Made by a program: the position numbers and the translations under genes | The notes under the pieces: model-generated | The model's database searches: none | Told to the model about the DNA's origin: nothing | Seen by the model: only the letters and a program-made list of their open reading frames with translations | In this document: positions 1-64,000 of the stretch, piece after piece | Layout of the letters: each line of letters opens with the position of its first letter | Numbering within the stretch: position 1 is the first letter of the stretch | From: Bacillota bacterium | Lineage (GTDB): Bacteria > Bacillota > Clostridia > UBA1381 > UMGS1253 | Assembly (NCBI GenBank): GCA_022706785.1 | Contig: JAKJBW010000010.1 | Location: 1-64,000 of the forward strand | Length of the DNA: 64,000 nt | Reading direction: 5' to 3'

Positions 1-125
1 GCACATGGAAGTCCTATACCATTAATTTCAACACAGGAATCTACGATGAGGTTGTCTTCTCTGTGGCGGATTCCGCTACCTACAGGACAATTTATGTAGA
101 CGATATGACGCTGACTGCCAACTAA
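1..125 (+). CDS. C-terminal end of a secreted, probably carbohydrate-binding protein (5' truncated by window)
   Basis: Forty codons are open from position 3 to the TAA at 123-125; the rest of the gene lies upstream of the window. The peptide alternates polar and hydrophobic residues and ends in a Y-V-D-D-M-T-L-T pattern, like the closing strands of jelly-roll carbohydrate-binding modules (CBM4/9-like) at the end of secreted glycanases. The next gene on the same strand is a membrane-anchored GH140-like glycosidase, which fits a polysaccharide-degradation locus. The family assignment is inference from a short fragment. Confidence 0.5.
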   Translation, partial: TWKSYTINFNTGIYDEVVFSVADSATYRTIYVDDMTLTAN

Positions 126-180
126 CATTTTAGGCGGCTAAGCATTAATACGCAAATGTATATTTAGTAAAGCAGCACAA

Positions 181-235
181 TGCCCCGGTAGCGGGCGGCG
201 CTTTAAGGCGCTGCCTGCCATTGGGGCATCATTTT
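181..235 (+). terminator. Hairpin terminator after the truncated gene
   Basis: A long imperfect inverted repeat (TGCCCC...GGGGCA outer stem, GCGGGCGGCGC against GGCGCTGCCTGC inner stem) is followed by a short T-rich stretch. It separates the truncated upstream gene from the glycosidase gene. Confidence 0.65.
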
Positions 236-394
236 AGGAGAAGCGCAGCATCAAGTAACCGCATTTTAAAATATTTTGCTTTTGCTCTTGCAATCATAAC
301 CAAATTACGGTATCATTCAAGACATAAGCGCTGTCCGCAAACAGGCGGCAGCTGTGTCTTGATTTTTGTTTGTCAAAGTAAGGAGGTTTGTGAA

Positions 395-1738
395 ATGAAA
401 AAAACATGGGTGATACCAGGTATTATAGTGGTACTGTTGGCGGTATTGGTATGGGCGTTTTTTCCCCGCCAGGCGACGGCGCCGCAAAAGCGCACGAGCG
501 CGCCGCCCGTATACCCCTTGAAAATAAGCGACAACGGCAGGTATCTGGCAGACCAGAATAATATTCCGTTTCTTATTAAGATGGACACAGGCTGGCAGCT
601 TGCCATGCGTGACGCGAACGCGGCGTATATCACTGAGTATTTAGACGACCGGGCGGCAAAAGGGTTTAACGCTGTTTTGATCACCGGCGCAAACTGGAAT
701 CCAACTCAGCCTAACGATCTTGGCGCCTATCCGTTTGGCAATCCGCCCAATATGGAAACGCCTAATGATGCGTTCTTTGATAATTTGGGGGCTATTATTC
801 AAAAATGCGCGGACAGAGGAATGCTTGTCTTTTTGAATGAGCTCAACTGGCAGGGCGGATATGAACATTACTTAACTGAAGCTACCGCAAATTCCATGGG
901 GCAGTATTTCGGTAAACGTTATAAAGATATGAAAAACATTATTTATGTCCACGGTGGAGATAGCAGTATAATTAAATCCGAGGACTCAAGAAAGATATAT
1001 AGAGCTGTGGCAGCAGGGATCAAGCAGTATGATACGACTAAGCTGCAAACATATCATATCGGATGGAACACTTCGACCTCAGACTTTTTTATGAATGAGC
1101 CTTGGCTTGACTTTAATATGTACCAATCATTTTCAGCAGAAAACACATTTGCCTATACCCAGGGGCTTGACGACTACAACAACCATGGTTCAAAACCCAC
1201 ATTTTTTGTAGAGCCCTGTTATGACTATAATGTTACATATGGCACCATAGTAAAACCGTATCACATCAGGCAGGCTACGGGCTGGGGCATATTGTCCGGC
1301 AGCGCCGGCTGCGGTTACGGGAATATGAGAGTATTCCGTATGGAGCCGAATGTGATGGAGCGTGCTAATCCGCCGGGCATAGGGCAGTATGTGAATATCA
1401 TGGATATGGTCGGCGCGTACGAGTGGCAAAAGCTCGTGCCGGATTCAGGCCACGCCATGCTCACGGCAGGCTACGGTACCTATAAAGAAATAGACTATGC
1501 CACCGCCGCGCTGGCCGACGACGGCAGCTTTGGTATCGTGTATCTGCCCGACGCAAGGGAAATCACCGTTGACCTGTCCAAATTCAGCGGGCGCGTAACC
1601 GCGAAATGGTTTGACCCCACAAACGGGACATATAAAAAGGCGGGCACTTACAAAAACAGCGACACCAGAAAATTTGCCGCACAGCCTAAGAATAACGCGG
1701 GCGATTCCGACTGGTTTTTGATTCTGGAAACAAAATAA
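395..1738 (+). CDS. Membrane-anchored GH140-like (apiosidase-type, DUF4038) glycoside hydrolase
   Basis: 447 aa. The ATG at 395 is chosen because AAGGAGG lies about 8 nt upstream; a longer in-frame reading to 221 has no SD site. Residues 1-25 are a lysine start plus one hydrophobic helix, so the enzyme is probably tethered outside the cell. Residues ~45-350 match the apiosidase-like TIM barrel (DUF4038, GH140): a KISDNGRYLAD start, FLNELNWQGG with a candidate acidic catalytic residue, and VHGGDSS. The last ~90 residues look like the collagen-binding-like beta domain that often follows DUF4038. Known GH140 enzymes release apiose from rhamnogalacturonan II; the substrate here is inferred. The upstream partner is a carbohydrate-binding protein fragment. 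Confidence 0.8.
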   Translation: MKKTWVIPGIIVVLLAVLVWAFFPRQATAPQKRTSAPPVYPLKISDNGRYLADQNNIPFLIKMDTGWQLAMRDANAAYITEYLDDRAAKGFNAVLITGANWNPTQPNDLGAYPFGNPPNMETPNDAFFDNLGAIIQKCADRGMLVFLNELNWQGGYEHYLTEATANSMGQYFGKRYKDMKNIIYVHGGDSSIIKSEDSRKIYRAVAAGIKQYDTTKLQTYHIGWNTSTSDFFMNEPWLDFNMYQSFSAENTFAYTQGLDDYNNHGSKPTFFVEPCYDYNVTYGTIVKPYHIRQATGWGILSGSAGCGYGNMRVFRMEPNVMERANPPGIGQYVNIMDMVGAYEWQKLVPDSGHAMLTAGYGTYKEIDYATAALADDGSFGIVYLPDAREITVDLSKFSGRVTAKWFDPTNGTYKKAGTYKNSDTRKFAAQPKNNAGDSDWFLILETK

Positions 1739-1942
1739 CCGTGTTTTGCAAAGTCCTTTGCAAGCCAGCGCAGGAAACGCTGAAGCTGCCGGCTGGCACG
1801 GTTTTTGATAAAATGCCGAAGCAAGCAGGGCTATTTGCCGTAAAATACGTCAAATAGCCCATTAAAATGGGTAAAATACGGGTTTTCATGCCTTAAGCGC
1901 AAAAAAAATTGATAAAAGTCTGGAAAATAAAAAAAAATATGG
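1739..1942. other. Intergenic stretch before the ppdK promoter
   Basis: About 200 bases after the glycosidase gene, rich in short inverted repeats (for example GCCAGCGCAGGAAACGCTG and GCTGCCGGCTGGC). No convincing ORF with an SD site was found. It may carry a weak terminator for the upstream gene. Confidence 0.4.
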
Positions 1943-1948
1943 TATAAT
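1940..1948 (+). promoter_or_regulatory. Extended -10 promoter of ppdK
   Basis: TGGTATAAT gives a perfect -10 hexamer (1943-1948) with the TGn extension. No good -35 lies 16-18 bp upstream, as is usual for extended -10 promoters. The start site would fall near 1955, at the edge of the 20-bp palindrome. Confidence 0.6.
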
Positions 1949-1955
1949 GATTGGT

Positions 1956-1975
1956 GGCTTAGTCGCGACTAAGCC
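1956..1975. promoter_or_regulatory. Perfect 20-bp palindrome, candidate operator of ppdK
   Basis: GGCTTAGTCGCGACTAAGCC is identical to its reverse complement. It starts about 8 bp after the -10 box, where a bound repressor would block initiation or early elongation. No regulator gene lies beside it and I do not recognise the motif as a known operator. Confidence 0.55.
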
Positions 1976-1983
1976 GTCTGATT

Positions 1984-2057
1984 AGGGCTTGTTTAATCAA
2001 TCGCTTTGTTTGAAAGGTTTATATAGACAAATAAATGGATTTTTTAAATAAGCCCTA
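1984..2057 (+). repeat. Leader inverted repeat before ppdK
   Basis: TAGGGCTTGTTTAA (1984-1997) pairs with TTAAATAAGCCCTA (2044-2057), 13 of 14 positions, across a loop of about 46 nt. It could be a leader stem or a small miniature element; a similar GGGCTTGTTTAA occurs near 41573. It ends about 14 nt before the ppdK SD site. Confidence 0.5.
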
Positions 2058-2085
2058 AATAAAACATAACATGAGGAGGAAAAAT

Positions 2086-4710
2086 ATGCGCCACAAATAC
2101 GTGTATCTTTTTAGTGAAGGCGACGCCAGCATGAAGAACCTGCTTGGCGGAAAAGGGTCCAATCTGGCTGAAATGACAAAACTGGGCTTTCCGGTGCCCC
2201 AGGGCTTCACTGTAACTACTGAAGCGTGCACACGCTACTATGAGGACGGCCGCCGCATAGCTGATGAAATCGTTGATGAGATCATGAAAAATCTTGAAAT
2301 AACAGAAGGGGTCGCAGGCAAGAAATTCGGCGACGCCAAAAATCCGTTTTTGGTATCGGTGCGTTCGGGCGCAAGAGCTTCCATGCCCGGCATGATGGAT
2401 ACCATACTCAACCTCGGTCTTACCGATGAGGTCACCGAAGGCCTTGCGGCGCTCACCGGCAACCCAAGGTTTGCCTACGACAGCTACAGAAGATTCATAC
2501 AGATGTTTTCAGACGTTGTTATGGAAATTCCCAAGCCGAAGTTTGAAAAGATCATTGATGAAATGAAAGAAGAGCTTGGCGTAAAGCTGGACACCGAGCT
2601 GACTGCCGATAATTTAAAAGAGCTGATCAAACGTTACAAAGCATTGTACCGTCAGCAGAAGGGCTGCGATTTCCCGCAGGATCCCAGGGCGCAGCTCATC
2701 GAATCCGTGGAAGCGGTGTTTCGGAGCTGGGACAACCCCAGAGCGGTGGTTTACAGGAGAATGAACGACATCCCCTACGACTGGGGTACAGCCGTCAATG
2801 TTCAGGCGATGGTATTCGGTAACACGGGCGACAAGTCAGGTACAGGCGTTGCGTTCACACGCAATCCTTCCACGGGCGAAAAGAAGCTCTACGGTGAATA
2901 TCTCATGAACGCGCAGGGCGAGGACGTTGTGGCAGGTATCAGAACGCCAAGCCCCATCCAGCACTTGCAGGAGGATATGCCCGAGGTTTACGGTCAGTTT
3001 GTGGAAATCGCAAACAAGCTTGAAAACCACTATAAAGATATGCAGGATATGGAGTTCACCATTGAAAACGGCAAGCTCTATATGCTCCAGACCAGAAACG
3101 GCAAGCGTACGGCAGCCGCTGCGTTGAAGATCGCTGTTGATCTTGTGGCCGAAGGGCTTGTAACAAAGAGAGAGGCGCTTTTGAAGGTCGACCCCAAGCA
3201 GCTTGACGCGCTTTTGCACCCGAGCTTTGACCCCGCCGCGCTTAAGGCGGCTACGCCTATCGCAAAAGGGCTGCCGGCTTCTCCGGGCGCTGCCAGCGGC
3301 AAGATCTATTTCAACGCCGCCGATGCTGTCAAGGCTACAGAGGGCGGAGAAAAGACCATCTTAGTACGTCTGGAGACCTCGCCTGAGGATATTGAGGGCA
3401 TGAACGCGGCTGAAGGCATCCTCACCGCCAGAGGCGGTATGACCTCCCACGCAGCCGTTGTGGCGCGCGGCATGGGTACCTGCTGCGTGGCGGGCTGCGA
3501 TGCAGTTCGCGTGTTTGAAGAGGAAAAATACTGCATGATAGGCGATAAGCGCTTTGATGAGGGCAGTTATATCTCGCTGGACGGCTCCACAGGAAACGTT
3601 TACGGTGAGGCGATCAGCACAACAGAAACCTCCGTAACGGGCGATTTTGCCACGTTTATGGGTTGGGCGGATGAGGTGCGCACGCTTAAGATCCGTACCA
3701 ACGCCGACACCCCCAAGGACGCGGCCACAGCGGTGCGTTTCGGCGCCGAAGGTATTGGCCTTTGCCGTACCGAGCACATGTTCTTTGAAGAGGACAGGAT
3801 CCCGGCGGTCCGTGAAATGATTGTGGCAAAGACCTTAAACCAGCGCCAGCGTGCGCTTGATAAGCTGCTGCCCATGCAGAGAGAAGACTTTGAAGGCTTG
3901 TTTAAGGCGCTTGGCGGTCTGCCGGTCACTATCCGTCTTTTAGATCCGCCGCTTCATGAGTTTTTGCCCACACAGGAGGACGACATTGTCGCGCTGGCCA
4001 AGGAGATGGGGCTTGCGGTCGCGGACTTAAAGGCCGCCATCGACGAGCTGCACGAGTTCAACCCCATGCTGGGCCACAGGGGCTGCCGTCTGGCGGTGAC
4101 TTATCCTGAAATTGCCGCGATGCAGACAAGGGCCATCATAGAGGCTGCCATTAATGTTAACAAGGGCGGCATGAGCGTTGTTCCTGAAATCATGGTTCCG
4201 CTGGTAGGCGATGTCAAAGAGCTTAAGTATGTGAAAGACATTATCACAGCCACCGCTGATGACATCATCAAGTCGGCGGGCGTAGAGCTGAAATATATGA
4301 TAGGCACTATGATTGAGGTGCCGAGGGCCGCCGTACTGGCGGATGAGATCGCCTCGGAGGCCGAGTTCTTCTCGTTCGGCACCAACGACCTTACCCAGAT
4401 GACCTACGGCTTCTCGCGTGACGATGCCGGCAAGTTCCTGGGCGACTATTACGATAAGAAGATATTCGAATCCGATCCGTTTGCGCGCCTGGATCAGTCC
4501 GGCGTTGGCAAGCTGGTGAAGATGGCTGTGGAGCTGGGCAAAAAGACCCGCCCCGACATCAAGCTTGGTATTTGCGGCGAGCATGGCGGCGATCCGTCAA
4601 GCGTTGAGTTCTGCCACAAGATGGGCCTGAGCTATGTTTCCTGTTCGCCGTTCAGGGTGCCCATCGCAAAGCTGGCTGCCGCCCAGGCAAAGGTCACAGA
4701 AGCGAAGTAA
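2086..4710 (+). CDS. ppdK: Pyruvate, phosphate dikinase
   Basis: 874 aa, full length for the family. It interconverts pyruvate, ATP and phosphate with phosphoenolpyruvate, AMP and pyrophosphate; in anaerobic Clostridia it serves PPi-linked glycolysis or gluconeogenesis. The start at 2086 follows AGGAGG by 6 nt; an in-frame ATG at 2071 precedes the SD. Order: ATP-grasp domain (~1-340), swivelling phosphohistidine domain with GGMTSHAAVVARG and catalytic His455, and a C-terminal PEP/pyruvate barrel with the catalytic Cys in GICGEHGG (Cys830). These positions match the Clostridium symbiosum enzyme. No PPDK regulatory protein (DUF299) lies nearby, so control may rest on the promoter palindrome. 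Single-gene transcription unit. Confidence 0.97.
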   Translation: MRHKYVYLFSEGDASMKNLLGGKGSNLAEMTKLGFPVPQGFTVTTEACTRYYEDGRRIADEIVDEIMKNLEITEGVAGKKFGDAKNPFLVSVRSGARASMPGMMDTILNLGLTDEVTEGLAALTGNPRFAYDSYRRFIQMFSDVVMEIPKPKFEKIIDEMKEELGVKLDTELTADNLKELIKRYKALYRQQKGCDFPQDPRAQLIESVEAVFRSWDNPRAVVYRRMNDIPYDWGTAVNVQAMVFGNTGDKSGTGVAFTRNPSTGEKKLYGEYLMNAQGEDVVAGIRTPSPIQHLQEDMPEVYGQFVEIANKLENHYKDMQDMEFTIENGKLYMLQTRNGKRTAAAALKIAVDLVAEGLVTKREALLKVDPKQLDALLHPSFDPAALKAATPIAKGLPASPGAASGKIYFNAADAVKATEGGEKTILVRLETSPEDIEGMNAAEGILTARGGMTSHAAVVARGMGTCCVAGCDAVRVFEEEKYCMIGDKRFDEGSYISLDGSTGNVYGEAISTTETSVTGDFATFMGWADEVRTLKIRTNADTPKDAATAVRFGAEGIGLCRTEHMFFEEDRIPAVREMIVAKTLNQRQRALDKLLPMQREDFEGLFKALGGLPVTIRLLDPPLHEFLPTQEDDIVALAKEMGLAVADLKAAIDELHEFNPMLGHRGCRLAVTYPEIAAMQTRAIIEAAINVNKGGMSVVPEIMVPLVGDVKELKYVKDIITATADDIIKSAGVELKYMIGTMIEVPRAAVLADEIASEAEFFSFGTNDLTQMTYGFSRDDAGKFLGDYYDKKIFESDPFARLDQSGVGKLVKMAVELGKKTRPDIKLGICGEHGGDPSSVEFCHKMGLSYVSCSPFRVPIAKLAAAQAKVTEAK

Positions 4711-4730
4711 GCAAAACGAAAGCCTAAATA

Positions 4731-4777
4731 GACAGCCTAAACTCCCGTGCGTTTAGTGCATGGGAGTTTAGGCTGTC
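4731..4777 (+). terminator. Strong stem-loop after ppdK
   Basis: GACAGCCTAAACTCCCGTGC pairs with the matching arm ending TTTAGGCTGTC around a 5-nt loop. The stem is about 20 bp but is followed by GAAAAA rather than T residues, so it may act as a 3' stabiliser or a divided terminator. A near copy recurs at 5020-5061. Confidence 0.6.
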
Positions 4778-5027
4778 GAAAAACTAAGTGTTACGAAAAA
4801 ACTGCACAAAAATAAAGTTTTCGTCCACCTTTTTTAAAAGGTGGCGGGGTTTGGGGCAGCGCCCCAAGGTTTAAAAAAGCTGCCTCCGCAACGCAGGAAA
4901 GGGAGCAAAAACAGTCCACAGGACTGTTTTTGCGTGGGAAAACCCTCGTCGGGGGTTTTCCCGGTGCCGCATAGCGGCACATTGTTTTGTGCATATCACC
5001 AAACCCTTTATGCTTTTTCGACAGCCT
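4770..5027. repeat. Palindrome-rich element bounded by 14-bp inverted repeats (repeat class A, copy 1)
   Basis: AGGCTGTCGAAAAA at 4770-4783 is exactly inverted at 5014-5027, and the match continues outward into the neighbouring stem-loops. Inside lies one copy of repeat class A: GTTTTCGTC, a short A/T stem, GGGGTTTGGGGCAGCGCCCC, AACGCAGGAAAGGG, ACAGTCCACAGGACTGT, then GGGAAAACCC against GGGTTTTCCC. It has no coding potential. Other copies lie at 27196, 49689, 49951 and 50147. Confidence 0.75.
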
Positions 5028-5030
5028 AAG

Positions 5031-5061
5031 ACTCCCGTGCGCCAAGCACACGGGAGTTTTT
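5031..5061 (+). terminator. Rho-independent terminator upstream of the cad locus
   Basis: ACTCCCGTGCG-CCAA-GCACACGGGAGT is followed by TTTTTAT. It insulates the metal-resistance genes from upstream transcription and shares its stem sequence with the hairpin at 4731. Confidence 0.8.
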
Positions 5062-5101
5062 ATGTGCGTAAAAATTACGGCAAAAAAACAAGCAAGGCCT
5101 A

Positions 5102-5130
5102 TTGACAGACAGGCGGAAGTATATTATAAT
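5102..5130 (+). promoter_or_regulatory. Consensus sigma-A promoter of the cadC-like gene
   Basis: TTGACA (5102-5107) and TATAAT (5125-5130) are separated by 17 bp, a perfect match to the vegetative consensus. The operator-like sequence begins 6 bp after the -10 box. Confidence 0.9.
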
Positions 5131-5135
5131 AACAA

Positions 5136-5157
5136 TTGAACAATCATTCAACTGTTT
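5136..5157. promoter_or_regulatory. Candidate ArsR/SmtB-type operator O1
   Basis: TTGAACAATCATTCAACTGT is an imperfect dyad of the kind bound by CadC/CmtR repressors. It covers the predicted transcription start. A related sequence, TTGAACAGTTAATCAATCGT, precedes the ATPase gene at 5615, supporting one regulator for both genes. Confidence 0.7.
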
Positions 5158-5197
5158 GACAGGATCAAAACATCATACCGGGATAGGGGGAGAGCAT

Positions 5198-5566
5198 ATG
5201 AGCGTATATTCTTCGGATATCGACAGATGCGACTGCGGCACCATTCACGAGGATGTCGTCAGGGATGTGCGTATGCACATGCCTGAGGAGGAAACGCTTT
5301 TGGAGCTTGCCGACCTGTTTAAGCTGTTCGGCGACTCCACAAGGGTGAAGATACTCTATGCGCTGTTTCGTGCCGAGATGTGCGTATGCGATATCGCGGT
5401 GCTTTTGGGCATGACCAAATCCGCCATCTCGCACCAGCTTCGGGTACTCAAGCAGGGCAAGCTGGTGAAGTACAGGAAGGACGGCAAGATCGTATACTAT
5501 TCACTCGACGACGACCATGTGAAAAGTATTTTTAACCAGGGCCTTTTGCACATCACCGAAAAATGA
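5198..5566 (+). CDS. CadC-type metal-sensing ArsR-family repressor
   Basis: 122 aa. The ATG at 5198 follows GGGGGAGAGC; the longer in-frame reading from 5102 would start inside the promoter. The winged helix-turn-helix spans about 40-110. The metal-binding helix holds EMCVCDIA, the CxC box of CadC/SmtB sensors, and the N-terminus adds CDC, matching the N-terminal cysteines that complete the Cd/Pb/Zn site in CadC. The family releases DNA when metal binds. Operator-like dyads lie at its own promoter and before the downstream P-type ATPase. The exact metal cannot be read from sequence; Cd(II), Pb(II) and Zn(II) are the family's usual ligands. Confidence 0.88.
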   Translation: MSVYSSDIDRCDCGTIHEDVVRDVRMHMPEEETLLELADLFKLFGDSTRVKILYALFRAEMCVCDIAVLLGMTKSAISHQLRVLKQGKLVKYRKDGKIVYYSLDDDHVKSIFNQGLLHITEK

Positions 5567-5569
5567 TGG

Positions 5570-5604
5570 GGACAGCGTCTGCCTATGGCAGCCCCCTCTT
5601 TTTT
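5570..5604 (+). terminator. Possible attenuating hairpin between the cad genes
   Basis: GGGG...CTGCC-TAT-GGCAG-CCCC is followed by CTCTTTTTT. The stem has a bulge, so strength is uncertain. It could reduce read-through into the ATPase, which has its own operator. Confidence 0.45.
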
Positions 5605-5614
5605 GGCCATACAG

Positions 5615-5642
5615 TTGAACAGTTAATCAATCGTTTGATACA
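5615..5642 (+). promoter_or_regulatory. Candidate operator O2 with overlapping weak promoter before the ATPase gene
   Basis: TTGAACAGTTAATCAATCGT repeats the O1 motif with substitutions. TTGAAC may double as a -35 box, with GATACA 16 bp downstream as a poor -10 box. The ATPase gene starts 37 bp further on. Confidence 0.5.
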
Positions 5643-5678
5643 ACGGCTTGACCGAATAAAAATAAGGTGGGGATAACT

Positions 5679-7598
5679 ATGAAACTATTACAGAAAAGCG
5701 GCTACCAAAACAGCGCTTGTGCGTGCGACGACGGCTGCTGCGGGCGCAGCGGCAAAGCTTACCGCTATGCCCGCCTTGCGGCGGGGGCCGTCGTTTTTGC
5801 CGCCGGCATATGCTTTGACTTTCCGGCTCAGGCGGCAGAGCTTGTGATTTTTGCCGCCGCCTATCTGCTCATAGGAGCGGATGTACTGGCCGCGGCGTTT
5901 AAAAACATCTTAAAGGGGCGCGTATTCGACGAAAATTTCCTGATGGGCATAGCGAGCCTGGGCGCCTTTGCCATAGGCCAGTACTCCGAAGGCGTGGCCG
6001 TGATGCTTTTTTATCAGGTGGGCGAAGCCTTGCAGGACAGGGCTGTGGATCATTCGAAAAAATCCATATCCTCGCTTGTAAAAATGCGGCCCGATTTTGC
6101 CAACCTTAAAACGGACGGCGGGATAAAAAGGGTGGACCCCGAAAGCGTGAACGTGGGCGACATTATCGTCGTAAAGCCCGGAGAGCGGGTGCCGCTGGAC
6201 GGGCGTGTGGTGGAGGGCGCTTCAACGCTTGACACATCGGCGCTCACAGGGGAGTCGCTGCCGCGTGAGGCGGCCCCCGGCAACGCGGTGCTGTCGGGCT
6301 CTGTCAACCAAAGCGGACTTTTGACCCTTGAGGTAACCAGTAAATTTTCTGAGTCCACTGTTGCGAAAATCATGGCGCTGGTGCAAAGCGCAAGCAAAAA
6401 CAAAGCGCCCACCGAAAACTTTATCACCAAATTTGCCGCCCGCTATACACCGTTTGTGGTGTTTGCCGCTTTGGCGCTGGCGGTTGTTCCGCCGCTGGTG
6501 CTGGGCGTGGAAACCTTTCCGGTGTGGATCCACCGGGCGCTGGTGTTTTTGGTGGTATCGTGTCCCTGTGCGCTGGTGATCTCCATCCCGCTCAGCTTTC
6601 TTGCGGGGATAGGCGGCGCGTCCAAAAAGGGCATACTCGTCAAGGGCGGAAACTACTTAGACGCCCTTGCCGATGCGGACACGGTGATATTCGATAAAAC
6701 AGGCACTCTTACCAAGGGCAGCCTGACGGTGCATTCAGTGGCATGCGCGCCGGGGATCTCACAAGACGAGCTTTTGATGTATGCATCGCACGCTGAGAGC
6801 CACTCTAGCCACCCCATAGCCGTTTGCGTGCGTGCGGCCTATCCCGGTACGGTGGATGCTGGCAGGATATCCGGTTATGAGGAAATTGCGGGGCGCGGCA
6901 TACGCGCAAGGCTGGACGGCAAAACCGTGCTTGCGGGCAGCCGCGCGCTGATGGCGGATGAAAATGTGGCGATACCGGGATCCATAAGCGGAGAAACCGG
7001 CATTTATATTGCCATAGACGGCAAATACGCGGGCCACATCTCGGTTTCGGACGAAACAAGACCGGACAGCGCGCAGGCGGTACGAGCGCTGAGAGCGGAG
7101 GGCGTCGGGCATATCGCCATGCTGACGGGCGACAGCATGGCGGCAGGCGAGCGGGTCGCACGCGAACTGGGCCTGGATGAGGTGCACGCCGAGCTGCTGC
7201 CGCACCAGAAGGTACAGCGGTTAGACGAGATACAAAAGCGCAGGACGGGCAGGGGCAAGCTGGTGTTTGTGGGCGACGGGATCAACGATGCGCCGGTGCT
7301 TGCGCGCTCAGACATTGGCGTCGCTATGGGCGGCCTGGGCTCGGACGCTGCGATAGAGGCGGCGGGTGTGGTCATTATGACAGACGAGCCGTCCAAGCTT
7401 GCAGTGGCGGTGAAAACCGCGAAAAAAACGCGAAGCATTGTCTGGCAGAACATCATCTTCGCGCTTTCGGTAAAGGCCGTTATTCTTATTTTGGGCGCGC
7501 TGGGCATTGCCACCATGTGGGAGGCGGTATTCGGCGACGTTGGCGTGGCGCTCATCGCCATTTTGAACGCCACACGCGCTATGAAATCTATTGCTTAG
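5679..7598 (+). CDS. cadA: Heavy-metal exporting P1B-type ATPase (CadA/ZntA type)
   Basis: 639 aa. The ATG at 5679 follows AAGGTGGGG. It pumps soft divalent cations out across the cytoplasmic membrane. Visible motifs: the metal-path SCPCAL in the sixth helix, phosphorylation loop DKTGTLTKG, SSHPIAV (the P1B His-Pro signature), TGDS and GDGINDAPVLARSD, plus membrane helices near both ends. There is no N-terminal HMA domain with GMxCxxC; a short cysteine cluster (CACDDGCC, residues ~13-20) stands in its place. It follows the CadC-like repressor by 112 bp with its own operator-like site, so metal induction is likely. Cd/Zn/Pb is the family range; SPC rules out the Co-type SPC-less subgroup but not the exact metal. 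Confidence 0.92.
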   Translation: MKLLQKSGYQNSACACDDGCCGRSGKAYRYARLAAGAVVFAAGICFDFPAQAAELVIFAAAYLLIGADVLAAAFKNILKGRVFDENFLMGIASLGAFAIGQYSEGVAVMLFYQVGEALQDRAVDHSKKSISSLVKMRPDFANLKTDGGIKRVDPESVNVGDIIVVKPGERVPLDGRVVEGASTLDTSALTGESLPREAAPGNAVLSGSVNQSGLLTLEVTSKFSESTVAKIMALVQSASKNKAPTENFITKFAARYTPFVVFAALALAVVPPLVLGVETFPVWIHRALVFLVVSCPCALVISIPLSFLAGIGGASKKGILVKGGNYLDALADADTVIFDKTGTLTKGSLTVHSVACAPGISQDELLMYASHAESHSSHPIAVCVRAAYPGTVDAGRISGYEEIAGRGIRARLDGKTVLAGSRALMADENVAIPGSISGETGIYIAIDGKYAGHISVSDETRPDSAQAVRALRAEGVGHIAMLTGDSMAAGERVARELGLDEVHAELLPHQKVQRLDEIQKRRTGRGKLVFVGDGINDAPVLARSDIGVAMGGLGSDAAIEAAGVVIMTDEPSKLAVAVKTAKKTRSIVWQNIIFALSVKAVILILGALGIATMWEAVFGDVGVALIAILNATRAMKSIA

Positions 7599-7749
7599 AA
7601 AAACATTATCCCTTCCGGTAGACAGCAGCGATCTTCCCTTGCCTTTTTGCCGCCGTACCGCCTTTTAAAAAGCCTTAAATATCAACGGATATTCGCGGTT
7701 TTTGAAAGACGCCCTCACAACAAAAATCCGGCGGCAATTTTACTGTTGT

Positions 7750-8382
7750 TTACCGGGAGAGGTAATATGCGCACGCGGGCGCGAGCGGACATACGCCGCA
7801 TCTGGGCTTGCGCGCAATGCAATATTCGCGGCCCAAAAGCACGATCTGGTGGCAAAACTTGGAACTGTAGGCGGGATCTAAGATCTGCGCAAGCTCCTTT
7901 TCGATTTTGGCGGGGTCGGTCTGCTTGGTAAAGCCCAGGCGAAACGCAATACGCTTCATGTGGGTGTCCACCACGACGGCGGGCTTGCCGTAGACATCGC
8001 CGACAATCAGGTTGGCGATTTTTCTGCCCACGCCCGGCAGCGTAACAAGTTCGTCGATCTCGTCGGGCACCTTCCCGCCGTAAGCTTCGCTTATGCGCTG
8101 CGCCGCGCCTATGATGTTTTTGGCCTTGTGCCGGTAAAAGCCTGTGGAGCGTATGTAGTCTTGCAGCTCGGCCTCGTCTGCTTCGGCAAACGCATATATG
8201 TCGGGGTAGCGCGCAAACAGCGCGGGCGTTACCATGTTCACGCGTGCGTCGGTGCACTGTGTCGCCAGGATAGCCGACACCAAAAGCTGCCAGGGGTCGA
8301 TGTATTCAAGTGAACAGTCCGCGTCGGGGTAGAGCGTTTCAAGTTCATTTTTCACATAGTCAAGGCGCTGCTTTTTTGTCAT
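7750..8382 (-). CDS. nth: Endonuclease III (DNA N-glycosylase/AP lyase)
   Basis: 210 aa, standard length. It removes oxidised pyrimidines and nicks abasic sites in base-excision repair. The helix-hairpin-helix holds LPGVGRK with catalytic Lys121, and VVVDTH holds Asp139, matching E. coli Lys120 and Asp138. The [4Fe-4S] loop is C188-x6-C195-x2-C198-x5-C204. It starts 2 bp after the stop of the small exporter subunit and is therefore third in the ThrE operon. Confidence 0.96.
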   Translation of the reverse strand: MTKKQRLDYVKNELETLYPDADCSLEYIDPWQLLVSAILATQCTDARVNMVTPALFARYPDIYAFAEADEAELQDYIRSTGFYRHKAKNIIGAAQRISEAYGGKVPDEIDELVTLPGVGRKIANLIVGDVYGKPAVVVDTHMKRIAFRLGFTKQTDPAKIEKELAQILDPAYSSKFCHQIVLLGREYCIARKPRCGVCPLAPACAYYLSR

Positions 8383-8383
8383 A

Positions 8384-8869
8384 TCAGTTGTCTCCTTTGT
8401 TTTGCTTGGGCAAAGTGCGCCGCCTGCGCGTTAAGGCTGCGCATGTCCTGCGTACGCTTTTGACGGCGAAGAAGCCGAGCGCCAGCGCCATTGCCATAGT
8501 GCCTATCACCATAAGCGTGGACAGTCCTGTCTGCGAGCCGGCTGAGTACTCGCCGAAGGTGAAAAACCGCATGGTGCGGTACAGGTCAAGCCCGGGCACC
8601 AAAGCGAGCACGGCTGTGCTGATAAAGATGGTGGCGGGCGCCTTAAGCCATACCGCGCACAGCTCACACAGCACCGCCATCACAAACGTTGCGGTAAAAT
8701 ACGATACTATAACCGGCGCACCCGCGTCGCCAAGCGCCGCATAGCCGGTATAGCACACGGCGCCGATAAGCCCTGTCGCAATCCGGGTACGCTTTGGCGC
8801 GCGAAACACAAATGAGCAGAAGTAAATCGCGCCGAAGCCGAATATAAAAGCCCTTAATAAATCCCACAT
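8384..8869 (-). CDS. ThrE-family exporter, small membrane subunit (DUF3815/ThrE_2)
   Basis: 161 aa. The ATG (8869-8867) shares bases with the TGA of the larger subunit in a TGATG overlap and has GGAGG inside that gene, so translation is coupled; an in-frame ATG 30 nt upstream is less likely. It consists mainly of four to five hydrophobic helices. In many Firmicutes the two halves of the ThrE threonine/serine exporter are encoded by such adjacent genes. The substrate is inferred from the family only. Confidence 0.8.
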   Translation of the reverse strand: MWDLLRAFIFGFGAIYFCSFVFRAPKRTRIATGLIGAVCYTGYAALGDAGAPVIVSYFTATFVMAVLCELCAVWLKAPATIFISTAVLALVPGLDLYRTMRFFTFGEYSAGSQTGLSTLMVIGTMAMALALGFFAVKSVRRTCAALTRRRRTLPKQNKGDN

Positions 8870-9648
8870 CACAGCGCACCGCCTCCCATAAGGCCCCACA
8901 TGCCCAAAACGCCGCAGACGCCCGCCGCGATAGACATGGAGATCACAAAAACCTCACCCATGCGCGCCGTCCCGCTCGAAAGGTCGCCGCGCATGGTGTC
9001 GCGGATGGCGTTAACAAGCGCAAGTCCGGGCACCAAAAGCATAATGGCCGAGCCGACTATAATGTCCACACTGCCCAGCCCTAATAAAGCGCAACCCGAC
9101 ACGGCAGCGAGTGCGGAAATGATACCGCCCAGCAGGCTTATGATAAAATGAAACATGTCTTCTCTGCGGAATGAAGCGGCGATAAGGTGGATGAGGCCGC
9201 CGCTTAAGGCGGACACAAAAAATTCGCTTATCCCGCCGCCGAAAAGCACCGAAAAGCACCCGACAGACAGCGCGGCGGCCACCGCGATCTTCCATCTGCT
9301 CACCGTACGGTTTTGCCGGGCAAGCCGGACTTCGTCGATCGCCTGCTGAGGCGTTATGGCATGGGACGAAAGCCTGCGGGAAATATCGTTTGCGGCGTCC
9401 ACCATAAACAGGTTGACACCGCGTTTTTTTACGCGTTTAATAACGGTCCGGCTGCGCGTACCGTCACAGACGACCTGTATGAAAAGGCCGGTGGGCAGCG
9501 CAAACACCTCCGCCGAATCGGCGCCGTGCGCGCTACACACGTTTAAGACGATATCCTCGGCACGGTACGTCTCCCCGCCGTTTTCTAAAACCATGATCCC
9601 AAGCGCCTTCACGGCCTGCAAGATAAGCTCAGCGTCTGAAACCTGCAA
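8869..9648 (-). CDS. ThrE-family threonine/serine exporter, large subunit (DUF1212)
   Basis: 259 aa; TTG start preceded by GGCGGTGA. The N-terminal ~120 residues form the soluble ThrE domain (ENGGETYRAED and ALPTGLFI are typical), followed by about five membrane helices. The family exports threonine and serine or related amino acids. It is first gene of a minus-strand operon with the small subunit and nth. Its promoter shares the -35 region with the divergent glyA promoter, and SHMT interconverts serine and glycine, so coordination with serine metabolism is plausible but unproven. Confidence 0.84.
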   Translation of the reverse strand: MQVSDAELILQAVKALGIMVLENGGETYRAEDIVLNVCSAHGADSAEVFALPTGLFIQVVCDGTRSRTVIKRVKKRGVNLFMVDAANDISRRLSSHAITPQQAIDEVRLARQNRTVSRWKIAVAAALSVGCFSVLFGGGISEFFVSALSGGLIHLIAASFRREDMFHFIISLLGGIISALAAVSGCALLGLGSVDIIVGSAIMLLVPGLALVNAIRDTMRGDLSSGTARMGEVFVISMSIAAGVCGVLGMWGLMGGGAL

Positions 9649-9689
9649 AATATCACCGCCTGCGACAAATTTTTGCCCTGTATAACATC

Positions 9690-9717
9690 ATTATATCAAA
9701 AATACTTGCAGTTGCAA
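9690..9717 (-). promoter_or_regulatory. Promoter of the thrE-like operon
   Basis: On the minus strand TTGCAA (9717-9712) and TATAAT (9695-9690) are 16 bp apart. The TTGCAA is self-complementary and overlaps the -35 region of the divergent glyA promoter, so the two cannot easily be occupied together. Confidence 0.75.
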
Positions 9718-9734
9718 AGGTTTAAAAGTATAAT
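9706..9734 (+). promoter_or_regulatory. glyA: Promoter of glyA
   Basis: TTGCAG (9706-9711) and TATAAT (9729-9734) are 17 bp apart. Transcription would start near 9741, giving a 5' leader of about 275 nt that contains an entire miniature element. Confidence 0.78.
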
Positions 9735-9833
9735 AGTATGTGTAGCACATAGACAGGCCGCATGCGCGCGGCTGCTTTAGTTTTGTGTTTTCCCATGCAG
9801 TTTTATACTGCGCCAGCATACAAGGGCAACTTA

Positions 9834-9989
9834 TACTATTCCGCGCCCAAAACAGCAATATCTACCACGCCTTTTTTGCCCACAGCTGCGTTGTCATCCT
9901 TGCCTTGCGTCAGCAAGGCTGCGTCCTCCGCCTTGCTGTGAACAAAAAATCCAGCGGTATCCAATTCCTGTTTTAAACGCGAAACAGTA
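9834..9989 (+). mobile_element. Miniature inverted-repeat element M1, copy 1 (in the glyA leader)
   Basis: 156 bp with ends TACTATTCCGCG...CGCGAAACAGTA, flanked on both sides by TTA. It is the same length and sequence type as the copy at 34503-34658, which is flanked by TAA. A 3-bp TNA target duplication is typical of IS5-family (IS1031-group) transposition. The interior holds the shared core: CTGCGTTGTCATCC, a CTTGC/GCAAG hairpin, GCGTCCTCCGCCTTGC. No coding capacity. It lies within the glyA 5' untranslated leader. Confidence 0.85.
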
Positions 9990-10015
9990 TTAAAATCGGG
10001 GAGGGGTATTTGAGA

Positions 10016-11254
10016 ATGTTTCATTTTGAAAACCTAAAGAAGGCCGATTCCGAGTGTTATGAAGCCGTTTTAAAGGAAATCGGGCGCCAGCAGAACAAAA
10101 TCGAGCTTATCGCTTCGGAAAATTTCGTGAGCGAGGCTGTTATGGAAGCGTCGGGCACGCCGCTGACCAACAAATATGCGGAAGGGTATCCGGGCAAGCG
10201 CTACTACGGCGGCTGCGAGTATGTGGATATCGTGGAGACGCTGGCGCGCGACCGTGCGTGCGAGCTTTTTGGCGCGGCTCATGCCAATGTCCAGGCACAT
10301 TCGGGCGCGCAGGCCAATATGGCGGTGTTTTTTGCCGTGCTAAAGCCCGGCGACACGGTGCTTAGCATGAACCTTTCCCATGGCGGGCATTTAAGCCACG
10401 GCAGCCCTGTCAATATTTCGGGCGCATATTACAACATCGTGCCCTACGGTGTGAGCCAAGAGACGAACACCATTGACTACGACGAGGTCCGCGCGCTTGC
10501 GCAGCAGTATAAACCCAAGCTGATTCTGGCGGGTGCGAGCGCATATCCGCGCGTGATAGATTTTGAGAAGTTCTCATCAATCGCAAAGGAGGCCGGCGCT
10601 TATCTTATGGTGGATATGGCGCATATCGCAGGCCTTGTGGCGGCCGGGCTGCACCCCAGCCCCGTACCGTATGCCGACTTTGTGACCAGTACTACGCACA
10701 AGACGCTGCGCGGCCCCAGAGGCGGTCTTATCCTTTGCGGCAGCGACTATGCCAAAATGATTGATAAGGCGATCTTTCCCGGTATACAGGGCGGCCCGCT
10801 CATGCACACCATCGCCGCCAAAGCCGTGTGCTTCAAGGAGGCGCTCAAGCCGGAGTTTAAGACATATCAGAGCCGCGTTGTCCAAAACGCCAGGGCTTTG
10901 GCGGACGCGCTGTGCGCAAAGGGCTTTACGCTTGTGAGCGGCGGGACCGACAACCACCTTATGCTGGTCGACTTAACAGGCATGAACGTCACCGGCAAGG
11001 ACGCGGAAAGGATGCTTGACGAAGTCTGCATCACCGTCAACAAAAACACCATCCCGTTTGAGACCTTAAGCCCGTTTGTCACAAGCGGCATACGCATAGG
11101 CACGCCTGCCGCCACGTCGCGCGGCTTTGATGCCGACGACATGGCCGAAATTGCCGAGCTGATCCATATGACCATCACCGGCTTTGAGCAAAACCGCACA
11201 GAGGTGGAAGCGCGTGTGGCGCAGCTTTGCGGCAAGCATCCGCTCTACGCATAA
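10016..11254 (+). CDS. glyA: Serine hydroxymethyltransferase
   Basis: 412 aa. The ATG at 10016 has GGGGAGGGG about 9 nt upstream; an in-frame TTG at 10010 is too close. It is a cytosolic PLP enzyme that converts serine and tetrahydrofolate to glycine and methylene-THF. The N-terminal [10 protein letters not shown] and [17 protein letters not shown] are family signatures. The Schiff-base lysine lies in [13 protein letters not shown] at residue 229, the same number as in E. coli GlyA. larC follows after 13 bp, suggesting co-transcription. The long leader holding element M1 is unusual for this gene. Confidence 0.98.
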
Positions 11255-11267
11255 GTGGGGACAAGCT

Positions 11268-12479
11268 ATGAGGACGCTGTATTTTGACTGTTTTTCAGGC
11301 ATCAGCGGGGATATGTGCCTGGGTGCGCTTCTGGATTTGGGGGAGGCGGACGAAAGCGCGTTTCTTTTGCAAATGTCTAAACTCGGACTGGATGAATATA
11401 CATTAAATATAACCAAAACGCATAAAAACGGCATTTGCGCCACCGACGTGACTGTGCGCGTTCATGATGCGCATGCCTGCGGCGGGGAGGAGCACAGCCA
11501 TGGACGGCGCCTTGCCGATATCCTTGATATCATTGCGCAGAGCGGCATATCACCCGCGGCCAAGGAAACGGCATGCAAGATTTTTGTGTGTATCGCGCGG
11601 GCGGAAGCAAAAATACATGGCGAAGCAGTGGAGGATGTGCACTTCCATGAGGTCGGCGCAGCCGACTCCATTGCCGATATCGTGGGCACGGCGGTGCTTC
11701 TGGATATGCTGGGCGTAGAACAGGTCATATGCTCCCCGGTCAGCGAGGGGCACGGCTTTGTGCACTGCAGGCACGGGATCATCCCTGTGCCGGTGCCCGC
11801 GACAGCGCAGATCCTGGCGCAGGCCGGGGCGCCCGTCAGATACGCAGATATCGAAAGCGAGCTGGTCACGCCCACGGGTGCGGGGATCGTGGCGTCGTTG
11901 GCGTCGGGGTTTGGCGCCCTGCCTGTTATGGCTGATATGAAAATAGGCTACGGGGCAGGTAAAAAGGATTTTGCCGCGCCTAATCTTTTGCGCGTGTATC
12001 TGGGCGATATCGCCCGGGATGGCGGCGGGGCCGCCGAAGAGGAAATTATTGTGCTGCAGACCAATATAGACGATATGACAGCCGAAAACACGGGATTTGT
12101 GATGGAGGAGCTGTTTGCGGCGGGTGCGCTGGATGTGTTTTTCACACCCGTCGTTATGAAGAAAAACCGCCCCGCCGTCAAGCTGAGCGTGCTGTGCAAA
12201 CCGGGCGGCAAACCCGCGATGGAGCATGTTTTATTCACGCATACCGCCACCATTGGCATACGAAGCTCTTTGGTGCGCAGAAGCGTGCTGCCGCGGGAAA
12301 TGGTGAACGTTTCCACACAGTGGGGGCAGATAGCGGTAAAGGCTTCTTTTTACAACGGCGCGGCCAAATACGCGCCGGAATACGAAAGCGTGGCGGCATC
12401 GGCAAGACGCTGCGGCGTTGGCTTTGACCGTGTGTATACGGACGCAAAGGCCGCCTGCGCAAACCTTTCAAAACCATAA
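11268..12479 (+). CDS. larC: Nickel-pincer cofactor nickel insertion protein LarC (DUF111)
   Basis: 403 aa. The ATG at 11268 follows GTGGGGACAAGCT. LarC inserts nickel into the pyridinium-3,5-bisthiocarboxylate mononucleotide cofactor used by lactate racemase LarA and homologues. The start YFDCFSGISGDMCLGALLDLG and the internal VHFHEVGAADSIADIVG (positions ~125) are family hallmarks. In Lactobacillus plantarum the protein is produced by frameshifting between larC1 and larC2; here it is one uninterrupted ORF. No larA, larB or larE is within the window, so the cofactor's user is unknown. Translation likely follows from glyA 13 bp upstream. Confidence 0.9.
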   Translation: MRTLYFDCFSGISGDMCLGALLDLGEADESAFLLQMSKLGLDEYTLNITKTHKNGICATDVTVRVHDAHACGGEEHSHGRRLADILDIIAQSGISPAAKETACKIFVCIARAEAKIHGEAVEDVHFHEVGAADSIADIVGTAVLLDMLGVEQVICSPVSEGHGFVHCRHGIIPVPVPATAQILAQAGAPVRYADIESELVTPTGAGIVASLASGFGALPVMADMKIGYGAGKKDFAAPNLLRVYLGDIARDGGGAAEEEIIVLQTNIDDMTAENTGFVMEELFAAGALDVFFTPVVMKKNRPAVKLSVLCKPGGKPAMEHVLFTHTATIGIRSSLVRRSVLPREMVNVSTQWGQIAVKASFYNGAAKYAPEYESVAASARRCGVGFDRVYTDAKAACANLSKP

Positions 12480-12489
12480 AAAAATTCAA

Positions 12490-12656
12490 TAGACCTGCTC
12501 ACTAACCCCAACAAGGCGGCAAAACCGGTCTTTTCCCCGCCGGGCGATACAGCCAAAACCCGCCAATACACAAAGTATTGGCAGAACCTGCCTGCACCAC
12601 CCGGCGGGAAAAAATCCTCAGTTATCCGCTTTCGACCGGGTTAGCGGACAGGTCCA
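12490..12656. mobile_element. Miniature inverted-repeat element M4, copy 1
   Basis: About 167 bp between larC and the PfkB kinase. Ends TAGACCTGCTCACTAACCCC and GGGTTAGCGGACAGGTCCA are inverted. The interior shares long blocks with the copy at 41596: AAAACCGGTCTTTTCCCCGC, CCGGGCGATACAGCC, AATACACAAAGTATTGGC, CTGCCTGCACCACCCGGCGG. It is non-coding. Flanking TA (left) and CA (right) suggest a decayed TA duplication. Confidence 0.83.
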
Positions 12657-12758
12657 ATGCATCAAAAATACATGCGGAAAACAGGAAGCGCTGTCCGGAC
12701 GCCGGCACAGGAGAAATGCCAGGGGCGGCTTTTCTGTATCCCAGGAATGGATGATGTT

Positions 12759-13727
12759 ATGAAAAAAGAGCGTATTTGTTCGCTTTCCCTTAGTCCTGCA
12801 ATTGACAAAACCGTCTTTGTGGACAATTTCACGCTGGGGGAGGTGAACCGTGCGAGCGGCGCTTGCTGTGTGCCGGGCTCCAAGGGCGTCAATGTGGCAA
12901 GGATACTTGCCAAGAGCGGTGTGCCCTGCGTTTGCTTTGGCTTTATCGGCGGTGCGGGCGGCGATTACATCATAGGCGAACTGGAAAAGGATGGCGTTGC
13001 AGCCGACTTTATCAAGGTGGACTATGACGTGCGCACAAACATCAAGCTGGTCGATCTTGCGCTTGGCACCTATACCGACGTCAACTTTGATTCGGACACG
13101 CCAAGCATGCAGAATATCGCCGAGCTCAAGAAAAAGACGCGCAAGCTGGCGGCAAAGAGCAGTCTTGTTGCGCTGAGCGGGTGTGTGCCGCCGGGGGCCG
13201 ATCCGTTTATTTACCGCGATCTTGCGCTTATCGCCGCGCAGGAGGGCGCGAAGGTGTCGGTGGACTGCTGCGGTGCGCCGATGGCAAACGCGTTTGCGGC
13301 AAAGCCGTTCATCATAAAGCCTAACCTGTACGAGCTGGAGCTCACCTTGGGCATACGCTGCGCGTCAATTTCTTCTGTGGTCGACGCTGCAATGCGCCTG
13401 TACAGGGGCGGTGTGGAAAACGTGCTGGTGTCGCTGGGGGATGAGGGTGCGGTCGCCGTGTGCGGCGGTGATGTTTTCCGCGTGCATACCCACGCGCTGC
13501 CCGTCTACAATACTGTCGGCGCGGGCGACGCTTTCCTGAGCGGATTTTTGTATGGCTGGCACATCGGCGCCGATATACTGGCATGCCTGAAATACGCCCT
13601 GTCGTTTTCACAGGCCAGGATCTCCATGAAGCCTGACGCGGCGTTTACGTTTACTGACCTTACCGCGTTCGTGAGCACGGCGGATATTGAGGTGGTCAGC
13701 GAAACAAGGAAGGAAGCCGTATGGTGA
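12759..13727 (+). CDS. PfkB-family hexose-phosphate kinase (1-phosphofructokinase / tagatose-6-phosphate kinase type)
   Basis: 322 aa. The ATG at 12759 lies 11 nt after AGGA; earlier in-frame starts lie in or next to the miniature element. The ribokinase-like fold shows the sugar-binding GSKGVNVARIL (~residues 42-52) and the catalytic NTVGAGDAFLSGF near residue 250, with Asp as base. Sequences of the LacC/FruK group begin with the same SLSPAIDKTVFVDNF-like strand. It phosphorylates a sugar phosphate with ATP, but FruK and LacC roles cannot be separated here. No PTS gene is adjacent. The stop overlaps the next start by 7 bp. Confidence 0.87.
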   Translation: MKKERICSLSLSPAIDKTVFVDNFTLGEVNRASGACCVPGSKGVNVARILAKSGVPCVCFGFIGGAGGDYIIGELEKDGVAADFIKVDYDVRTNIKLVDLALGTYTDVNFDSDTPSMQNIAELKKKTRKLAAKSSLVALSGCVPPGADPFIYRDLALIAAQEGAKVSVDCCGAPMANAFAAKPFIIKPNLYELELTLGIRCASISSVVDAAMRLYRGGVENVLVSLGDEGAVAVCGGDVFRVHTHALPVYNTVGAGDAFLSGFLYGWHIGADILACLKYALSFSQARISMKPDAAFTFTDLTAFVSTADIEVVSETRKEAVW

Positions 13728-14248
13728 GCGCGCGGGATTTTTACCGTGAGGCATACAGGCTGACGGATGCGGTATCGCCGCTTGGGAAAGCGGACTGCGG
13801 CCGTCTTTGCGCCGGGGCCTGCTGCTCGGATAATGGCCGCAATGATGCGGGGATGTACCTTTTCCCCCATGAAGAGGTTATGTATGCGCACAGGCCGGAC
13901 TGGATACGGATCGAGCACGCGGATTTTACTTACGGGAGCGAAAACCGCCATGCGCTTATCGCCATATGCAAAGGCAGGTGTGAGCGGCGGTCTCGTCCGC
14001 TTGCGTGCCGCATTTTTCCGCTGGCGCCTTGCTACAAAGCGGGGCGGCGTCTGTCGGTGATTATGGACCCCAGGGCAAAAGGCATGTGCCCTCTGGCAAG
14101 GACGCTTTCGCCCGAAGCGCTGGACGGCAGGTTTGTGGAAACGACGGCGTATGTGCTGGGCGTGCTGGCAAAAAACGCTTTGGTGGCGGAGTTTATGGCG
14201 GAACTGAGCCTGCTTCTGGCGGAATACGAGCCGTTTTTCAGCAGATAA
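13721..14248 (+). CDS. YkgJ-like cysteine-cluster protein
   Basis: 175 aa, translationally coupled to the kinase (ATG inside its last codons; AAGGAAG as SD). Conserved cysteines: CGRLCAGACC (~26-35), ICKGRC (~83-88), ACRIFPLAPC (~94-103) and a later GMC. This pattern fits the YkgJ/UPF0153 putative metal- or Fe-S-binding family (PF03692), whose function is unknown. The operon link with a sugar kinase offers no clear role. Confidence 0.72.
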   Translation: MVSARDFYREAYRLTDAVSPLGKADCGRLCAGACCSDNGRNDAGMYLFPHEEVMYAHRPDWIRIEHADFTYGSENRHALIAICKGRCERRSRPLACRIFPLAPCYKAGRRLSVIMDPRAKGMCPLARTLSPEALDGRFVETTAYVLGVLAKNALVAEFMAELSLLLAEYEPFFSR

Positions 14249-14285
14249 CGGCTTTGGGCTGTCAAGTCAGACCGGATAGAAATGC

Positions 14286-14316
14286 AAAAGCCGAAAGCTT
14301 AAAGCTTTCGGCTTTT
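14286..14316. terminator. Bidirectional terminator
   Basis: AAAAGCCGAAAGCTT and AAAGCTTTCGGCTTTT form a near-perfect hairpin with A and T tracts on both sides. It sits between the convergent Cys-cluster gene and the minus-strand zinc-ribbon gene and can serve both. Confidence 0.88.
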
Positions 14317-14346
14317 GATGTATGCCTGTGTAGCTGTACGATCATT

Positions 14347-14757
14347 TTACTCGTCTTTCGGATCACCCGGCATATCCGGCGCTATTTCCACCTCGACCTC
14401 GGGCAGCTTTTCGCCGCAGCGGTTGCAGTAGACCGCATCGATATCGTTTTCGGTCCCGCATACCGGGCAGCGGCGCAGGTTGCGCAGGCGGGAAAGCTGA
14501 TTTTTTTTTGATACAATCTCATCGCTTAAGGCTTCTATTTCCTTGCACTTTTCCTGCACATCGCCAGGGTCGCCCGTGCCTGTCTTATAGGCGTCGTATA
14601 CCAGCCGGCCCGTTTCCTTGATCAGGTCGTCAAGCTTTGACTCATCCCCGGCAATAGCGAGCTTCACTTTGGTGATCTCCACCACGTCGGTAGACTTTTG
14701 CACAACGGCCTTGGTGGTCTTTTCAACATTGGCAAGAATTTTTTCGATAATGTCCAT
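14347..14757 (-). CDS. Zinc-ribbon protein with N-terminal coiled coil
   Basis: 136 aa. The ATG at 14757 has GGAGGG 8 nt upstream; a TTG two codons earlier is unlikely. Residues ~1-95 are charged and helical with heptad-like spacing (KLDDLIKETGRLVYDAYKTG, then EIEALSDEIVSKKNQL). The C-terminal C-x2-C ... C-x2-C (CPVCGTENDIDAVYCNRC) is a rubredoxin-like zinc ribbon, followed by an acidic tail. Such proteins are common and poorly characterised in Clostridia. No enzymatic motif. It is convergent to the kinase operon. Confidence 0.75.
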   Translation of the reverse strand: MDIIEKILANVEKTTKAVVQKSTDVVEITKVKLAIAGDESKLDDLIKETGRLVYDAYKTGTGDPGDVQEKCKEIEALSDEIVSKKNQLSRLRNLRRCPVCGTENDIDAVYCNRCGEKLPEVEVEIAPDMPGDPKDE

Positions 14758-14804
14758 TTTCAAAACCCTCCTTTATACAGCATCTGTGTTTTCATATGTA
14801 TATA

Positions 14805-15083
14805 TTATGCGGCTTTCGCCAGGATAGCGCATAAAACAAGGTACAAATTTTTTTCGGTGGCCCGTATGTTCACGCCGCCTAAGTCCACCCAGAGCTCAAG
14901 GCCTGAGTCGCAGCAATTGTCCACGAACACGCTCACCATATCGTGCGCCTCGATGGGGCGGGAAAACATAATGGTGACCTGCGTCGCGCCGGGCTGCAAA
15001 TCCAGTTCGCGTTCATAGTAGGCGTTTAGAAAGCGCCTGATCTCTCCGTGTGTTTTTGCCCTGAGTGTCACGCAAACCTCCAT
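14805..15083 (-). CDS. Uncharacterised 92-aa protein
   Basis: The ATG at 15083 follows GGAGAATGCAAAG. The alternating pattern (VCVTLRAKTHGEIRRFL, VTIMFSRP, VSVFVDNCC, LELWVDLGGVNIRA) suggests a small alpha/beta fold. No signal peptide or membrane helix. It lies between xerD and the zinc-ribbon gene on the same strand. I do not recognise its family. Confidence 0.6.
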   Translation of the reverse strand: MEVCVTLRAKTHGEIRRFLNAYYERELDLQPGATQVTIMFSRPIEAHDMVSVFVDNCCDSGLELWVDLGGVNIRATEKNLYLVLCAILAKAA

Positions 15084-15162
15084 CTTTGCATTCTCCTTTC
15101 GGCTCTGCGGCCGTATAATTCATGCCTTCCCGGCTTGTCTGTACGGTTTGATCCCCGGCAGG

Positions 15163-16047
15163 CTATGCCCGCGGGTGCGCCTTCTGGTACACCTCTTTAA
15201 TCTTGTTTTTCATCAGGCGGGCGTACACCTGTGTGGATGAAATATCCGAATGCCCCAGCATTTCCTGAATAGACTTCAAGTCGGCGCCGTTTTCCAAAAG
15301 GTGCGCGGCAAAGGAATGCCGCAGGGTGTGGGGCGTAAGCTCCTTTGCGATGCCGGCCTGCGCCTTGTATTTTTTGATAATCTTCCAAAAGCCCTGCCTT
15401 GTGAGCCGCTTGCCGTTGCAGTTTACAAACAGTGCGGGCTCGTCGGTTTTTTTCACCATCATATCGCGCGCTTTTGCTATGTAGTCGGCTATGGCGCGAA
15501 CGGCAATGCTGCCAAGCGGAATGATCCGCTCACGCGTACTGCCGCAGTGCACAAATCCCATAGCGGCGTTTATGTCGTCCAAATTGAGCTCAATCAGCTC
15601 GCTGACGCGTATGCCCGTAGCGTACAAAAGCTCCAGCATCGCCTTATCGCGGTACCCCTTCAGGTCCACGCACTTCGGCTGGTCCAGCAAAATATCCACC
15701 TCGTCGGCGGAGAGTATCTGCGGCAGCTTTTTTTCCACCTTTGGCGACTCAAGCCCTAGCGTAGGGTCGCTGGCTACAAGCCCCGTGCGGCTCAAATAGT
15801 CGTAAAAAGAGCGGATGGAGGCAAGACAGCGCGAAATGGTGGCGGTTGCGCGCCCTTTTTTCTGCAGGTCCAAAAGGTAGGTCAGCACAACGGTCTTGTT
15901 AGCGGCACAAATATCCGTGATACCGTGCTCCGTCAGATAGTTCATGTACGCTTCCACATCGCGGCGGTACGAGCTTAAAGTGTTGCTTGTCAGATGTTTT
16001 TCAGCGTCCAGATATGTAATGAAATTTTCCCTGTATTCACCAAGCAT
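15163..16047 (-). CDS. xerD: XerD-like tyrosine recombinase with altered beta-hairpin lysine
   Basis: 294 aa, usual XerC/D length. The N-terminal SAM-like domain spans 1-90. The catalytic domain shows R147 (TGIRVSEL), H240 and R243 (HTLRHSFA), H266 (LGHSDI) and nucleophile Y275 (QVYARL). XerC/XerD resolves chromosome dimers at dif with the FtsK translocase. The hairpin that normally reads GKGxKER, with the catalytic lysine, here reads CGSTRER, so that Lys is absent or replaced. Position next to spoIIM is common for Clostridial xerD. I infer a housekeeping role rather than a mobile-element integrase, since no att sites or phage genes are adjacent. Confidence 0.86.
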   Translation of the reverse strand: MLGEYRENFITYLDAEKHLTSNTLSSYRRDVEAYMNYLTEHGITDICAANKTVVLTYLLDLQKKGRATATISRCLASIRSFYDYLSRTGLVASDPTLGLESPKVEKKLPQILSADEVDILLDQPKCVDLKGYRDKAMLELLYATGIRVSELIELNLDDINAAMGFVHCGSTRERIIPLGSIAVRAIADYIAKARDMMVKKTDEPALFVNCNGKRLTRQGFWKIIKKYKAQAGIAKELTPHTLRHSFAAHLLENGADLKSIQEMLGHSDISSTQVYARLMKNKIKEVYQKAHPRA

Positions 16048-16206
16048 ATCAAAATCCCCTTCTTATGTATGCCGGCATCCGCGAAACGCAACAAAATGCC
16101 ACCATACTTATATTGTACATAATTGTGATGTAAATGTACATACCTTTTTATCAGATTATGTCTGAAAACTTTTAGCTGTGCTTCCGGCTTATGGAAGCCG
16201 TTTGGG

Positions 16207-16827
16207 TTATTTCAACAAAGACAGCGACCAGCGGATGAGGTAGGGGGAAACATAGCTTTCGATAAGCACGCCGGCCAGCAAAACAACAATCAACGCCGAA
16301 CACACCAGACTGTAGGCAAAGAAGCGCTTCCGCTTATCGGCGGCACAGGCCTGCGAATGCAGGAACGAAGCGTTATTCATAGCCGATACCGCAAAGACTA
16401 TGAGGCATGGGAGCACCAGAAGCATTTGCGGCAGGATGCCCACCGCACAGGTCAGCAGGCCTACAGAGGCAAAGTTTTTGATGAGCGCCGCCACCGTAAA
16501 GCCGACCATAAACCCCCGAAGTCCCACCAGCGCAGGCGCCATAAACAGACCCAGGCCGGTAAGGCCGCACAGCCATAAAAAGAACGCAAGCTCGGCCGTG
16601 TTTGCGAGCGAGCCGGCAAATATGGCTGAAATTTGAGGGGCCTGCTGGCTGGTAAGCTGTGAAAAGTCGGTCAGGAAGCCGGCAAGCTCGCCCGATTGCG
16701 CCTGCCCCACAGACACGCATACGCCTGCCCCTATACAGACGCCGGCCACCAAAAAAGCCGCGGTTATGAATAAAAACAACCGGTTGTTTTTGATATAGCC
16801 TTCCACCGCTTTTGTAAATCTTTTCAA
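16207..16827 (-). CDS. spoIIM: Stage II sporulation protein M
   Basis: 206 aa, TTG start 6 nt after GGGGGG. About five hydrophobic helices span the protein, with the conserved central MAPALVGLRGFMVGFTVAAL. SpoIIM is a membrane part of the SpoIIDMP machinery that drives septal peptidoglycan remodelling and engulfment; it shows the organism makes endospores. It precedes xerD on the same strand, 159 bp away. Its SD site lies in one arm of an 8+7-bp hairpin (16834-16871), so translation may be conditional. Confidence 0.9.
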   Translation of the reverse strand: MKRFTKAVEGYIKNNRLFLFITAAFLVAGVCIGAGVCVSVGQAQSGELAGFLTDFSQLTSQQAPQISAIFAGSLANTAELAFFLWLCGLTGLGLFMAPALVGLRGFMVGFTVAALIKNFASVGLLTCAVGILPQMLLVLPCLIVFAVSAMNNASFLHSQACAADKRKRFFAYSLVCSALIVVLLAGVLIESYVSPYLIRWSLSLLK

Positions 16828-16833
16828 ACAAAT

Positions 16834-16871
16834 CCCCCCGCTTCATACATTAAATATGTATGCGCGGGGGG
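16834..16871 (-). promoter_or_regulatory. Hairpin masking the spoIIM ribosome-binding site
   Basis: CCCCCCGC (16834-16841) pairs with GCGGGGGG (16864-16871) and CATACAT with ATGTATG inside. Read on the minus strand, the G6 run is the spoIIM SD. There is no U tract after the stem in that direction, so it does not look like a terminator for crcB. Confidence 0.62.
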
Positions 16872-16925
16872 TTTTGAAAATTCCCATTTACATAAAAATT
16901 TTACCGTATGCGTGCGCCGGCGGTT

Positions 16926-17306
16926 TCACATCGGAAGTATGCGCACGGCCAGCCTGCCCAGTACAATGCCGATCAGGCACAAAACGACGCTGATAAGCGC
17001 ATAGCTTACGCCGGCCAGTATCCTCATGTCCTCAAAAAGCGCCATGGTCTCCATGGAAAAAGCCGAGAACGTTGTAAAGCCGCCGCAAACGCCCACCCTC
17101 AGCAGCAGCATAGCGCGGGGGCCGGGCACGCCGGTTCCGGCAGAAAGCCCGGTAATAAAAGAGATCAAAAACGATCCGATAAAATTAATCGTCAAAGTGG
17201 AAAAAGGGAACAGGGCGCTTTGAAAAAACGGTATGAACGAAAACAGATACCGGCATACCGAGCCCGCAAACCCGCCTATTCCTACCAGCAGGCAATCCAA
17301 AAGCAT
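16926..17306 (-). CDS. crcB: Fluoride channel CrcB/Fluc
   Basis: 126 aa. The ATG at 17306 has GGGGGG 5 nt upstream, better than the ATG 30 nt earlier. Four membrane helices, GxGGxxGSVxRY near the N-terminus, and the pore motif GGFTTFSAFSME. Fluc works as an antiparallel dimer exporting fluoride by passive flow. It follows proC by 52 bp on the same strand. I see no fluoride riboswitch in that gap. Confidence 0.93.
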   Translation of the reverse strand: MLLDCLLVGIGGFAGSVCRYLFSFIPFFQSALFPFSTLTINFIGSFLISFITGLSAGTGVPGPRAMLLLRVGVCGGFTTFSAFSMETMALFEDMRILAGVSYALISVVLCLIGIVLGRLAVRILPM

Positions 17307-17358
17307 AACCGCCCCCCTTTTTTGCGCGTCTTTCAAAAGGCATACGCCCCTGGGATCA

Positions 17359-18162
17359 TTATTTTGCCGCCATACGCTTTGTCTTTTCGGTACAGGCGTC
17401 CATAGCGGCGATAATGCCCGCGCGAAAGCCCTTTTCCTCCAAAACCTTTACAGCCTCAATGGTGGTGCCGCCGGGCGAGCACACCATGTCCTTGAGCTGC
17501 CCCGGGTGTATTTTGGTTTCAAGGACCATTTTTGCCGACCCAAGCACAGCCTGCGCCGCCGCCTCACAGGCAAACGCACGCGGGATCCCGGCCCCCACCG
17601 CCGCGTCGGCCATCGCCTCAATAAACATAAACACATACGCGGGGCTGCTGCCGTTAAGCGCCACCGCCGCATTCATAAGCTTTTCGGGCAGCCTTGCCGT
17701 TTTGCCCACAGCGCCGAATATCTTTTCGCACAGCAAAAAGTCGTTTTCGTCCGCCGGAGCCTCTCCGCACAGGATGGTCATGCCCTCGCCTACCATAGCG
17801 GGCGTGTTAGGCATGGTGCGTATCACCTTTGCGTCCCGGCCTAAGTAAGACTTGATATCGGCTATGGTGATGCCGGGCGCGATGGATATCAGAAGCTTCT
17901 GCGCACCTGCGTCCGCGCTCCCGAGCGCAGCGAGCGCCGAAGGGTATGCGTCGGGCTTGACGGCAAGAATTACCACATCGGCGTTTTCAAACACCCGCGC
18001 GTTATCCTGCGAGAAGCTTACGCCGAGGGCGGCCATGGCGTTTGCTTTACCCGAATCAATGTCGCTGACATAAATATTGTCCGGCGCAACCAGGCCGGCC
18101 TTCAGCACGCCTCCCAAAATAGCGCCTGCCATATTTCCGGCTCCGATAAATCCAAGCTTCAT
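17359..18162 (-). CDS. proC: Pyrroline-5-carboxylate reductase
   Basis: 267 aa, full length. The Rossmann start is MKLGFIGAGNMAGAI with GxGxxG for NAD(P)H; the C-terminal half carries the dimer-forming GSSPAYVFMFIEAMADAAV and the closing SPGGTTIEAVKVLE. It makes the last step of proline synthesis. comM ends 42 bp upstream on the same strand and crcB begins 52 bp downstream, so a comM-proC-crcB run is likely. Confidence 0.97.
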   Translation of the reverse strand: MKLGFIGAGNMAGAILGGVLKAGLVAPDNIYVSDIDSGKANAMAALGVSFSQDNARVFENADVVILAVKPDAYPSALAALGSADAGAQKLLISIAPGITIADIKSYLGRDAKVIRTMPNTPAMVGEGMTILCGEAPADENDFLLCEKIFGAVGKTARLPEKLMNAAVALNGSSPAYVFMFIEAMADAAVGAGIPRAFACEAAAQAVLGSAKMVLETKIHPGQLKDMVCSPGGTTIEAVKVLEEKGFRAGIIAAMDACTEKTKRMAAK

Positions 18163-18204
18163 AAATAACCATTCCTTTCGCGATGTATTGATCAGCCCTG
18201 TCCG

Positions 18205-19737
18205 CTAGCGCCAGAACTTGCGGTCCAGGCTGCGGTACTGTATCGCTTCGGCAAGATGGGCGACCTTAATATCCCTGCTTTGCGCAAGGTCGGCCACGGT
18301 GCGCGCCACCTTCAAAATGCGGTTGTGCGCCCGGGCGCTTAGCCCAAGCCGTTCAAATGCGTTTTTCATCATTTTCTTTTCCGCCTCGCCCAGCGCGCAC
18401 GCCTCGTTGATCATAGAGGGCGTCAGCTGTGAGTTGGAGTAGACACCAAAGCTTTTGTAGCGCTCGCTCTGAATGGCGCGGGCGGCGTCCACACGCGCTT
18501 TTATGCGCGCAGACGGCTCTGAGGGCACATTCTCTTCCAGGTCTGAATACCTGACGGGCGAAACCTCCACATGCAGATCGATCCTGTCTAAAAGCGGGCC
18601 GCTGATCCGGCCCAGGTATTGCGCGATCTGGGATGCGGCGCACTTGCAGCGTCCGGATGGGTCGCCGTAGTAGCCGCACCGGCAGGGGTTCATGGACGCC
18701 ACGAACATCACGTTGCAGGGGTAGCTGAGCGTAGCCGAAACCCTTGAAATGGTAACGTTGCCGTCTTCAAGCGGCTGGCGCATGACCTCCAGCACATCCT
18801 TGCCGAATTCGGGCAGCTCGTCTAAAAACAGCACGCCGTTGTGGGCAAGGCTGATCTCACCCGGACGGGGCGTGCGTCCGCCGCCCGAAAGCCCGCTTGC
18901 CGAAATGGTATGGTGCGGGTGGCGGAACGGGCGGGTTGTCACAAGCGGCGTGCCCGCCGGCAGCGTTCCGGCTATGGAGTGTATTTTGGTCACCTCTAAG
19001 GCTTCCTCAAAGGTCATGTCGGGCAGAATGGCAGGCAGCCTCTGGGCGATCATGGTTTTGCCGCTGCCCGGATTGCCTATCATGAGCAGGTTGTGATTGC
19101 CTGCCGCTGCCACTTCAAGGGCACGCTTCACATTCTCCTGCCCCCGCACGTCGGCAAAATCAAGGCCGTTTTGCACGTCCTTGGAAAAAAGGCTGTCGGC
19201 ATCCACACTAAGGGGGCAGATGCGCTTTGCGTCCGTAAAATGGTCGTAGAGCTCTGTCAGGTTGCCCACCGGCAGTATTGCTATGCCGTTGACCACCGCT
19301 GCTTCGGCGGCGTTATCCCTGGGCACAAACGCGAAGCGCGCGCCGCCGTCCCTGGCGGCCATCACCATGGGCAGCACGCCGGACGCGTGGCGGATATCGC
19401 CGTTTAATGAGATTTCGCCAATAAAGACCATGTCGCTTGTGTCGCCGAGGCAGAGCTGCTCTGTGGCGGACAGGTACGCCATGGTGATGGGCAGATCGTA
19501 AACCGGCCCCTCTTTTTTAATATGCGCGGGCGCAAGATTGATGGTGACGCGTCTGGCGGGGAAGTCAAAGCCGCAGTTTTTGACCGCGGCGCGCACCCGC
19601 TCACGCGACTCCTTGACCGCAATATCCGGCAGGCCCACGATATCGAACGCCGGCAGACCCGTTGATATGTCGATTTCAACATCCACAATATAGCCGTCCA
19701 GGCCGATAAGCCCGCAGCTTTGCACTTTTGTAATCAT
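18205..19737 (-). CDS. comM: ComM/YifB-type Mg-chelatase-like AAA+ ATPase
   Basis: 510 aa. ATG at 19737 with GGAGG 5 nt before; a 20-codon extension lacks an SD. The N-terminal ~170 residues form the Lon-protease-like ChlI domain, then a Walker A GNPGSGKTM, Walker B GVLFLDELPEF, and a C-terminal Mg-chelatase subdomain with a CRCGYYGDPSGRCKC insert. ComM of Gram-negatives is a hexameric helicase that promotes branch migration during natural transformation; the role in Clostridia is not established. The stop codon overlaps CCTGTCCGCT, a match to the M4 element end. Confidence 0.92.
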   Translation of the reverse strand: MITKVQSCGLIGLDGYIVDVEIDISTGLPAFDIVGLPDIAVKESRERVRAAVKNCGFDFPARRVTINLAPAHIKKEGPVYDLPITMAYLSATEQLCLGDTSDMVFIGEISLNGDIRHASGVLPMVMAARDGGARFAFVPRDNAAEAAVVNGIAILPVGNLTELYDHFTDAKRICPLSVDADSLFSKDVQNGLDFADVRGQENVKRALEVAAAGNHNLLMIGNPGSGKTMIAQRLPAILPDMTFEEALEVTKIHSIAGTLPAGTPLVTTRPFRHPHHTISASGLSGGGRTPRPGEISLAHNGVLFLDELPEFGKDVLEVMRQPLEDGNVTISRVSATLSYPCNVMFVASMNPCRCGYYGDPSGRCKCAASQIAQYLGRISGPLLDRIDLHVEVSPVRYSDLEENVPSEPSARIKARVDAARAIQSERYKSFGVYSNSQLTPSMINEACALGEAEKKMMKNAFERLGLSARAHNRILKVARTVADLAQSRDIKVAHLAEAIQYRSLDRKFWR

Positions 19738-19773
19738 AGCTTCCTCCGTTTTGGCCTGCTTTGCTTGGCTTTC

Positions 19774-19803
19774 ATTATATACCAAACGCACTTGCATTTA
19801 CAA
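19774..19803 (-). promoter_or_regulatory. Promoter of comM
   Basis: Minus-strand TTGTAA (19803-19798) and TATAAT (19779-19774), 18 bp apart. Divergent from the apgM promoter about 70 bp away. Confidence 0.7.
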
Positions 19804-19874
19804 CCGAATCGGTAAAAATTTCTGCGTATAAGGCTATATTTTCGCAAGATATGGATATTTTCACAAATAGCGGC

Positions 19875-19903
19875 TTGTAAAAAGAGGCAAAATGTAGTAT
19901 ACT
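19875..19903 (+). promoter_or_regulatory. Promoter of apgM
   Basis: TTGTAA (19875-19880) and TATACT (19898-19903), 17 bp spacing. The -10 lies in GTAGTATACTAC, a 12-bp palindrome (19894-19905). Confidence 0.68.
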
Positions 19904-19930
19904 ACTTGGGAAATCAAGGCATGTTTGATC

Positions 19931-19991
19931 AGACCTGTCCGCTGACCCGGGCGCGAACGGATAATCGAGGATTTTCTCGTCGGGCGGTGCG
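19931..19991 (-). mobile_element. Truncated end of an M4-type miniature element in the apgM leader
   Basis: About 61 bp starting AGACCTGTCCGCTGACCCGG matches the reverse complement of the right end of the M4 copy at 41596-41763, including GGATAAT(C/T)GAGGATTTT and GGGCGGTGCGG. Only one end is present. It lies between the promoter and the SD of apgM, so it is transcribed. Confidence 0.78.
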
Positions 19992-20019
19992 GCATTATCA
20001 TAGTAAGGAGTTCGTGGTT

Positions 20020-21243
20020 ATGAAATATTTGGTTTTGCTGGGAGACGGCATGGCCGACTACAGGCTGGATGAATTGGGCGGACGCTCGCCCCTGGAAGCG
20101 GCCAGGAAGCCCGCTATGGACGCCCTTGCCTCGGCGGGGGAGATGGGCATGGTCAGGACGGTGCCGCAAGGCCTGGCGCCCGGCAGTGATGTGGCAAACC
20201 TGTCGGTCATGGGCTACGACCCGCAAAAGCACTACAGCGGGCGCTCGCCGCTGGAGGCGGTGAGCATCGGCGTAACACTTGATGAGGCTGACGTGACATA
20301 CCGCGCCAACACCGTCACCCTTTCGGACGATGAACCGTATGAAAATAAAATAATGCTGGATTATTCTGCCGACGAGATCACCTCGCAGGAGGGCGCGCAG
20401 CTTATCGCGTCTGTCAGCGCGGCACTGGCAACGGACGCCATACGGTTTTATGCCGGCACCAGCTACCGCAATCTTATGGTGATGCGCGGCGGCAGCACGG
20501 CCTGCACCCTCACCCCGCCGCACGATATTTCGGGAAAAAGCATAGCGCCCTACCTTCCGGCAGGGGAAGGCGGCGCACACATGCTTGAGCTGATGAAGAA
20601 AAGCTATGATATTTTAAAAAACCATCCGGTCAACCGGGCGCGGGCGGCAAGAGGGCTTCGCCGCGCCAATTCACTGTGGTTTTGGGGACAGGGCACCAAG
20701 CCGTCGCTGCCCGGCTTTTATGACTTATACGGCCAAAGCGGCGCGGTGATTTCGGCGGTGGACCTTTTGAAGGGGATCGGCATATGCGCCGGGCTGGAGA
20801 TCATCTGCGTGGAGGGCGCCACAGGCACTGTGCACACCAATTTTATGGGCAAGGCAAAGGCCGCGGTGGACGCGCTTCTTGGCGGCAAGGATTTTGTATA
20901 CCTGCACTTTGAGGCGGCGGACGAATGCGGCCACCGCGGTGAGGTAGAAAACAAGGTGCTGTCCATTGAAAAAATAGACGGCGCGCTTTCCTATATCATG
21001 CAAAGGCTGGATGGGGCAAATGAACCATATGCCATCCTGCTTCTGCCCGACCACCCCACGCCGCTCTCCATACGCACACACACCGCGGAGCCGGTGCCGT
21101 ATGTGATCTACCGCAGCGGCGCGCAAAGACAGCGGCAAGCCCGCCGCTACAGTGAGTATGAGGCGCAAAAGACGGGGATTTTCAAAGAATCGGGCTGTGC
21201 GCTGATGCAAACGTTTTTGCAGGGAGCGCGCACTTTGGTATAA
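20020..21243 (+). CDS. apgM: Cofactor-independent phosphoglycerate mutase, archaeal (ApgM) type
   Basis: 407 aa. The ATG at 20020 lies 9 nt after AAGGAG; the longer reading to 19906 runs through the mobile-element fragment. It interconverts 3- and 2-phosphoglycerate. The start VLLGDGMADYRLDELGG and the metal-site LPDHPTP and DECGHRGEVE segments are characteristic of the ApgM branch of the alkaline phosphatase superfamily, distinct from GpmI. The gene is alone with its own promoter; the AI-2E family gene follows 52 bp later. Confidence 0.94.
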   Translation: MKYLVLLGDGMADYRLDELGGRSPLEAARKPAMDALASAGEMGMVRTVPQGLAPGSDVANLSVMGYDPQKHYSGRSPLEAVSIGVTLDEADVTYRANTVTLSDDEPYENKIMLDYSADEITSQEGAQLIASVSAALATDAIRFYAGTSYRNLMVMRGGSTACTLTPPHDISGKSIAPYLPAGEGGAHMLELMKKSYDILKNHPVNRARAARGLRRANSLWFWGQGTKPSLPGFYDLYGQSGAVISAVDLLKGIGICAGLEIICVEGATGTVHTNFMGKAKAAVDALLGGKDFVYLHFEAADECGHRGEVENKVLSIEKIDGALSYIMQRLDGANEPYAILLLPDHPTPLSIRTHTAEPVPYVIYRSGAQRQRQARRYSEYEAQKTGIFKESGCALMQTFLQGARTLV

Positions 21244-21295
21244 ATAATGGACGGGAAGGGCATCAATTTTACAAATTTACAAAAGGAGTGCGCCT

Positions 21296-22507
21296 ATGAG
21301 CGGAAAGAAAAGCAATAAACTGCTGATAAGCCTTATTTACACCGTATTAGCCGTTGCCGTGGTATACTTTTTCGGCGCCAGGCTGCTTGTGGTGTTTGCA
21401 CCGTTTTTTCTGGCGTACCTGATCGCCGCGGCAGTAGAGCCTTTGGTAAGGCTGCTGACAGAAAGACTCAGGTTCAACCGCCGCCTGGCGTCGGCGCTGT
21501 GCATATTCTTAACCGTCTTTATCATCGGCGGCCTTTTATATTGGCTGGTGGCGGGCATCGTCAGCGAAATCAAGAGCCTGGCCGTCAACTGGCCTGTGGT
21601 GTATCAACGCGCCGAGGCGCAGGCCTCCATGTATGCCAACAGGTTTTCAAACTTTTACTACTCGCTGCAGCCCGATGTGAGGAATTATCTTGCCACGGCC
21701 TACAGCGGGATCAAGAGCCAGCTTTCCTCATGGGCGTCGCCTATGGCCGACGCAGCGATAGGCTTTACGACTTCCGCCGCCGCCAAGCTGCCTTCGGGGT
21801 TGATTTTCTCCATCGTTATGTTCCTGGCGGCGTACTTTATAAGCTCCGACCGCAAAGGGGTGCGCGAAGGCATACAGAAGCTGGTGGGCAAAAAGATCGC
21901 CCTTCGCATATCCAAAATCATATCCGACCTCAAAAATGCGCTTGGCGGCTATGTCAAGGCGCAGCTTATCATTATGAGCGTTACGTCCGTGATCGTGTCG
22001 GCAGGACTTTTGATAGCGGGCGTGCCGTACGCGGTTCTGATCGCGCTGGTTATCGCGCTGTTCGACGCGCTCCCTGTGTTTGGCTCAGGCGGTATCCTCA
22101 TCCCGTGGTCGATTATTTCGTTTATGACCTCCGACCCCAAGACGGGCATCACGCTGCTGATCATCTATGTGGTAATTATTATCACTAGGCAGATGCTGGA
22201 GCCGCGCATCATCGGCCGGCATATCGGCGTTCCGCCGCTTTTAACGCTCGTGGCCATGTACGCGGGGCTTAAGCTTATCGGTATCATCGGCATGATACTC
22301 GGGCCCGCGCTGGTGGTGGCGGTGCGCAGTCTCTACAAGGCAGGAATATTTTCAGAGATGTTTGGCCGCCCTGAGGCCAGGGCGCTTAAAAGCGAGGGTG
22401 AGCAGGCGCAAGACCAGGGGCCTGACGGCAGCCGGGAAGACAGCCGCGGCGCCGACGACGGCAAAACCGCAGACAGGTCTAATAAGAAAGGTGAAGCACA
22501 TGAATAA
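21296..22507 (+). CDS. AI-2E family transporter (YtvI/PerM-like)
   Basis: 403 aa; ATG 6 nt after AAGGAG. About seven to eight membrane helices with a large soluble loop (~residues 90-190), and the conserved GSGGILIPW and IGRHIGVPPL near the C-terminal helices. The last ~50 residues are charged and disordered. Members include the AI-2 exporter TqsA, Na+/H+ antiporters and the B. subtilis sporulation protein YtvI; the substrate cannot be read here. Its stop overlaps the metG start by 8 bp. Confidence 0.86.
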   Translation: MSGKKSNKLLISLIYTVLAVAVVYFFGARLLVVFAPFFLAYLIAAAVEPLVRLLTERLRFNRRLASALCIFLTVFIIGGLLYWLVAGIVSEIKSLAVNWPVVYQRAEAQASMYANRFSNFYYSLQPDVRNYLATAYSGIKSQLSSWASPMADAAIGFTTSAAAKLPSGLIFSIVMFLAAYFISSDRKGVREGIQKLVGKKIALRISKIISDLKNALGGYVKAQLIIMSVTSVIVSAGLLIAGVPYAVLIALVIALFDALPVFGSGGILIPWSIISFMTSDPKTGITLLIIYVVIIITRQMLEPRIIGRHIGVPPLLTLVAMYAGLKLIGIIGMILGPALVVAVRSLYKAGIFSEMFGRPEARALKSEGEQAQDQGPDGSREDSRGADDGKTADRSNKKGEAHE

Positions 22508-24470
22508 ACCAAAGTACTACATTACCACAGCAATCGCCTACACATCGCGTAAGCCGCACATAGGCAACACCTATGAGGTGGTGCTGACCGACGCGATCGC
22601 GCGCTTTAAGCGCAAAATCGGCTGTGACGTGTTTTTTCTCACAGGCACGGACGAGCATGGGCAGAAGATCCAGCTTTCGGCAGAGGCCGCGGGCATCACG
22701 CCAAAAGCGTATGTGGACGTTGTGGCAGGCGAGGTGCGTGCCATCTGGGATCTGATGAACGCGTCGTACGACAAATTTATCCGCACCACCGACGAGGCGC
22801 ATATCAAGGTCGTGCAGAAAATCTTTAAAAAGCTCTACGACCAGGGCGATATCTACAAGGGTGAATACAGCGGCCAGTACTGCGTGGCATGTGAAGCGTT
22901 TTTTACCGAAACGCAGCTTGCAGGCGGCAAATGCCCCGACTGTGGACGTGATGTCACGCCCACCAAAGAGGAAGCTTATTTCTTTCAAATGAGCAATTAT
23001 CAGGACAGGCTGATGAAGCATATAGAGGCCCATCCGGAATTTATCCGGCCTGAGTCGCGCAAAAATGAGATGGTCAATAACTTCTTAAAGCCGGGCCTGC
23101 AGGACCTGTGCGTGTCGCGCACGTCGTTTACCTGGGGCGTGCCCGTGGCATTCGACCCCGGGCATGTGGTGTATGTGTGGATCGACGCGCTCACAAACTA
23201 CATTTCCGCTATCGGCTACGATCCCGACGAGCCGTCGGCGCGCTACAAAAAATACTGGCCTGCCGACGTGCACATTATCGGCAAGGATATCCTGCGGTTT
23301 CATACCATCTACTGGCCCATTATCCTAATGGCGCTGGGCGAGCCGCTGCCGGAGCAGGTTTTTGGGCATCCGTGGCTTTTGTTCGGGGCGGAAAAGATGA
23401 GCAAATCCACCGGCAACGTGATGTATGCCGACGACCTTGCAGAGCAGTTCGGCGTCGATGCGGTGCGCTACTATGTTTTAAGCGAAATGCCTTTTGCCGC
23501 CGACGGCACCATCACCTACCAGACCATCATCGCGCGTTATAATTCAGAGCTTGCAAACACTCTGGGCAACCTGGTCAACCGCACGGTCGCCATGGTGTGC
23601 AAATACTTTGACGGTGTGATCCCGGCGCAGGGCGAATTGCAGGATGTTGACCTTGACCTGATCCAGACCGCCGGGCAGACGGTGAAGACAGTGGTGGAAA
23701 AAATGGATGAGCTGCGTGTGGCGGACGCTTTAGAGGCAATTTTTTCGCTCGCCAGACGTTCAAACAAATATATCGACGAAACCGCTCCGTGGGTGCTTGC
23801 CAAGGACGAGGCGCAGCGTGGGCGGCTTGGTACGGTGCTGTATAACCTTTTGGAATGCATTCGCATCATAGGCGCATGTCTGGAAGCGTTTATGCCCGAA
23901 ACGGCGGCTAAAATCGCCCGGCAGACGGGCGGCGCGAGTACAGATTGGGACGGTGTGCAGCGTTTCGGCGCTCTGCAGGCGGGCACTCGCGTGGGTGAGC
24001 CTGCGCCGCTCTTTGCGCGGCTGGATGAAGAAAAGAAGCTGGCCGAGATCGCGGCGGCATTAGACGCCAAATACGGCGGCGAAGCCAAGGCGGAAAAGCC
24101 CGACGCAAACAGAGCAGAGCAGCCCAAGGCCGAAGAAGAACAGCAGACCTTGGTAAGCATAGACGATTTTGCAAAGCTTGACCTGCGTGTGGCCAATGTG
24201 CTGTCCGCCGAAAGGGTGGCGGGGTCAGACAAGCTCTACAAGCTGTCGCTGCGTGTGGGCGGCGAGGTCAGGCAGGTGGTGTCGGGCATAGCTAAGCACT
24301 ATGCGCCCGAAGCGCTTGTAGGCAAAAATGTGGTTATGATCGCGAACTTAAAGCCTGTCAGGCTTCGCGGCATCGAGTCGCAGGGCATGATTTTAGCGGC
24401 GGAGCTGGGCGGCAGCCTTTCTTTGGTCACCACAGACGAAGAAATCGCCGACGGCGCGAAGGTGCGTTAA
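22500..24470 (+). CDS. metG: Methionyl-tRNA synthetase
   Basis: 656 aa. The ATG at 22500 has GAAAGGTGAAG before it and overlaps the upstream gene's end, indicating coupling. Class I: HIGH-like KPHIGNTYE near residue 18, zinc knuckle C-x2-C-x14-C-x2-C (CVACEAF...CPDCG), KMSKS at 299-303. Residues ~550-656 form the EMAPII/Trbp111 tRNA-binding domain, separated by a charged linker. alaS follows 65 bp downstream. No T-box leader fits in either gap. Confidence 0.98.
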   Translation: MNKPKYYITTAIAYTSRKPHIGNTYEVVLTDAIARFKRKIGCDVFFLTGTDEHGQKIQLSAEAAGITPKAYVDVVAGEVRAIWDLMNASYDKFIRTTDEAHIKVVQKIFKKLYDQGDIYKGEYSGQYCVACEAFFTETQLAGGKCPDCGRDVTPTKEEAYFFQMSNYQDRLMKHIEAHPEFIRPESRKNEMVNNFLKPGLQDLCVSRTSFTWGVPVAFDPGHVVYVWIDALTNYISAIGYDPDEPSARYKKYWPADVHIIGKDILRFHTIYWPIILMALGEPLPEQVFGHPWLLFGAEKMSKSTGNVMYADDLAEQFGVDAVRYYVLSEMPFAADGTITYQTIIARYNSELANTLGNLVNRTVAMVCKYFDGVIPAQGELQDVDLDLIQTAGQTVKTVVEKMDELRVADALEAIFSLARRSNKYIDETAPWVLAKDEAQRGRLGTVLYNLLECIRIIGACLEAFMPETAAKIARQTGGASTDWDGVQRFGALQAGTRVGEPAPLFARLDEEKKLAEIAAALDAKYGGEAKAEKPDANRAEQPKAEEEQQTLVSIDDFAKLDLRVANVLSAERVAGSDKLYKLSLRVGGEVRQVVSGIAKHYAPEALVGKNVVMIANLKPVRLRGIESQGMILAAELGGSLSLVTTDEEIADGAKVR

Positions 24471-24535
24471 CGCCCGGCAGGACGGATAGAGATAACTATT
24501 AAAAAGCGTGAAAATGGGAAAAGGGGATAAACAGT

Positions 24536-27175
24536 ATGCAAAAACCGGGTCTTAATGAAATCCGCGAAAGATTTCTTTCGTTTTATCAAAGCAAGGGGCA
24601 CTACCGTATGCCGAGCTTTCCGCTTGTGCCGCAAAACGACGCGAGCCTGCTTTTGATCAATTCAGGCATGGCGCCGCTAAAGCCGTTTTTCACAGGCGCG
24701 CAGGCACCGCCGTCCAAGCGTGCCACCACATGCCAGAAGTGCATCCGCACGCCCGATATTGAGCGTGTGGGCAAGACGGCGCGCCACGGCACATTTTTTG
24801 AAATGCTTGGCAATTTTTCGTTTGGCGACTATTTCAAGCGCGAGGCTATCGCGTGGGCGTGGGAGTTTGTGACACAGCAGATGAACATGCCGCTGGAGCG
24901 GCTTTGGTTTACGGTGTATGAAGACGACGACGAGGCTTTGGAAATCTGGACAAAGGAAATAGGCGTTCCTGCCGGGCGCGTCGTGCGCATGGGCAAGGCG
25001 GATAATTTCTGGGAGATCGGCACAGGCCCCTGCGGCCCGTGCAGCGAGATCTATTTTGACTGCGGCGAGGCGTGTGGCTGCGGCAAGCCGGACTGCGGCG
25101 TTGGCTGCGACTGCGACAGGTTTGTCGAGTTTTGGAATCTGGTGTTTACCCAGTTTGAAAAAGATGAGGCCGGCGAATACCACCGCTTAGAGCATCCCAA
25201 CATCGACACCGGTATGGGGCTTGAGCGCCTTGCGGCCATTATGCAGGGGGTGCCGTCGCTGTTTGATGTGGATACCATCAAAAACATCATGAACCATATC
25301 GCAAAGCTGGCGGATGTGTCCTATGGGCAAAGCGACGCTGTCGACGTGTCGCTGCGCGTGATCACCGACCATATCAGGAGTACCACCTTCCTTGTGGCGG
25401 ACGGGGTTACGCCGTCTAACGAGGGCAGGGGCTATGTGCTGCGCAGGCTGCTGCGCCGGGCGGCGCGCCACGGCAGGCTGCTTGGTATAAACGGCGCGTT
25501 TTTAAGCGACGTGGCCATGACAGTGATCGGCGAGTCAAAGGACGCTTATCCTGAGCTTGCCGAGAAAAAGGAATACATCAAAAAAGTAATCGGCATTGAG
25601 GAAAAGCGCTTTGACGAGACCATCAACCAAGGGCTTGAGATCCTTTCGAAATGGATCGAGGCCATGAAAAAGGACGGCCAAAAGCGGCTTTCGGGTGCGG
25701 ACGCGTTCAAGCTGTACGATACCTACGGCTTCCCCATCGACCTGACGCGTGAGATATTGGCTGAAAACGGTATGGAAGCCGACGAGCAGGCGTTTGCCCA
25801 GCAGATGAACCTCCAGCGCGAGCGTGCGCGCGCCGCAAGGCAGGCGGGCGAAGATGCCGGCTGGCGGGAGGATGCCTATGCCCAGCTTTCAAATGTAGCG
25901 GCATCCAAATTTATCGGCTACGACAATCTTTCCTGCGATTCTGTCGTGCGTGCTCTGATTGCAAACGGTGACGCTGCTGATTGCGCGAGCGCGGGCGATG
26001 AGGTGAGCGTTGTTTGCGATACCACAGTGTTTTACGCGGAAAGCGGCGGCCAGACCGGCGATGTGGGTATAATCTGCGCCGACGGGCTTTTGATTGAGAT
26101 AGTGGCTACTAAAAAAATAAACGGCGGGGCCATTTTGCATATCGGCACAGTGAAGGAAGGGGTCGTCAGCGCAGGCGATATCGTAACACTTAAAGTAGAC
26201 GAGCCAGCCCGCCGCGCTACAGAACGCAACCACTCGGCCACGCATCTTCTGCATAAAGCTCTGCGCGACACCTTAGGCGTGCATGTGGCGCAGGCGGGCT
26301 CATCAGTGAGCCCCGACCGGCTCAGATTTGACTTTTCGCATTTTGCCGCCATGACGCCCGACGAGCTGCAGACGGTGGAGGACAAGGTAAACGACGCCAT
26401 TTTGAGCGCGTACCCCGTTGTGATAAAGGAGATGCCTGTCACTGAGGCGAAAAAGCAGGGCGCAACGGCCCTGTTCGGTGAGAAATACGGCGATGTTGTG
26501 CGCGTGGTGAAAATGGGCAGCTATTCGGTGGAGCTGTGCGGTGGATGCCACTTGCGCAACACAAGCGAGGCGGGGCTGTTTAAGCTTGTGAGCGAAAGCG
26601 GTATTGCTGCCGGCGTGCGCCGCATTGAGGGCGTGACAGGCTATGGCACGCTTGGGTACTTAAAGCAGCAGAAACAGCTTTTGGGCGAAGCGGCACAAAC
26701 GCTCAAAACCAACCCTTCCGAGCTTGCCGAAAAAATTAAAGCGGTTTTGGAAGAACTCAAAGTCACGCAAAAGACTGCCGACCAGATGCGCAGCAAGCTT
26801 GCCAAGGGCGAAGTGGGCAGGCTGCTTTCGGGCGCCTGTGATGTGAAGGGTGTGGCTGTGGTGGCCGCGCGGCTTGACGGGCTTTCGGCAGACGAGCTTC
26901 GCGCCCTGGGCGACAGTCTGCGCGATGCTATGGACACAGGCGTTGCTGTTATCGCCAGCGTGCGCAACGACAAGATCACCTTTTCGGCTGTGGCTACCGC
27001 GTCCGCCGTGCAAAAAGGTATCCATGCGGGCAAGCTTGTGGGCGTGGTGGCAAAGCTGGCCGGCGGCGGCGGGGGAGGCAGGCCCGACTCCGCGCAAGCT
27101 GGCGGCAAGCTGGCGGATAAAATAGACGATGCGCTGGCAGCGGTAGTGCAGACTGTGAGCGAGCAAATTAAGTAA
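24536..27175 (+). CDS. alaS: Alanyl-tRNA synthetase
   Basis: 879 aa, full length, behind AAAAGGGGATAAACAGT. Order: class II catalytic core (1-~250), tRNA-recognition helices, editing domain with zinc ligands H566 and H570 (HSATHLLH) and C668 and H672 (CGGCHLR), and a C-terminal C-Ala domain with coiled coil and glycine-rich tail. A cysteine-rich insert (CGEACGCGKPDCGVGCDC, ~residues 179-196) sits in the catalytic core, as in many Clostridial AlaRS. A class A repeat lies directly downstream and supplies a terminator. Confidence 0.98.
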   Translation: MQKPGLNEIRERFLSFYQSKGHYRMPSFPLVPQNDASLLLINSGMAPLKPFFTGAQAPPSKRATTCQKCIRTPDIERVGKTARHGTFFEMLGNFSFGDYFKREAIAWAWEFVTQQMNMPLERLWFTVYEDDDEALEIWTKEIGVPAGRVVRMGKADNFWEIGTGPCGPCSEIYFDCGEACGCGKPDCGVGCDCDRFVEFWNLVFTQFEKDEAGEYHRLEHPNIDTGMGLERLAAIMQGVPSLFDVDTIKNIMNHIAKLADVSYGQSDAVDVSLRVITDHIRSTTFLVADGVTPSNEGRGYVLRRLLRRAARHGRLLGINGAFLSDVAMTVIGESKDAYPELAEKKEYIKKVIGIEEKRFDETINQGLEILSKWIEAMKKDGQKRLSGADAFKLYDTYGFPIDLTREILAENGMEADEQAFAQQMNLQRERARAARQAGEDAGWREDAYAQLSNVAASKFIGYDNLSCDSVVRALIANGDAADCASAGDEVSVVCDTTVFYAESGGQTGDVGIICADGLLIEIVATKKINGGAILHIGTVKEGVVSAGDIVTLKVDEPARRATERNHSATHLLHKALRDTLGVHVAQAGSSVSPDRLRFDFSHFAAMTPDELQTVEDKVNDAILSAYPVVIKEMPVTEAKKQGATALFGEKYGDVVRVVKMGSYSVELCGGCHLRNTSEAGLFKLVSESGIAAGVRRIEGVTGYGTLGYLKQQKQLLGEAAQTLKTNPSELAEKIKAVLEELKVTQKTADQMRSKLAKGEVGRLLSGACDVKGVAVVAARLDGLSADELRALGDSLRDAMDTGVAVIASVRNDKITFSAVATASAVQKGIHAGKLVGVVAKLAGGGGGGRPDSAQAGGKLADKIDDALAAVVQTVSEQIK

Positions 27176-27195
27176 GCGCATCAGCGCTTACGCAC

Positions 27196-27357
27196 TAAAG
27201 TTTTGATCAAACTTTTTCAAAAGTTTGCAGGGTTTGGGGCGGCGCCCCAAGGTTTTAAGCGCTCTTTGAAGGCGCAGGAAGGGGCAAAGACAAGCTTTCG
27301 GCAAAGATGCTCTTGCCAGGGGAAACCCTCGCCGGGGGTTTCCCCGCTATATTTTTA
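27196..27357 (+). repeat. Repeat class A, copy 2 (after alaS)
   Basis: Order of blocks: AAAGTTTTGATCAAACTTT, AAAGTTTGCAGGGTTTGGGG, CGGCGCCCCAAGGTTTTAAG, GGCGCAGGAAGGGG, variable 30 bp, and a GGGGAAACCC/GGGTTTCCCC hairpin. The order is the same in the copies at 4785, 49689, 49951 and 50147. It has no SD-led ORF. Confidence 0.82.
27319..27356 (+). terminator. Terminator of alaS inside the class A repeat
   Basis: GGGGAAACCC-TCGCCGG-GGGTTTCCCC followed by GCTATATTTTT. A strong GC stem and a T tract. Confidence 0.82.
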
Positions 27358-27432
27358 CGGCTTTTGTTTTTCTCGTAATTCCTGTCACACAAAAATTGCC
27401 GCGCATATGCGGCAAACAACGGAGGGTTTTTC

Positions 27433-27777
27433 ATGTCGGATTGTATTTTCTGCAAGATCGCGGAAGGGCAGATACCCGCATCAAAGGTATATGAGGACGA
27501 GCTGATCTGCGCGTTTAACGATATTTCGCCTCAGGCACCCGTGCATGCGCTGATCATACCAAAGGCGCATATAGCCGACGCAAACAGCATCACAGAGCAG
27601 ACGGCGGCTGTGGTGGGGCATATCTTCGCGCATGCCGGTGAAATCGCCGAAAAGCTGGGCGTGGCCGCATCGGGCTACCGCATCATCAGCAACTGCGGCA
27701 GCGACGCAGGCCAGACGGTGGCGCACCTGCATTTTCACCTGCTTGGCGGCAAGGATATGGGCGAAAAGCTGGTATAA
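27433..27777 (+). CDS. HIT-family (HINT-like) nucleotide hydrolase
   Basis: 114 aa; ATG 8 nt after GGAGGG. The histidine triad is HLHFHLLGG near the C-terminus, and CIFCKIAEG at residues 4-12 carries the two zinc-ligand cysteines. HINT proteins hydrolyse AMP-lysine or other nucleoside phosphoramidates; the physiological substrate is unknown. Single-gene unit between a class A repeat and a strong terminator. Confidence 0.94.
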   Translation: MSDCIFCKIAEGQIPASKVYEDELICAFNDISPQAPVHALIIPKAHIADANSITEQTAAVVGHIFAHAGEIAEKLGVAASGYRIISNCGSDAGQTVAHLHFHLLGGKDMGEKLV

Positions 27778-27794
27778 GCTTTCATAATTAAATT

Positions 27795-27838
27795 AAAGCA
27801 TGACAACTTTTTGCCTTGCAAAAAGTTGTCATGCTTTT
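27795..27838 (+). terminator. Terminator after the HIT gene
   Basis: AAAGCATGACAACTTTTTGC and GCAAAAAGTTGTCATGCTTT form a 20-bp perfect stem with a 4-nt loop and trailing TTTT. Confidence 0.92.
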
Positions 27839-28037
27839 AACATGCCATTAATCTCTATGACGTATTTCTTTTTAAACGCTGATTTGACTCCTGCCGGGCC
27901 GGTTTATATGCCGCGGTAAACATAAGCCGCTCCCTTTCGGCAAACACCGGTCAAAACTTTCCCTTTTTTATACCCCTGCCTGTCTTTTAGACGGTCAAAA
28001 AAGGATTTTTTTGCTTATCCGGCGTATATATAACATA
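27839..28037. other. Non-coding stretch before element M2
   Basis: About 200 bases without an SD-led ORF. It holds GACTCCTGCCGGGCCGGTTT, CCGCGGTAAAC, and a run CTTTTAGACGGTCAAAAAAGG, suggesting another decayed hairpin element, but I cannot match it to the other families. Confidence 0.35.
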
Positions 28038-28193
28038 TAGTCGATCCACGCCAAAACGGTCTGGTCTTTGAGGCCTTTTTCCCGTCCTGCTGCGTTGTCG
28101 TCCTAGGCGGGCGCCAGCCCGCCGTTGTCCTCCGCCTTGCCTGGCGGAAAAAATTCTCGCAAAGCTTCAGACTCTTTTGGCGTGGATCGACTA
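28038..28193 (+). mobile_element. Miniature inverted-repeat element M2, copy 1
   Basis: 156 bp, ends TAGTCGATCCACGCCAAAA and TTTTGGCGTGGATCGACTA, flanked by TA on each side. Core: CTGCTGCGTTGTCGTCC, hairpin GGCGGGC/GCCCGCC, GTTGTCCTCCGCCTTGCC. Same length and build as copies at 33263 and 42956. TA flanks point to Tc1/mariner-IS630-type transposition. It ends 28 bp before the flavoprotein start. Confidence 0.9.
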
Positions 28194-28221
28194 TAAGCAA
28201 TCCTTTAAAGAGGTGATCGTG

Positions 28222-28821
28222 ATGAAAATTATCGGATTAAATGCCAGCCCGAACAAGACGGGCGCTACCTTTGCTCTTGTAAACAGCATACTGGAAATGT
28301 GCGCCGAAAGGGGCGCCGATGTCGAGATGATCAATGCGGCGCAGGCTGTGGCGGACGCAAAAACGCCTTTCTGCGTGTGCTGCTCCACGCCCTGCTCCCA
28401 GGTTTGTTATAAAGGCAGCCTTTTGGAGGAAGCATACGAAAAGATAGCAAACGCGCACGCGCTGATCGTGGGCAGCCCGGTGTATTTCGGCTCCATGACC
28501 GCTCAGCTCAAAGCGTTTTTTGACAAGACGCGCCATATCCGCGCGTCTAAAAAATGGATCGGGATTCCGGCAGGCGCGCTAACCTCCGGCGCATCGAGAT
28601 ACGGCGGCCAGGAGGCGGCTATGCAGGCGATCCACAACTGCCTTCTGGTGGAGGGCATGAGCATTTTCGGCCCCGGCTCGCAGGCATTCGACGCCGGCCA
28701 CCTGGGCGTGGGGGCCCAGCGCGGCGCAGACAACGACGACTACACAAAAACACGCTGTGAATCCATGGCGATGCGCGCGCTGGCCGAAGCGGAAAAATAT
28801 ATGCTGACAAAAGGGATATAG
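28222..28821 (+). CDS. NADPH-dependent FMN reductase-like flavoprotein
   Basis: 199 aa. The ATG at 28222 follows AAAGAGGTGATCGTG; the longer in-frame reading begins inside element M2. A flavodoxin-like fold: MKIIGLNASPNKTGATFALV (phosphate loop), CCSTPCSQVCYKG (cysteine cluster like iron-sulfur flavoproteins, ~residues 54-67) and VGSPVYFGSMTAQLKAFFD (FMN-ring contact). It probably transfers electrons from NAD(P)H or an Fe-S centre to an unknown acceptor. The dgt gene follows 53 bp later. Confidence 0.84.
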   Translation: MKIIGLNASPNKTGATFALVNSILEMCAERGADVEMINAAQAVADAKTPFCVCCSTPCSQVCYKGSLLEEAYEKIANAHALIVGSPVYFGSMTAQLKAFFDKTRHIRASKKWIGIPAGALTSGASRYGGQEAAMQAIHNCLLVEGMSIFGPGSQAFDAGHLGVGAQRGADNDDYTKTRCESMAMRALAEAEKYMLTKGI

Positions 28822-28874
28822 CCCGCCGCCAAATGCCGTGCGGCAGGCCACACAAGAAAAAGGCGGTGAGCATT

Positions 28875-29876
28875 ATGGCAACCATAAGGGAGCAGTACGA
28901 GCGGCGGGAACGGGATATGTTGTCGCCGTATGCCCAGCTTGCGGCAGAAACCAAGGGCAGGCAGCGGCCCGCCGAAAAGTGCGCCATACGCACAGAATAC
29001 CAGCGCGACCGCGACAAAATCATCCATTGCAAATCGTTTCGCCGGTTAAAGCACAAGACGCAGGTGTTTATCGCCCCGCAGAAGGACCACTACCGCACAC
29101 GCCTGACCCACACCCTGGAGGTCAGCCAGATCGCGCGCACGGTGGCGCGGGCGCTTCGGCTAAATGAGGATCTGGCGGAAGCTATGAGCCTGGGGCACGA
29201 CCTTGGCCATACGCCGTTCGGACACAGGGGCGAACGCGTGCTGGACCGGATATGCACAGGCGGCTTTCACCACTATCTGCAGAGCCTGCGCGTTGTGGAT
29301 GTACTGGAGAACGGCTGCGGCTTAAACCTCACATGGGAGGTGCGCGACGGTATCGCAAACCATACAGGCGCATGCAGCCCGTCTACGCTGGAGGGCAAAA
29401 TTCTAAAGTACGCCGACAGGTTTGCCTATATCAACCACGATATTGACGACGCCATACGAAGCGGCATACTCACTGCCGATGCACTGCCCGCAGACTGTGT
29501 GGAAACGCTCGGCGCACGCCATTCCGCGCGTGTGGATACGCTGATAACCGATATCATCTCCCATTCAATGGGCAAAAACGACATCACCATGTCGGCTCAG
29601 GTGGAAGCGGCAATGCTTAAGCTGCGCGGCTTTTTGTTTGAAAACGTCTACAACGCGCCGTCCAAGACCAGTGAGGAGGAAAAGGCGGCCTACATCATAG
29701 AGCAGATGTTTTTCCACTTCGTTTCACATCCCGAAAAGCTGCCCGACGAATACCGTGCGCTTTTGGCGCACTGGGACAAGGAGCGCGTTGTGTGCGACTA
29801 TATTGCCGGCATGACCGATATTTATGCGATAAGCACCTATGGCGAGCTGTTTATACCGCGCGGCTGGACGGTGTGA
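28875..29876 (+). CDS. dgt: Deoxyguanosinetriphosphate triphosphohydrolase (HD domain)
   Basis: 333 aa; ATG after AAGGCGGTGAGCATT. The HD metal site is seen as the RLTHTLEVSQIAR histidine, GHDLGHTPFGH and later YADRFAYINHDIDDA. It cleaves dGTP (or other dNTPs) to nucleoside and triphosphate. The order dgt-dnaG-sigA is conserved in many Firmicutes. The 419-bp gap to dnaG, however, is filled by a leader stem and a miniature element. Confidence 0.95.
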   Translation: MATIREQYERRERDMLSPYAQLAAETKGRQRPAEKCAIRTEYQRDRDKIIHCKSFRRLKHKTQVFIAPQKDHYRTRLTHTLEVSQIARTVARALRLNEDLAEAMSLGHDLGHTPFGHRGERVLDRICTGGFHHYLQSLRVVDVLENGCGLNLTWEVRDGIANHTGACSPSTLEGKILKYADRFAYINHDIDDAIRSGILTADALPADCVETLGARHSARVDTLITDIISHSMGKNDITMSAQVEAAMLKLRGFLFENVYNAPSKTSEEEKAAYIIEQMFFHFVSHPEKLPDEYRALLAHWDKERVVCDYIAGMTDIYAISTYGELFIPRGWTV

Positions 29877-30044
29877 AGCGCGGCAAAACGCCCTGCGCAT
29901 ACGATTAAATTGAAGGCGATTGTATAAATTTGAAATTTAAGGTAACATTATATGTTAGAAAAAATTTGCAAGGATGCTCTGGGTATCTTAAGCCCTTGAT
30001 CCACAGGCCGCCGGGGGGAATTTGCGAAATTTGCCGGCGGCGGC
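29877..30044. other. Non-coding stretch after dgt
   Basis: AT-rich at first (TTGTATAAATTTGAAATTTA), then a GC-rich hairpin GCCGCCGG...AAATTTGCCGGCGGC at ~30008-30043. TTGTAT and TAACAT 17 bp apart could be a dnaG promoter, but the match is poor. Confidence 0.4.
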
Positions 30045-30088
30045 AGGGCAAAAGTTTTGTTATTAAAGGAGGAATTTTGCCCTAAATG
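30045..30088 (+). promoter_or_regulatory. Hairpin with an SD site in its loop and an adjacent ATG
   Basis: AGGGCAAAA (30045-30053) pairs with TTTTGCCCT (30075-30083); the loop holds AAAGGAGG (30065-30072), and an ATG begins at 30086. The reading frame from this ATG runs 46 codons to 30226 but enters element M3 after six codons. It may be the start of a short gene cut off by the insertion. Confidence 0.4.
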
Positions 30089-30103
30089 TCGAATTGTATC
30101 CTA

Positions 30104-30255
30104 GAGTGTGTTTTGAAGCCGGCAGAGTGCAACAAAGTGAGGAATTCTTTCGTGCTGCAAGGCGGAAGGCGGCGCGAATATTTTGTGTATTTAAGCCGCT
30201 GGCAACACAGCGGCATGGAAAAATAACCGGTTTTTGGCGGTTTCAAAACACGCTC
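30104..30255 (-). mobile_element. Miniature inverted-repeat element M3
   Basis: About 152 bp with ends GAGTGTGTTTTGAAGCC and GGTTTCAAAACACGCTC. On the minus strand the core reads CCGCTGTGTTGCC, CGGCTTAAATACACAAAATA, TTCGCGCCGCCTTCCGCC, which aligns with the core of elements M5 and M6. I could not see a target duplication. It lies just upstream of dnaG. Confidence 0.75.
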
Positions 30256-30295
30256 CGGTATGGTGTTTGAAGCGCTTGTTTAAGGAGAGTTCGCC

Positions 30296-32080
30296 TTGTT
30301 TTATCCCGATGAGCTGGTAAGAGATGTCATTGCCGCAAACGATATCGTGGATGTGGTATCGCGTTATGTGGCGCTTAAAAAGAGCGGTCGGGGCTATATG
30401 GGGCTGTGCCCTTTCCATCATGAAAAAACGCCGTCGTTCCATGTTTCCGCCGACAAGCAGCTCTATCACTGCTTTGGCTGCGGCGAGGGCGGCTCGGCTG
30501 TCAATTTCATCATGAAAGCCGAAAAGCTCGACTTTGTGGAAGCGTTAAAGCTACTGGCCGACAACGCCAGGATCGTGCTTCCCGAGCCGGATCAAGGCGT
30601 GGGCGGCGATGAGTACTACAAAACAAAGCAGCGCATATACCAGGCAAACACCCTGGCCGCAAGGTTTTTTTATACCTGCCTTACGAGTGATGACGCAGGC
30701 AGGGACGCCCTGCTCTATTTTATGAACAGGGGCATCACCACCAGGACAATAACAGCGTTCGGGCTGGGCTTTGCGCCAAACAGCCGCGACGCGCTGATAA
30801 CCCATATGAAAGAGCACGGCTTTGAGCCCGATGAGCTTGCCGTGTGCGGTCTTGCGATAATAAAAGACAATAAATACATCGATAAATTCCGCAACCGCGT
30901 GATGTTTCCCATCATTGACGTACGTGGGAACGTGATCGGCTTCGGCGGGAGGGTGATGGACGATTCGGTGCCCAAATACCTCAATTCGCCCGAAACGCCC
31001 GCGTTTAACAAAAGCCGCAACCTGTTCGCTTTGAATTTCGCGAAAAATGCGCAGGCGGATGTGCTTATTTTGGTCGAAGGCTACATGGATGTTATATCCG
31101 TCCATCAAGTGGGTATAACTAATGTGGTGGCGACCTTGGGCACAGCCCTGACAGAAGATCAGGCAAAGCTCATTTCCAGATACGCCAAAAACGTTGCGCT
31201 GTGCTACGATACCGACGAGGCGGGCATTAAGGCTACGCTTCGCGCCATTGATATTTTAGCAGCCGCCGGCGTGCGCGTAAATGTGATGACGCTGCCGGGG
31301 GTTAAAGACCCCGACGAATTTATCCGCAAATACAGCGCGGAAAGCTTTAAGCAGCTTGCCGCGGCGGCAGCGCCGTCCACGCAGTACCGCATAACGCTTT
31401 TAAAGAGCCGGTATGACCTTTCAAATATCGACGAAAAGATCAGGTTTGTGGGAGAAGCCGCAAAAATACTGGCGGCATTGCCAAACGTGGTGGAAGCCGA
31501 CGCCTATGCCGGGCAGCTTTCGCAGAGCTGCGATATCAAAAAAGAAGCCATAGACGCCGAAATAAAAAAGATACACAGCAGGGAAAGCCGCTTCCGCCGT
31601 CCCGATAAAAATGAGACTTCGCCGCTTAAAGCGATAGACGAGATACAGGCGGGGCCTGTGCAGGCGGAGCTTTTGGCCGCAAGGTCCAGCAGGCTTGCCC
31701 GCGCCGAAAGGCTTTTGCTGGCTTTGATGTATCAGGGCAGGCCGGTGGCAAAAAAGACCCGGGCCGAAATCGGAAACGAATGGTCGGATCATATCCACGC
31801 GGAGCTGGCCGATATGTGTTACCGCGCATGGGACGCAGGCGCGCCGCCCGATACCATAAGCGTTATGGCAGGCTTTGATGCGCAGGACGCGGCCTATGTT
31901 TCCGGCGTACTGTGCGATAGCTTTTCCTATGAGGATGAGGCGGCCGCGGCCGACGACCTCATTTTGACGATAAAAGAAGAAATACTCAGGCAAAGGATAA
32001 AAACGGAAACCGACCCTGTGAAGTTGCAGGCGCTTTTGAGCCGGCAGGCAGGTCTTAAGAGAGGAGGGACGCCCATATGA
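30296..32080 (+). CDS. dnaG: DNA primase
   Basis: 594 aa. A TTG start at 30296 lies 6 nt after AAGGAGAG; the next ATG falls within the zinc finger, so TTG must be right. CHC2 zinc finger C38/H41-42/C59/C62 ([11 protein letters not shown] ... HCFGCGEGG), Toprim core with LVEGYMDVI and YDTDEAG, and a C-terminal DnaB-binding region. It makes RNA primers for replication. The stop overlaps the sigA start by 4 bp (ATGA). Confidence 0.97.
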
Positions 32081-33159
32081 GCGATAATGAGATAAGCAAA
32101 AAAGCCATAGCCAAGGAGCTTTTGGAGCGCGGCAAGAAGAATGGCATGCTTTCCTTTAAAGAGATTATGGACGCCTTTGAGGAAATAGAAATTGCGCCGG
32201 ACCAAATAGATAAAGTATATGAAACGCTTGAAAAGGCCGGCATTGAAATTGTGGGCGACCTTGACAAGGAACTGGAGGAAATCGAGCTCAACGGCGAAAA
32301 TGTAGACGACCTTTCGGTGCCGGAGGGCATAAATATTGACGACCATGTGAAGATGTATTTAAAGGAAATCGGCAAGGTTCCGCTGCTTGAGGCGAATGAG
32401 GAAATAGAACTTGCCAGGAAAATGTCGCAGGGCGACTCGGCGGCCAAGCGCCGTTTGGCTGAGGCCAACCTGCGGCTTGTGGTCAGCATAGCCAAGCGCT
32501 ATGTCGGGCGCGGGATGCTGTTTTTGGATCTGATCCAGGAAGGCAACCTGGGCCTTATCAAGGCCGTTGAAAAGTTTGATTATACAAAAGGATACAAATT
32601 CTCCACCTACGCCACGTGGTGGATCCGTCAGGCTATCACGCGCGCCATAGCCGATCAGGCGCGCACCATACGCATACCGGTCCATATGGTCGAAACCATC
32701 AACAAGCTGATCCGTGTTTCGCGTCAGCTCCTGCAGGAGCTGGGCCGGGAGCCGCAGCCTGACGAAATCGCAAAAGAGCTCAACATGTCGCCCGAAAAGG
32801 TGCGCGAAATCATGAAGATCGCGCAGGAGCCGGTGTCGCTGGAAACGCCCATCGGCGAAGAGGAGGACAGCCATTTAGGCGACTTTATCCCCGACGACGA
32901 CGCACCCGCGCCGTCTGAATCGGCAAGCTTCATTCTGCTCAAGGAGCAGCTGTTGTCTGTGCTTTCCACCCTTACCCCGCGTGAGGAAAAAGTGCTTAAG
33001 CTTCGTTTCGGGCTTGACGACGGGCGCGCCCGGACGCTTGAAGAGGTGGGCAGGCGGTTTAATGTGACCAGAGAGCGTATCCGTCAGATCGAAGCCAAAG
33101 CGCTGCGAAAGCTGCGCCACCCAAGCCGAAGCAAAAAGCTCAAGGATTATCTGGATTGA
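32077..33159 (+). CDS. sigA: Primary sigma factor (SigA/RpoD)
   Basis: 360 aa, coupled to dnaG by an ATGA overlap with GAGGAGGGAC upstream. Short acidic region 1.1 (1-~90), region 1.2 [12 protein letters not shown], region 2 with [19 protein letters not shown] for core binding and -10 recognition, region 3, and region 4 helix-turn-helix [20 protein letters not shown] for the -35 box. Vegetative sigma-A promoters in this window agree with its consensus. A terminator follows 5 bp later. Confidence 0.98.
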
Positions 33160-33164
33160 TCCTA

Positions 33165-33199
33165 AAAACGATAACCGGTAATGTTATCGTTTTTTTTTA
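33165..33199 (+). terminator. Terminator of the dnaG-sigA operon
   Basis: AAAACGATAAC-CGGTAAT-GTTATCGTTTTTTTT; stem about 10 bp with a long T tract. Confidence 0.92.
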
Positions 33200-33262
33200 T
33201 GACGATAGGAAATTGCCCCCGTTTTGGCGCAATCTGCCGGGTTGCAAAAAAAGTTGCCTATA

Positions 33263-33418
33263 TAGTCGATCCACTTCAAAAGGGTCTGAAGATTTGTGAG
33301 AATTTTTTCCGCCAGGCAAGGCGGAGGACGACGGCAGGCTGACGCCTGCCTAGGACGACAACGCAGCATGGTGGAAAAAAGGCCTCAAAAACCAAACTGT
33401 TTTAAAGTGGATCGACTA
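33263..33418 (-). mobile_element. Miniature inverted-repeat element M2, copy 2 (inverted)
   Basis: 156 bp, ends TAGTCGATCCACTTCAAAA and TTTTAAAGTGGATCGACTA, with TA on both sides. The core is in the opposite orientation to the other copies: GGCAAGGCGGAGGACGACGG, a GGCAGGC/GCCTGCC hairpin, AGGACGACAACGCAGCATGG. Confidence 0.9.
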
Positions 33419-33487
33419 TAAAGCCTGCCCATGCAGGCATAATTTATTTTAAGGCGCTTTTTTATTTTGCGGAGCAAAACAGAAAGC

Positions 33488-33516
33488 TTTACTATGCGGG
33501 TATGTCGGTGTATAAT
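33488..33516 (+). promoter_or_regulatory. Promoter of the ZIP transporter gene
   Basis: TTTACT (33488-33493) and TATAAT (33511-33516), 17 bp spacing. A leader of about 117 nt follows, with a GCCTG...CAGGC stem at ~33546-33570; it does not match a riboswitch class I know. Confidence 0.68.
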
Positions 33517-33640
33517 AGATAAAAAGCTGATTGGAACCAGCTGCGCCTGCGGGCGTAAGCTTACAGGCAGACCCTTTGAAACCCGGGATTTAAACTGTCA
33601 TGATCGGCATTTGACTAAATCCTGAAAGCGGGGTGGAAAC

Positions 33641-34435
33641 ATGGCACAGGCATTACTATGGGCAGGCACGGGTACCGGTTTCACTTTTTTAATGACCATG
33701 CTCGGCGCCGCAATGGTATTTTTGTTCCATAAAGCCATGAGCGCAAAAGTTCAGAAGATATTTCTGGGGTTTGCGGCCGGCGTTATGGTTGCGGCTTCGG
33801 TGTGGAGCCTTCTCATTCCGGCCATAGAGGAGGCTGAAGCGTCCGGCCAGACAGGCTGGATCGCCGCTGCCGGCGGATTTATTTTAGGCATTGCCTTTTT
33901 AAGCGGCCTGGACCGCTTGCTCCCCCATATCCATCCCGGCTCCGGCACCAGAGAAGGGCTGTCCTCGTCCATGAAGCGCACCTCCCTTCTCGTTATGGCC
34001 GTTACGCTGCACAATATTCCCGAAGGCATGGCGGTGGGGCTGTCGTTTGCCCTGGCCGCCCAGCACGGCGGGGACCCGGCGGCCTATGCCGCTGCCATGG
34101 CGCTGGCGCTGGGGATCGGCATACAAAACTTTCCGGAAGGCGCGGCGGTTTCGCTGCCCTTAAGGCAGGAGGGCGTCAGCCTTAAAAAATCGTTTTTTCT
34201 GGGCAGCATGTCGGGGATAGTGGAGCCTGTTTTCGGTATCCTCACAGTGCTTATTTCGGGTCTTATCCTGCCCTATATGCCCTGGCTCTTGTCTTTTGCG
34301 GCGGGCGCGATGATGTATGTGGTGGTTGAAGAGCTGATCCCGGAGGCGCATCTGGGCGAGCATTCCAATGCCGGCACTATGGGCGTGATGTCGGGCTTTC
34401 TTGTCATGATGATTTTAGACGTCGCTTTGGGCTGA
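33641..34435 (+). CDS. ZIP-family metal transporter (ZupT-like)
   Basis: 264 aa; ATG after GCGGGGTGG. Eight hydrophobic helices; helix 4 carries HNIPEGMAVG and helix 5 QNFPEGAAVSL, the two intramembrane metal sites of the GufA/ZupT branch. It probably imports zinc or another divalent cation (iron or manganese are possible). Unlike the CadA exporter, no metal-sensor gene is adjacent. It has its own promoter and a structured leader. Confidence 0.92.
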   Translation: MAQALLWAGTGTGFTFLMTMLGAAMVFLFHKAMSAKVQKIFLGFAAGVMVAASVWSLLIPAIEEAEASGQTGWIAAAGGFILGIAFLSGLDRLLPHIHPGSGTREGLSSSMKRTSLLVMAVTLHNIPEGMAVGLSFALAAQHGGDPAAYAAAMALALGIGIQNFPEGAAVSLPLRQEGVSLKKSFFLGSMSGIVEPVFGILTVLISGLILPYMPWLLSFAAGAMMYVVVEELIPEAHLGEHSNAGTMGVMSGFLVMMILDVALG

Positions 34436-34502
34436 AACAGGCGGGCTGTGTTTCTGCGCCCGCGTACCGACTGTTTTGCTTTTGTCCGGGCAGTGCGGCT
34501 AA

Positions 34503-34658
34503 TACTGTTTCGCGCCCAAAACAGGACTATCTGCCGTGTCTTTTTTGCCCACAGCTTTGTTGTCGTCCTTGCCTTGCGCCAGCAAGGCTGCGTCCTTCGC
34601 CGCGCTGTGCACAAAAAATCCAACGACATTTTATTCCTATTTTGAACGCGAAATAGTA
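34503..34658 (+). mobile_element. Miniature inverted-repeat element M1, copy 2
   Basis: 156 bp, ends TACTGTTTCGCGCCCAAAAC and GAACGCGAAATAGTA, flanked by TAA on both sides. About 80-85% identical to the copy at 9834. The core has TTTGTTGTCGTCCTTGCCTT, GCCAGCAAGGCTGCGTCCTT. It lies 27 bp before the amidotransferase start. Confidence 0.87.
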
Positions 34659-34685
34659 TAAAAACTGACCATTAAGGAGAAGGCA

Positions 34686-35399
34686 ATGAGAATCCACTAT
34701 TTGCAGCATGTGCCGTTTGAAGATCCGGGCAGTATTCTTGTCTGGGCGCAGGAAAATGGGCATCAGCTTTCCAAAACGCTTTTATATTCGGACGAGCCCT
34801 TTCCCGCCCAGCCGGATTTTGACTGGCTGGTGGTGATGGGCGGCCCCATGAATATCTATGAAGAGGACAAGTATCCGTGGCTGGCCGGGGAAAAGCAGTT
34901 TATCAAAGAAGCCATCGACGCGGGCAAGGTGGTGATGGGCTTTTGTCTGGGCGCCCAGCTGATCGCCGGTGTGCTTGGCGGCAAGGTCACTAAAAATGCG
35001 TGCCCGGAAATCGGCTGGCTGCCCGTACGCTTCCGGGAGGCGGCAAGAAAAAGTCCGCTGTTTTCATTTTTCCCGCCCGAGCCGGTCGTATTTCAGTGGC
35101 ATGGCGACACCTTTTCCGCCCTGCCGCCGCAGGCGCAGCTTTTAGCCGGGAGCGAAGCGTGCGCCCACCAGGCGTTTGCGGTTGGCGGCCGTGTGTTCGG
35201 CTTTCAGTTTCATCTGGAGAATACCTATGCCATTATAGAAGCGCTTATTGAAAACTGCGGCGATGAGCTTGCCCCTGGCACATATGTCCAAACGCCGGAG
35301 CAGATGCTTTCGCAGCCCGGGCATATGGCGCAGGCTCATGCGTGGATGGACGCTTTTTTAACGCGGCTGTCAGCGTTATATCAGAAAGGGGCGCTGTGA
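34686..35399 (+). CDS. Class I glutamine amidotransferase (GuaA-like stand-alone domain)
   Basis: 237 aa; ATG after AAGGAGAAGGCA. GATase fold with the nucleophile in GFCLGAQLIA (Cys near residue 86), and GFQFHLE carrying the catalytic His-x-Glu (~residues 178-182). Stand-alone members of this family act on glutamine, gamma-glutamyl compounds or unknown substrates; no synthetase partner is adjacent. Directly upstream lies element M1, so its promoter is not evident. Confidence 0.84.
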   Translation: MRIHYLQHVPFEDPGSILVWAQENGHQLSKTLLYSDEPFPAQPDFDWLVVMGGPMNIYEEDKYPWLAGEKQFIKEAIDAGKVVMGFCLGAQLIAGVLGGKVTKNACPEIGWLPVRFREAARKSPLFSFFPPEPVVFQWHGDTFSALPPQAQLLAGSEACAHQAFAVGGRVFGFQFHLENTYAIIEALIENCGDELAPGTYVQTPEQMLSQPGHMAQAHAWMDAFLTRLSALYQKGAL

Positions 35400-35508
35400 C
35401 GGAGCCGATGCGCCAAAGGCAAATGCAGGCGTTCTGTCAAATCGGCCGCGGCACCGGCACAGCCCTTTACGGCACTATTGAGCATAAACTTTCAGTTTGG
35501 AGGCATTT

Positions 35509-36900
35509 ATGAAAATACCGGCTCCGGTCAGAAAAGGCGAGCTTTATCATATGGAAATAACCGCTCAGGGTACAGACGGCGAAGGGATAGGAAAAATAGC
35601 GGGCTTTACCGTATTTGTCCCCGGCGCGGCGCAGGGCGATGTCGCGGCGGTCAGGATTACAAAGGTCAACCGTTCCTATGCTTTCGCAAAGCTTGGAGCG
35701 CTCCTGCAGCCGTCGCCCTACAGGTCTGAGCCGCTCTGCCCCGTCGCGGCGGCTTGCGGCGGCTGCAATTTAATGCACGTCGCCTATCAAAAGCAGCTGG
35801 CCTTAAAACGGCAGAGAGTGACAGACGCCTTAGAGCGGATCGGCGGATTTGCCGGCGTTGCGGTAGAGGATACCATAGGCATGGACAAGCCCTGGCGCTA
35901 CCGCAACAAAATGCAGCTCCCCGTCGGCACGGACAGCGCAGGCAGGCCGTGTACCGGTTTTTTTGCGCCCCGCTCCCACCGCATTGTCCCGGCGGACGAT
36001 TGCCTGGTGGGCGGCGAAATCTGCAAAGCTGTCACCCGGAGCGTGCTTGACTATATGGAAGCCTGCGGCGTCAGCGCCTATGACGAAAAGACGCATAAAG
36101 GCATTATCCGCCACGTTTTTGTCCGTCAGGCAAACGCCACAGGCCAGGTGATGGTGGTGGTTTCCGCCAATGCGCTGCATCTGCTGCACAGTGACGTTCT
36201 GGTCGGCCTGCTTAAAGAAAACACAGACGGACTTATCGGCGTTATCCATAATATCAACATGGAAAAAACGAATCTGATCCTTGGCAAGAACTTTGTAACG
36301 CTGTGGGGTCGGGATCGGCTTGCAGACATTCTGGGCGGGTTTAAGTTTGAGATTTCACCCGCCAGCTTCTATCAGGTCAACCACGCGCAGACAGAAAAAT
36401 TATACGCCGTGGCTGTCGAGCTGGCGGGCCTGACAGGTGCCGAAACGGTGTTTGACCTGTACTGCGGCATTGGCACCATTTCAGTTTATATGGCCCAAAA
36501 GGCAAAAAAGGTGATCGGCATTGAGATCGTGGAAGCCGCCGTTTCGGACGCAAGGGCAAACGCCGACGCAAACGGTATGGGCAACGCCTGCTTTTATGCG
36601 GGTGCGGTGGAAGATATCGCCGTGCGGCTTTGCGGTATGGGCGAAAAAGCCGATGTGGTGGTGCTCGATCCGCCCCGCAAGGGCGCCGATGCGCTCACGC
36701 TGCAAACCATTGCAAAGCTTTCGTCCCGGCGTATTGTATACGTGTCGTGCAATCCCGCCACACTGGCGCGCGACGCAAGGCTGCTGGCGGATATGGGCGG
36801 TTACCAAATCAGCCGCGTGCAGCCGGTGGATATGTTTCCGCACACGACACATGTGGAGAGTGTTGTTCTCATGACGAATGGTGGTTTGAAGGGCGAATAA
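35509..36900 (+). CDS. rlmD: RlmD/RumA-type 23S rRNA (uracil-5-)-methyltransferase
   Basis: 463 aa. ATG at 35509, 5-6 nt after GGAGG; an in-frame TTG at 35497 overlaps the SD. TRAM RNA-binding domain (~1-65), iron-sulfur cysteines C77, C83 and C86 (CPVAAACGGC), SAM motif DLYCGIGTISVYMA and catalytic VSCNPATLARD. It methylates a uridine of 23S rRNA (U1939 or U747-like site) with SAM. Several paralogues occur in Firmicutes, so the exact site is uncertain. Confidence 0.92.
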   Translation: MKIPAPVRKGELYHMEITAQGTDGEGIGKIAGFTVFVPGAAQGDVAAVRITKVNRSYAFAKLGALLQPSPYRSEPLCPVAAACGGCNLMHVAYQKQLALKRQRVTDALERIGGFAGVAVEDTIGMDKPWRYRNKMQLPVGTDSAGRPCTGFFAPRSHRIVPADDCLVGGEICKAVTRSVLDYMEACGVSAYDEKTHKGIIRHVFVRQANATGQVMVVVSANALHLLHSDVLVGLLKENTDGLIGVIHNINMEKTNLILGKNFVTLWGRDRLADILGGFKFEISPASFYQVNHAQTEKLYAVAVELAGLTGAETVFDLYCGIGTISVYMAQKAKKVIGIEIVEAAVSDARANADANGMGNACFYAGAVEDIAVRLCGMGEKADVVVLDPPRKGADALTLQTIAKLSSRRIVYVSCNPATLARDARLLADMGGYQISRVQPVDMFPHTTHVESVVLMTNGGLKGE

Positions 36901-37084
36901 GGCAGATCAGCCACTATATGCAGTGGTTTTAAAGCGGAAAATGCGCAAAAATCGGGGTTGAAAAGTACATTTTTTAGTCTGGTTTTTTTTGAGGCATGTT
37001 ATAGATGACATGTGCAAAGACGACGGAAAAAGGGTTTGGTACCACACAAACATGATCCGTATCATTTTTCTATGATGCATGATC

Positions 37085-37130
37085 ACGGTAAGCGCAGCGG
37101 TTTATGAAAGTAAACCGCTGCGCTTACCGT
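37085..37130. terminator. Bidirectional terminator between rlmD and the prophage remnant
   Basis: A 20-bp perfect stem (ACGGTAAGCGCAGCGGTTTA with its complement) around a 6-nt loop. It is followed by ATCAATCTTTTATTCC on the plus strand. The genes on either side converge here. Confidence 0.8.
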
Positions 37131-37167
37131 ATCAATCTTTTATTCCACCCTTTTTTGGGGGCGGCAG

Positions 37168-37740
37168 TTATTTCCGGTTTTCCAAGATGAACGGCCTGAA
37201 GCGTTCAAATACTTCCCTTTCCAGAGGATGCGAAAGAAATCTGTTCCTGCGTATAAGCTCACTTATGCGCTGCGCCCGGTAGCGGGCCGCTTCCGCCGAT
37301 ATGCCGCAGACGGAGGCGATCTCCTCCGCTGTAAAAATACGCAGGCCCCAAATGACGCAGGCCGGGGCTAAAAGCCTTGCCGCGAACATGTCGGCCTGCG
37401 CCTCGGATATCGGCTTTTCGGCAAAGTATGTTCTGGTATGATGAGGCGCGCTCAAGGCGTGGCCTAAGAAGATATGCCCCATTTCGTGGGCGACGGTGTA
37501 GCGTATGCGCCCTTTGCTGGGCATGGTATCGTCGTAGATGATATACCAGACGCCCTCATAACGGAAGCATATGCCCGCTTCATCCGCGCCAAGCTCATCT
37601 GCGTCTGTGTTTTTGACGATGCGGATACCGGTTTGGTTTGCGATCTTCGTCAGATCCACAGGCAGACGCGTGATATGGCAGTCCAGCAATACCCGCCAGG
37701 CGGCGTCTCTGGCGTCCTTGTATTTGGCGTATGCGTCCAA
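37168..37740 (-). CDS. ImmA/IrrE-family metallopeptidase of a prophage remnant
   Basis: 190 aa from a TTG at 37740 that has ATGAGGTG 6 nt upstream; an ATG at 37770 is in frame but lacks an SD. Zinc-peptidase motif VAHEMGHIFLGH, with ADMFAARLLAP giving the third ligand region. A C-terminal helix-turn-helix-like tail follows (FTAEEIASVCGISAEAARYR). In ICEBs1 and phages ImmA cleaves the repressor ImmR to induce the element. The gene follows the S24-type repressor on the same strand. The SD is within one arm of a perfect 11-bp inverted repeat (37745-37778). Confidence 0.88.
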   Translation of the reverse strand: MDAYAKYKDARDAAWRVLLDCHITRLPVDLTKIANQTGIRIVKNTDADELGADEAGICFRYEGVWYIIYDDTMPSKGRIRYTVAHEMGHIFLGHALSAPHHTRTYFAEKPISEAQADMFAARLLAPACVIWGLRIFTAEEIASVCGISAEAARYRAQRISELIRRNRFLSHPLEREVFERFRPFILENRK

Positions 37741-37744
37741 TAGT

Positions 37745-37778
37745 TTCACCTCATGAGTAGTAATCCCCATGAGGTGAA
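37745..37778 (-). promoter_or_regulatory. Inverted repeat enclosing the immA ribosome-binding site
   Basis: TTCACCTCATG (37745-37755) and CATGAGGTGAA (37768-37778) are perfect complements. In the minus-strand transcript the SD GAGGTG would be paired with CACCTC, with only 12 nt in the loop. It could be an operator instead, but the match to the SD favours translational control. Confidence 0.6.
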
Positions 37779-37790
37779 TTTTTTTGCGCC

Positions 37791-37952
37791 AGGGCGTATT
37801 TTCAAGCAGTCAAAACGCCTTAAATCGGCTGTTTTTCCGCTATACTTTGCCTGCGGAAACGTATACACACAAAGTATTTGCGCTTGTGTGCGCCGCGCCT
37901 GGCGAAAAAACATCACGCTTTTGTGCATTCCGCCTATTTGAAAAGATGCCCT
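37791..37952 (+). mobile_element. Miniature inverted-repeat element M6
   Basis: 162 bp with imperfect ends AGGGCGTATTTTCAA and TTGAAAAGATGCCCT. Interior TTTTTCCGCTATACTTTGCC, CACACAAAGTATTTGCGC and GCGCCTGGCGAAAAAACATC align with element M5. Its right end overlaps the repressor stop codon (37951-37953), so insertion may have trimmed that C-terminus. Confidence 0.72.
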
Positions 37953-38802
37953 AAAGCGCGTTGTCATTTTGAACTGTAGGGGCGTTCTTTATTTTCTCCA
38001 AACGGTTTTTTGACATTGCGACGGATTCGGCCTGCCTGTTTGATGCGCTGCGAGCGGCACGGTAAACTGTTATGCTGTCGCCGGCTGCCCCGGCGGGGCC
38101 CAGCACCCGGCCCATGCACAGGATGTCTGCGTATTCGCCAAATGTCAGTGCGGGGTATGCGCGGTTGTGCGAGATTAGGCCTTCGCGGCGGTATTCCTTG
38201 ACGTAGGCGCTGCCGTCTACGCAGAAAATACCGATATCGCCGTAGGCAAGGTCGGTGTCCTTGCTGACAAACAGCAGATCGCCGTCGTGGTAGGTAGGCT
38301 CCATACTGCCGCCGCTCACCCGCACGATAAAGTCGGCGTCTTGCGGCGGGAGGTCGCCCAGCTCTATGACGGTGCTTGTGCTGTAGTCAAGCGGCTCGCC
38401 GGTCCCTGCCGACACCGGCACGTCGAAGTAGGTCATGGGAAATTTTACGATATTGTTTTTGGCTGCCTGTGGCTGAGCCTGAGCCAGCACACGGCTGTAC
38501 TCCATGTCCAGTACGGCGTCCACTACTTCGCGGCCGTGGGTGTCAAGCGCACGGTAACGGCTTATGACGGCCGCTTCGCCTGCGGTATGGGCGGCGCAGC
38601 GGGCGGAGGAGGTCTGCAAAAGCTCGTCGCCCGTAGTCCCCAGCGCTGCGGCTATTTTTTTTATGGTGGGGACGTCGGGGCTTCTTTTTCCGCTCTCGTA
38701 GAGCGAGTATGTCGATTTTGCGACGCCGATCATGGCGGCGGCTTCTTTTTGGGATATGCCTTTGTTTTCCCTGATCTCTCTTAGTTTTTTATGAAAATCC
38801 AC
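37951..38802 (-). CDS. Phage CI-like repressor (XRE helix-turn-helix plus S24/LexA-type peptidase)
   Basis: 283 aa; GTG start after AAAGGGATGAG. Residues 8-62 form an XRE helix-turn-helix (SQKEAAAMIGVAKSTYSLYE). Residues ~125-260 are LexA-like: cleavage site A132-G133 (SAGTG), nucleophile S166 (GGSMEPT) and general base K202 (AYVKEY). RecA-stimulated self-cleavage would derepress the element, or the adjacent ImmA peptidase may cleave it. It is divergent from a Cro-like gene with TTTGCA operators between. The C-terminus ends in the M6 element and has an extra basic tail of unknown meaning. Confidence 0.93.
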   Translation of the reverse strand: MDFHKKLREIRENKGISQKEAAAMIGVAKSTYSLYESGKRSPDVPTIKKIAAALGTTGDELLQTSSARCAAHTAGEAAVISRYRALDTHGREVVDAVLDMEYSRVLAQAQPQAAKNNIVKFPMTYFDVPVSAGTGEPLDYSTSTVIELGDLPPQDADFIVRVSGGSMEPTYHDGDLLFVSKDTDLAYGDIGIFCVDGSAYVKEYRREGLISHNRAYPALTFGEYADILCMGRVLGPAGAAGDSITVYRAARSASNRQAESVAMSKNRLEKIKNAPTVQNDNAL

Positions 38803-39128
38803 GATTGACTCATCCCTTTCTCTCTTTATTTTATATAATATGTGGAATTGTACTGAAACGGGTGTGTGGCGCAGGCTGTGAGCCGGCGGCAGACTGCCCT
38901 GCGCCGGCGCCGGTGGGCGCTTGTCCGATTGATAGGATATAGGGAATTTTGCAAAAGAAGGTTGGCGGGCATATAAATCGCAGCTTGACAGCGGGCGCTG
39001 CCCGCCTTTATAGGAAATGGGAGGAAGTCACGCCGTTTCGGGCGTGATTTGCTGAGCTTCAAAAAGGCTTTCTGATAAAGCTTACGCCCACGGGCGCAGT
39101 TAAATTCAATTGACTGTATTCTATGCAC
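38803..39128 (-). other. Long leader of the repressor gene
   Basis: About 325 bases between the repressor start and its predicted promoter. It contains CAGCGGGCGCTGCCCGC (38989-39005), a GCCGGCGCCGGT-rich hairpin near 38908, and CACGCCGTTTCGGGCGTG. No SD-led ORF seen. Probably an old repeat insertion. Confidence 0.45.
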
Positions 39129-39157
39129 AGCATACTACAGAAGAGCAGCCGTGTCAA
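39129..39157 (-). promoter_or_regulatory. Promoter of the repressor gene (PRM-like)
   Basis: Minus-strand TTGACA (39157-39152) and TATGCT (39134-39129), 17 bp spacing. Operator O3 lies just upstream of its -35 box, allowing autoregulation. Confidence 0.75.
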
Positions 39158-39165
39158 TAAAAAGA

Positions 39166-39180
39166 GTTTGCAGTTTGCAA
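39166..39180. promoter_or_regulatory. Phage operator O3 (paired TTTGCA half-sites)
   Basis: GTTTGCAGTTTGCAA contains two direct TTTGCA half-sites, the same half-site as in O1 and O2. Located between the divergent promoters. Confidence 0.6.
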
Positions 39181-39199
39181 ATATTTTTTTAAAAACCCC

Positions 39200-39228
39200 T
39201 TGACAAGTTTGCATAACGCAGATATAAT
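39200..39228 (+). promoter_or_regulatory. Early lytic promoter (PR-like) with operator O1 in the spacer
   Basis: TTGACA (39200-39205) and TATAAT (39223-39228), 17 bp spacing, a full consensus match. The spacer holds GTTTGCATAACGCA (39207-39220), so repressor binding would occlude polymerase. Confidence 0.9.
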
Positions 39229-39237
39229 TGCTTTAAA

Positions 39238-39254
39238 GTTTGCATAATGCAAAC
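39238..39254. promoter_or_regulatory. Phage operator O2 (perfect palindrome)
   Basis: GTTTGCATAATGCAAAC is a perfect 17-bp dyad centred 18 bp after the -10 box. It is the best operator of the cluster. Confidence 0.82.
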
Positions 39255-39276
39255 AAATGCAGGGGAGGGATGTTTT

Positions 39277-39516
39277 ATGATGTTTCCGAATCTGAACGCC
39301 GAACAGGCACGCAAGGCTATGAGCAATGTGCAGGTCGCACAGCTGATCGGGATCAGCAGAGCGTCTTATTCAAGCAAAAAACGCTCGGGTAAATTCACGG
39401 TGCCCCAGATCAACACTCTGTTGGCGCTGTTCGGCTGTACGTTTGACTATCTTTTTGAAACTGAAAACGGCGGTGGGGCATGGAAGGGGGGGGATTTCGT
39501 ATGTGGGCGGCGCTGA
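39277..39516 (+). CDS. Cro-like helix-turn-helix regulator
   Basis: 79 aa. ATG at 39277 with GGGGAGGGA 6 nt upstream; the longer in-frame reading begins in operator O2. Helix-turn-helix: MSNVQVAQLIGISRASYSSK followed by FTVPQINTLLALFGCTFDYLF, typical of small phage Cro/XRE proteins. First gene behind the PR-like promoter, divergent from the repressor, so it most likely competes for the TTTGCA operators. Confidence 0.85.
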   Translation: MMFPNLNAEQARKAMSNVQVAQLIGISRASYSSKKRSGKFTVPQINTLLALFGCTFDYLFETENGGGAWKGGDFVCGRR

Positions 39517-39749
39517 TGCTTTTTATGGCGGCTGCGGCCACAGCTGCGGTCATCGGACTGATACCCGATGAAGATGCGCAGCCGCTGCAGCGTATGCGGC
39601 AGGTCACGCTGCCCGGCCGTGTGCGGGTACGCACAGCCCGGACCGGCAGGCAGGGGATTGTCCGCGCTGTGTGGATAACGCTGGGCGGCGCATATCTTGT
39701 CTTTTCGCTGTGGCTTCTGATGGCGCTGTGGGGAGGCGGGCCGGTATGA
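39501..39749 (+). CDS. Small membrane protein of the prophage early operon
   Basis: 82 aa. ATG at 39501, 7 nt after a G8 run that serves as SD; it overlaps the Cro-like gene by 16 bp. Two hydrophobic segments (residues ~2-20 and ~55-78) flank a basic segment (RVRVRTARTGRQG). I do not recognise it. The overlap with both neighbours supports a real coding role. Confidence 0.6.
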   Translation: MWAALMLFMAAAATAAVIGLIPDEDAQPLQRMRQVTLPGRVRVRTARTGRQGIVRAVWITLGGAYLVFSLWLLMALWGGGPV

Positions 39750-40087
39750 TCTTAGAATCCGGAAAGCCGGGTGGCGTGATGTACAGGTGTGAGGAGTGCA
39801 AAAGCGTGTTTGCCCGCGCTGCGGGCAGGTATGAGGACACCGGGGAATGGATCTGCGCCTGCCCGTTCTGCGGCTTTGACAGCATGGCAGAGGTGTCGGA
39901 GTGCGCTGGATGCGGCGGATATTTTGAAAGTCATGAGCTGGAAAGCCGATTTTGCAATGCCTGTGCGGGCGGTGTGTGGCTGCGCCTGCGCGCTGCGGTG
40001 GACGGTGTATTTGACGCGCATGAGCAGTCGCTCATCAACGAGATGCTGGACGGGCACGATCTGTTTGAGCAGGACGGGGTGGTGTGA
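39746..40087 (+). CDS. Small zinc-finger protein of the prophage early operon
   Basis: 113 aa, ATGA overlap with the preceding gene and GGGGAGG upstream. Cysteine pairs: C-x2-C (YRCEECKS), CACPFC, CAGCGG and CNAC, suggesting two zinc ribbons. The C-terminus is acidic and helical. Family not recognised; probably nucleic-acid binding. Confidence 0.6.
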   Translation: MILESGKPGGVMYRCEECKSVFARAAGRYEDTGEWICACPFCGFDSMAEVSECAGCGGYFESHELESRFCNACAGGVWLRLRAAVDGVFDAHEQSLINEMLDGHDLFEQDGVV

Positions 40088-40914
40088 TGCAAGGGTGGAT
40101 CAAGCTTCACCGCAAGATTATGGAATGGGAGTGGTGGGACGACTTTAACGTTTTGCGGCTGTGGATATACATATTGCTTATGGCCAATCACACCGCCAGG
40201 AGCTGGCACGGCATCACCGTGCCGGCGGGCACGTTTATCACCAGCTTAGACAAGCTCGCCGCAGGCACAAAGCTGACTGTGAACGAGGTGCGCACGGCGC
40301 TTGACAAGCTCAAGGCCTGCGCAAACATCACATGCAGGGTCACAAACAAATACCAGGCTGTCAGCGTTGTGAACTGGGCGGCCTACCAGTCCGATGCGGA
40401 AAAAATCACAGGCGGGGACTCAGACGCCCCGCAGGCTGACGGCAAACCATTGACAGCAACCAAGAATGACAAAAATGATAAGAACAGTATTAACTATCAG
40501 AAGATAGTTAATATGTACAACGAAACCTGCGTTTCGTTTCCCAGGTGCCTTAAATTATCCGACAGGCGAAGGGCGGCGATCAAAGCCAGGATCAAAAGCG
40601 GCTATGGTGAGGCGGACTTTAAGGCGCTGTTTGAAAAGGCGCAGCAGAGCCGGTTTTTAAAGGGCGGCAACGCCAAAAACTGGCGCGCAGGCTTTGACTG
40701 GCTTATCACCGACGCCGGTATGGCAAAGGTTTTGGAGGGCAATTACGACGATCCGGCAGGCTTGTCCGCGCCGCCCAAAAGCCAAAGTATGACGCAGACG
40801 GTGCGCTCCGCGCAGATCTACCATTCGGGGACATACGATTATGCGCACATAGAGCGGATCGCGGCGCAGAGGGCGGCAAGCATGGCAAAGGGGGAGAAAA
40901 ACGATGCGGTTTGA
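40087..40914 (+). CDS. Phage replication protein (replisome organizer, DnaD-like)
   Basis: 275 aa; ATG within a TGATG overlap; an in-frame GTG one codon earlier is less likely. The N-terminal ~110 residues (WIKLHRKIMEWEWW, VPAGTFITSLDKLAAGTKLT, VNEVRTALDKLK) match the winged-helix origin-binding domain of phage replisome organizers. A lysine- and asparagine-rich linker (NDKNDKNS) follows, then residues ~140-225 resemble the DnaD helicase-loader tail (KNWRAGFDWLI). It would recruit the host helicase to phage origins. Fourth gene of the early operon. Confidence 0.85.
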   Translation: MQGWIKLHRKIMEWEWWDDFNVLRLWIYILLMANHTARSWHGITVPAGTFITSLDKLAAGTKLTVNEVRTALDKLKACANITCRVTNKYQAVSVVNWAAYQSDAEKITGGDSDAPQADGKPLTATKNDKNDKNSINYQKIVNMYNETCVSFPRCLKLSDRRRAAIKARIKSGYGEADFKALFEKAQQSRFLKGGNAKNWRAGFDWLITDAGMAKVLEGNYDDPAGLSAPPKSQSMTQTVRSAQIYHSGTYDYAHIERIAAQRAASMAKGEKNDAV

Positions 40915-41221
40915 GCGAAATGCAATGCTCGACGAGCAGATGAGTTTATGCTGGGATTGCGCCAGGGGGGCGTGTGAGTGTGTGTGGATGGCGGTGTGCG
41001 CGCCTGTGCCCGGCTGGTCGGCGGCCGAAACTGTAGTGGATGGGGAGGGCAGCTACAGGGTGCGCGCATGCCCCGGCTTTGCGGCGCATCCCAGGGCTGC
41101 CGGCATGGCTAAACGCGTCTGTCCTGTGTGCCAGACAGCTTATGCGCCAAGGTCGGTGGTGCAGGTGTACTGCAGCAGGGCATGTGCGGCGCACCGAACA
41201 GTTATAGCCGATCCACTTTAA
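40904..41221 (+). CDS. Cysteine-rich prophage protein, 3' end replaced by a miniature element
   Basis: 105 aa as it stands. ATG after GGGGGAG, overlapping the replication gene by 11 bp. Cysteine motifs CWDCARGACEC (~16-26) and CPVCQTAYAPRSVVQVYC (~73-90) point to a zinc finger. Element M2 begins at 41205 after the AAHRT codons; the final residues VIADPL and the TAA stop are encoded by the element's TIR. The original C-terminus is lost. Family not recognised. Confidence 0.62.
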   Translation: MRFERNAMLDEQMSLCWDCARGACECVWMAVCAPVPGWSAAETVVDGEGSYRVRACPGFAAHPRAAGMAKRVCPVCQTAYAPRSVVQVYCSRACAAHRTVIADPL

Positions 41222-41336
41222 AACAGTCTGGTTTTTGGGGCCTTTTTTCCGCCATGCTGCGCTGCCGTCGTCCTCCGCCTTGCCTGGCGGAAAAAATTCT
41301 CGCAAAGCTTCAGACCCTTTTGAAGCGGATCAACTA
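41205..41336 (+). mobile_element. Miniature inverted-repeat element M2, copy 3 (internally deleted)
   Basis: 132 bp; ends TAGCCGATCCACTTTAAAA and TTTTGAAGCGGATCAACTA, flanked by TA. It lacks the 24-bp GGCGGGC/GCCCGCC hairpin segment of the full copies, leaving CTGCGCTGCCGTCGTCCTCC. It interrupts a prophage gene. Confidence 0.88.
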
Positions 41337-41358
41337 TAACCCGGCAAAGGATGCGCCC

Positions 41359-41508
41359 CTACCGGTTTAAATGCCCGACAAACTGCTGCAGCTCCTCCAG
41401 GGAGGAAAACTTTATCCCGCTTTGCAGGATGGATTCCTTGGTCCACTGCGGCAGCGATAAAAAATATTGCTGCATATGGGGGTTTTCAAACGGATTTACT
41501 TCGGGCAA
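41359..41508 (-). CDS. 49-aa small protein of unknown function
   Basis: A TTG at 41508 lies 7 nt after AGGAGGTG, one of the best SD sites in the window, and the frame runs 49 codons to TAG at 41359. The peptide begins MPEVNPFENPHMQQYFLSLP and ends EELQQFVGHLNR; it is soluble, with likely helices around an NPFENP start. It resembles short uncharacterised Clostridial proteins with an NPF-x-NPxMQ start, though I cannot confirm a family. It lies between elements M2 and M4, on the strand opposite to the prophage operon. Confidence 0.7.
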   Translation of the reverse strand: MPEVNPFENPHMQQYFLSLPQWTKESILQSGIKFSSLEELQQFVGHLNR

Positions 41509-41595
41509 TGCTATCACCTCCTGCCGGTGGTAGTATTTGCCGCCGCGGCTTTTAGTATTCGCAGTAACCGGGGCTTGTTTAAAAAGATCCGTTCA

Positions 41596-41763
41596 TTAGA
41601 CCTGTCCGCTAACCCCGGCACGGCGGCAAAACCGGTCTTTTCCCCGCCGGGCGATACAGCCGGAACCAGCCAATACACGAAGTATTGGCGGAACCTGCCT
41701 GCACCACCCGGCGGAAAAAAATCCTCAATTATCCGCTCACGCCCGGGTTAGCGGACAGGTCTA
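41596..41763. mobile_element. Miniature inverted-repeat element M4, copy 2
   Basis: 168 bp; ends TAGACCTGTCCGCTAACCCC and GGGTTAGCGGACAGGTCTA are inverted. Interior as in the copy at 12490, including AATACACGAAGTATTGGC. The flanks show TA on both sides and a further TTCAT direct repeat at 41591-41595 and 41764-41768, which would suggest a longer duplication if the TIR starts at TAGACC. Confidence 0.88.
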
Positions 41764-41796
41764 TTCATCTATTTTTCCAAAACAAGGAGGGCGCGG

Positions 41797-42201
41797 ATGC
41801 GGCACTACATACCGAAAAACAGCGAATACCGCATGGACCACGACACCTACATGATGATGTATTACCTAATACGCGCATACCCCGCGCTGTGCAGGCGGTA
41901 TGCCGATATGCTGCAAAAGGACGCTGCCGCGCCCGGAGATGCTACAAGCAGGGCGGCTGTCATCTCGGCGGTGGGCGGACAGATCGACGCTGTAGCAAAG
42001 GCCATAGCCCGCCTGCGGGAAAAGTACACAAACACCTGCACCGGCGAGGCGTTTGACGCGCTTGGCGCGTTTAACGACTACGGCGTTTTCGGCTACTTTC
42101 GCAGCAGGGCGCAAAAATCGGAGTGCCCGAGCACGCGGTCGCATAACCGGTTTAAAAATGAGTTTGCCTGGCAGGTGGCAAAAAACCTGTACCTTTTGTG
42201 A
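41797..42201 (+). CDS. Uncharacterised prophage protein
   Basis: 134 aa; ATG 6 nt after GGAGG. Helical, rich in Arg, Tyr and Met (TYMMMYYLIRAYPALCRRYA), with a central segment AVGGQIDAVAKAIARLREKY. No transmembrane or catalytic motif. It is 31 bp before the ArpU-like regulator, so both belong to one operon. I do not recognise the family. Confidence 0.65.
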   Translation: MRHYIPKNSEYRMDHDTYMMMYYLIRAYPALCRRYADMLQKDAAAPGDATSRAAVISAVGGQIDAVAKAIARLREKYTNTCTGEAFDALGAFNDYGVFGYFRSRAQKSECPSTRSHNRFKNEFAWQVAKNLYLL

Positions 42202-42232
42202 GGATATAAAATAAAGACAGGGAGGGCTGGGG

Positions 42233-42667
42233 ATGGACTGGAAAAACGCGGCGATAGAGGATTTGAAAAGGTTTGGCGCGCAAAAGGCAAGTCTTGACAA
42301 CATTTTGGCGCGCATACAGATTTTGCAGGACAGATACCAATCGGTGCGCGCTTCGGCGGTCCGGGATGTGCCGGTACGCGGCGGCGGAAAGCTTGAGGAT
42401 GCCATGCTTGACAATATTGTGGAGCGGGAGCGGCTGGCGTTAAATTATGAGGCCGCCCGGCGCATGGTTGAGCTTGTGGCGTGCGGGCTTGGCGGGCTTT
42501 CCGCGGCCCAGCGGCGTGTGCTGGAGGTGTTCTACACAGGGCAGTATAAAAACGGTATGGGCCTGCTGACAGAAGAGCTGGGCTATTCCGACCGCCAGAT
42601 ATACCGGATGCGGGATGATGCGCTGTATCTGTTCACCGTTTTGATGTACGGTGTGACCGAGTACTGA
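42233..42667 (+). CDS. Phage late-gene regulator, ArpU/DUF1492-like (sigma region 4-type helix-turn-helix)
   Basis: 144 aa; ATG after GGGAGGGCTGGGG. Residues ~1-65 are a coiled coil with ARIQILQDRYQSVRAS; residues ~88-135 form a region-4-like helix-turn-helix (LSAAQRRVLEVFY, LTEELGYSDRQIYRMRDDAL). This layout matches small phage activators at the end of early regions that switch on late genes. Here no late genes follow; repeats begin at once. Confidence 0.75.
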   Translation: MDWKNAAIEDLKRFGAQKASLDNILARIQILQDRYQSVRASAVRDVPVRGGGKLEDAMLDNIVERERLALNYEAARRMVELVACGLGGLSAAQRRVLEVFYTGQYKNGMGLLTEELGYSDRQIYRMRDDALYLFTVLMYGVTEY

Positions 42668-42740
42668 AAGGCGCCGGGCAGGCAAGGCTGGTTTTTACAT
42701 GCCAATGTTGAACGCTGTGATATTTCGCCGGGGTCCGGTA

Positions 42741-42882
42741 AATACATGAAAACTTTTTGCGCGGCAAAAAGCTAAAGTTTTGGTCAAACTTTTTTAAAAG
42801 TTTGTGGGGCTTTCAGGGGCGACGCCCACAAATCGCCGTCCGCAGACGGCGAAATCTTAATCGCCTGAGAGCTTTTTTCCCA
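42741..42882 (+). repeat. Degenerate class A-like repeat with GCCGTCCGCAGACGGC palindrome
   Basis: CTAAAGTTTTGGTCAAACTT, AAAAGTTTGTGGGGC and GGGGCGACGCCC correspond to the start of class A repeats. After that comes ATCGCCGTCCGCAGACGGCG, which recurs in inverted order at 56329-56346. No coding potential. Confidence 0.65.
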
Positions 42883-43201
42883 GGGTGTGGGCTCGAATAG
42901 GCGAAGCGCACAAAAGTGAGAAGTTTTTCCGCCATGCTTTGTTGTCGAAAGCTTATAGTCGATCCACTTCAAAACAGTCTGGTCTTTGAGGCCTTTTTTC
43001 CATCATGCTGCGTTGTCGTCCTAGGCGGGCGTCAGCCCGCCGTTGTCCTCCGTCTTGCCTGGCGGAAAAATTTCTCGCAAATCTTCAGACCCTTTTGAAG
43101 TGGATCGACTATAAATACACAAAGTATTCGCGCTTTCTTCCGCCTCGCCTGGCGAAAAAACTTCTCACTTTTGTGCGCTTCGCCTATTCGAGCCCACACC
43201 C
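42883..43201. mobile_element. Miniature inverted-repeat element M5, split by an M2 insertion
   Basis: The outer 46 bp are perfect inverted repeats (42883-42928 and 43156-43201), starting GGGTGTGGGCTCGAATAGGC. Without the inserted M2 copy plus one TA the element would be 161 bp. Its interior, TGCTTTGTTGTCGAAAGCTT joined to AAATACACAAAGTATTCGCG, matches the uninterrupted core of element M3. So M5 was present before M2 arrived. Confidence 0.9.
42956..43111 (+). mobile_element. Miniature inverted-repeat element M2, copy 4 (nested in M5)
   Basis: 156 bp; ends TAGTCGATCCACTTCAAAA and TTTTGAAGTGGATCGACTA, flanked by TA on both sides. Core with GGCGGGCGTCAGCCCGCC hairpin and GTTGTCCTCCGTCTTGCC. It lies in the middle of M5. 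Confidence 0.92.
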
Positions 43202-43205
43202 TTGT

Positions 43206-43240
43206 TACTTTCTTTTTGCGATAGAAAAAGAAAGTAAGGT
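43206..43240. repeat. Inverted repeat shared with the frr-pyrH gap
   Basis: TTACTTTCTTTTT-GCGATAG-AAAAAGAAAGTAA. The same sequence, inverted and slightly changed, lies at 56262-56296. Confidence 0.65.
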
Positions 43241-43288
43241 CTTGTTTTTCCTCTCATACGCCAGCCGTGGCCCGTCCGCACGGCTGTA

Positions 43289-43317
43289 TTGACTTTGTCT
43301 CGCAAACAGAGTAAAAT
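43289..43317 (+). promoter_or_regulatory. Promoter of the polysaccharide deacetylase gene
   Basis: TTGACT (43289-43294) and TAAAAT (43312-43317), 17 bp spacing; 35 bp before the start codon. Confidence 0.7.
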
Positions 43318-43351
43318 ATTCACAAAAAAGATATGATACAAGGATGATACC

Positions 43352-44197
43352 ATGAAACTGAAAAAGACGATCGTGATATGCATTTGCGCCGCTTTGGCGC
43401 TGCTGGCCGCTGCCGCGGCCCTGATTTCGGTTAAGCCCCAAGCCTATTATTTTGGCCGGGGTGCAATAGAAAAGATAGGCGACAAGCTGGAAAAACGCGT
43501 GCCGGTGCTGCTGTATCACCATCTGTATGCGCCGGAGCAGCAAGCCGTATATGGCAATAACCCTATGGCGCTGCCGGTGGGCGTGTTTGCCGAGCAGATG
43601 AAGCTCCTGGCGGATAACGGCTATCAGACCATCACCGCAGATGAGCTGTACCGGTTTTTGACCGACGGTGCGCCTTTACCAAAAAAATGTGTGATGGTCA
43701 CATTTGACGACGGTTATGAGAGCAATTGCGTGTACGCATACCCTGTTTTAAAGCAATACGGCTTTAAGGCCGTTATATTTGCCGAAACCTCAAAAATCAT
43801 ATGGGAGGACTGCGCCTTTGACCCTGCCGGCCTGCAGCGGCTGCGGCAAAAGTCTATGGCCGCCACCGGGGACGTTTTTACGTTCGCCAGCCATTCGCAC
43901 GCCATGCATTGGCAGGACGAGGGCGGCAATCCTGTCCTTACCACAAAGCCTGCGGACGAGGTATTAAAGGATATGGAAACCAGCAGGGATGTCTTAGGAA
44001 CGGACATTTACGCCTATCCTTACGGGGCATATAACGGCACGGTGATAGACCTGCTTGGGCAGGCAGGCTATAAAATGAGTTTTTTAAACAAGGCCGGCCG
44101 TGTGACAAAGCGCACGCACCCGTTTAAAATACCGCGCTATACCATTTATCAGAACAACGCCACAGCGCGGTTTAAAAATACACTGGGGCTGAAATAG
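43352..44197 (+). CDS. Membrane-anchored polysaccharide deacetylase (CE4)
   Basis: 281 aa; ATG after AAGGATGATACC (weak SD). An N-terminal lysine-led hydrophobic helix (residues ~4-25) anchors it outside the cell. NodB motifs: VPVLLYHHL, TFDDGYESN (metal and catalytic Asp), FASHSHAMHW (the two metal histidines) and YAYPYGAYN. Such enzymes remove acetyl groups from peptidoglycan or other surface GlcNAc polymers; in spore-formers some act on the cortex. The substrate is not determined by sequence. Own promoter; DUF421 gene follows 139 bp later. Confidence 0.9.
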   Translation: MKLKKTIVICICAALALLAAAAALISVKPQAYYFGRGAIEKIGDKLEKRVPVLLYHHLYAPEQQAVYGNNPMALPVGVFAEQMKLLADNGYQTITADELYRFLTDGAPLPKKCVMVTFDDGYESNCVYAYPVLKQYGFKAVIFAETSKIIWEDCAFDPAGLQRLRQKSMAATGDVFTFASHSHAMHWQDEGGNPVLTTKPADEVLKDMETSRDVLGTDIYAYPYGAYNGTVIDLLGQAGYKMSFLNKAGRVTKRTHPFKIPRYTIYQNNATARFKNTLGLK

Positions 44198-44267
44198 ACC
44201 CGGACGCGCACAGCAAACAAGCCATTTAACCGGCATCAATACATATTTTCACCCGCCCATGGCAGAC

Positions 44268-44320
44268 TAATATTAGGGTGCTTTGACTATTCGAAGGCAC
44301 ACCCTAACCAATATGTCTGT
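44268..44320 (+). promoter_or_regulatory. Long stem-loop upstream of the DUF421 gene
   Basis: AGAC-TAATATTAGGGTG pairs with CACCCTAACCAATATGTCT, leaving CTTTGACTATTCGAAGG in the loop. The SD (CGGAGG) begins just after it. It may terminate the deacetylase transcript or control the next gene. Confidence 0.5.
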
Positions 44321-44336
44321 CGGAGGCGGTTTTTTC

Positions 44337-45017
44337 ATGCTGGTGATCTTTTTTAGAACGATTATTCTCTATCTTGTGGTGATACTGGCCCTCAGGCTGA
44401 TGGGCAAAAGGCAGATCGGCCAGCTCCAGCCGTCCGAGCTGGTTGTGACCATCATGATATCCGAACTGGTGTCCATACCCATGCAGAATATAGGCGTTCC
44501 TTTGATCAGCGGGCTGATACCCGTTTTTACGCTGCTGGTCGCCGAGGTCGTTTTGTCCTTCGTCAGCCTTAAAAGCCGCCGCTTAAACCGCCTGCTGTCG
44601 GGGCATTCAAGCATCCTTATCAGCAACGGGAAAATAAATGAAAAAGAGCTGGCAAAATCGCGCTTTAACATAGAGGACCTGCTCGAGGAGCTGAGAATCA
44701 ACAATTACCCCGATATAGGCGATATTGAATTTGCCGTTTTGGAAACCAACGGACAGCTGAGCATACTGCCCAAGACCTGCGCAAGGCCGGTCACGGCACG
44801 CGACTTAAGCCTGAATCTGCCCGAGGTAAAGCTGACCCATACCATTATTTCGGATGGCGTGGTGGACGAGGCCGCGCTGAAGCGGGCAAATAAAAACATG
44901 AACTGGCTGACCAAACAGCTGACCAATAACCGTATCGAAAGCCCCAAGGACGTATTCTTGGCCACCATCGACGCAAACGGCAGTCTGTTTGTCCAGACAA
45001 AGGAGGTAAAAGCATGA
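44337..45017 (+). CDS. DUF421 (YetF-like) membrane protein
   Basis: 226 aa. ATG at 44337, about 10 nt after GGAGG; the longer reading to 44283 overlaps a stem-loop. Three membrane helices (residues ~2-80) followed by a cytoplasmic alpha/beta domain containing RFNIEDLLEELRINNYPDI, the DUF421 signature. YetF/YrbG-type proteins are common in spore-formers and of unknown biochemical role. The stop overlaps the DUF4363 gene by 4 bp. Confidence 0.88.
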   Translation: MLVIFFRTIILYLVVILALRLMGKRQIGQLQPSELVVTIMISELVSIPMQNIGVPLISGLIPVFTLLVAEVVLSFVSLKSRRLNRLLSGHSSILISNGKINEKELAKSRFNIEDLLEELRINNYPDIGDIEFAVLETNGQLSILPKTCARPVTARDLSLNLPEVKLTHTIISDGVVDEAALKRANKNMNWLTKQLTNNRIESPKDVFLATIDANGSLFVQTKEVKA

Positions 45018-45394
45018 AAACCTTTATCGTTTCACTGATCCTCATGGCAATTATTGTGGCAGGCAGTATCTGCTACGACATAGCGCTGGAAAAAATGACG
45101 CAGCAGGCCGGGCTATACGCCCAAAAAGCAGGCGAGGCGCTCGCCGCCGGCGATTTTGCGCAGGCCGGGGCGCAGACACAGGAAATGAAAGACTACTGGG
45201 AAAAGAGAAAAAAGCTGTTAAGCCTTTTTGTGGACCATGCCTATCTGGATGCGGTTGAAATTTCAGTGGAAGAATTAGAACAAAACATCATCTACGCAAA
45301 CGGCGCCAATGCGGCGGCGGCGTGCGCAAAGACCCAGGCGCAAATAGAAGACATTGCCCAAAACGAACGTCTTGAGCTGGCGAATCTGTTGTAG
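45014..45394 (+). CDS. DUF4363 family protein
   Basis: 126 aa; ATGA overlap with the DUF421 gene, AAAGGAGG upstream. One N-terminal membrane helix and a helical extracytoplasmic domain with a WEKRKKLLSLFVDHAYLD segment and an alanine-rich helix. DUF4363 genes are frequently found directly after DUF421 in Clostridia, so the pair probably forms one membrane complex. Function unknown. Confidence 0.82.
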   Translation: MKTFIVSLILMAIIVAGSICYDIALEKMTQQAGLYAQKAGEALAAGDFAQAGAQTQEMKDYWEKRKKLLSLFVDHAYLDAVEISVEELEQNIIYANGANAAAACAKTQAQIEDIAQNERLELANLL

Positions 45395-45411
45395 CGATTG
45401 TGCGTGCGCTG

Positions 45412-45470
45412 TTTTTTTTGAAACTCAGGAATTACGCCATTTTGGCGTAATTCCTGAGTTTCAAAAAAAA
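45412..45470. terminator. 28-bp perfect hairpin after the DUF421/DUF4363 pair
   Basis: Arms 45412-45439 and 45443-45470 are fully complementary, around a TTT loop. The core is GAAACTCAGGAATTACGCCA, bounded by T8 and A8 tracts. It is able to terminate from both sides (polC converges). The stem is far longer than needed, and AGGAAATTACGCC recurs nearby at 45533. Confidence 0.8.
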
Positions 45471-45600
45471 GTTTACCTTGAAAAGGTGATCGCAGCGAAC
45501 ATTTGTTGCGGAAGGCAACTTTTTTATGTGATAGGAAATTACGCCAAAATAGGTTGCCGGGCACAGGATCAGAATTACCGCTGACTGCCCGCGCAGGTTT

Positions 45601-45617
45601 CAGCGGGCGCTGCCCGC
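45601..45617. repeat. CAGCGGGCGCTGCCCGC hairpin, copy next to polC stop
   Basis: GCGGGC-GCT-GCCCGC stem. Same 17-mer at 38989, 50377 and 56451. It abuts the polC stop codon exactly. Confidence 0.7.
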
Positions 45618-48600
45618 TTACAGCTCAAAAAGCGTTACCTGACTGCTTTCGGGCAGGTCGCGCAGACAGCCGCTTTTTTGCAACATTTCTAAAACGGTTT
45701 TGCTGATCTTGGTGCGCATATGCATATCCTCAACCGAGAAGAACTCGCCCTTTTCACGCTCGGCCACAATGCTTTCGGCAGCGGATACGCTTACACCCGC
45801 AATAGCGGACAGCGGGGGCAGGATGCCTTCGGGCGTGGGCAGGAATTTTTTGGCGTGGGACCGGTACAGGCTGATGGGCGCAAAGCCCAGGCCTCTTGCA
45901 TACATTTCGCAGCACAGCTCCAAAATGGTGTAGACTTCCTTTTCCTTTGCGCTTGCGTCATCCTTGGCGGCGATCTGCCGCATGGCTTCCTGCACCCTGG
46001 CCGTACCGTAGCACATCAGCTCCGCGTCGAAATTGCCTTCGGCGCGGATGGTGAAATACGCGGTGTAGAACGCTTCGGGATAATACACCTTAAAATACGC
46101 GATACGGAAGGCCATCATCACATAAGCGGCGGCATGCGCTTTGGGGAACATGTATTTTATCTTGTTGCAGGAGTCGATATACCACTGCGGTACGCTGTGC
46201 GACCGCATTTCCTGCTCATCGTCGGCGGAGAGTCCCTTGCCCTTGCGTACCTTTTCCATGATTGAAAAGGCGTGCTTGGGCGCAAGGCCCATGCGTATGA
46301 GATAGATCATGATATCGTCTCTGGTACATATCGCCTCTTTTAAGGTGATCTCACCGCTTCTGATATAGCCCTGGGCGTTGTTGAGCCACACGTCGGTGCC
46401 GTGCGACAGCCCCGAAATCTGAAGGAGCTCTGAAAAGGTGGTGGGCTTGGTGTCCGCCAGCATCTGGCGCACAAACTCCGTGCCGAATTCGGGCACGCCG
46501 AACGTACCCACTGTGCTGCCGATCTGCTCGGGCGAGGCGCCAAGCGCGTCGGTATTGAGAAACAGGCTCATGGTGGCCGACTCGCCGAGCGGGATGGTTT
46601 TTGCGTCAACCCCTGTGAGGTCCTCAAGCATACGGATCACAGTGGGATCGTCGTGGCCTAAAATATCGAGCTTAAGCAGATTTTTATCGATGGAATGGTA
46701 GTCGAAATGTGTGGTTATGATATCGCTGCCGGCATCGTCTGCCGGATGCTGCACCGGGCAGAAGTCGTGGATATCCTTGTGGTGGGGCACAATGATGATG
46801 CCGCCCGGATGCTGGCCTGTGGTGCGCTTTACGCCGGTGCAGCCCATGGCAAGGCGTTTCATTTGGGTATTGTGCGCCACCAGTGAGCGCTCCTCGAAAT
46901 ATTTGCGCACATAGCCGAACGCCGTCTTTTCGGCAATGGTGCCGATAGTGCCCGCCCGGAAAACATGGCCCGCGCCGAACAGCTCTTCGGTATATTTGTG
47001 CGCGGTGCTTTGGTAGTCGCCCGAAAAATTCAGGTCGATATCCGGCTCCTTGTCCCCCTCAAAGCCTAAAAAGGTCTCGAAAGGGATATCATGCCCGTCC
47101 TTGTCCATTTTCTCACCGCAGGCGGGGCAGGCTTTGTCCGGCATATCGCAGCCCGATATACCGCTTAGCTCACCCGGGAAGTGCGAATGAGCGCATGCCG
47201 GGCACACATAATGCGCAGGGAGCGGGTTTACCTCTGTGATGCCCGTCAGAAACGCTATGAAGGACGAGCCCACAGACCCCCGCGAGCCGACCAGATAGCC
47301 GTCTGAAAGCGATTTGCTCACCAGCTTTTGCGCAATGATGTACATGACCGAAAAGCCGTATGTGGTGATGGCGTGAAGCTCCTTTTCCATGCGCGCACGT
47401 ACGATATCGGGAAGCGGATCGCCGTAAAGCCTTTCGGCGCGCTCATGGGAAATGCGTATGATATCCTCCTGCGCGCCCTGGATTTCGGGCGGGAAATGGC
47501 CGTCCGGCGTGGGCTGTATACATTCGACCATATCCGCAATACCGCCCGGCGCGGCTACCACGACCTCGTAGGCTGTTTGTTCGTCTAAATAACTAAACTC
47601 ATCTAACATCTCCTGTGTGGTGCGCAAATACAGGGGGGGCTGAAGATCCGCGTCGCTAAAGCCCTTGCCCGCCATAAGCACACGCCTGAAAACCTCGTCG
47701 TGAGGCTCTAAAAAATGCACGTCGCCGGTGGCCACGACAGGCTTGCCGTACTGCTTTCCCAGCGCTATGATGCGCAGGTTGATATCTATGAGCTGCTGTT
47801 CGGATGTCACGTCGCCGTTTCGCAGCATAAACGCGTTGTTGCCCAGCGGCTGGATTTCAAGGTAGTCGTAAAAGCTGACGATTTTTTCCATTTCCCGCGG
47901 CGGTTTGCCCGAAAACACAGCCCGGAAAAGCTCACCCTGCTCGCACGCCGAGCCGATGATGAGGCCTTCGCGATGTCTGGCGATAAGGCTTTTGGGTATT
48001 CTGGGCGTGCGGTAAAAATAGTTTAAATGCGATTCGGATATCAGCCGGTAGAGGTTTTTAAGCCCTGTTTCATTTTTAGACAGCAGTATGGCGTGATGCG
48101 CGCCGGTGCCGCGCACGTCTATGCCGCCGCCGAAATGGCTGTTGATATGCGCAAGCTCTGATACGCCCGCGTCGTGCAGCACGCCCGACATGGCAAGAAA
48201 TATGCCCGCTGTGGCGGCGGCGTCGTCCACGGCGCGGTGGTGGTTGTCCAGCCTGACGTTTAAGTGCTTTGCCAGCGTGTTTAGCTTATGGTTTGAAAGC
48301 TGCGGATACACCTTGCGCGACAGCTCAACGGTGTCGAGGTAGCAAAATCCGAAATCAAGGCCCATACGCTTCATGGCGGCACGCAGAAAGCCTGTGTCGA
48401 AGGCGGCGTTGTGCGCAACTAAAACAGCGTCGCCCGCGAAATCCAAAAACGCCCGCACCGCCGCATCCTCCTGCGGCGCGCCTGCCACCATAGCCTCCGT
48501 GATGCCGGTAAGCTCGGTGATCTTGGACGGTATGCCAAACGGCGGGGTAACAAAGCTTGAAAAGCTGTCGGTGATTTTGCCTTTGCAAACCTTGACGGCG

Positions 48601-49628
48601 CCTATTTCGATGATATGGTTAAGCTCGGCCGACAGGCCGGTCGTTTCCAGGTCGAAGACCACGAAGGTGTCAGAGAGCGTGCCGCGGGGATGATACACAA
48701 TGGGCGCGGTATCGTCCACGATATAGCCCTCCACGCCGTAGATCACCTTGATGCCATGCTTTTTTGCCGCCTTGGCGGCTTCCGGGAACGCCTGCACCAC
48801 GCCGTGGTCTGTGATGGCGACGGCCTTGTGCCCCCACCGGGCGGCGCGCGCGATCAGCTTGTCCGCCTCGGCTATGCCGTCCATGGCGGACATGTGCGTG
48901 TGCATATGCAGCTCCACGCGCTTTTGCGGCGCATCGTCGGTTTTTGCCGGCGGTGCGGGCAGCTCGTTGATGTCTTCGGCCATAATGACATAGTCGCCCA
49001 TATACTTGTCGTATGCCATATCGCCCTTTACGGCGATGTATGTACCCTTTTCCAGCCGCCGCTCAAGCGCCTCCTTGGAAGCTGATGCGCCCTGCCGCCC
49101 TTTGCCCTGCCACTGCGGCGTGCCGGTAAACAGCTTTAGGGTGATGGCGTCATGATGGTCGGTGATGTCTGCGGTCACGATCCACCCGCCGCCGCGGCGC
49201 TGCTTATATTCCACACAGAATATCTCGCCGCCGGTGCACGCCTTTCCCGAATCGGGCGTGATATCGCCTATGGCGGTGAGCTTGCCCTTGATTTTTTTGC
49301 CTGCGATGACCTCGTTTTTGTCTGTGTGGCCTCTTTCACGCTTCAGGGCGTTTATGATATGCTGCCGCTCGTTTTTCTGCTTTTCGTCAATATCTGCGTC
49401 ATCCGTTTTATCCGCTTTGGCATGGTGCAAAACCACGGCCGCTGCCTGTAGGTCAAAGCGCTTGCACAGCGCCGCCGACAAAAGCTCGGTGTCGGCGCTG
49501 TCAAGGCGTGAGGCGGCGGGCACGCAAACCCGCATAGTCCGCCTTCCCTTGTTGATCTGTATGTCAAAAACCTCGATATCCGAAAGCGGGGGCGGGATAT
49601 CGGGCAAAAGTGATTTCATGGTCGGCAT
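45618..49628 (-). CDS. polC: DNA polymerase III, PolC-type alpha subunit
   Basis: 1336 aa; ATG 8 nt after AAAGGAGA. The replicative polymerase of low-GC Gram-positives. OB-fold (~100-225), PHP domain (RVELHMHTHMSAMDG, ~238) split by a DnaQ-like 3'-5' exonuclease (FVVFDLETTG, ~325-490), polymerase core with GSRGSVGSSF and the catalytic EPDIDLNFSGDYQ, and zinc cysteines (CPACAHSHF, CPACGEKM). It is about 100 residues shorter than the B. subtilis enzyme (1437), mostly at the N-terminal domain. In this organism polC ends the rpsB-to-ispG block, as in other Firmicutes, but is parted from ispG by 0.8 kb of repeats. Confidence 0.98.
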   Translation of the reverse strand: MPTMKSLLPDIPPPLSDIEVFDIQINKGRRTMRVCVPAASRLDSADTELLSAALCKRFDLQAAAVVLHHAKADKTDDADIDEKQKNERQHIINALKRERGHTDKNEVIAGKKIKGKLTAIGDITPDSGKACTGGEIFCVEYKQRRGGGWIVTADITDHHDAITLKLFTGTPQWQGKGRQGASASKEALERRLEKGTYIAVKGDMAYDKYMGDYVIMAEDINELPAPPAKTDDAPQKRVELHMHTHMSAMDGIAEADKLIARAARWGHKAVAITDHGVVQAFPEAAKAAKKHGIKVIYGVEGYIVDDTAPIVYHPRGTLSDTFVVFDLETTGLSAELNHIIEIGAVKVCKGKITDSFSSFVTPPFGIPSKITELTGITEAMVAGAPQEDAAVRAFLDFAGDAVLVAHNAAFDTGFLRAAMKRMGLDFGFCYLDTVELSRKVYPQLSNHKLNTLAKHLNVRLDNHHRAVDDAAATAGIFLAMSGVLHDAGVSELAHINSHFGGGIDVRGTGAHHAILLSKNETGLKNLYRLISESHLNYFYRTPRIPKSLIARHREGLIIGSACEQGELFRAVFSGKPPREMEKIVSFYDYLEIQPLGNNAFMLRNGDVTSEQQLIDINLRIIALGKQYGKPVVATGDVHFLEPHDEVFRRVLMAGKGFSDADLQPPLYLRTTQEMLDEFSYLDEQTAYEVVVAAPGGIADMVECIQPTPDGHFPPEIQGAQEDIIRISHERAERLYGDPLPDIVRARMEKELHAITTYGFSVMYIIAQKLVSKSLSDGYLVGSRGSVGSSFIAFLTGITEVNPLPAHYVCPACAHSHFPGELSGISGCDMPDKACPACGEKMDKDGHDIPFETFLGFEGDKEPDIDLNFSGDYQSTAHKYTEELFGAGHVFRAGTIGTIAEKTAFGYVRKYFEERSLVAHNTQMKRLAMGCTGVKRTTGQHPGGIIIVPHHKDIHDFCPVQHPADDAGSDIITTHFDYHSIDKNLLKLDILGHDDPTVIRMLEDLTGVDAKTIPLGESATMSLFLNTDALGASPEQIGSTVGTFGVPEFGTEFVRQMLADTKPTTFSELLQISGLSHGTDVWLNNAQGYIRSGEITLKEAICTRDDIMIYLIRMGLAPKHAFSIMEKVRKGKGLSADDEQEMRSHSVPQWYIDSCNKIKYMFPKAHAAAYVMMAFRIAYFKVYYPEAFYTAYFTIRAEGNFDAELMCYGTARVQEAMRQIAAKDDASAKEKEVYTILELCCEMYARGLGFAPISLYRSHAKKFLPTPEGILPPLSAIAGVSVSAAESIVAEREKGEFFSVEDMHMRTKISKTVLEMLQKSGCLRDLPESSQVTLFEL

Positions 49629-49688
49629 ACTTGTAGTCTCCTTTGAAAAAGTATGACAGCCCCTAAAGCCGGGCCGCCCGTAAAGCCT

Positions 49689-49864
49689 TTTTGCGAAGCA
49701 AAAGTTTAAAGTTTTAGTCGATTTTTTTCAAAAAATCGCGGGGTTTGGGGCAGCGCCCCAAGGTTTTAGGGTTTTAAACAGCGTTTCGGGAGCGCAGGAA
49801 GGGGAGCGCGGTGACGCCGCGCGTGGGGAAACCCTCGCCGGGGGTTTCCCCTTATATTTTTTTT
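49689..49864 (+). repeat. Repeat class A, copy 3 (upstream of polC)
   Basis: AAAGTTTTAGTCGATTTTTT, GCGGGGTTTGGGGCAGCGCC, AGCGCAGGAAGGGG, a GCGCGG...CCGCGC mini-stem, then the hairpin GGGGAAACCC/GGGTTTCCCC with CTTATATTTTTTTT (49825-49864), which is a terminator in the plus direction. It lies antisense to the 5' side of polC. Confidence 0.85.
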
Positions 49865-49950
49865 GTGAAGCCGACGCTGTGCGGACAGTTTAGGGGTAAG
49901 GCCAGCCCCGGCCCGGCGCTCGTCAGCGCCGCTTTTTGCCATGCAGAAGC

Positions 49951-50118
49951 TGCGGGGAAACCCCCGGCGAGGGTTTCCCCAGGGCGGCAAAGTGCTTGCC
50001 AGACGTTTTAGCGTACCCCTTCCTGCGCTTTTGGAGGCGTTTAAAGACTTAAAACCTTGGGGCGCCGCCCCAAACCCCGCAAGCTTTTAAAAAAGCTTGA
50101 GCAAAACTTTGGCCTTTT
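49951..50118 (-). repeat. Repeat class A, copy 4 (inverted, first unit of a tandem)
   Basis: From GGGGAAACCCCCGGCGAGGG to GCTTGAGCAAAACTTT on the plus strand; the class A order is reversed. It is nearly identical to the unit at 50147 over more than 170 bp, giving a direct repeat of about 197-198 bp period. Confidence 0.85.
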
Positions 50119-50146
50119 GCTGCGCAAAAGATGCAAGGCCGCAAAA

Positions 50147-50329
50147 GCTGTGGGGAAACCCCCGGCGAGGGTTTCCCCAGGGCGGCAAAGTTATTGCCAG
50201 ACGTTTTAGCGTACCCCTTCCTGCGCTTTTGGAGGCGTTTAAAGACTTAAAACCTTGGGGCGCCGCCCCAAACCCCGCAAGCTTTTGAAAAAGCTTGAGC
50301 AAAACTTTGGCCTTTTGCTGCGCAAAAGG
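50147..50329 (-). repeat. Repeat class A, copy 5 (inverted, second unit of the tandem)
   Basis: Same blocks as copy 4, with only scattered differences (GTGCTTGCC to GTTATTGCC; TTAAAAAAG to TTGAAAAAG). In the ispG reading direction both copies lie downstream of its stop, so their hairpin could end ispG transcripts. Confidence 0.85.
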
Positions 50330-50376
50330 AGCCGGGCACGATGGCGAAACTGCCGCCAGACTACCCGCGCAGGTGC

Positions 50377-50393
50377 CAGCGGGCGCTGCCCGC
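50377..50393. repeat. CAGCGGGCGCTGCCCGC hairpin, copy downstream of ispG
   Basis: Identical 17-mer, embedded in CTACCCGCGCAGGTGC upstream; a related context lies at 45586 and 56436. 39 bp from the ispG stop. Confidence 0.65.
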
Positions 50394-50431
50394 TTGCTTC
50401 GCAAAAAGGCTTTACGCCCGCAACTGTAGCA

Positions 50432-51478
50432 CTACATTTCTTCAATCTCGCGTATCAGGGCGGCTACGATCTCGCTTTCCGCCACCTTGGCCACGATCTG
50501 CCCCTTTTTAAACAGCAAGCCTTCGCCGTTGCCGCCCGCAATGCCGATATCGGCGTCCGACGCTTCGCCCGGGCCGTTCACCGCACAGCCCATCACCGCC
50601 ACCTTGATGGCTTTGTCCATGCCGCGCGTGAGCCGATAAACCTCTTTGGCAATGGGGATCATGTCGATTTGGCAGCGCCCGCAGGTGGGGCAGGACACCA
50701 TGGTAACGCCGCTTTTGCGAAAGGCAAGCGCGTTTAGTATTTCAATAGCGGCGTCCACCTCGCGCACAGGGTCGTCTGTCAGCGACACGCGGATGGTGTC
50801 GCCTATGCCTTCGGCAAGCAGCGTGCCAATGCCCACAGCCGACTTGATCACGCCGGCTTCATATGTACCGGCCTCCGTCACGCCTAAATGCAGCGGGTAG
50901 GCCATTGTTTGGCTGGCAAGCCGGTAGGCGTCTATCATGGTAGGCACGTCCGACGCCTTGAGCGAGAGGACAATGTCGTAAAAGTCGCAGTCCTCCAGCA
51001 TTTTTGCGTGCGTGCGCGCGCTTTCCAGCAGCGCGGCGGCAGTCGGGCCGCCGTGCTTTTTTAAAATGTCCTTTTCCAGCGAGCCTGCGTTGACCCCGAT
51101 CCGGATGGGTACGCGGTATTTGCCCGCCATATCGGCGACTTCGCGCACCCGGTCAGCTCCGCCGATATTGCCGGGGTTGATACGGATCTTGTCCGCCCCG
51201 TTTTCGATGCACATAAGCGCAAGGCGGTAGTCAAAATGGATATCCGCCACCAGCGGAATAGAGATTTTTTGCCTAATTTTTCCCACCGCGTCTGCGGCAG
51301 CCTCATCCGGCACGGCGACGCGCACAATGTCGCAGCCGACCTGCTGAAGGCGCTGTATCTGCTCTGTCGTGGCGGCTGCGTCGCGTGTGTCGGTATTGGT
51401 CATGGACTGCACCGATACGGGCGCACCGCCGCCGACGGGCACGCCGCCCACACGGACCTGTCTTGTGTTATCAGCCAT
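50432..51478 (-). CDS. ispG: 4-hydroxy-3-methylbut-2-enyl diphosphate synthase (flavodoxin/ferredoxin dependent)
   Basis: 348 aa. ATG at 51478, 10 nt after AAAGG; a GTG two codons earlier is also possible. It converts MEcPP to HMBPP in the MEP isoprenoid pathway. TIM-barrel start VSVQSMTNTDTRDAAAT; [4Fe-4S] ligands in SCPTCGRCQ and GCAVNGPGE. With dxr and uppS in the same operon it supplies undecaprenyl phosphate for wall synthesis. Confidence 0.97.
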   Translation of the reverse strand: MADNTRQVRVGGVPVGGGAPVSVQSMTNTDTRDAAATTEQIQRLQQVGCDIVRVAVPDEAAADAVGKIRQKISIPLVADIHFDYRLALMCIENGADKIRINPGNIGGADRVREVADMAGKYRVPIRIGVNAGSLEKDILKKHGGPTAAALLESARTHAKMLEDCDFYDIVLSLKASDVPTMIDAYRLASQTMAYPLHLGVTEAGTYEAGVIKSAVGIGTLLAEGIGDTIRVSLTDDPVREVDAAIEILNALAFRKSGVTMVSCPTCGRCQIDMIPIAKEVYRLTRGMDKAIKVAVMGCAVNGPGEASDADIGIAGGNGEGLLFKKGQIVAKVAESEIVAALIREIEEM

Positions 51479-51531
51479 GCTCACACAGCCTTTCGCATAC
51501 TTGGCATTTTTGCCGTAAACTGTTCACGCCG

Positions 51532-52698
51532 TTATGTCCAGCCGCCGATCAGGCGCAGGATATCGTTACATGTGGCAAAAATGATGAGCGCAAACAGGAT
51601 GCCAAAGCCGATGAGGTTGATAAGCCCCTTTCTTTCGGCGGCAATATCTTTTCTGGCAATGCTTTCAGCGAGCACAAACAGTATCTGCCCCCCATCCAGC
51701 GCCGGGAGCGGCAAAAGGTTCATGACGCCAAGGTTGACGGTCAGCAGCGCTACCAGCTCAAAGAGCATGATCCAGTTTATTTTGGAGGCGGTGCCTATCA
51801 TACTGATAATGCCTATGGGCCCGCTGATCTGGGAGGCGGGGACCCTGCCTGTGACCAGCTCGTAGAGCGACACATATACCCTTTTGATATCAAAAATGGT
51901 GCGGAAAAAAGCGTCGTGGACGGTGGATACAAACGTGGGCGCAGCCCTGGTGGCCGAAAAGCCCAGCACATAGCTGGTCTGTACGCCGCTCTGGCCTATG
52001 CGGTCCTTATACAGCTCGGGCTTATCGATGGGAACGCTCTCCATACCCTGCGATTTACCCTCAATGACGGTTTCGGCCTCCACCCTGTCCGCGTAATAGG
52101 TATACTTAAGCTCACACTTTGAAGGGAGAAGCACAGAGGTTATCCTCTCGCCGCCGCGTTTGACGGTGACGGTCACGGGCGCGTCCGAAGCGCGCTCCAT
52201 AAAGAAGCTGACGTCCTCGAAAATATGAATGTCTGTGTCGTTTAACTTTATGATCTTGTCGCCCGGCGCAAAAACCGAATCCACCATATGGGTGCCGGGC
52301 GTGAATTGGTCGATGACAGGCTGGGTGACTGCGGATCCCCCGCCCTTGATTACTATGAAGATGGCAAAGCCCAGTACGATATTCAGCACAGCGCCGGCAA
52401 CCAGCACAATAAAGCGCTTCCAGCGCGCGGCGTTGCCGAACGCGGCGGCATCGTCGCTGTGTGCGTCCTCACCTTCCATCTTGCAAAAGCCGCCGACGGG
52501 GAGAATGCGCAGGGAGTACAACGTTTCTTTGCCCTTTTTCTTGAAAACGGCCGGCCCCATGCCCAGCGCAAACTCGTTGACGCGTATGCCAAACGACTTT
52601 GCCGCCGCAAAATGGCCCAGCTCATGCACAAATATCATGAGCGCAAAGACAATGACGGGTACGATAATGTTTTGAAACGCGGACAACAATAAACTCAC
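51532..52698 (-). CDS. rseP: RseP/RasP site-2 metalloprotease
   Basis: 388 aa. HELGH zinc motif in the first membrane helix (residues ~25-29), the second metal ligand in LLPLPALDGGQILF in a C-terminal helix, and a PDZ domain between (~130-215; PGDKIIKLNDTDI). The protease cleaves membrane anti-sigma factors and spent signal peptides. Between dxr and ispG as in most Clostridia. Confidence 0.96.
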   Translation of the reverse strand: MSLLLSAFQNIIVPVIVFALMIFVHELGHFAAAKSFGIRVNEFALGMGPAVFKKKGKETLYSLRILPVGGFCKMEGEDAHSDDAAAFGNAARWKRFIVLVAGAVLNIVLGFAIFIVIKGGGSAVTQPVIDQFTPGTHMVDSVFAPGDKIIKLNDTDIHIFEDVSFFMERASDAPVTVTVKRGGERITSVLLPSKCELKYTYYADRVEAETVIEGKSQGMESVPIDKPELYKDRIGQSGVQTSYVLGFSATRAAPTFVSTVHDAFFRTIFDIKRVYVSLYELVTGRVPASQISGPIGIISMIGTASKINWIMLFELVALLTVNLGVMNLLPLPALDGGQILFVLAESIARKDIAAERKGLINLIGFGILFALIIFATCNDILRLIGGWT

Positions 52699-52748
52699 AT
52701 CCTATCTGTGCGGGCGCGGGGCCCGCAAATCAATACGCGCAGGAGCTG

Positions 52749-53900
52749 TCAAACGGCCGCCATGACAAAACGCCTTGCCCAGCGGTCGGCTTCCAGAATA
52801 TCGGATATTTGCGCGTTCTGTGTGTTATTATATGCATCCATAGCCGCTTCTATCCTATCGGCAATGGATAAAAATGCTATTTTTCCTGCCAAAAACAAGC
52901 CGACCGCCGCCTCGTCCGCCCCGTTGAACACGGCGCACATGGTACCGCCCGCCGCCAAAGCCCGGTAGGCAAGCGACAGCGCCGGGAACGTCTGATTGTC
53001 GGGCGCAAAGAAGTTGAGATTGCCAGTTTTGATCAGGTCCAGCTTTTCGCCCGCAAGCGCCATCCTGTCGGGGCAGGTGAGCGCGTAGGCTATGGGCAGG
53101 TGCATGTCGGGCAGCCCAAGCTGGGCGATGACCGAGCCGTCCTGATATTCCACCATGGAATGGATGATGCTCTGCGGGTGGATCAGCACCTCTATTTGGC
53201 GGGGTGCAAGATCAAAAAGCCAGCGCGCCTCGATCACCTCAAGGCCCTTGTTTGCCATGGTCGCAGAATCGATGGTCACCTTGGCCCCCATGCTCCAGTT
53301 GGGGTGCTTTAGCGCCTGGCGCGGCGTGATGCGGGCAAGCTCATCCGTCGTTTTGCCGTAAAACGGCCCGCCCGAAGCTGTCAGTATCACTTTTTCAAGC
53401 GTGCGCCTGCCCGCCATGCCCAACAGGCACTGAAATATGGCCGAATGCTCGCTGTCCACGGGCAGCATCCGGACGCCTTTTTGCGACGCAACGCGCATCA
53501 CAAGCTCGCCGCCCGCCACAAGCGTTTCTTTGTTTGCAAGCGCGATGTTTTTGCCGGCTTCGATGGCGCAAAGCGTGGGCCGCAGCCCCGCGATCCCCGT
53601 CATAGCGCTTACCACGGTATCGGCCCCGCCGATTGCCGCCACCTCGCAGCAGCCTTCAATTCCTGCGGCAACGCGGGTTTGCGTGTCGGCAAGCTTGATT
53701 TTAAGCTCGGCGGCCAGCGCCCCGTCCGCCACGGCAACCAGCTTGGGCTTAAATTCCCGCGCCTGCGCCTCTAAAAGCGCGATGTTTTTATTTGCACAAA
53801 GCCCCAATACGGTAATATCGGGGCTTTTTCTTACAATATCAAGGCACTGGGTCCCGATAGACCCTGTAGACCCCAGCAGCGCGATACGGCTTGCGCCCAT
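52749..53900 (-). CDS. dxr: 1-deoxy-D-xylulose-5-phosphate reductoisomerase
   Basis: 383 aa; ATG after GATGAGGTTGATAGC. NADPH fold GSTGSIGTQ at residues 10-18, metal and substrate site PVDSEHSAIFQ, and TASGGPF. First committed step of the MEP pathway. 10 bp after cdsA and about 50 bp before rseP, the common order. Confidence 0.98.
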   Translation of the reverse strand: MGASRIALLGSTGSIGTQCLDIVRKSPDITVLGLCANKNIALLEAQAREFKPKLVAVADGALAAELKIKLADTQTRVAAGIEGCCEVAAIGGADTVVSAMTGIAGLRPTLCAIEAGKNIALANKETLVAGGELVMRVASQKGVRMLPVDSEHSAIFQCLLGMAGRRTLEKVILTASGGPFYGKTTDELARITPRQALKHPNWSMGAKVTIDSATMANKGLEVIEARWLFDLAPRQIEVLIHPQSIIHSMVEYQDGSVIAQLGLPDMHLPIAYALTCPDRMALAGEKLDLIKTGNLNFFAPDNQTFPALSLAYRALAAGGTMCAVFNGADEAAVGLFLAGKIAFLSIADRIEAAMDAYNNTQNAQISDILEADRWARRFVMAAV

Positions 53901-53910
53901 GCTATCAACC

Positions 53911-54738
53911 TCATCTCAAAATGAAAAATCCCAGTTTTTCCGCCGCCCACGCCACATAATACACAAACGGCGCGATCAGGATCACGCTGTCGAACCGGTC
54001 TAAAAAACCGCCGTGGCCCGGCATGATGTTGCCAAAGTCCTTCACACCGCACTGCCGCTTCATGAGCGACGCGACCAGGTCGCCAAGCTGGCCCAGGCAG
54101 GAAGCCACAAGCCCCACCAACGCAAGCGCGACGTAATTCACTTCCATAAAGAATGCGAACCGGGCGATCACGCCCAGAAGCAGGCAGCCTATGACGGCAA
54201 AAACAATACCGCCCAAAGCGCCCTCAACGGTCTTTTTCGGGCTAATGTCGGGCACCAGCTTATGTTTGCCAAACAGCTTGCCTGTAAAATAGGCGCCGGT
54301 ATCGTCCATCCACGCGCAGATAAAAATCAGGAACACATAGTAAAGGCCGTTTTCCAGATATCTTGCGCGCCCTACATACATCATAAAGCAGCTGATATAA
54401 ATAGTCGCGAAAAGCATGACCGCGATATCCGAAAAGCGCAGCCGCCTGTAGCCCAGCACCGCGAACACCACCAGAAAGATCACATAGATGACCAGCGCGC
54501 CCATCAGGTAATCAACACTGCCCAGCGACAGGACGCCCACAATGATCATGGAGCCCACACAGCCGATGATGGTAAACGTCCAGCCGTAGTCAAAGGCGCT
54601 GTATACCTCCCACAGCATCAGAATAATCAGCGCGCCGAGGGCGAAGTTGAGCGCCATGGTATCCATAAACACAATGACAAAAAATACCACCAGACCCACC
54701 AAAGCGGAAACGATGCGCAGCGCTGTGTCTTTCCACAT
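53911..54738 (-). CDS. cdsA: Phosphatidate cytidylyltransferase
   Basis: 275 aa with about eight membrane helices. C-terminal CDS signature: SLMKRQCGVKDFGNIMPGHGGFLDRFDS, with metal-binding Asp residues. It makes CDP-diacylglycerol for phospholipid synthesis. 5 bp after uppS. Confidence 0.97.
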   Translation of the reverse strand: MWKDTALRIVSALVGLVVFFVIVFMDTMALNFALGALIILMLWEVYSAFDYGWTFTIIGCVGSMIIVGVLSLGSVDYLMGALVIYVIFLVVFAVLGYRRLRFSDIAVMLFATIYISCFMMYVGRARYLENGLYYVFLIFICAWMDDTGAYFTGKLFGKHKLVPDISPKKTVEGALGGIVFAVIGCLLLGVIARFAFFMEVNYVALALVGLVASCLGQLGDLVASLMKRQCGVKDFGNIMPGHGGFLDRFDSVILIAPFVYYVAWAAEKLGFFILR

Positions 54739-54743
54739 ACCGT

Positions 54744-55481
54744 CTACCTCCCTCCAAACCGGCGATTGCGGTTTTCATAGGCACGCAGTGCCAAATCAAA
54801 GGCCTTTTCATTAAAGTCCGGCCATAGCGTGTCGCAAAAATAAAGTTCACTGTACGCGTTCTGCCACAATAAAAAATTACTCAGCCGCATCTCCCCGCTT
54901 GTGCGGATCACAAGGTCGGGGTCGGGCATGAAATTGGTATACAGGCAGCTATCAAGCGTGCCCTCGTCGATATCGTCTATGCTTATCCGGCCCGACGCGG
55001 CATCGGCGGCAATTTTTTTGATCGCGTCTATGATCTCGCGCCGGCCGCCGTAGCCCAGCGCCAGCGTGACATTAAGCTTTTTGTTGTCCGCCGTGACGCG
55101 CTCCACCCTTGCCATTTCACGCTGGAGCTCGTCTGCAAAGCGCGACCGGTCGCCAATAACGCGGATGCGGGCCTCGTCGCCGCCCAGCTCCTTTTCGGCG
55201 TTTTGCAGGTAACTGAGCAAAAGCGCCATCAGCCCGGACACCTCGTCGTCAGCACGCTTCCAGTTTTCGGTGGAAAACGCATAAGCGGTGATGTATTCTA
55301 TGCCTATACGGCCGGCATAGCGGCATATTTTGCGCAGCGCTTCGGCGCCGGCACGGTGCCCGGCTATACGCGGCAGCGCCCGCCTGTGCGCCCACCTGCC
55401 GTTGCCGTCCATAATAATGGCGACATGACGGGGCAGCCTGCTTTTATCCCAGGTTATGTCTTTTTTTAAACCGAACGCCAC
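54744..55481 (-). CDS. uppS: Isoprenyl transferase (undecaprenyl diphosphate synthase)
   Basis: 245 aa from a GTG at 55481, which has GGGGGG 7 nt upstream; the frame also opens at a TTG five codons earlier, inside that SD. Diphosphate site HVAIIMDGNGRWA, then AYAFSTENWKR and DLVIRTSGEMRLSNFLLWQ. It extends farnesyl diphosphate to the C55 carrier lipid of the cell wall. Confidence 0.96.
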   Translation of the reverse strand: MAFGLKKDITWDKSRLPRHVAIIMDGNGRWAHRRALPRIAGHRAGAEALRKICRYAGRIGIEYITAYAFSTENWKRADDEVSGLMALLLSYLQNAEKELGGDEARIRVIGDRSRFADELQREMARVERVTADNKKLNVTLALGYGGRREIIDAIKKIAADAASGRISIDDIDEGTLDSCLYTNFMPDPDLVIRTSGEMRLSNFLLWQNAYSELYFCDTLWPDFNEKAFDLALRAYENRNRRFGGR

Positions 55482-55530
55482 ATGCCAGCCCCCCAAAAAG
55501 ACGAAACATTCATACCGCCAAAAACGGCTT

Positions 55531-55569
55531 ATACTAATTTAAAGTCACCTTTTTACTTTAAATTAGTAT
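55531..55569 (-). promoter_or_regulatory. 15-bp hairpin between frr and uppS
   Basis: ATACTAATTTAAAGT pairs with ACTTTAAATTAGTAT; in the minus-strand transcript the loop reads AAAAAGGTG, an SD-like sequence with no start codon near. It overlaps the frr stop. May be an RNA-processing or stability site. Confidence 0.5.
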
Positions 55570-56126
55570 CATACCTCCATGATCTCCTTTTCCTTCTTGG
55601 CCAGGGCGTTGTCAATCTCCTTGACATAATCATCCGTCATGGCCTGTATGCCTTTTTCGATATCCTTTAAATCGTCCTCTGTGATCTCGCTCTTTTTCTT
55701 CTGCGCTTTGTAATGCTCCATGGCGTCGCGGCGGATAGCGCGGATGGCGACCTTTGCCTCCTCAGCGCGCTTGTGCACATCCCGCACAAGGTCGCGCCTG
55801 CGCTCCTCTGTGAGCGGCGGAAAGTTTAAGCGTATCAGTTTGCCGTCATTGTTTGGGTTAATGCCAAGCTCGGATTTCTGGATAGCCTTTTCCACTTCCC
55901 TTAATACGCCCGCATCCCACGGCTGTATCAGAAGCGTCCTTGCCTCAGGCACCGAAATGTTGCCGAGCTGGGGGATGGGGGTGGGGGTTCCGTAGTAATC
56001 CACCAATATTTTTTCAAGGATAGCAGGGTTGGCGCGTCCGGCCCTGACAGCCTGCAGATCCGCGTAGTATATGTTCATTGTCTTGTCCATTTTATCGCGG
56101 ATTTCCGGATAATCGGATTTTGCCAT
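55569..56126 (-). CDS. frr: Ribosome recycling factor
   Basis: 185 aa, full length; ATG after TTTGAGGAGGTATTAAC. VRAGRANPAILEKILVDYYG and the closing helix with EIDNALAKKEKEI are typical. With EF-G it splits the post-termination ribosome. It normally follows pyrH closely; here 407 bp of repeats lie between. Confidence 0.98.
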   Translation of the reverse strand: MAKSDYPEIRDKMDKTMNIYYADLQAVRAGRANPAILEKILVDYYGTPTPIPQLGNISVPEARTLLIQPWDAGVLREVEKAIQKSELGINPNNDGKLIRLNFPPLTEERRRDLVRDVHKRAEEAKVAIRAIRRDAMEHYKAQKKKSEITEDDLKDIEKGIQAMTDDYVKEIDNALAKKEKEIMEV

Positions 56127-56261
56127 GTTAATACCTCCTCAAATAAAATGTATTATTTTCCACCATACTATTATACCGCTATTATCTGGTGTTTAACAAG
56201 TAGCAAATTGATTTCTGGCAAAATAAATAAAAAACTTACCTTCCTTGAAATGAATAAAAAC

Positions 56262-56350
56262 CTTACTTTCTTTATTCTATCGCAAAAAGAAAGTAACAAA
56301 GAAAAAAGCTCTTATACGTTTAAGATTTCGCCGTCCGCGGACGGCGATTT
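56262..56350. repeat. Repeat block in the frr-pyrH gap shared with 42826-43240
   Basis: CTTACTTTCTTTATTCTATC with the inverted AAAAAGAAAGTAAC, followed by AAAAAAGCTCTTATACG and the palindrome CGCCGTCCGCGGACGGCG (56329-56346). Its parts appear in inverse order beside element M5 at 42834-42878 and 43206. Confidence 0.65.
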
Positions 56351-56386
56351 AGGGGCGCTGCTGCTAAACATGCACAGACTTTTGGC

Positions 56387-56533
56387 CTTCTGCTGCGCAA
56401 AAGGATCCGGGCGCAAGGGCGAAACTGCCGCAAGACTACTCCCGTAATGCCAGCGGGCGCTGCCCGCCTTTTGAAAAAAACTGACTAAAACTTCAGTTTT
56501 TTGCTGCGCAAAAAGCGCTAAGCAGACCGCCGC
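56387..56533. repeat. Class A-derived and CAGCGGGCGCTGCCCGC repeats before the pyrH stop
   Basis: GCTGCGCAAAAGGATCCGGG and GGGCGAAACTGCCGCAAGAC match 50318-50358; CAGCGGGCGCTGCCCGC is at 56451-56467. CTAAAACTTCAGTTTTTTGC and GCTGCGCAAAAAGC complete the stretch. No ORF seen. Confidence 0.6.
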
Positions 56534-57301
<768 letters not shown>

Positions 57302-57303
57302 TC

Positions 57304-57334
57304 AAAAAATGGGGAACACAGCGGTGTCCCCCAT
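57304..57334 (-). terminator. Terminator-like hairpin between tsf and pyrH
   Basis: On the minus strand ATGGGGGACAC-CGCT-GTGTTCCCCAT is followed by TTTTTTG. It would partly uncouple pyrH from rpsB-tsf. A second GGGGA...TCCCC arm lies just upstream. Confidence 0.7.
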
Positions 57335-57374
57335 TTATACTTTCGGGGGACAGTCATGCTCCCCATTTATTTTA

Positions 57375-58286
57375 CTATTGTTTTATCATGTTTGCAACTT
57401 CATCGGCAAAATTGTCTTCCCTTTTTTCAATACCTTCGCCTTTTTCGAATCTGACGAATTCTACAATTGAAACGGGCGAGCCGATAGTGTCCGATATCTC
57501 CTTAACAACCGTCTTGACCGCCTTGTCCGGGTCCTTGATGAAGGGCTGCTCAAGCAGGCACACTTCCTTATAGAACTTGCTTATTCTGCCGGCGACCATT
57601 TTTTCGGCGATGGCGGCGGGCTTGCCTTCGTTGATGGCCTGGGCGGTGAGGATTTCCTTTTCCTTTACCACAACCGCTTCGGGAACGTCGGCCGGGGCGA
57701 CATACTGCGGGAGCGCAGCCGCCACCTGCATGGCCATATCCTTTGCAAATGATTTGAATGCTTCGCCGGCAGCCTTTGAAGCGTCCGTATCGAATTTCAC
57801 CATAACGCCGATCCTGCCGCCGCCGTGGATATAGGTTTCCACGACGCCCTCATACCTTGCAAAGCGGCGAATGTTCATGTTCTCGCCGATAGTCGCGATC
57901 TTTTGAGTGAGCATTTCGCGAATGGTGGTATCGCCTGTGTTCATAAACTTCTGTTCCATCAGCGCATCGGTATCGGCAGGCGCCGTCTTTGCGATATGCC
58001 CGGCGATATCGGCCACAAATTTTTGGAAATCGGCGTTTTTGGAAACAAAGTCTGTTTCGGAGTTGACCTCGACCACAACGCCCACATTATCCTGCGCAAA
58101 AGCGTCTACAATACCTTCGGCGGCGATCCTGCCCGATTTCTTTGCGGCAGCCGCAAGACCCTTTTCGCGGAGCAGTTCAATCGCCTTTTCCATATCGCCT
58201 TCCGATTCCGTGAGCGCCTTTTTGCAGTCCATCATACCGCAGCCGGTTCTCTCACGAAGCTTCATTACATCCTGTGCACTAAACAT
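57375..58286 (-). CDS. tsf: Translation elongation factor Ts
   Basis: 303 aa. [18 protein letters not shown] start with the TGxGMMDCK motif, and the core [17 protein letters not shown]. It exchanges GDP for GTP on EF-Tu. It lies 200 bp after rpsB, with no obvious promoter between. Confidence 0.98.
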
Positions 58287-58486
58287 TGTTCTATCATCCT
58301 TTCCTGCTTATGCTTATTTTGCGCTGTTGTATTTTCCGCTCTGCTTTGCGCCATACAAAAGCGTGCTATGCTGGTCAAATCAAGTATAGGCTTTTTGCCC
58401 CTATATTATTACAGCAAAAAGCGGTTTTTGCGTCTTTGCGCAAAAGACAGACAAAAGACCGCTCATGTTAACCCTATCGTCTTTTA

Positions 58487-59230
58487 TTATTCTTTGCCTT
58501 CGGCATCGGTTTGCTCTGTCTTGGCTTGCTCGTCTGCCAGCTGCTCGCCCTGTCTGCCTTCCATGATCGCGTTGGCCATGGTGGAGGCGATCAGCTTGAC
58601 GGCACGGATAGCGTCGTCATTGCCGGGGATGACATAGTCCACTTCCTCCGGATCGCAGTTGGTGTCAACAATGGCCACGACCGGAATGCCCAGCTTTTTG
58701 GCTTCGGCAATGGCGATTTTTTCTTTTCTCGGATCCACAATAAACAGTGCGCCTGGCAGCTTGCGCATGTCTTTTATCCCGCCCAGATACTTTTCAAGCT
58801 TTTCCTTTTCGCCCAAGAGCTTACTGACTTCCTTTTTGGGAAGCAGGTCGAAGGTGCCGTTTTCCTCCATCTTGCCAAGCTGCTCAAGCCTGTCGATTCT
58901 CTTTTTGATGGTTTTGAAGTTGGTGAGCATACCGCCGAGCCATCTGGCGTTGACAAAATACATGCCGACTCTCTGCGCCTCTTCCTTAATGGAATCCTGC
59001 GCCTGCTTTTTGGTGCCGACAAAGAGCACATCGCCGCCGTTTAGTGCGACTTCTCTGACGAAATTGTATGCCTCTTCCACTTTTTTGACCGTTTTTTGAA
59101 GGTCGATGATGTAGATGCCGTTTCTTTCGGTGAAGATATACTCCGCCATCTTGGGATTCCAGCGCCTGGTCTGGTGTCCGAAATGGACGCCCGCTTCCAA
59201 AAGCTGCTTCATTGAGATTACGTTTGCCAT
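58487..59230 (-). CDS. rpsB: 30S ribosomal protein S2
   Basis: 247 aa; ATG at 59230, 10 nt after GGAGG; an 18-codon upstream extension lacks an [24 protein letters not shown] start and [19 protein letters not shown] are diagnostic. C-terminal acidic/glutamine-rich tail. First gene of the block, read from a promoter at 59381-59409. Confidence 0.98.
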
Positions 59231-59380
59231 AATAGATTTACCTCCGGTTTTTAATTTTTTTGTGCCGCCGCGAAAGCGCGCCACACCCTGCTATACCTCC
59301 GCCCGTTTCATCGCTGCCGGGAACCGTTTTACGGCACCGCCCGGAAAGCTCAAAAGGCGTGTGTATTTTTATGCCATGAT

Positions 59381-59409
59381 AGAATACCATAAATATGATT
59401 TAATTGCAA
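59381..59409 (-). promoter_or_regulatory. Promoter of rpsB
   Basis: Minus-strand TTGCAA (59409-59404) and TATTCT (59386-59381), 17 bp apart. Leader of about 145 nt before the start codon, room for an S2-type autoregulatory structure, which I cannot verify. Confidence 0.72.
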
Positions 59410-59461
59410 GGTTTTTTGCGAAAATTTTATTCGGGGCCGGTCGGGTTATTGAAAAAATGTG

Positions 59462-59490
59462 TTGACAAACTGTGTGGATGTTGCTATAAT
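59462..59490 (+). promoter_or_regulatory. Promoter of the tRNA cluster
   Basis: TTGACA (59462-59467) and TATAAT (59485-59490), 17 bp apart; consensus match, 33 bp before the first tRNA. Confidence 0.92.
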
Positions 59491-59522
59491 TCTATAGGTC
59501 AGCTTAAAGCGGCCTATGAAAT

Positions 59523-59596
59523 GCGGGTGTAGTTCAATGGTAGAATGTCAGCCTTCCAAGCTGATTACGTGAGTTCGATTCTCATCACCCGCTCCA
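59523..59596 (+). tRNA. tRNA-Gly (TCC)
   Basis: Complete cloverleaf: acceptor GCGGGTG/CACCCGC, anticodon loop CTTCCAA, TTCGATT T-loop, encoded CCA. Confidence 0.97.
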
Positions 59597-59600
59597 AAAT

Positions 59601-59677
<77 letters not shown>

Positions 59678-59692
59678 CTTATGTAACCCTTT

Positions 59693-59770
59693 GGTGGGTA
59701 TAGCTCAGTCGGTTAGAGCGCCAGATTGTGGCTCTGGAGGTCGTGAGTTCGAATCTCATTATCCACCCCA
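59693..59770 (+). tRNA. tRNA-His (GTG)
   Basis: Eight-base acceptor GGTGGGTA/TATCCACC with the extra G-1 expected of tRNA-His, anticodon loop TTGTGGC, encoded CCA. Confidence 0.97.
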
Positions 59771-59800
59771 CTATTTTTTTTATATTGTTGTTGGTGATGT

Positions 59801-59876
59801 TGGGATGTAGCCAAGTCGGTAAGGCACCAGACTTTGACTCTGGCATTCGTAGGTTCGAGTCCTGCCATCCCAGCCA
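59801..59876 (+). tRNA. tRNA-Gln (TTG)
   Basis: Acceptor TGGGATG/CATCCCA, anticodon loop CTTTGAC, T-loop TTCGAGT, encoded CCA. Confidence 0.97.
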
Positions 59877-59881
59877 TATCC

Positions 59882-59957
59882 GGGCCATTAGCTCAGTTGG
59901 CAGAGCACTTGACTTTTAATCAAGGTGTCCCGCGTTCGAATCGCGGATGGCTCACCA
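59882..59957 (+). tRNA. tRNA-Lys (TTT)
   Basis: Acceptor GGGCCAT/ATGGCTC (one G-T pair), anticodon loop CTTTTAA, T-loop TTCGAAT, encoded CCA. Last tRNA before the AT-rich island. Confidence 0.97.
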
Positions 59958-59962
59958 GTCGA

Positions 59963-59994
59963 AAGATGTCGAATTATGTTCGGCATCTTTTTTG
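59963..59994 (+). terminator. Terminator of the tRNA cluster
   Basis: AGATGTCGAATTATGTTCGG and the closing CATCTTTTTT form a stem of about 10 bp with a T tract. GAAAGATGTCGA recurs at 61016 in another terminator. Confidence 0.88.
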
Positions 59995-59996
59995 TA

Positions 59997-60025
59997 TTGA
60001 AAACTTTGGATATGATTGGTATAAT
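59997..60025 (+). promoter_or_regulatory. Promoter of the vanW-like gene
   Basis: TTGAAA (59997-60002) and TATAAT (60020-60025), 17 bp spacing, with a TGG extension before the -10 box. Confidence 0.82.
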
Positions 60026-60118
60026 GTAATAAACTTAAAATAATGATTTAGAACAAGTATGTCATAAAATGATTCTTATTGGTAGTTAGATTATTTATGT
60101 TTTGCGAGGTGAAGTTTA

Positions 60119-60949
60119 ATGAGGAACATTATTAGTAATGATTTAAGACCTATCCAACGTTCAAATATCCGATTGATGGCCGGCAAGACATATTATTCTT
60201 TGCTACGTTTTGCGAAGTGGGCAATGTATAGACCTTTTGCAAAACAACGCGATGACTGCCGGTTGCCAATAACATATTTTCATCACAAAACAATATTGCT
60301 AAGGCAACTCAGGGATGTTGATATGCAGTACCAATATAACAAGATAATCAATTTAAAGCTTGCTGTAGCAAGACTTAATGGTATAATTATTCGTCCGGGA
60401 GAAACGTTTAGCTATTGGAAACTGATTGGAAAGCCTACTTACAGGAAAGGTTATGTAGATGGAATGATTCTAACTGGAGGCAAAGTCACTGCAGGAGTGG
60501 GAGGTGGTTTGTGTCAGCTATCCAATTTGATTTATTGGATGACATTACATACACCTCTTACTATTATTGAGCGCCATCGTCACGGATATGATGTGTTTCC
60601 GGATTCAAATCGCACACAGCCTTTCGGCAGTGGAGCTACCTGTTTTTATCCTTATGGAGATTTGATGATTTATAATGGAACCAATCGGAATTATCAACTA
60701 TGTGTCAGTGTGGGGAAAGAGTATTTAGAAGGAGAATGGCGCTCTAACCAATTACAAGAATACAGATACGAAATTATTGAGGAAAATCATATTGTTAAAA
60801 GCGAATACTGGGGAGGATATAGCCGCCATAATGAGTTGTATCGTAAAAAATTTGACTTGAATAATAATTTTATTGAGAAAGAATTTATTGCAGAAAATCA
60901 TGCTCTCATGATGTATCCACCTTTCCTTTCTGCAGGGAACATACAATAA
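60119..60949 (+). CDS. VanW family protein
   Basis: 276 aa; ATG after GCGAGGTGAAGTTTA. The central VanW domain (~90-200) shows IIIRPGETFSYWKLIGKPT, KVTAGVGGGLCQLSNLIYW and ERHRHGYDVFPDSN. VanW accompanies some glycopeptide-resistance operons but its function is unknown; stand-alone genes are common. No VanS/VanR/VanX/VanY is here, so resistance should not be inferred. No signal peptide. AT-rich coding unlike genes before 60 kb, suggesting acquisition. Confidence 0.9.
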   Translation: MRNIISNDLRPIQRSNIRLMAGKTYYSLLRFAKWAMYRPFAKQRDDCRLPITYFHHKTILLRQLRDVDMQYQYNKIINLKLAVARLNGIIIRPGETFSYWKLIGKPTYRKGYVDGMILTGGKVTAGVGGGLCQLSNLIYWMTLHTPLTIIERHRHGYDVFPDSNRTQPFGSGATCFYPYGDLMIYNGTNRNYQLCVSVGKEYLEGEWRSNQLQEYRYEIIEENHIVKSEYWGGYSRHNELYRKKFDLNNNFIEKEFIAENHALMMYPPFLSAGNIQ

Positions 60950-60985
60950 CGAAGAATTTTTTTCATTAAAGATTAATAATAAGGT

Positions 60986-61010
60986 GGCATCTATTTCGTT
61001 CGCCTCACAC
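60986..61010 (+). repeat. GGCATCTATTTCGTTCGCCT motif, copy 1
   Basis: The motif recurs at 61944 (two changes) and 63354. Each copy lies downstream of one gene of the island, 8-85 bp before a terminator hairpin. Confidence 0.72.
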
Positions 61011-61018
61011 AAGCTGAA

Positions 61019-61048
61019 AGATGTCGAGTTTTTTCGACATCTTTTTTT
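61019..61048 (+). terminator. Terminator of the vanW-like gene
   Basis: AGATGTCGA-GTTTTT-TCGACATCT followed by TTTTTTT. Confidence 0.9.
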
Positions 61049-61235
61049 AACTTATAGGAAATTACTACCGAAAGGCAGTATAGTAGGAAATTACGCGTTT
61101 TTGCTTTGTTTCTGATTTGATATTCCCACCCCCTGCCCCCTCCCCAGGGAGGGGGATATTTGGCAAATGGGGACTGATGTTGCTGCAAGGCAACTTTTTT
61201 ATTCTTCTACAAGTAAAAATATTTTCAAAAAGACG

Positions 61236-61265
61236 TTGACATTTTGCAGGTCTATAATGTATAAT
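61236..61265 (+). promoter_or_regulatory. Promoter of the ribbon-helix-helix gene
   Basis: TTGACA (61236-61241) and TATAAT (61260-61265), 18 bp apart; an alternative TATAAT is at 61253. Confidence 0.8.
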
Positions 61266-61281
61266 TTATTTAGCGACCTGC
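61246..61281. promoter_or_regulatory. Dyad spanning the -10 region of the ribbon-helix-helix gene
   Basis: GCAGGTC (61246-61252) and GACCTGC (61275-61281) bracket the -10 box. It is a likely autoregulatory operator for the small DNA-binding protein, or a leader stem. Confidence 0.6.
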
Positions 61282-61297
61282 AAAAGGAGGTGACTGA

Positions 61298-61474
61298 TTG
61301 GGCGCGAAGAAATTAGGACGCCCTACGGACAACCCAAAGGACATTACGATAAAGATACGTTTTGACAAAAATACTGCTGAAATGTTAGAAGAATGCAGTG
61401 AAAAAATGAATGTATCAAGAGCAGAAGTTGTACGGCGTGGTGTTCAAAAAATGCATGAAGGGCTTCCAAAATAA
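61298..61474 (+). CDS. CopG-like ribbon-helix-helix DNA-binding protein
   Basis: 58 aa from TTG at 61298, with AGGAGGTG 5 nt upstream. After a basic start (GAKKLGRPTDNPK) come a beta strand DITIKIRFDKNT and helices AEMLEECSEKM and SRAEVVRRGVQKM, the ribbon-helix-helix plan. Such proteins repress their own promoters or serve as antitoxins; no toxin gene follows at once, though a 90-aa protein lies 128 bp downstream. Same island promoter. Confidence 0.8.
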   Translation: MGAKKLGRPTDNPKDITIKIRFDKNTAEMLEECSEKMNVSRAEVVRRGVQKMHEGLPK

Positions 61475-61475
61475 A

Positions 61476-61518
61476 GGGAAACAGTCCACCCTAGCAAAAG
61501 GTTAAAAAGACTGTTCCC
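61476..61518 (+). terminator. Hairpin after the ribbon-helix-helix gene
   Basis: GGGAAACAGTC and GACTGTTCCC pair across about 21 nt. Few T residues follow, so termination is uncertain. Confidence 0.45.
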
Positions 61519-61601
61519 CGGTCACCAACATAAAATGTCGGTAAATTTATTATACCGCATATTAAGTTGGAAATCAATAAAAATATGGAGGTATGATTGA
61601 C

Positions 61602-61874
61602 ATGGAACAAATTTTAGAGCAGTTGTATAACAATTTTGGCGAGGTTGATTCACGCAAAATATGTCCTGATGAAAAACAACGGATAAAATCACGCCGTGGA
61701 AATTTTAAAAGAATGTTAAAGCGGAATCAATATCGTCAAATACAGCGGATGCTGGATGATACAGATAACGTAGCCTGTAGAATGTCAATTGCAAATTTCG
61801 CAAGTGGCGTAAGGTTTGGCGTAAAATTCATGACAGAGGTTTGTGCCCTTACAAATGATGATTATGAATTTTAA
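61602..61874 (+). CDS. Uncharacterised 90-aa helical protein (possibly DUF6809-like)
   Basis: ATG at 61602, 10 nt after GGAGG; another ATG three codons upstream is too close. The sequence is charged and helical (EKQRIKSRRGNFKRMLKRNQYR), with a hydrophobic C-terminal helix (ANFASGVRFGVKFMTEVCAL). The layout resembles small DUF6809-type proteins found on mobile regions of Clostridia, but I cannot confirm that. Confidence 0.6.
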   Translation: MEQILEQLYNNFGEVDSRKICPDEKQRIKSRRGNFKRMLKRNQYRQIQRMLDDTDNVACRMSIANFASGVRFGVKFMTEVCALTNDDYEF

Positions 61875-61943
61875 GTTTTAAAAATCACAAACAATAATCC
61901 AATAGGCAAATTGAAGATGCACCTGTTTTTAACATTTAAATAT

Positions 61944-61968
61944 GGCATCTATTTCGTTTGCTTCACAC
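61944..61968 (+). repeat. GGCATCTATTTCGTTCGCCT motif, copy 2
   Basis: GGCATCTATTTCGTTTGCTT, then CACACACC; two substitutions relative to copy 1. Confidence 0.68.
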
Positions 61969-61972
61969 ACCA

Positions 61973-62007
61973 AAAAGATCGTCAACTTTTTGTTGATGGT
62001 CTTTTGT
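61973..62007 (+). terminator. Terminator after the 90-aa gene
   Basis: AAAGATCGTCAAC-TTTTT-GTTGATGGTCTTTTG with one mismatch pair; a T tract follows. Confidence 0.75.
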
Positions 62008-62265
62008 TTTGCCCGTATTTATGCGGGTTTTAGAGCTTGAAAATACTGCGAAAACACTCGCGCTCCAGGTAGGGGTAATAGAGCTTTTTTTTAGTGCTTA
62101 CTTCAGTGACTCTGCTATTTTTTACAGGTATACTAATCTATCATTAGCCTTTATGTGTGGTTGAAATAATGCCCCAGTCTGAACCCTCTGCCAAGACGAT
62201 ATGCACAAACTTAGCTTGTCAACATAAAATGATTTATAGGAGGTATCAAAAAAGGAGGTACCCTT
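62008..62265 (+). other. Leader region of the collagen-like gene
   Basis: About 250 bases without an ORF. Near the end lie two SD-like AGGAGGTA sequences (62238-62246 and 62252-62260); only the second is spaced for the ATG at 62266. CATAAAATG (62224) with AC about 17 bp upstream is a weak match to sporulation sigma-K promoters. Both points are tentative. Confidence 0.35.
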
Positions 62266-63186
62266 ATGAGTATATCATTACAGGTTGAACGCTTAATAGC
62301 GGGCACTGTTGAATCTAACGCAAACGTCATCTTTGATTCAACCGTGATTTCTACTGGGAATATCAGTTATGACAACGTCACTGGCGTTATTACAATACAG
62401 GAAGCAGGCAGATATGAATTTGACTGGTGGGTGGCTACGCAATCGTCTATATCAGCCATTGGCGCTGGATTTGCGCTGGTTTCGTCGCAAGGAGATACTA
62501 TAATCGGTAATTCGCCAATCAAAACAGGAGAAGTAGTCGGAGTTGGTATCATAGAGGTTGTAACAGCGCCTGTAACCGTAGCGTTGAGGAATAACAGCAA
62601 TGCAACGATTTATTATTCAACGATTGTTCCGGTCAAAGCATCTTTGGCTGTAATTGGAACAGATGATACGGGCATGACAGGCCCCACTGGCGCTACCGGT
62701 CCCACCGGCCCGACGGGCGACACCGGCCCTGCCGGCCCGACGGGCGACACAGGCCCTACTGGCGAAGTCGTTTTGGCTTTTGGATCTTTAAGAGGAGGTA
62801 ATGTAGAGTCACCCGGGGAAACATTTACACCCGTAACATTTAGTGCGGTTGGACCTTTATCGGATACTATCACAGTTAGTCTATCGGGCAATGAATTAGT
62901 GGTAGGAGAAAGCGGGATCTATCAAATAACGATATCTATTAACGCTGTAGCCACCACTGAGCCAGACCCGGATCAACCATATCTGAATGCCATTATTACT
63001 GTCAATGGTGCACCGATTTTTGGCGATACGACTACTTTTTTTAAGATATCTAATAGAAGTAGTTCAACGTTTGTCGTTCAGGCCGCTTTAACAGCAGAAG
63101 ATGAAGTAGGAGTAAGTATTAGTACGGATTTTCCTATTTTAGGTTATATGAATCGTTCCTTAACTATTGTTCAATTAAGTAATTAA
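62266..63186 (+). CDS. BclA-like collagen-repeat surface/exosporium protein
   Basis: 306 aa; ATG 5-6 nt after AAGGAGGTA. Residues 1-~133 form a beta-rich C1q/TNF-like domain ([14 protein letters not shown]), residues 136-168 are eleven Gly-X-Thr/Ala/Val triplets ([16 protein letters not shown]), and residues ~170-306 form a second C1q/TNF-like domain ([15 protein letters not shown]). BclA-type proteins form trimers on spore exosporia with a short N-terminus before the collagen stalk; having a globular domain on both sides is less usual. No signal peptide, consistent with assembly on the spore from inside the mother cell. AT-rich island gene. Confidence 0.87.
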
Positions 63187-63353
63187 ATGATTCTTTATAT
63201 TAATGAGGCGAAACTAAAATCGTTAAGTATATTGTCAATTATGGCATTTGGGAAGTGGTTATTGGCATGTTTTTTTGCTTTGTTACTTCTCTGTGAAACT
63301 AGGAATGTAAAAACGCAGGCATAAGCATTCCGCTCCTGAACGAAGAGGCTTAA

Positions 63354-63374
63354 GGCATCTATTTCGTTCGCCTT
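63354..63374 (+). repeat. GGCATCTATTTCGTTCGCCT motif, copy 3
   Basis: GGCATCTATTTCGTTCGCCT is identical to copy 1 over 20 bp. It follows the collagen-like gene. Confidence 0.7.
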
Positions 63375-63441
63375 AGACAGGTCACAACTTATCTGAACAT
63401 ATTCGTTTTATATTTGTAAACGGACTGTTTGGAGCAATTTT

Positions 63442-63476
63442 CACCAGGGAGTAATTTTCCCTGGTGTTTTATTTTG
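63442..63476 (+). terminator. Terminator downstream of the collagen-like gene
   Basis: CACCAGGGA-GTAATTT-TCCCTGGTG followed by TTTTATTTT. Confidence 0.85.
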
Positions 63477-63883
63477 CATAAAGAAACGGGTCATGCCTGT
63501 ACTATGTTCTTATTCACGTATCACGCACTCCTTTTCTGATGACATGAATCAAACGATTATATTAAAAAAAAATATCCGCCATCCACCCTGCGTCCATACA
63601 AAGAAATAGGTAATAGGGCACCGGCCGCAAACGACGCCCCTTTTCATACCCGCCTCACTCCCGAGCCATCCAGTCATTGCTGTGGTGGGCATATTCAGTA
63701 TTGCGGTATAAGTGAAAAAGCGGCGAATACCCCTTATTTAATGCTATTCTTACTTGATCGTGTATAGAATTGGCGGCAGCCAAAAGCCGCCCATCTAATA
63801 ACGTTACGATATTCGGCATAAAACGACAACATTCGCGCTGTTTGGCATTGACTTTTTTATTTATGATAGATATTATAAATGAT

Positions 63884-64000
63884 ATGAATAAGATTACATA
63901 TCTTAAACGAAGGCTGGTGACCCTAATGCTGTTAACCTTGGGAACTCTAGGGATCAATAAAGATTATTCAGGCAAAATAGAACGGCTATATAATACGTAT
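63884..64000 (+). CDS. Start of a gene cut by the window end, possibly an ECF-type sigma factor
   Basis: The frame opens at ATG 63884, GTG 63917 or ATG 63926 and stays open to the edge. The end reads LLTLGTLGINKDYSGKIERL then YNTY. Many Clostridial sigma-70-like proteins begin with a short hydrophobic stretch, then KIERLYxTY before region 2. SD support is weak for all three starts. Assignment rests on about 20 residues and is tentative. Confidence 0.35.
   Translation, partial: MNKITYLKRRLVTLMLLTLGTLGINKDYSGKIERLYNTY

Follow-up and report, generated by a model that had tools for sequence, protein, structure and literature searches.

The window analysed here, a stretch of 64,000 nucleotides from contig C44, one of 52 in a genome of 2.03 Mb that is 90.7% complete (the sole representative of its genus among the genomes compared), contains a three-level nest, in which the repeat M2 lies within M5 and M5 lies within M6. 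As judged by comparison of their sequences, M2 and M5, which have a shared core and different ends, are sister families of one superfamily of ~160-bp MITE-like elements. The best overall explanation of the results, in which we have considerable confidence, is that the three levels are non-autonomous palindromic elements nested in one another, with M2 and M5 drawn from this one shared-core superfamily. The nest is intergenic, with one gene ending at 42667 and the next starting at 43352. Taken whole as single-stranded DNA, its folding exceeds that of shuffled sequence by 16 standard deviations. Its parts are as follows.

42740-42881, plus strand: left part of M6, the outermost host repeat (a hairpin repeat with 33 matches in its own genome)
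42882-43202, plus strand: M5 (42883-43201 without the outer A/T), ends AGGGTGTGGG..CCCACACCCT, split centrally by M2
42882-42955, plus strand: left half of M5, with the target TA (42954-42955) as its last two bases; homologous to the M5 copies that are uninterrupted
42883-42928, plus strand: M5 left arm, whose 46 bp are the exact reverse complement of the right arm, a state private to the window copy
42956-43111, plus strand: M2, 156 bp, TAGTCGATCCAC..GTGGATCGACTA (TAGTCG..CGACTA), inserted at TA (42954-43113 with the flanking TA copies)
42990-43077, plus strand: shared core inside M2 (core model R1, 55.9 bits, E 2e-16)
43112-43202, plus strand: second copy of the TA (43112-43113) with the M5 right half, in which the right half of M5's own core is 43112-43166
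43203-43243, plus strand: right part of M6, hairpin TTACTTTCTTTTTGCGATAGAAAAAGAAAGTAA

An earlier note on this DNA had placed M2 plus one TA in the centre of M5, with M5 the older element and the TA duplicated on insertion of M2, and both the arrangement and the order of events are borne out. The duplicated TA is present on both sides of M2, and removal in silico of M2 with one TA from M5 gives GAAAGCTTAAATACACAAAGTATTCGCGC. There are nine M5 copies in the genome, including the split copy of the window, and the predicted single-TA junction, AAGCTTAAATACACAAAGTATT(C/T)GCGC, is exact in six of the eight that are uninterrupted (C3:1867, C16:76952, C24:21666, C34:15315, C35:81338 and C40:3168). 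The other two (C20:2800 and the window copy listed below), which are older, differ at the junction by substitutions only and have no insert. The contrary outcome, i.e. uninterrupted M5 copies that lack the predicted junction, was sought in the same genome and none was seen. The six intact copies thus prove the nesting of M2 in M5, the order of events and the TA duplication. One named record that also carries the junction (ADurb.Bin193, L063, MWCQ01000011) is identical to contig C24 and so is not independent of it.

37791-37952, plus strand: uninterrupted, diverged M5 copy, 83% identical to the M5 at C40
28036-28195, plus strand: M2 copy
33261-33420, minus strand: M2 copy
41203-41338, plus strand: short M2 copy of 136 bp that has lost the inner hairpin

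A shared core with differing ends

M2 (156-160 bp, with arms that match at 26/28 positions) and M5 (162 bp without its insert) align colinearly over their inner ~92 bp. At least eight families in the genome, i.e. M2, M5, M3, M7, M8, M9, MB and MA, have this ~92-bp core and unrelated terminal repeats (for M7 TACTGATTTCAATTT, for M8 TACTAATTTAAAA, for M9 GACTTCTTTCGAAACTG, for MB GACCTGTCCGCTAACC and for MA TACTRTTYCGCG / TACTGTTTCGCGCC), and a further end type, M10, is present at C40:16129. The elements are ~154-167 bp long across the families, a few deletion forms excepted. M2, M3 and M5 had been treated at the outset as separate repeats, which they are not, since they belong to one superfamily with a common core. 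M3 had also been proposed as the preserved empty site of the M2 insertion; the string CGGCTTAAATACACAAAATATTCGCGC is indeed present there, on the minus strand, but M3 is not an M5 with an empty site and is instead a sister element that has diverged from M5. Other family members in the window are:

30103-30256, minus strand: M3, which has the M5 core and is a diverged sister element
12491-12654, plus strand: MB element, ends GACCTGTCCGCTAACC, same core
41598-41761, plus strand: MB element, TA at both sides
9833-9990, plus strand: MA element, ends TACTRTTYCGCG, same core, TTA duplicated
34502-34659, plus strand: MA element, TAA duplicated

With the split M5 taken as a single copy, the sequence-only core model R1 scores 11 cores in the window, and it scores at least 45 in the genome. 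With leave-one-family-out profiles, the core of each left-out family outscores every one of its dinucleotide shuffles (up to 1000), MA being the weakest (15.6 and 18.1 bits versus best shuffles of 9.5 and 16.1). Pairwise z values for the core are 4-11 in all pairs but one (MB-MA, 2.6). Over the 28 outermost bases most values fall at 0-2, the partial exceptions being M2-MA, M7-MA, M7-M8, M8-M9, M9-MB and the right end of M5-MA.

Slow divergence of all the families from a single ancestral element, with ends that evolve faster alongside diverging transposases and with no exchange of ends, appears about as likely as not. The near-constant length of the elements (~158-170 bp everywhere) favours divergence over exchange, some end types are graded (the TACTRRTT set), and MB-like ends recur together with an MB-like core in another family, in genome G098; against this, the coexistence of eight unrelated end types and two duplication lengths in one 2-Mb genome, with the core still recognisable, favours exchange.

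The core is found well beyond this genome. When 391 genomes drawn from the class, which belongs to the Firmicutes, were searched, the own genome among them, R1 matches at E<=5e-4 were present in 29 of them (28 of the 390 others), from 20 genera, with several genomes having ten core copies scored. The copies extracted from other genomes are mostly ~160 bp with inverted ends, and include new end types: GGAACAG (G214), ATACTAATCCCC (G231, G399, G270), CTAGTGGTCTG (G356) and GAGCCTGTTT (G034). A stretch of 159 bp at 364-522 of L108 (G095:C11) has M2-like ends, TAGTCAAACCACC..GTGGTACGACTA, and may be a distant M2 relative. Plasmid and phage collections contained no relatives, the only match, in Vescimonas, being 45 bp long at E=0.1; scanning of viral contigs for five end sequences gave three lone hits, which are chance matches lacking a second end.

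The alignment of 19 sequences (A2) reveals a core structure in which a stem of 15 bp is combined with an inner hairpin of 5 bp, the latter being AATACACAAAGTATT or a GC-rich substitute, with near-invariant unpaired motifs between the stems, GTTGTCGTC and CCTCCGCCTTG, that form an internal loop. The A2 structure was set from complementary diagonals, i.e. from the same sequences in which covariation was then counted, with slid controls and the restriction to two-sided changes as safeguards; on this basis there are 72 two-sided changes versus 23.5 +/- 3.4 in shuffled alignments and at most 18 when slid. RNAalifold gave no pairs on the first core alignment, covariation being seen only with the broader A2. 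The covarying stems and conserved unpaired motifs could suggest a structured RNA (a riboswitch, small RNA or terminator) captured by different MITEs, but this is improbable: only two G.T (G.U) cells occur among ~313 paired cells, set against the 72 two-sided changes, which argues for a constraint or copying process at the level of DNA rather than RNA; Rfam gave no match above gathering score in 42600-43500; and the copies lie in both orientations, with the terminal inverted repeats at constant distance on both sides.

With respect to the superfamily as a whole, we tentatively propose, at somewhat less than even chances, that it consists of class-wide mobile DNA palindromes, of which the conserved unit is the inner hairpin core, kept at the DNA level with its two invariant unpaired motifs, that the ends are interchangeable, and that within a single genome this core is moved by several transposase systems (TA and TNA) unrelated to one another. 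If so, the core would be the selected part, e.g. as a hairpin bound by a host factor or as a cis-enhancer of transposition. Prokaryotic MITEs are classed by their ends, whereas here the core is conserved across genera and both the ends and the target duplication vary; surveys based on ends would therefore overlook the superfamily, since its members would be assigned to many families with no apparent relation. The shared core also offers a direct test of whether the interior of a MITE is under selection.

History of the nest

The outer level of the nest, M5 within M6, is an addition to the earlier note. Uninterrupted M6 copies are present at C6:14542, C15:8538, C16:28972 (C16a), C30:80142 and 56257-56357 of the window, with one more in genome G095. 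The M5-free M6 reads ..GAGCTTTTTTCTTTGTTACTTTC.. at the first five of these, one of them with a single substitution. At C3 and at a second C16 locus (C16b), M5 occupies the identical position in M6 and is without M2. The M5 copies of the window, C3 and C16 form one clade (support 0.995), within which identity is 91-96% (leaving out the copied left arm described below), versus 72-85% to other M5 copies; the association of M5 with M6 thus most likely has a single origin, after which the composite was dispersed as one unit and is now seen at three places or more, M2 having entered only its window copy. No clean target duplication of M5 was found at its M6 site. M6 itself is an array of hairpins, some of which are also found singly; its last hairpin may bear a likeness to proteobacterial palindromes.

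The perfect 46-bp inverted ends described for M5 in the earlier note are a true feature of the window copy (47 bp with the outer A/T), but not of M5 in general, since arm-to-arm agreement is only 30-39/46 in the eight other copies. All eight, including the sisters at C3 and C16, have in common a distinct left arm (..AAACGCCCTAAAGTGGCTG..). By contrast, the left arm of the window copy matches the C3 right arm at 45/46 positions and the C3 left arm at only 34/46, and therefore has been replaced by a copy of the right arm; it matches the C16 right arm at 44/46, and the bases just inside it match C3 normally (28/30). The right-arm copy that overwrote the left arm is what gave the window M5 its perfect ends. 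An ancestral state with perfect 46-bp ends, from which the other M5 copies decayed, is very unlikely: perfect terminal inverted repeats are frequent in young elements, but it would leave unexplained the one distinct left arm of all eight other copies and the agreement of the window left arm with the right arms of C3 and C16. We likewise rejected the perfect ends as a sign of a young element, as the arms were secondarily copied.

Template switching between the arms of inverted repeats is a known cause of arm homogenisation (PMC8604942, PMC8794818). It evens out imperfect arms in a single event, as in the window left arm, although in the present case the tract is 46 bp long and forms the termini of a mobile element, and template switching is a mechanism rather than a family. 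The window M5 provides a clean and datable case of arm-to-arm copying that turned imperfect ends into perfect ones, and cautions that perfection of the ends is an unsafe measure of the youth of an element.

The 13 intact M2 and nine M5 copies are dispersed over many contigs of the genome, and the closest relative of the nested M2 lies on C13 (154/160). The reverse order, in which M5 arose around M2 and the uninterrupted M5 copies were left by excision from an ancestral M2-bearing form, is hardly tenable, for although precise excision leaving one TA would yield an identical empty sequence, M2 is in only one of nine M5 copies, the six uninterrupted copies with a common junction are at unrelated places and span the M5 tree, and M2 is also at 12 further unrelated sites.

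Target duplications and the search for a transposase

Among the families with TAGTCG or G.. ends, TA is present on both sides of all 13 intact M2 copies, both M9 copies, 3/7 MB copies and 3/9 M5 copies, and most of the remaining MB and M5 copies keep TA at one side. The TACT-ended families (M7, M8, MA and M10) have a TNA duplication in 14 of 17 rows, in which one M7 locus was entered from two assemblies. TNA duplication was found in 0/32 of the TAGTCG/G.. set and TA duplication in 1/17 of the TACT-ended set. Target duplication thus tracks the ends and not the core, and, since both sets have the same core, two integration chemistries act on same-core elements. In the IS5 family, TA is the target of the IS427 group and TNA that of the IS1031 group, which fits the two sets observed here.

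With respect to an autonomous partner, neither paired M2 ends 0.2-3 kb apart nor pairs of the M5 end pattern at IS distance were found in the 90.7% complete own genome, and the complete genome G214 has no paired ends of its own end type at IS distance. The elements are thus short (<500 bp), have terminal inverted repeats and target duplications, and are dispersed in multiple copies, as MITEs are, but ends in common with an autonomous mover were found neither in the own genome nor in G214, so that they are orphan MITE-like elements at most. Ends-only remnants of internal deletion, without a core, also occur, at C20:24229-24272 (44 bp), at G214:C1:1155561-1155619 (59 bp) and in the window:

44275-44306, plus strand: internal-deletion remnant of M5, ~32 bp, both ends, no core

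The only two DDE_Tnp_1 genes in the own genome are both broken. These IS5-like copies, at 14520-14774 and 16684-16941 of C3, lie at CTAG sites and have ends TAGATCGTGTCGTCAAT / TAGATCGTGTCGTCAATAG, which have only a loose likeness to the M5 ends. Derivation from IS630/Tc1-mariner appears unlikely; M2 and M9 have the TA duplication, but no DDE_3 (PF13358) or IS630 transposase gene was found in the own genome, and the TNA of the sister families does not fit. A REP/REPIN origin also appears unlikely, as target duplications are present, contrary to RAYT-type movement.

Because no autonomous partner was found, we infer that a DDE transposase would have mobilised the elements in trans; the type of transposase and the role given to the core below have the same standing. 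In the history that we favour, M5 lodged in M6 and the M6-M5 composite then came to occupy three or more places; in the window copy the M5 right arm was copied over the left, giving the 46-bp perfect ends, and, after or before this, M2 inserted at the single TA in the M5 centre, duplicating it. The elements would have moved by a cut-and-paste route, served in trans by DDE transposases with TA or TNA specificity that are now lost or located elsewhere, with the terminal repeats having diverged or been exchanged such that different DDE transposases could act on them. The palindrome may be kept at the DNA level at least partly via template switching between arms, and the core most likely for a hairpin that would promote transposition or lessen the cost of insertion.

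Known elements and genomic setting

ERIC elements are palindromic, ~127 bp long and inserted at TA and have no known partner transposase. The superfamily resembles ERIC in its palindromic form, its insertion at TA and the lack of a partner transposase, but is from another host group and has one core with many ends, whereas ERIC is one conserved sequence; the two are set apart here by description. Like derivatives of IS427 (TA) and IS1031 (TNA), the elements have TA or TNA duplications and ends of the type GRNNNTGTCC, but no intact element with matching ends was found in the own genome, and the core is not IS sequence. REP/REPIN elements with RAYT transposases (PMC3116915) are likewise dispersed intergenic palindromic units, apparently with no linked transposase. 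The elements here have long terminal inverted repeats and TA/TNA duplications, which REPINs are not known to make.

In form the elements are like prokaryotic MITEs such as Chunjie and QMITE (review PMC10969869), which also stay below 500 bp, end in inverted repeats, duplicate their target, occur in many copies between genes, leave deletion remnants and have no internal transposase. Known MITEs have been described one family at a time, each by its common ends, whereas here the core is common across families, genera and the class, the ends differ and no partner was found; neither nesting nor sharing of internal sequence is mentioned in the passages of the review searched. A full-text search of the open-access literature found no published description of the shared core, and the superfamily is apparently undescribed so far.

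Some stretches are identical across assemblies. A 3,091-bp stretch of the ADurb.Bin193 record (L063, 864-3954) is 100% identical to C24, the two assemblies otherwise having few repeats in common, and the M7 locus at C43:14707 and G095:C18:44744 likewise has identical flanks. Such stretches may reflect either cross-binning of metagenome contigs or very recent transfer.

The contig of the window makes up 3.4% of the genome and has 8 of the 45 core copies scored (binomial P about 1e-4), the cluster spanning 9833-43202. A large mosaic of inverted and direct repeats at 49687-50408 (91-bp arms and a 188-bp direct repeat at 97%) is related to parts of M6. At 45412-45470 there is a perfect hairpin with 28-bp arms, a 3-base loop and T and A runs at its ends, which is a possible candidate for a two-way terminator.
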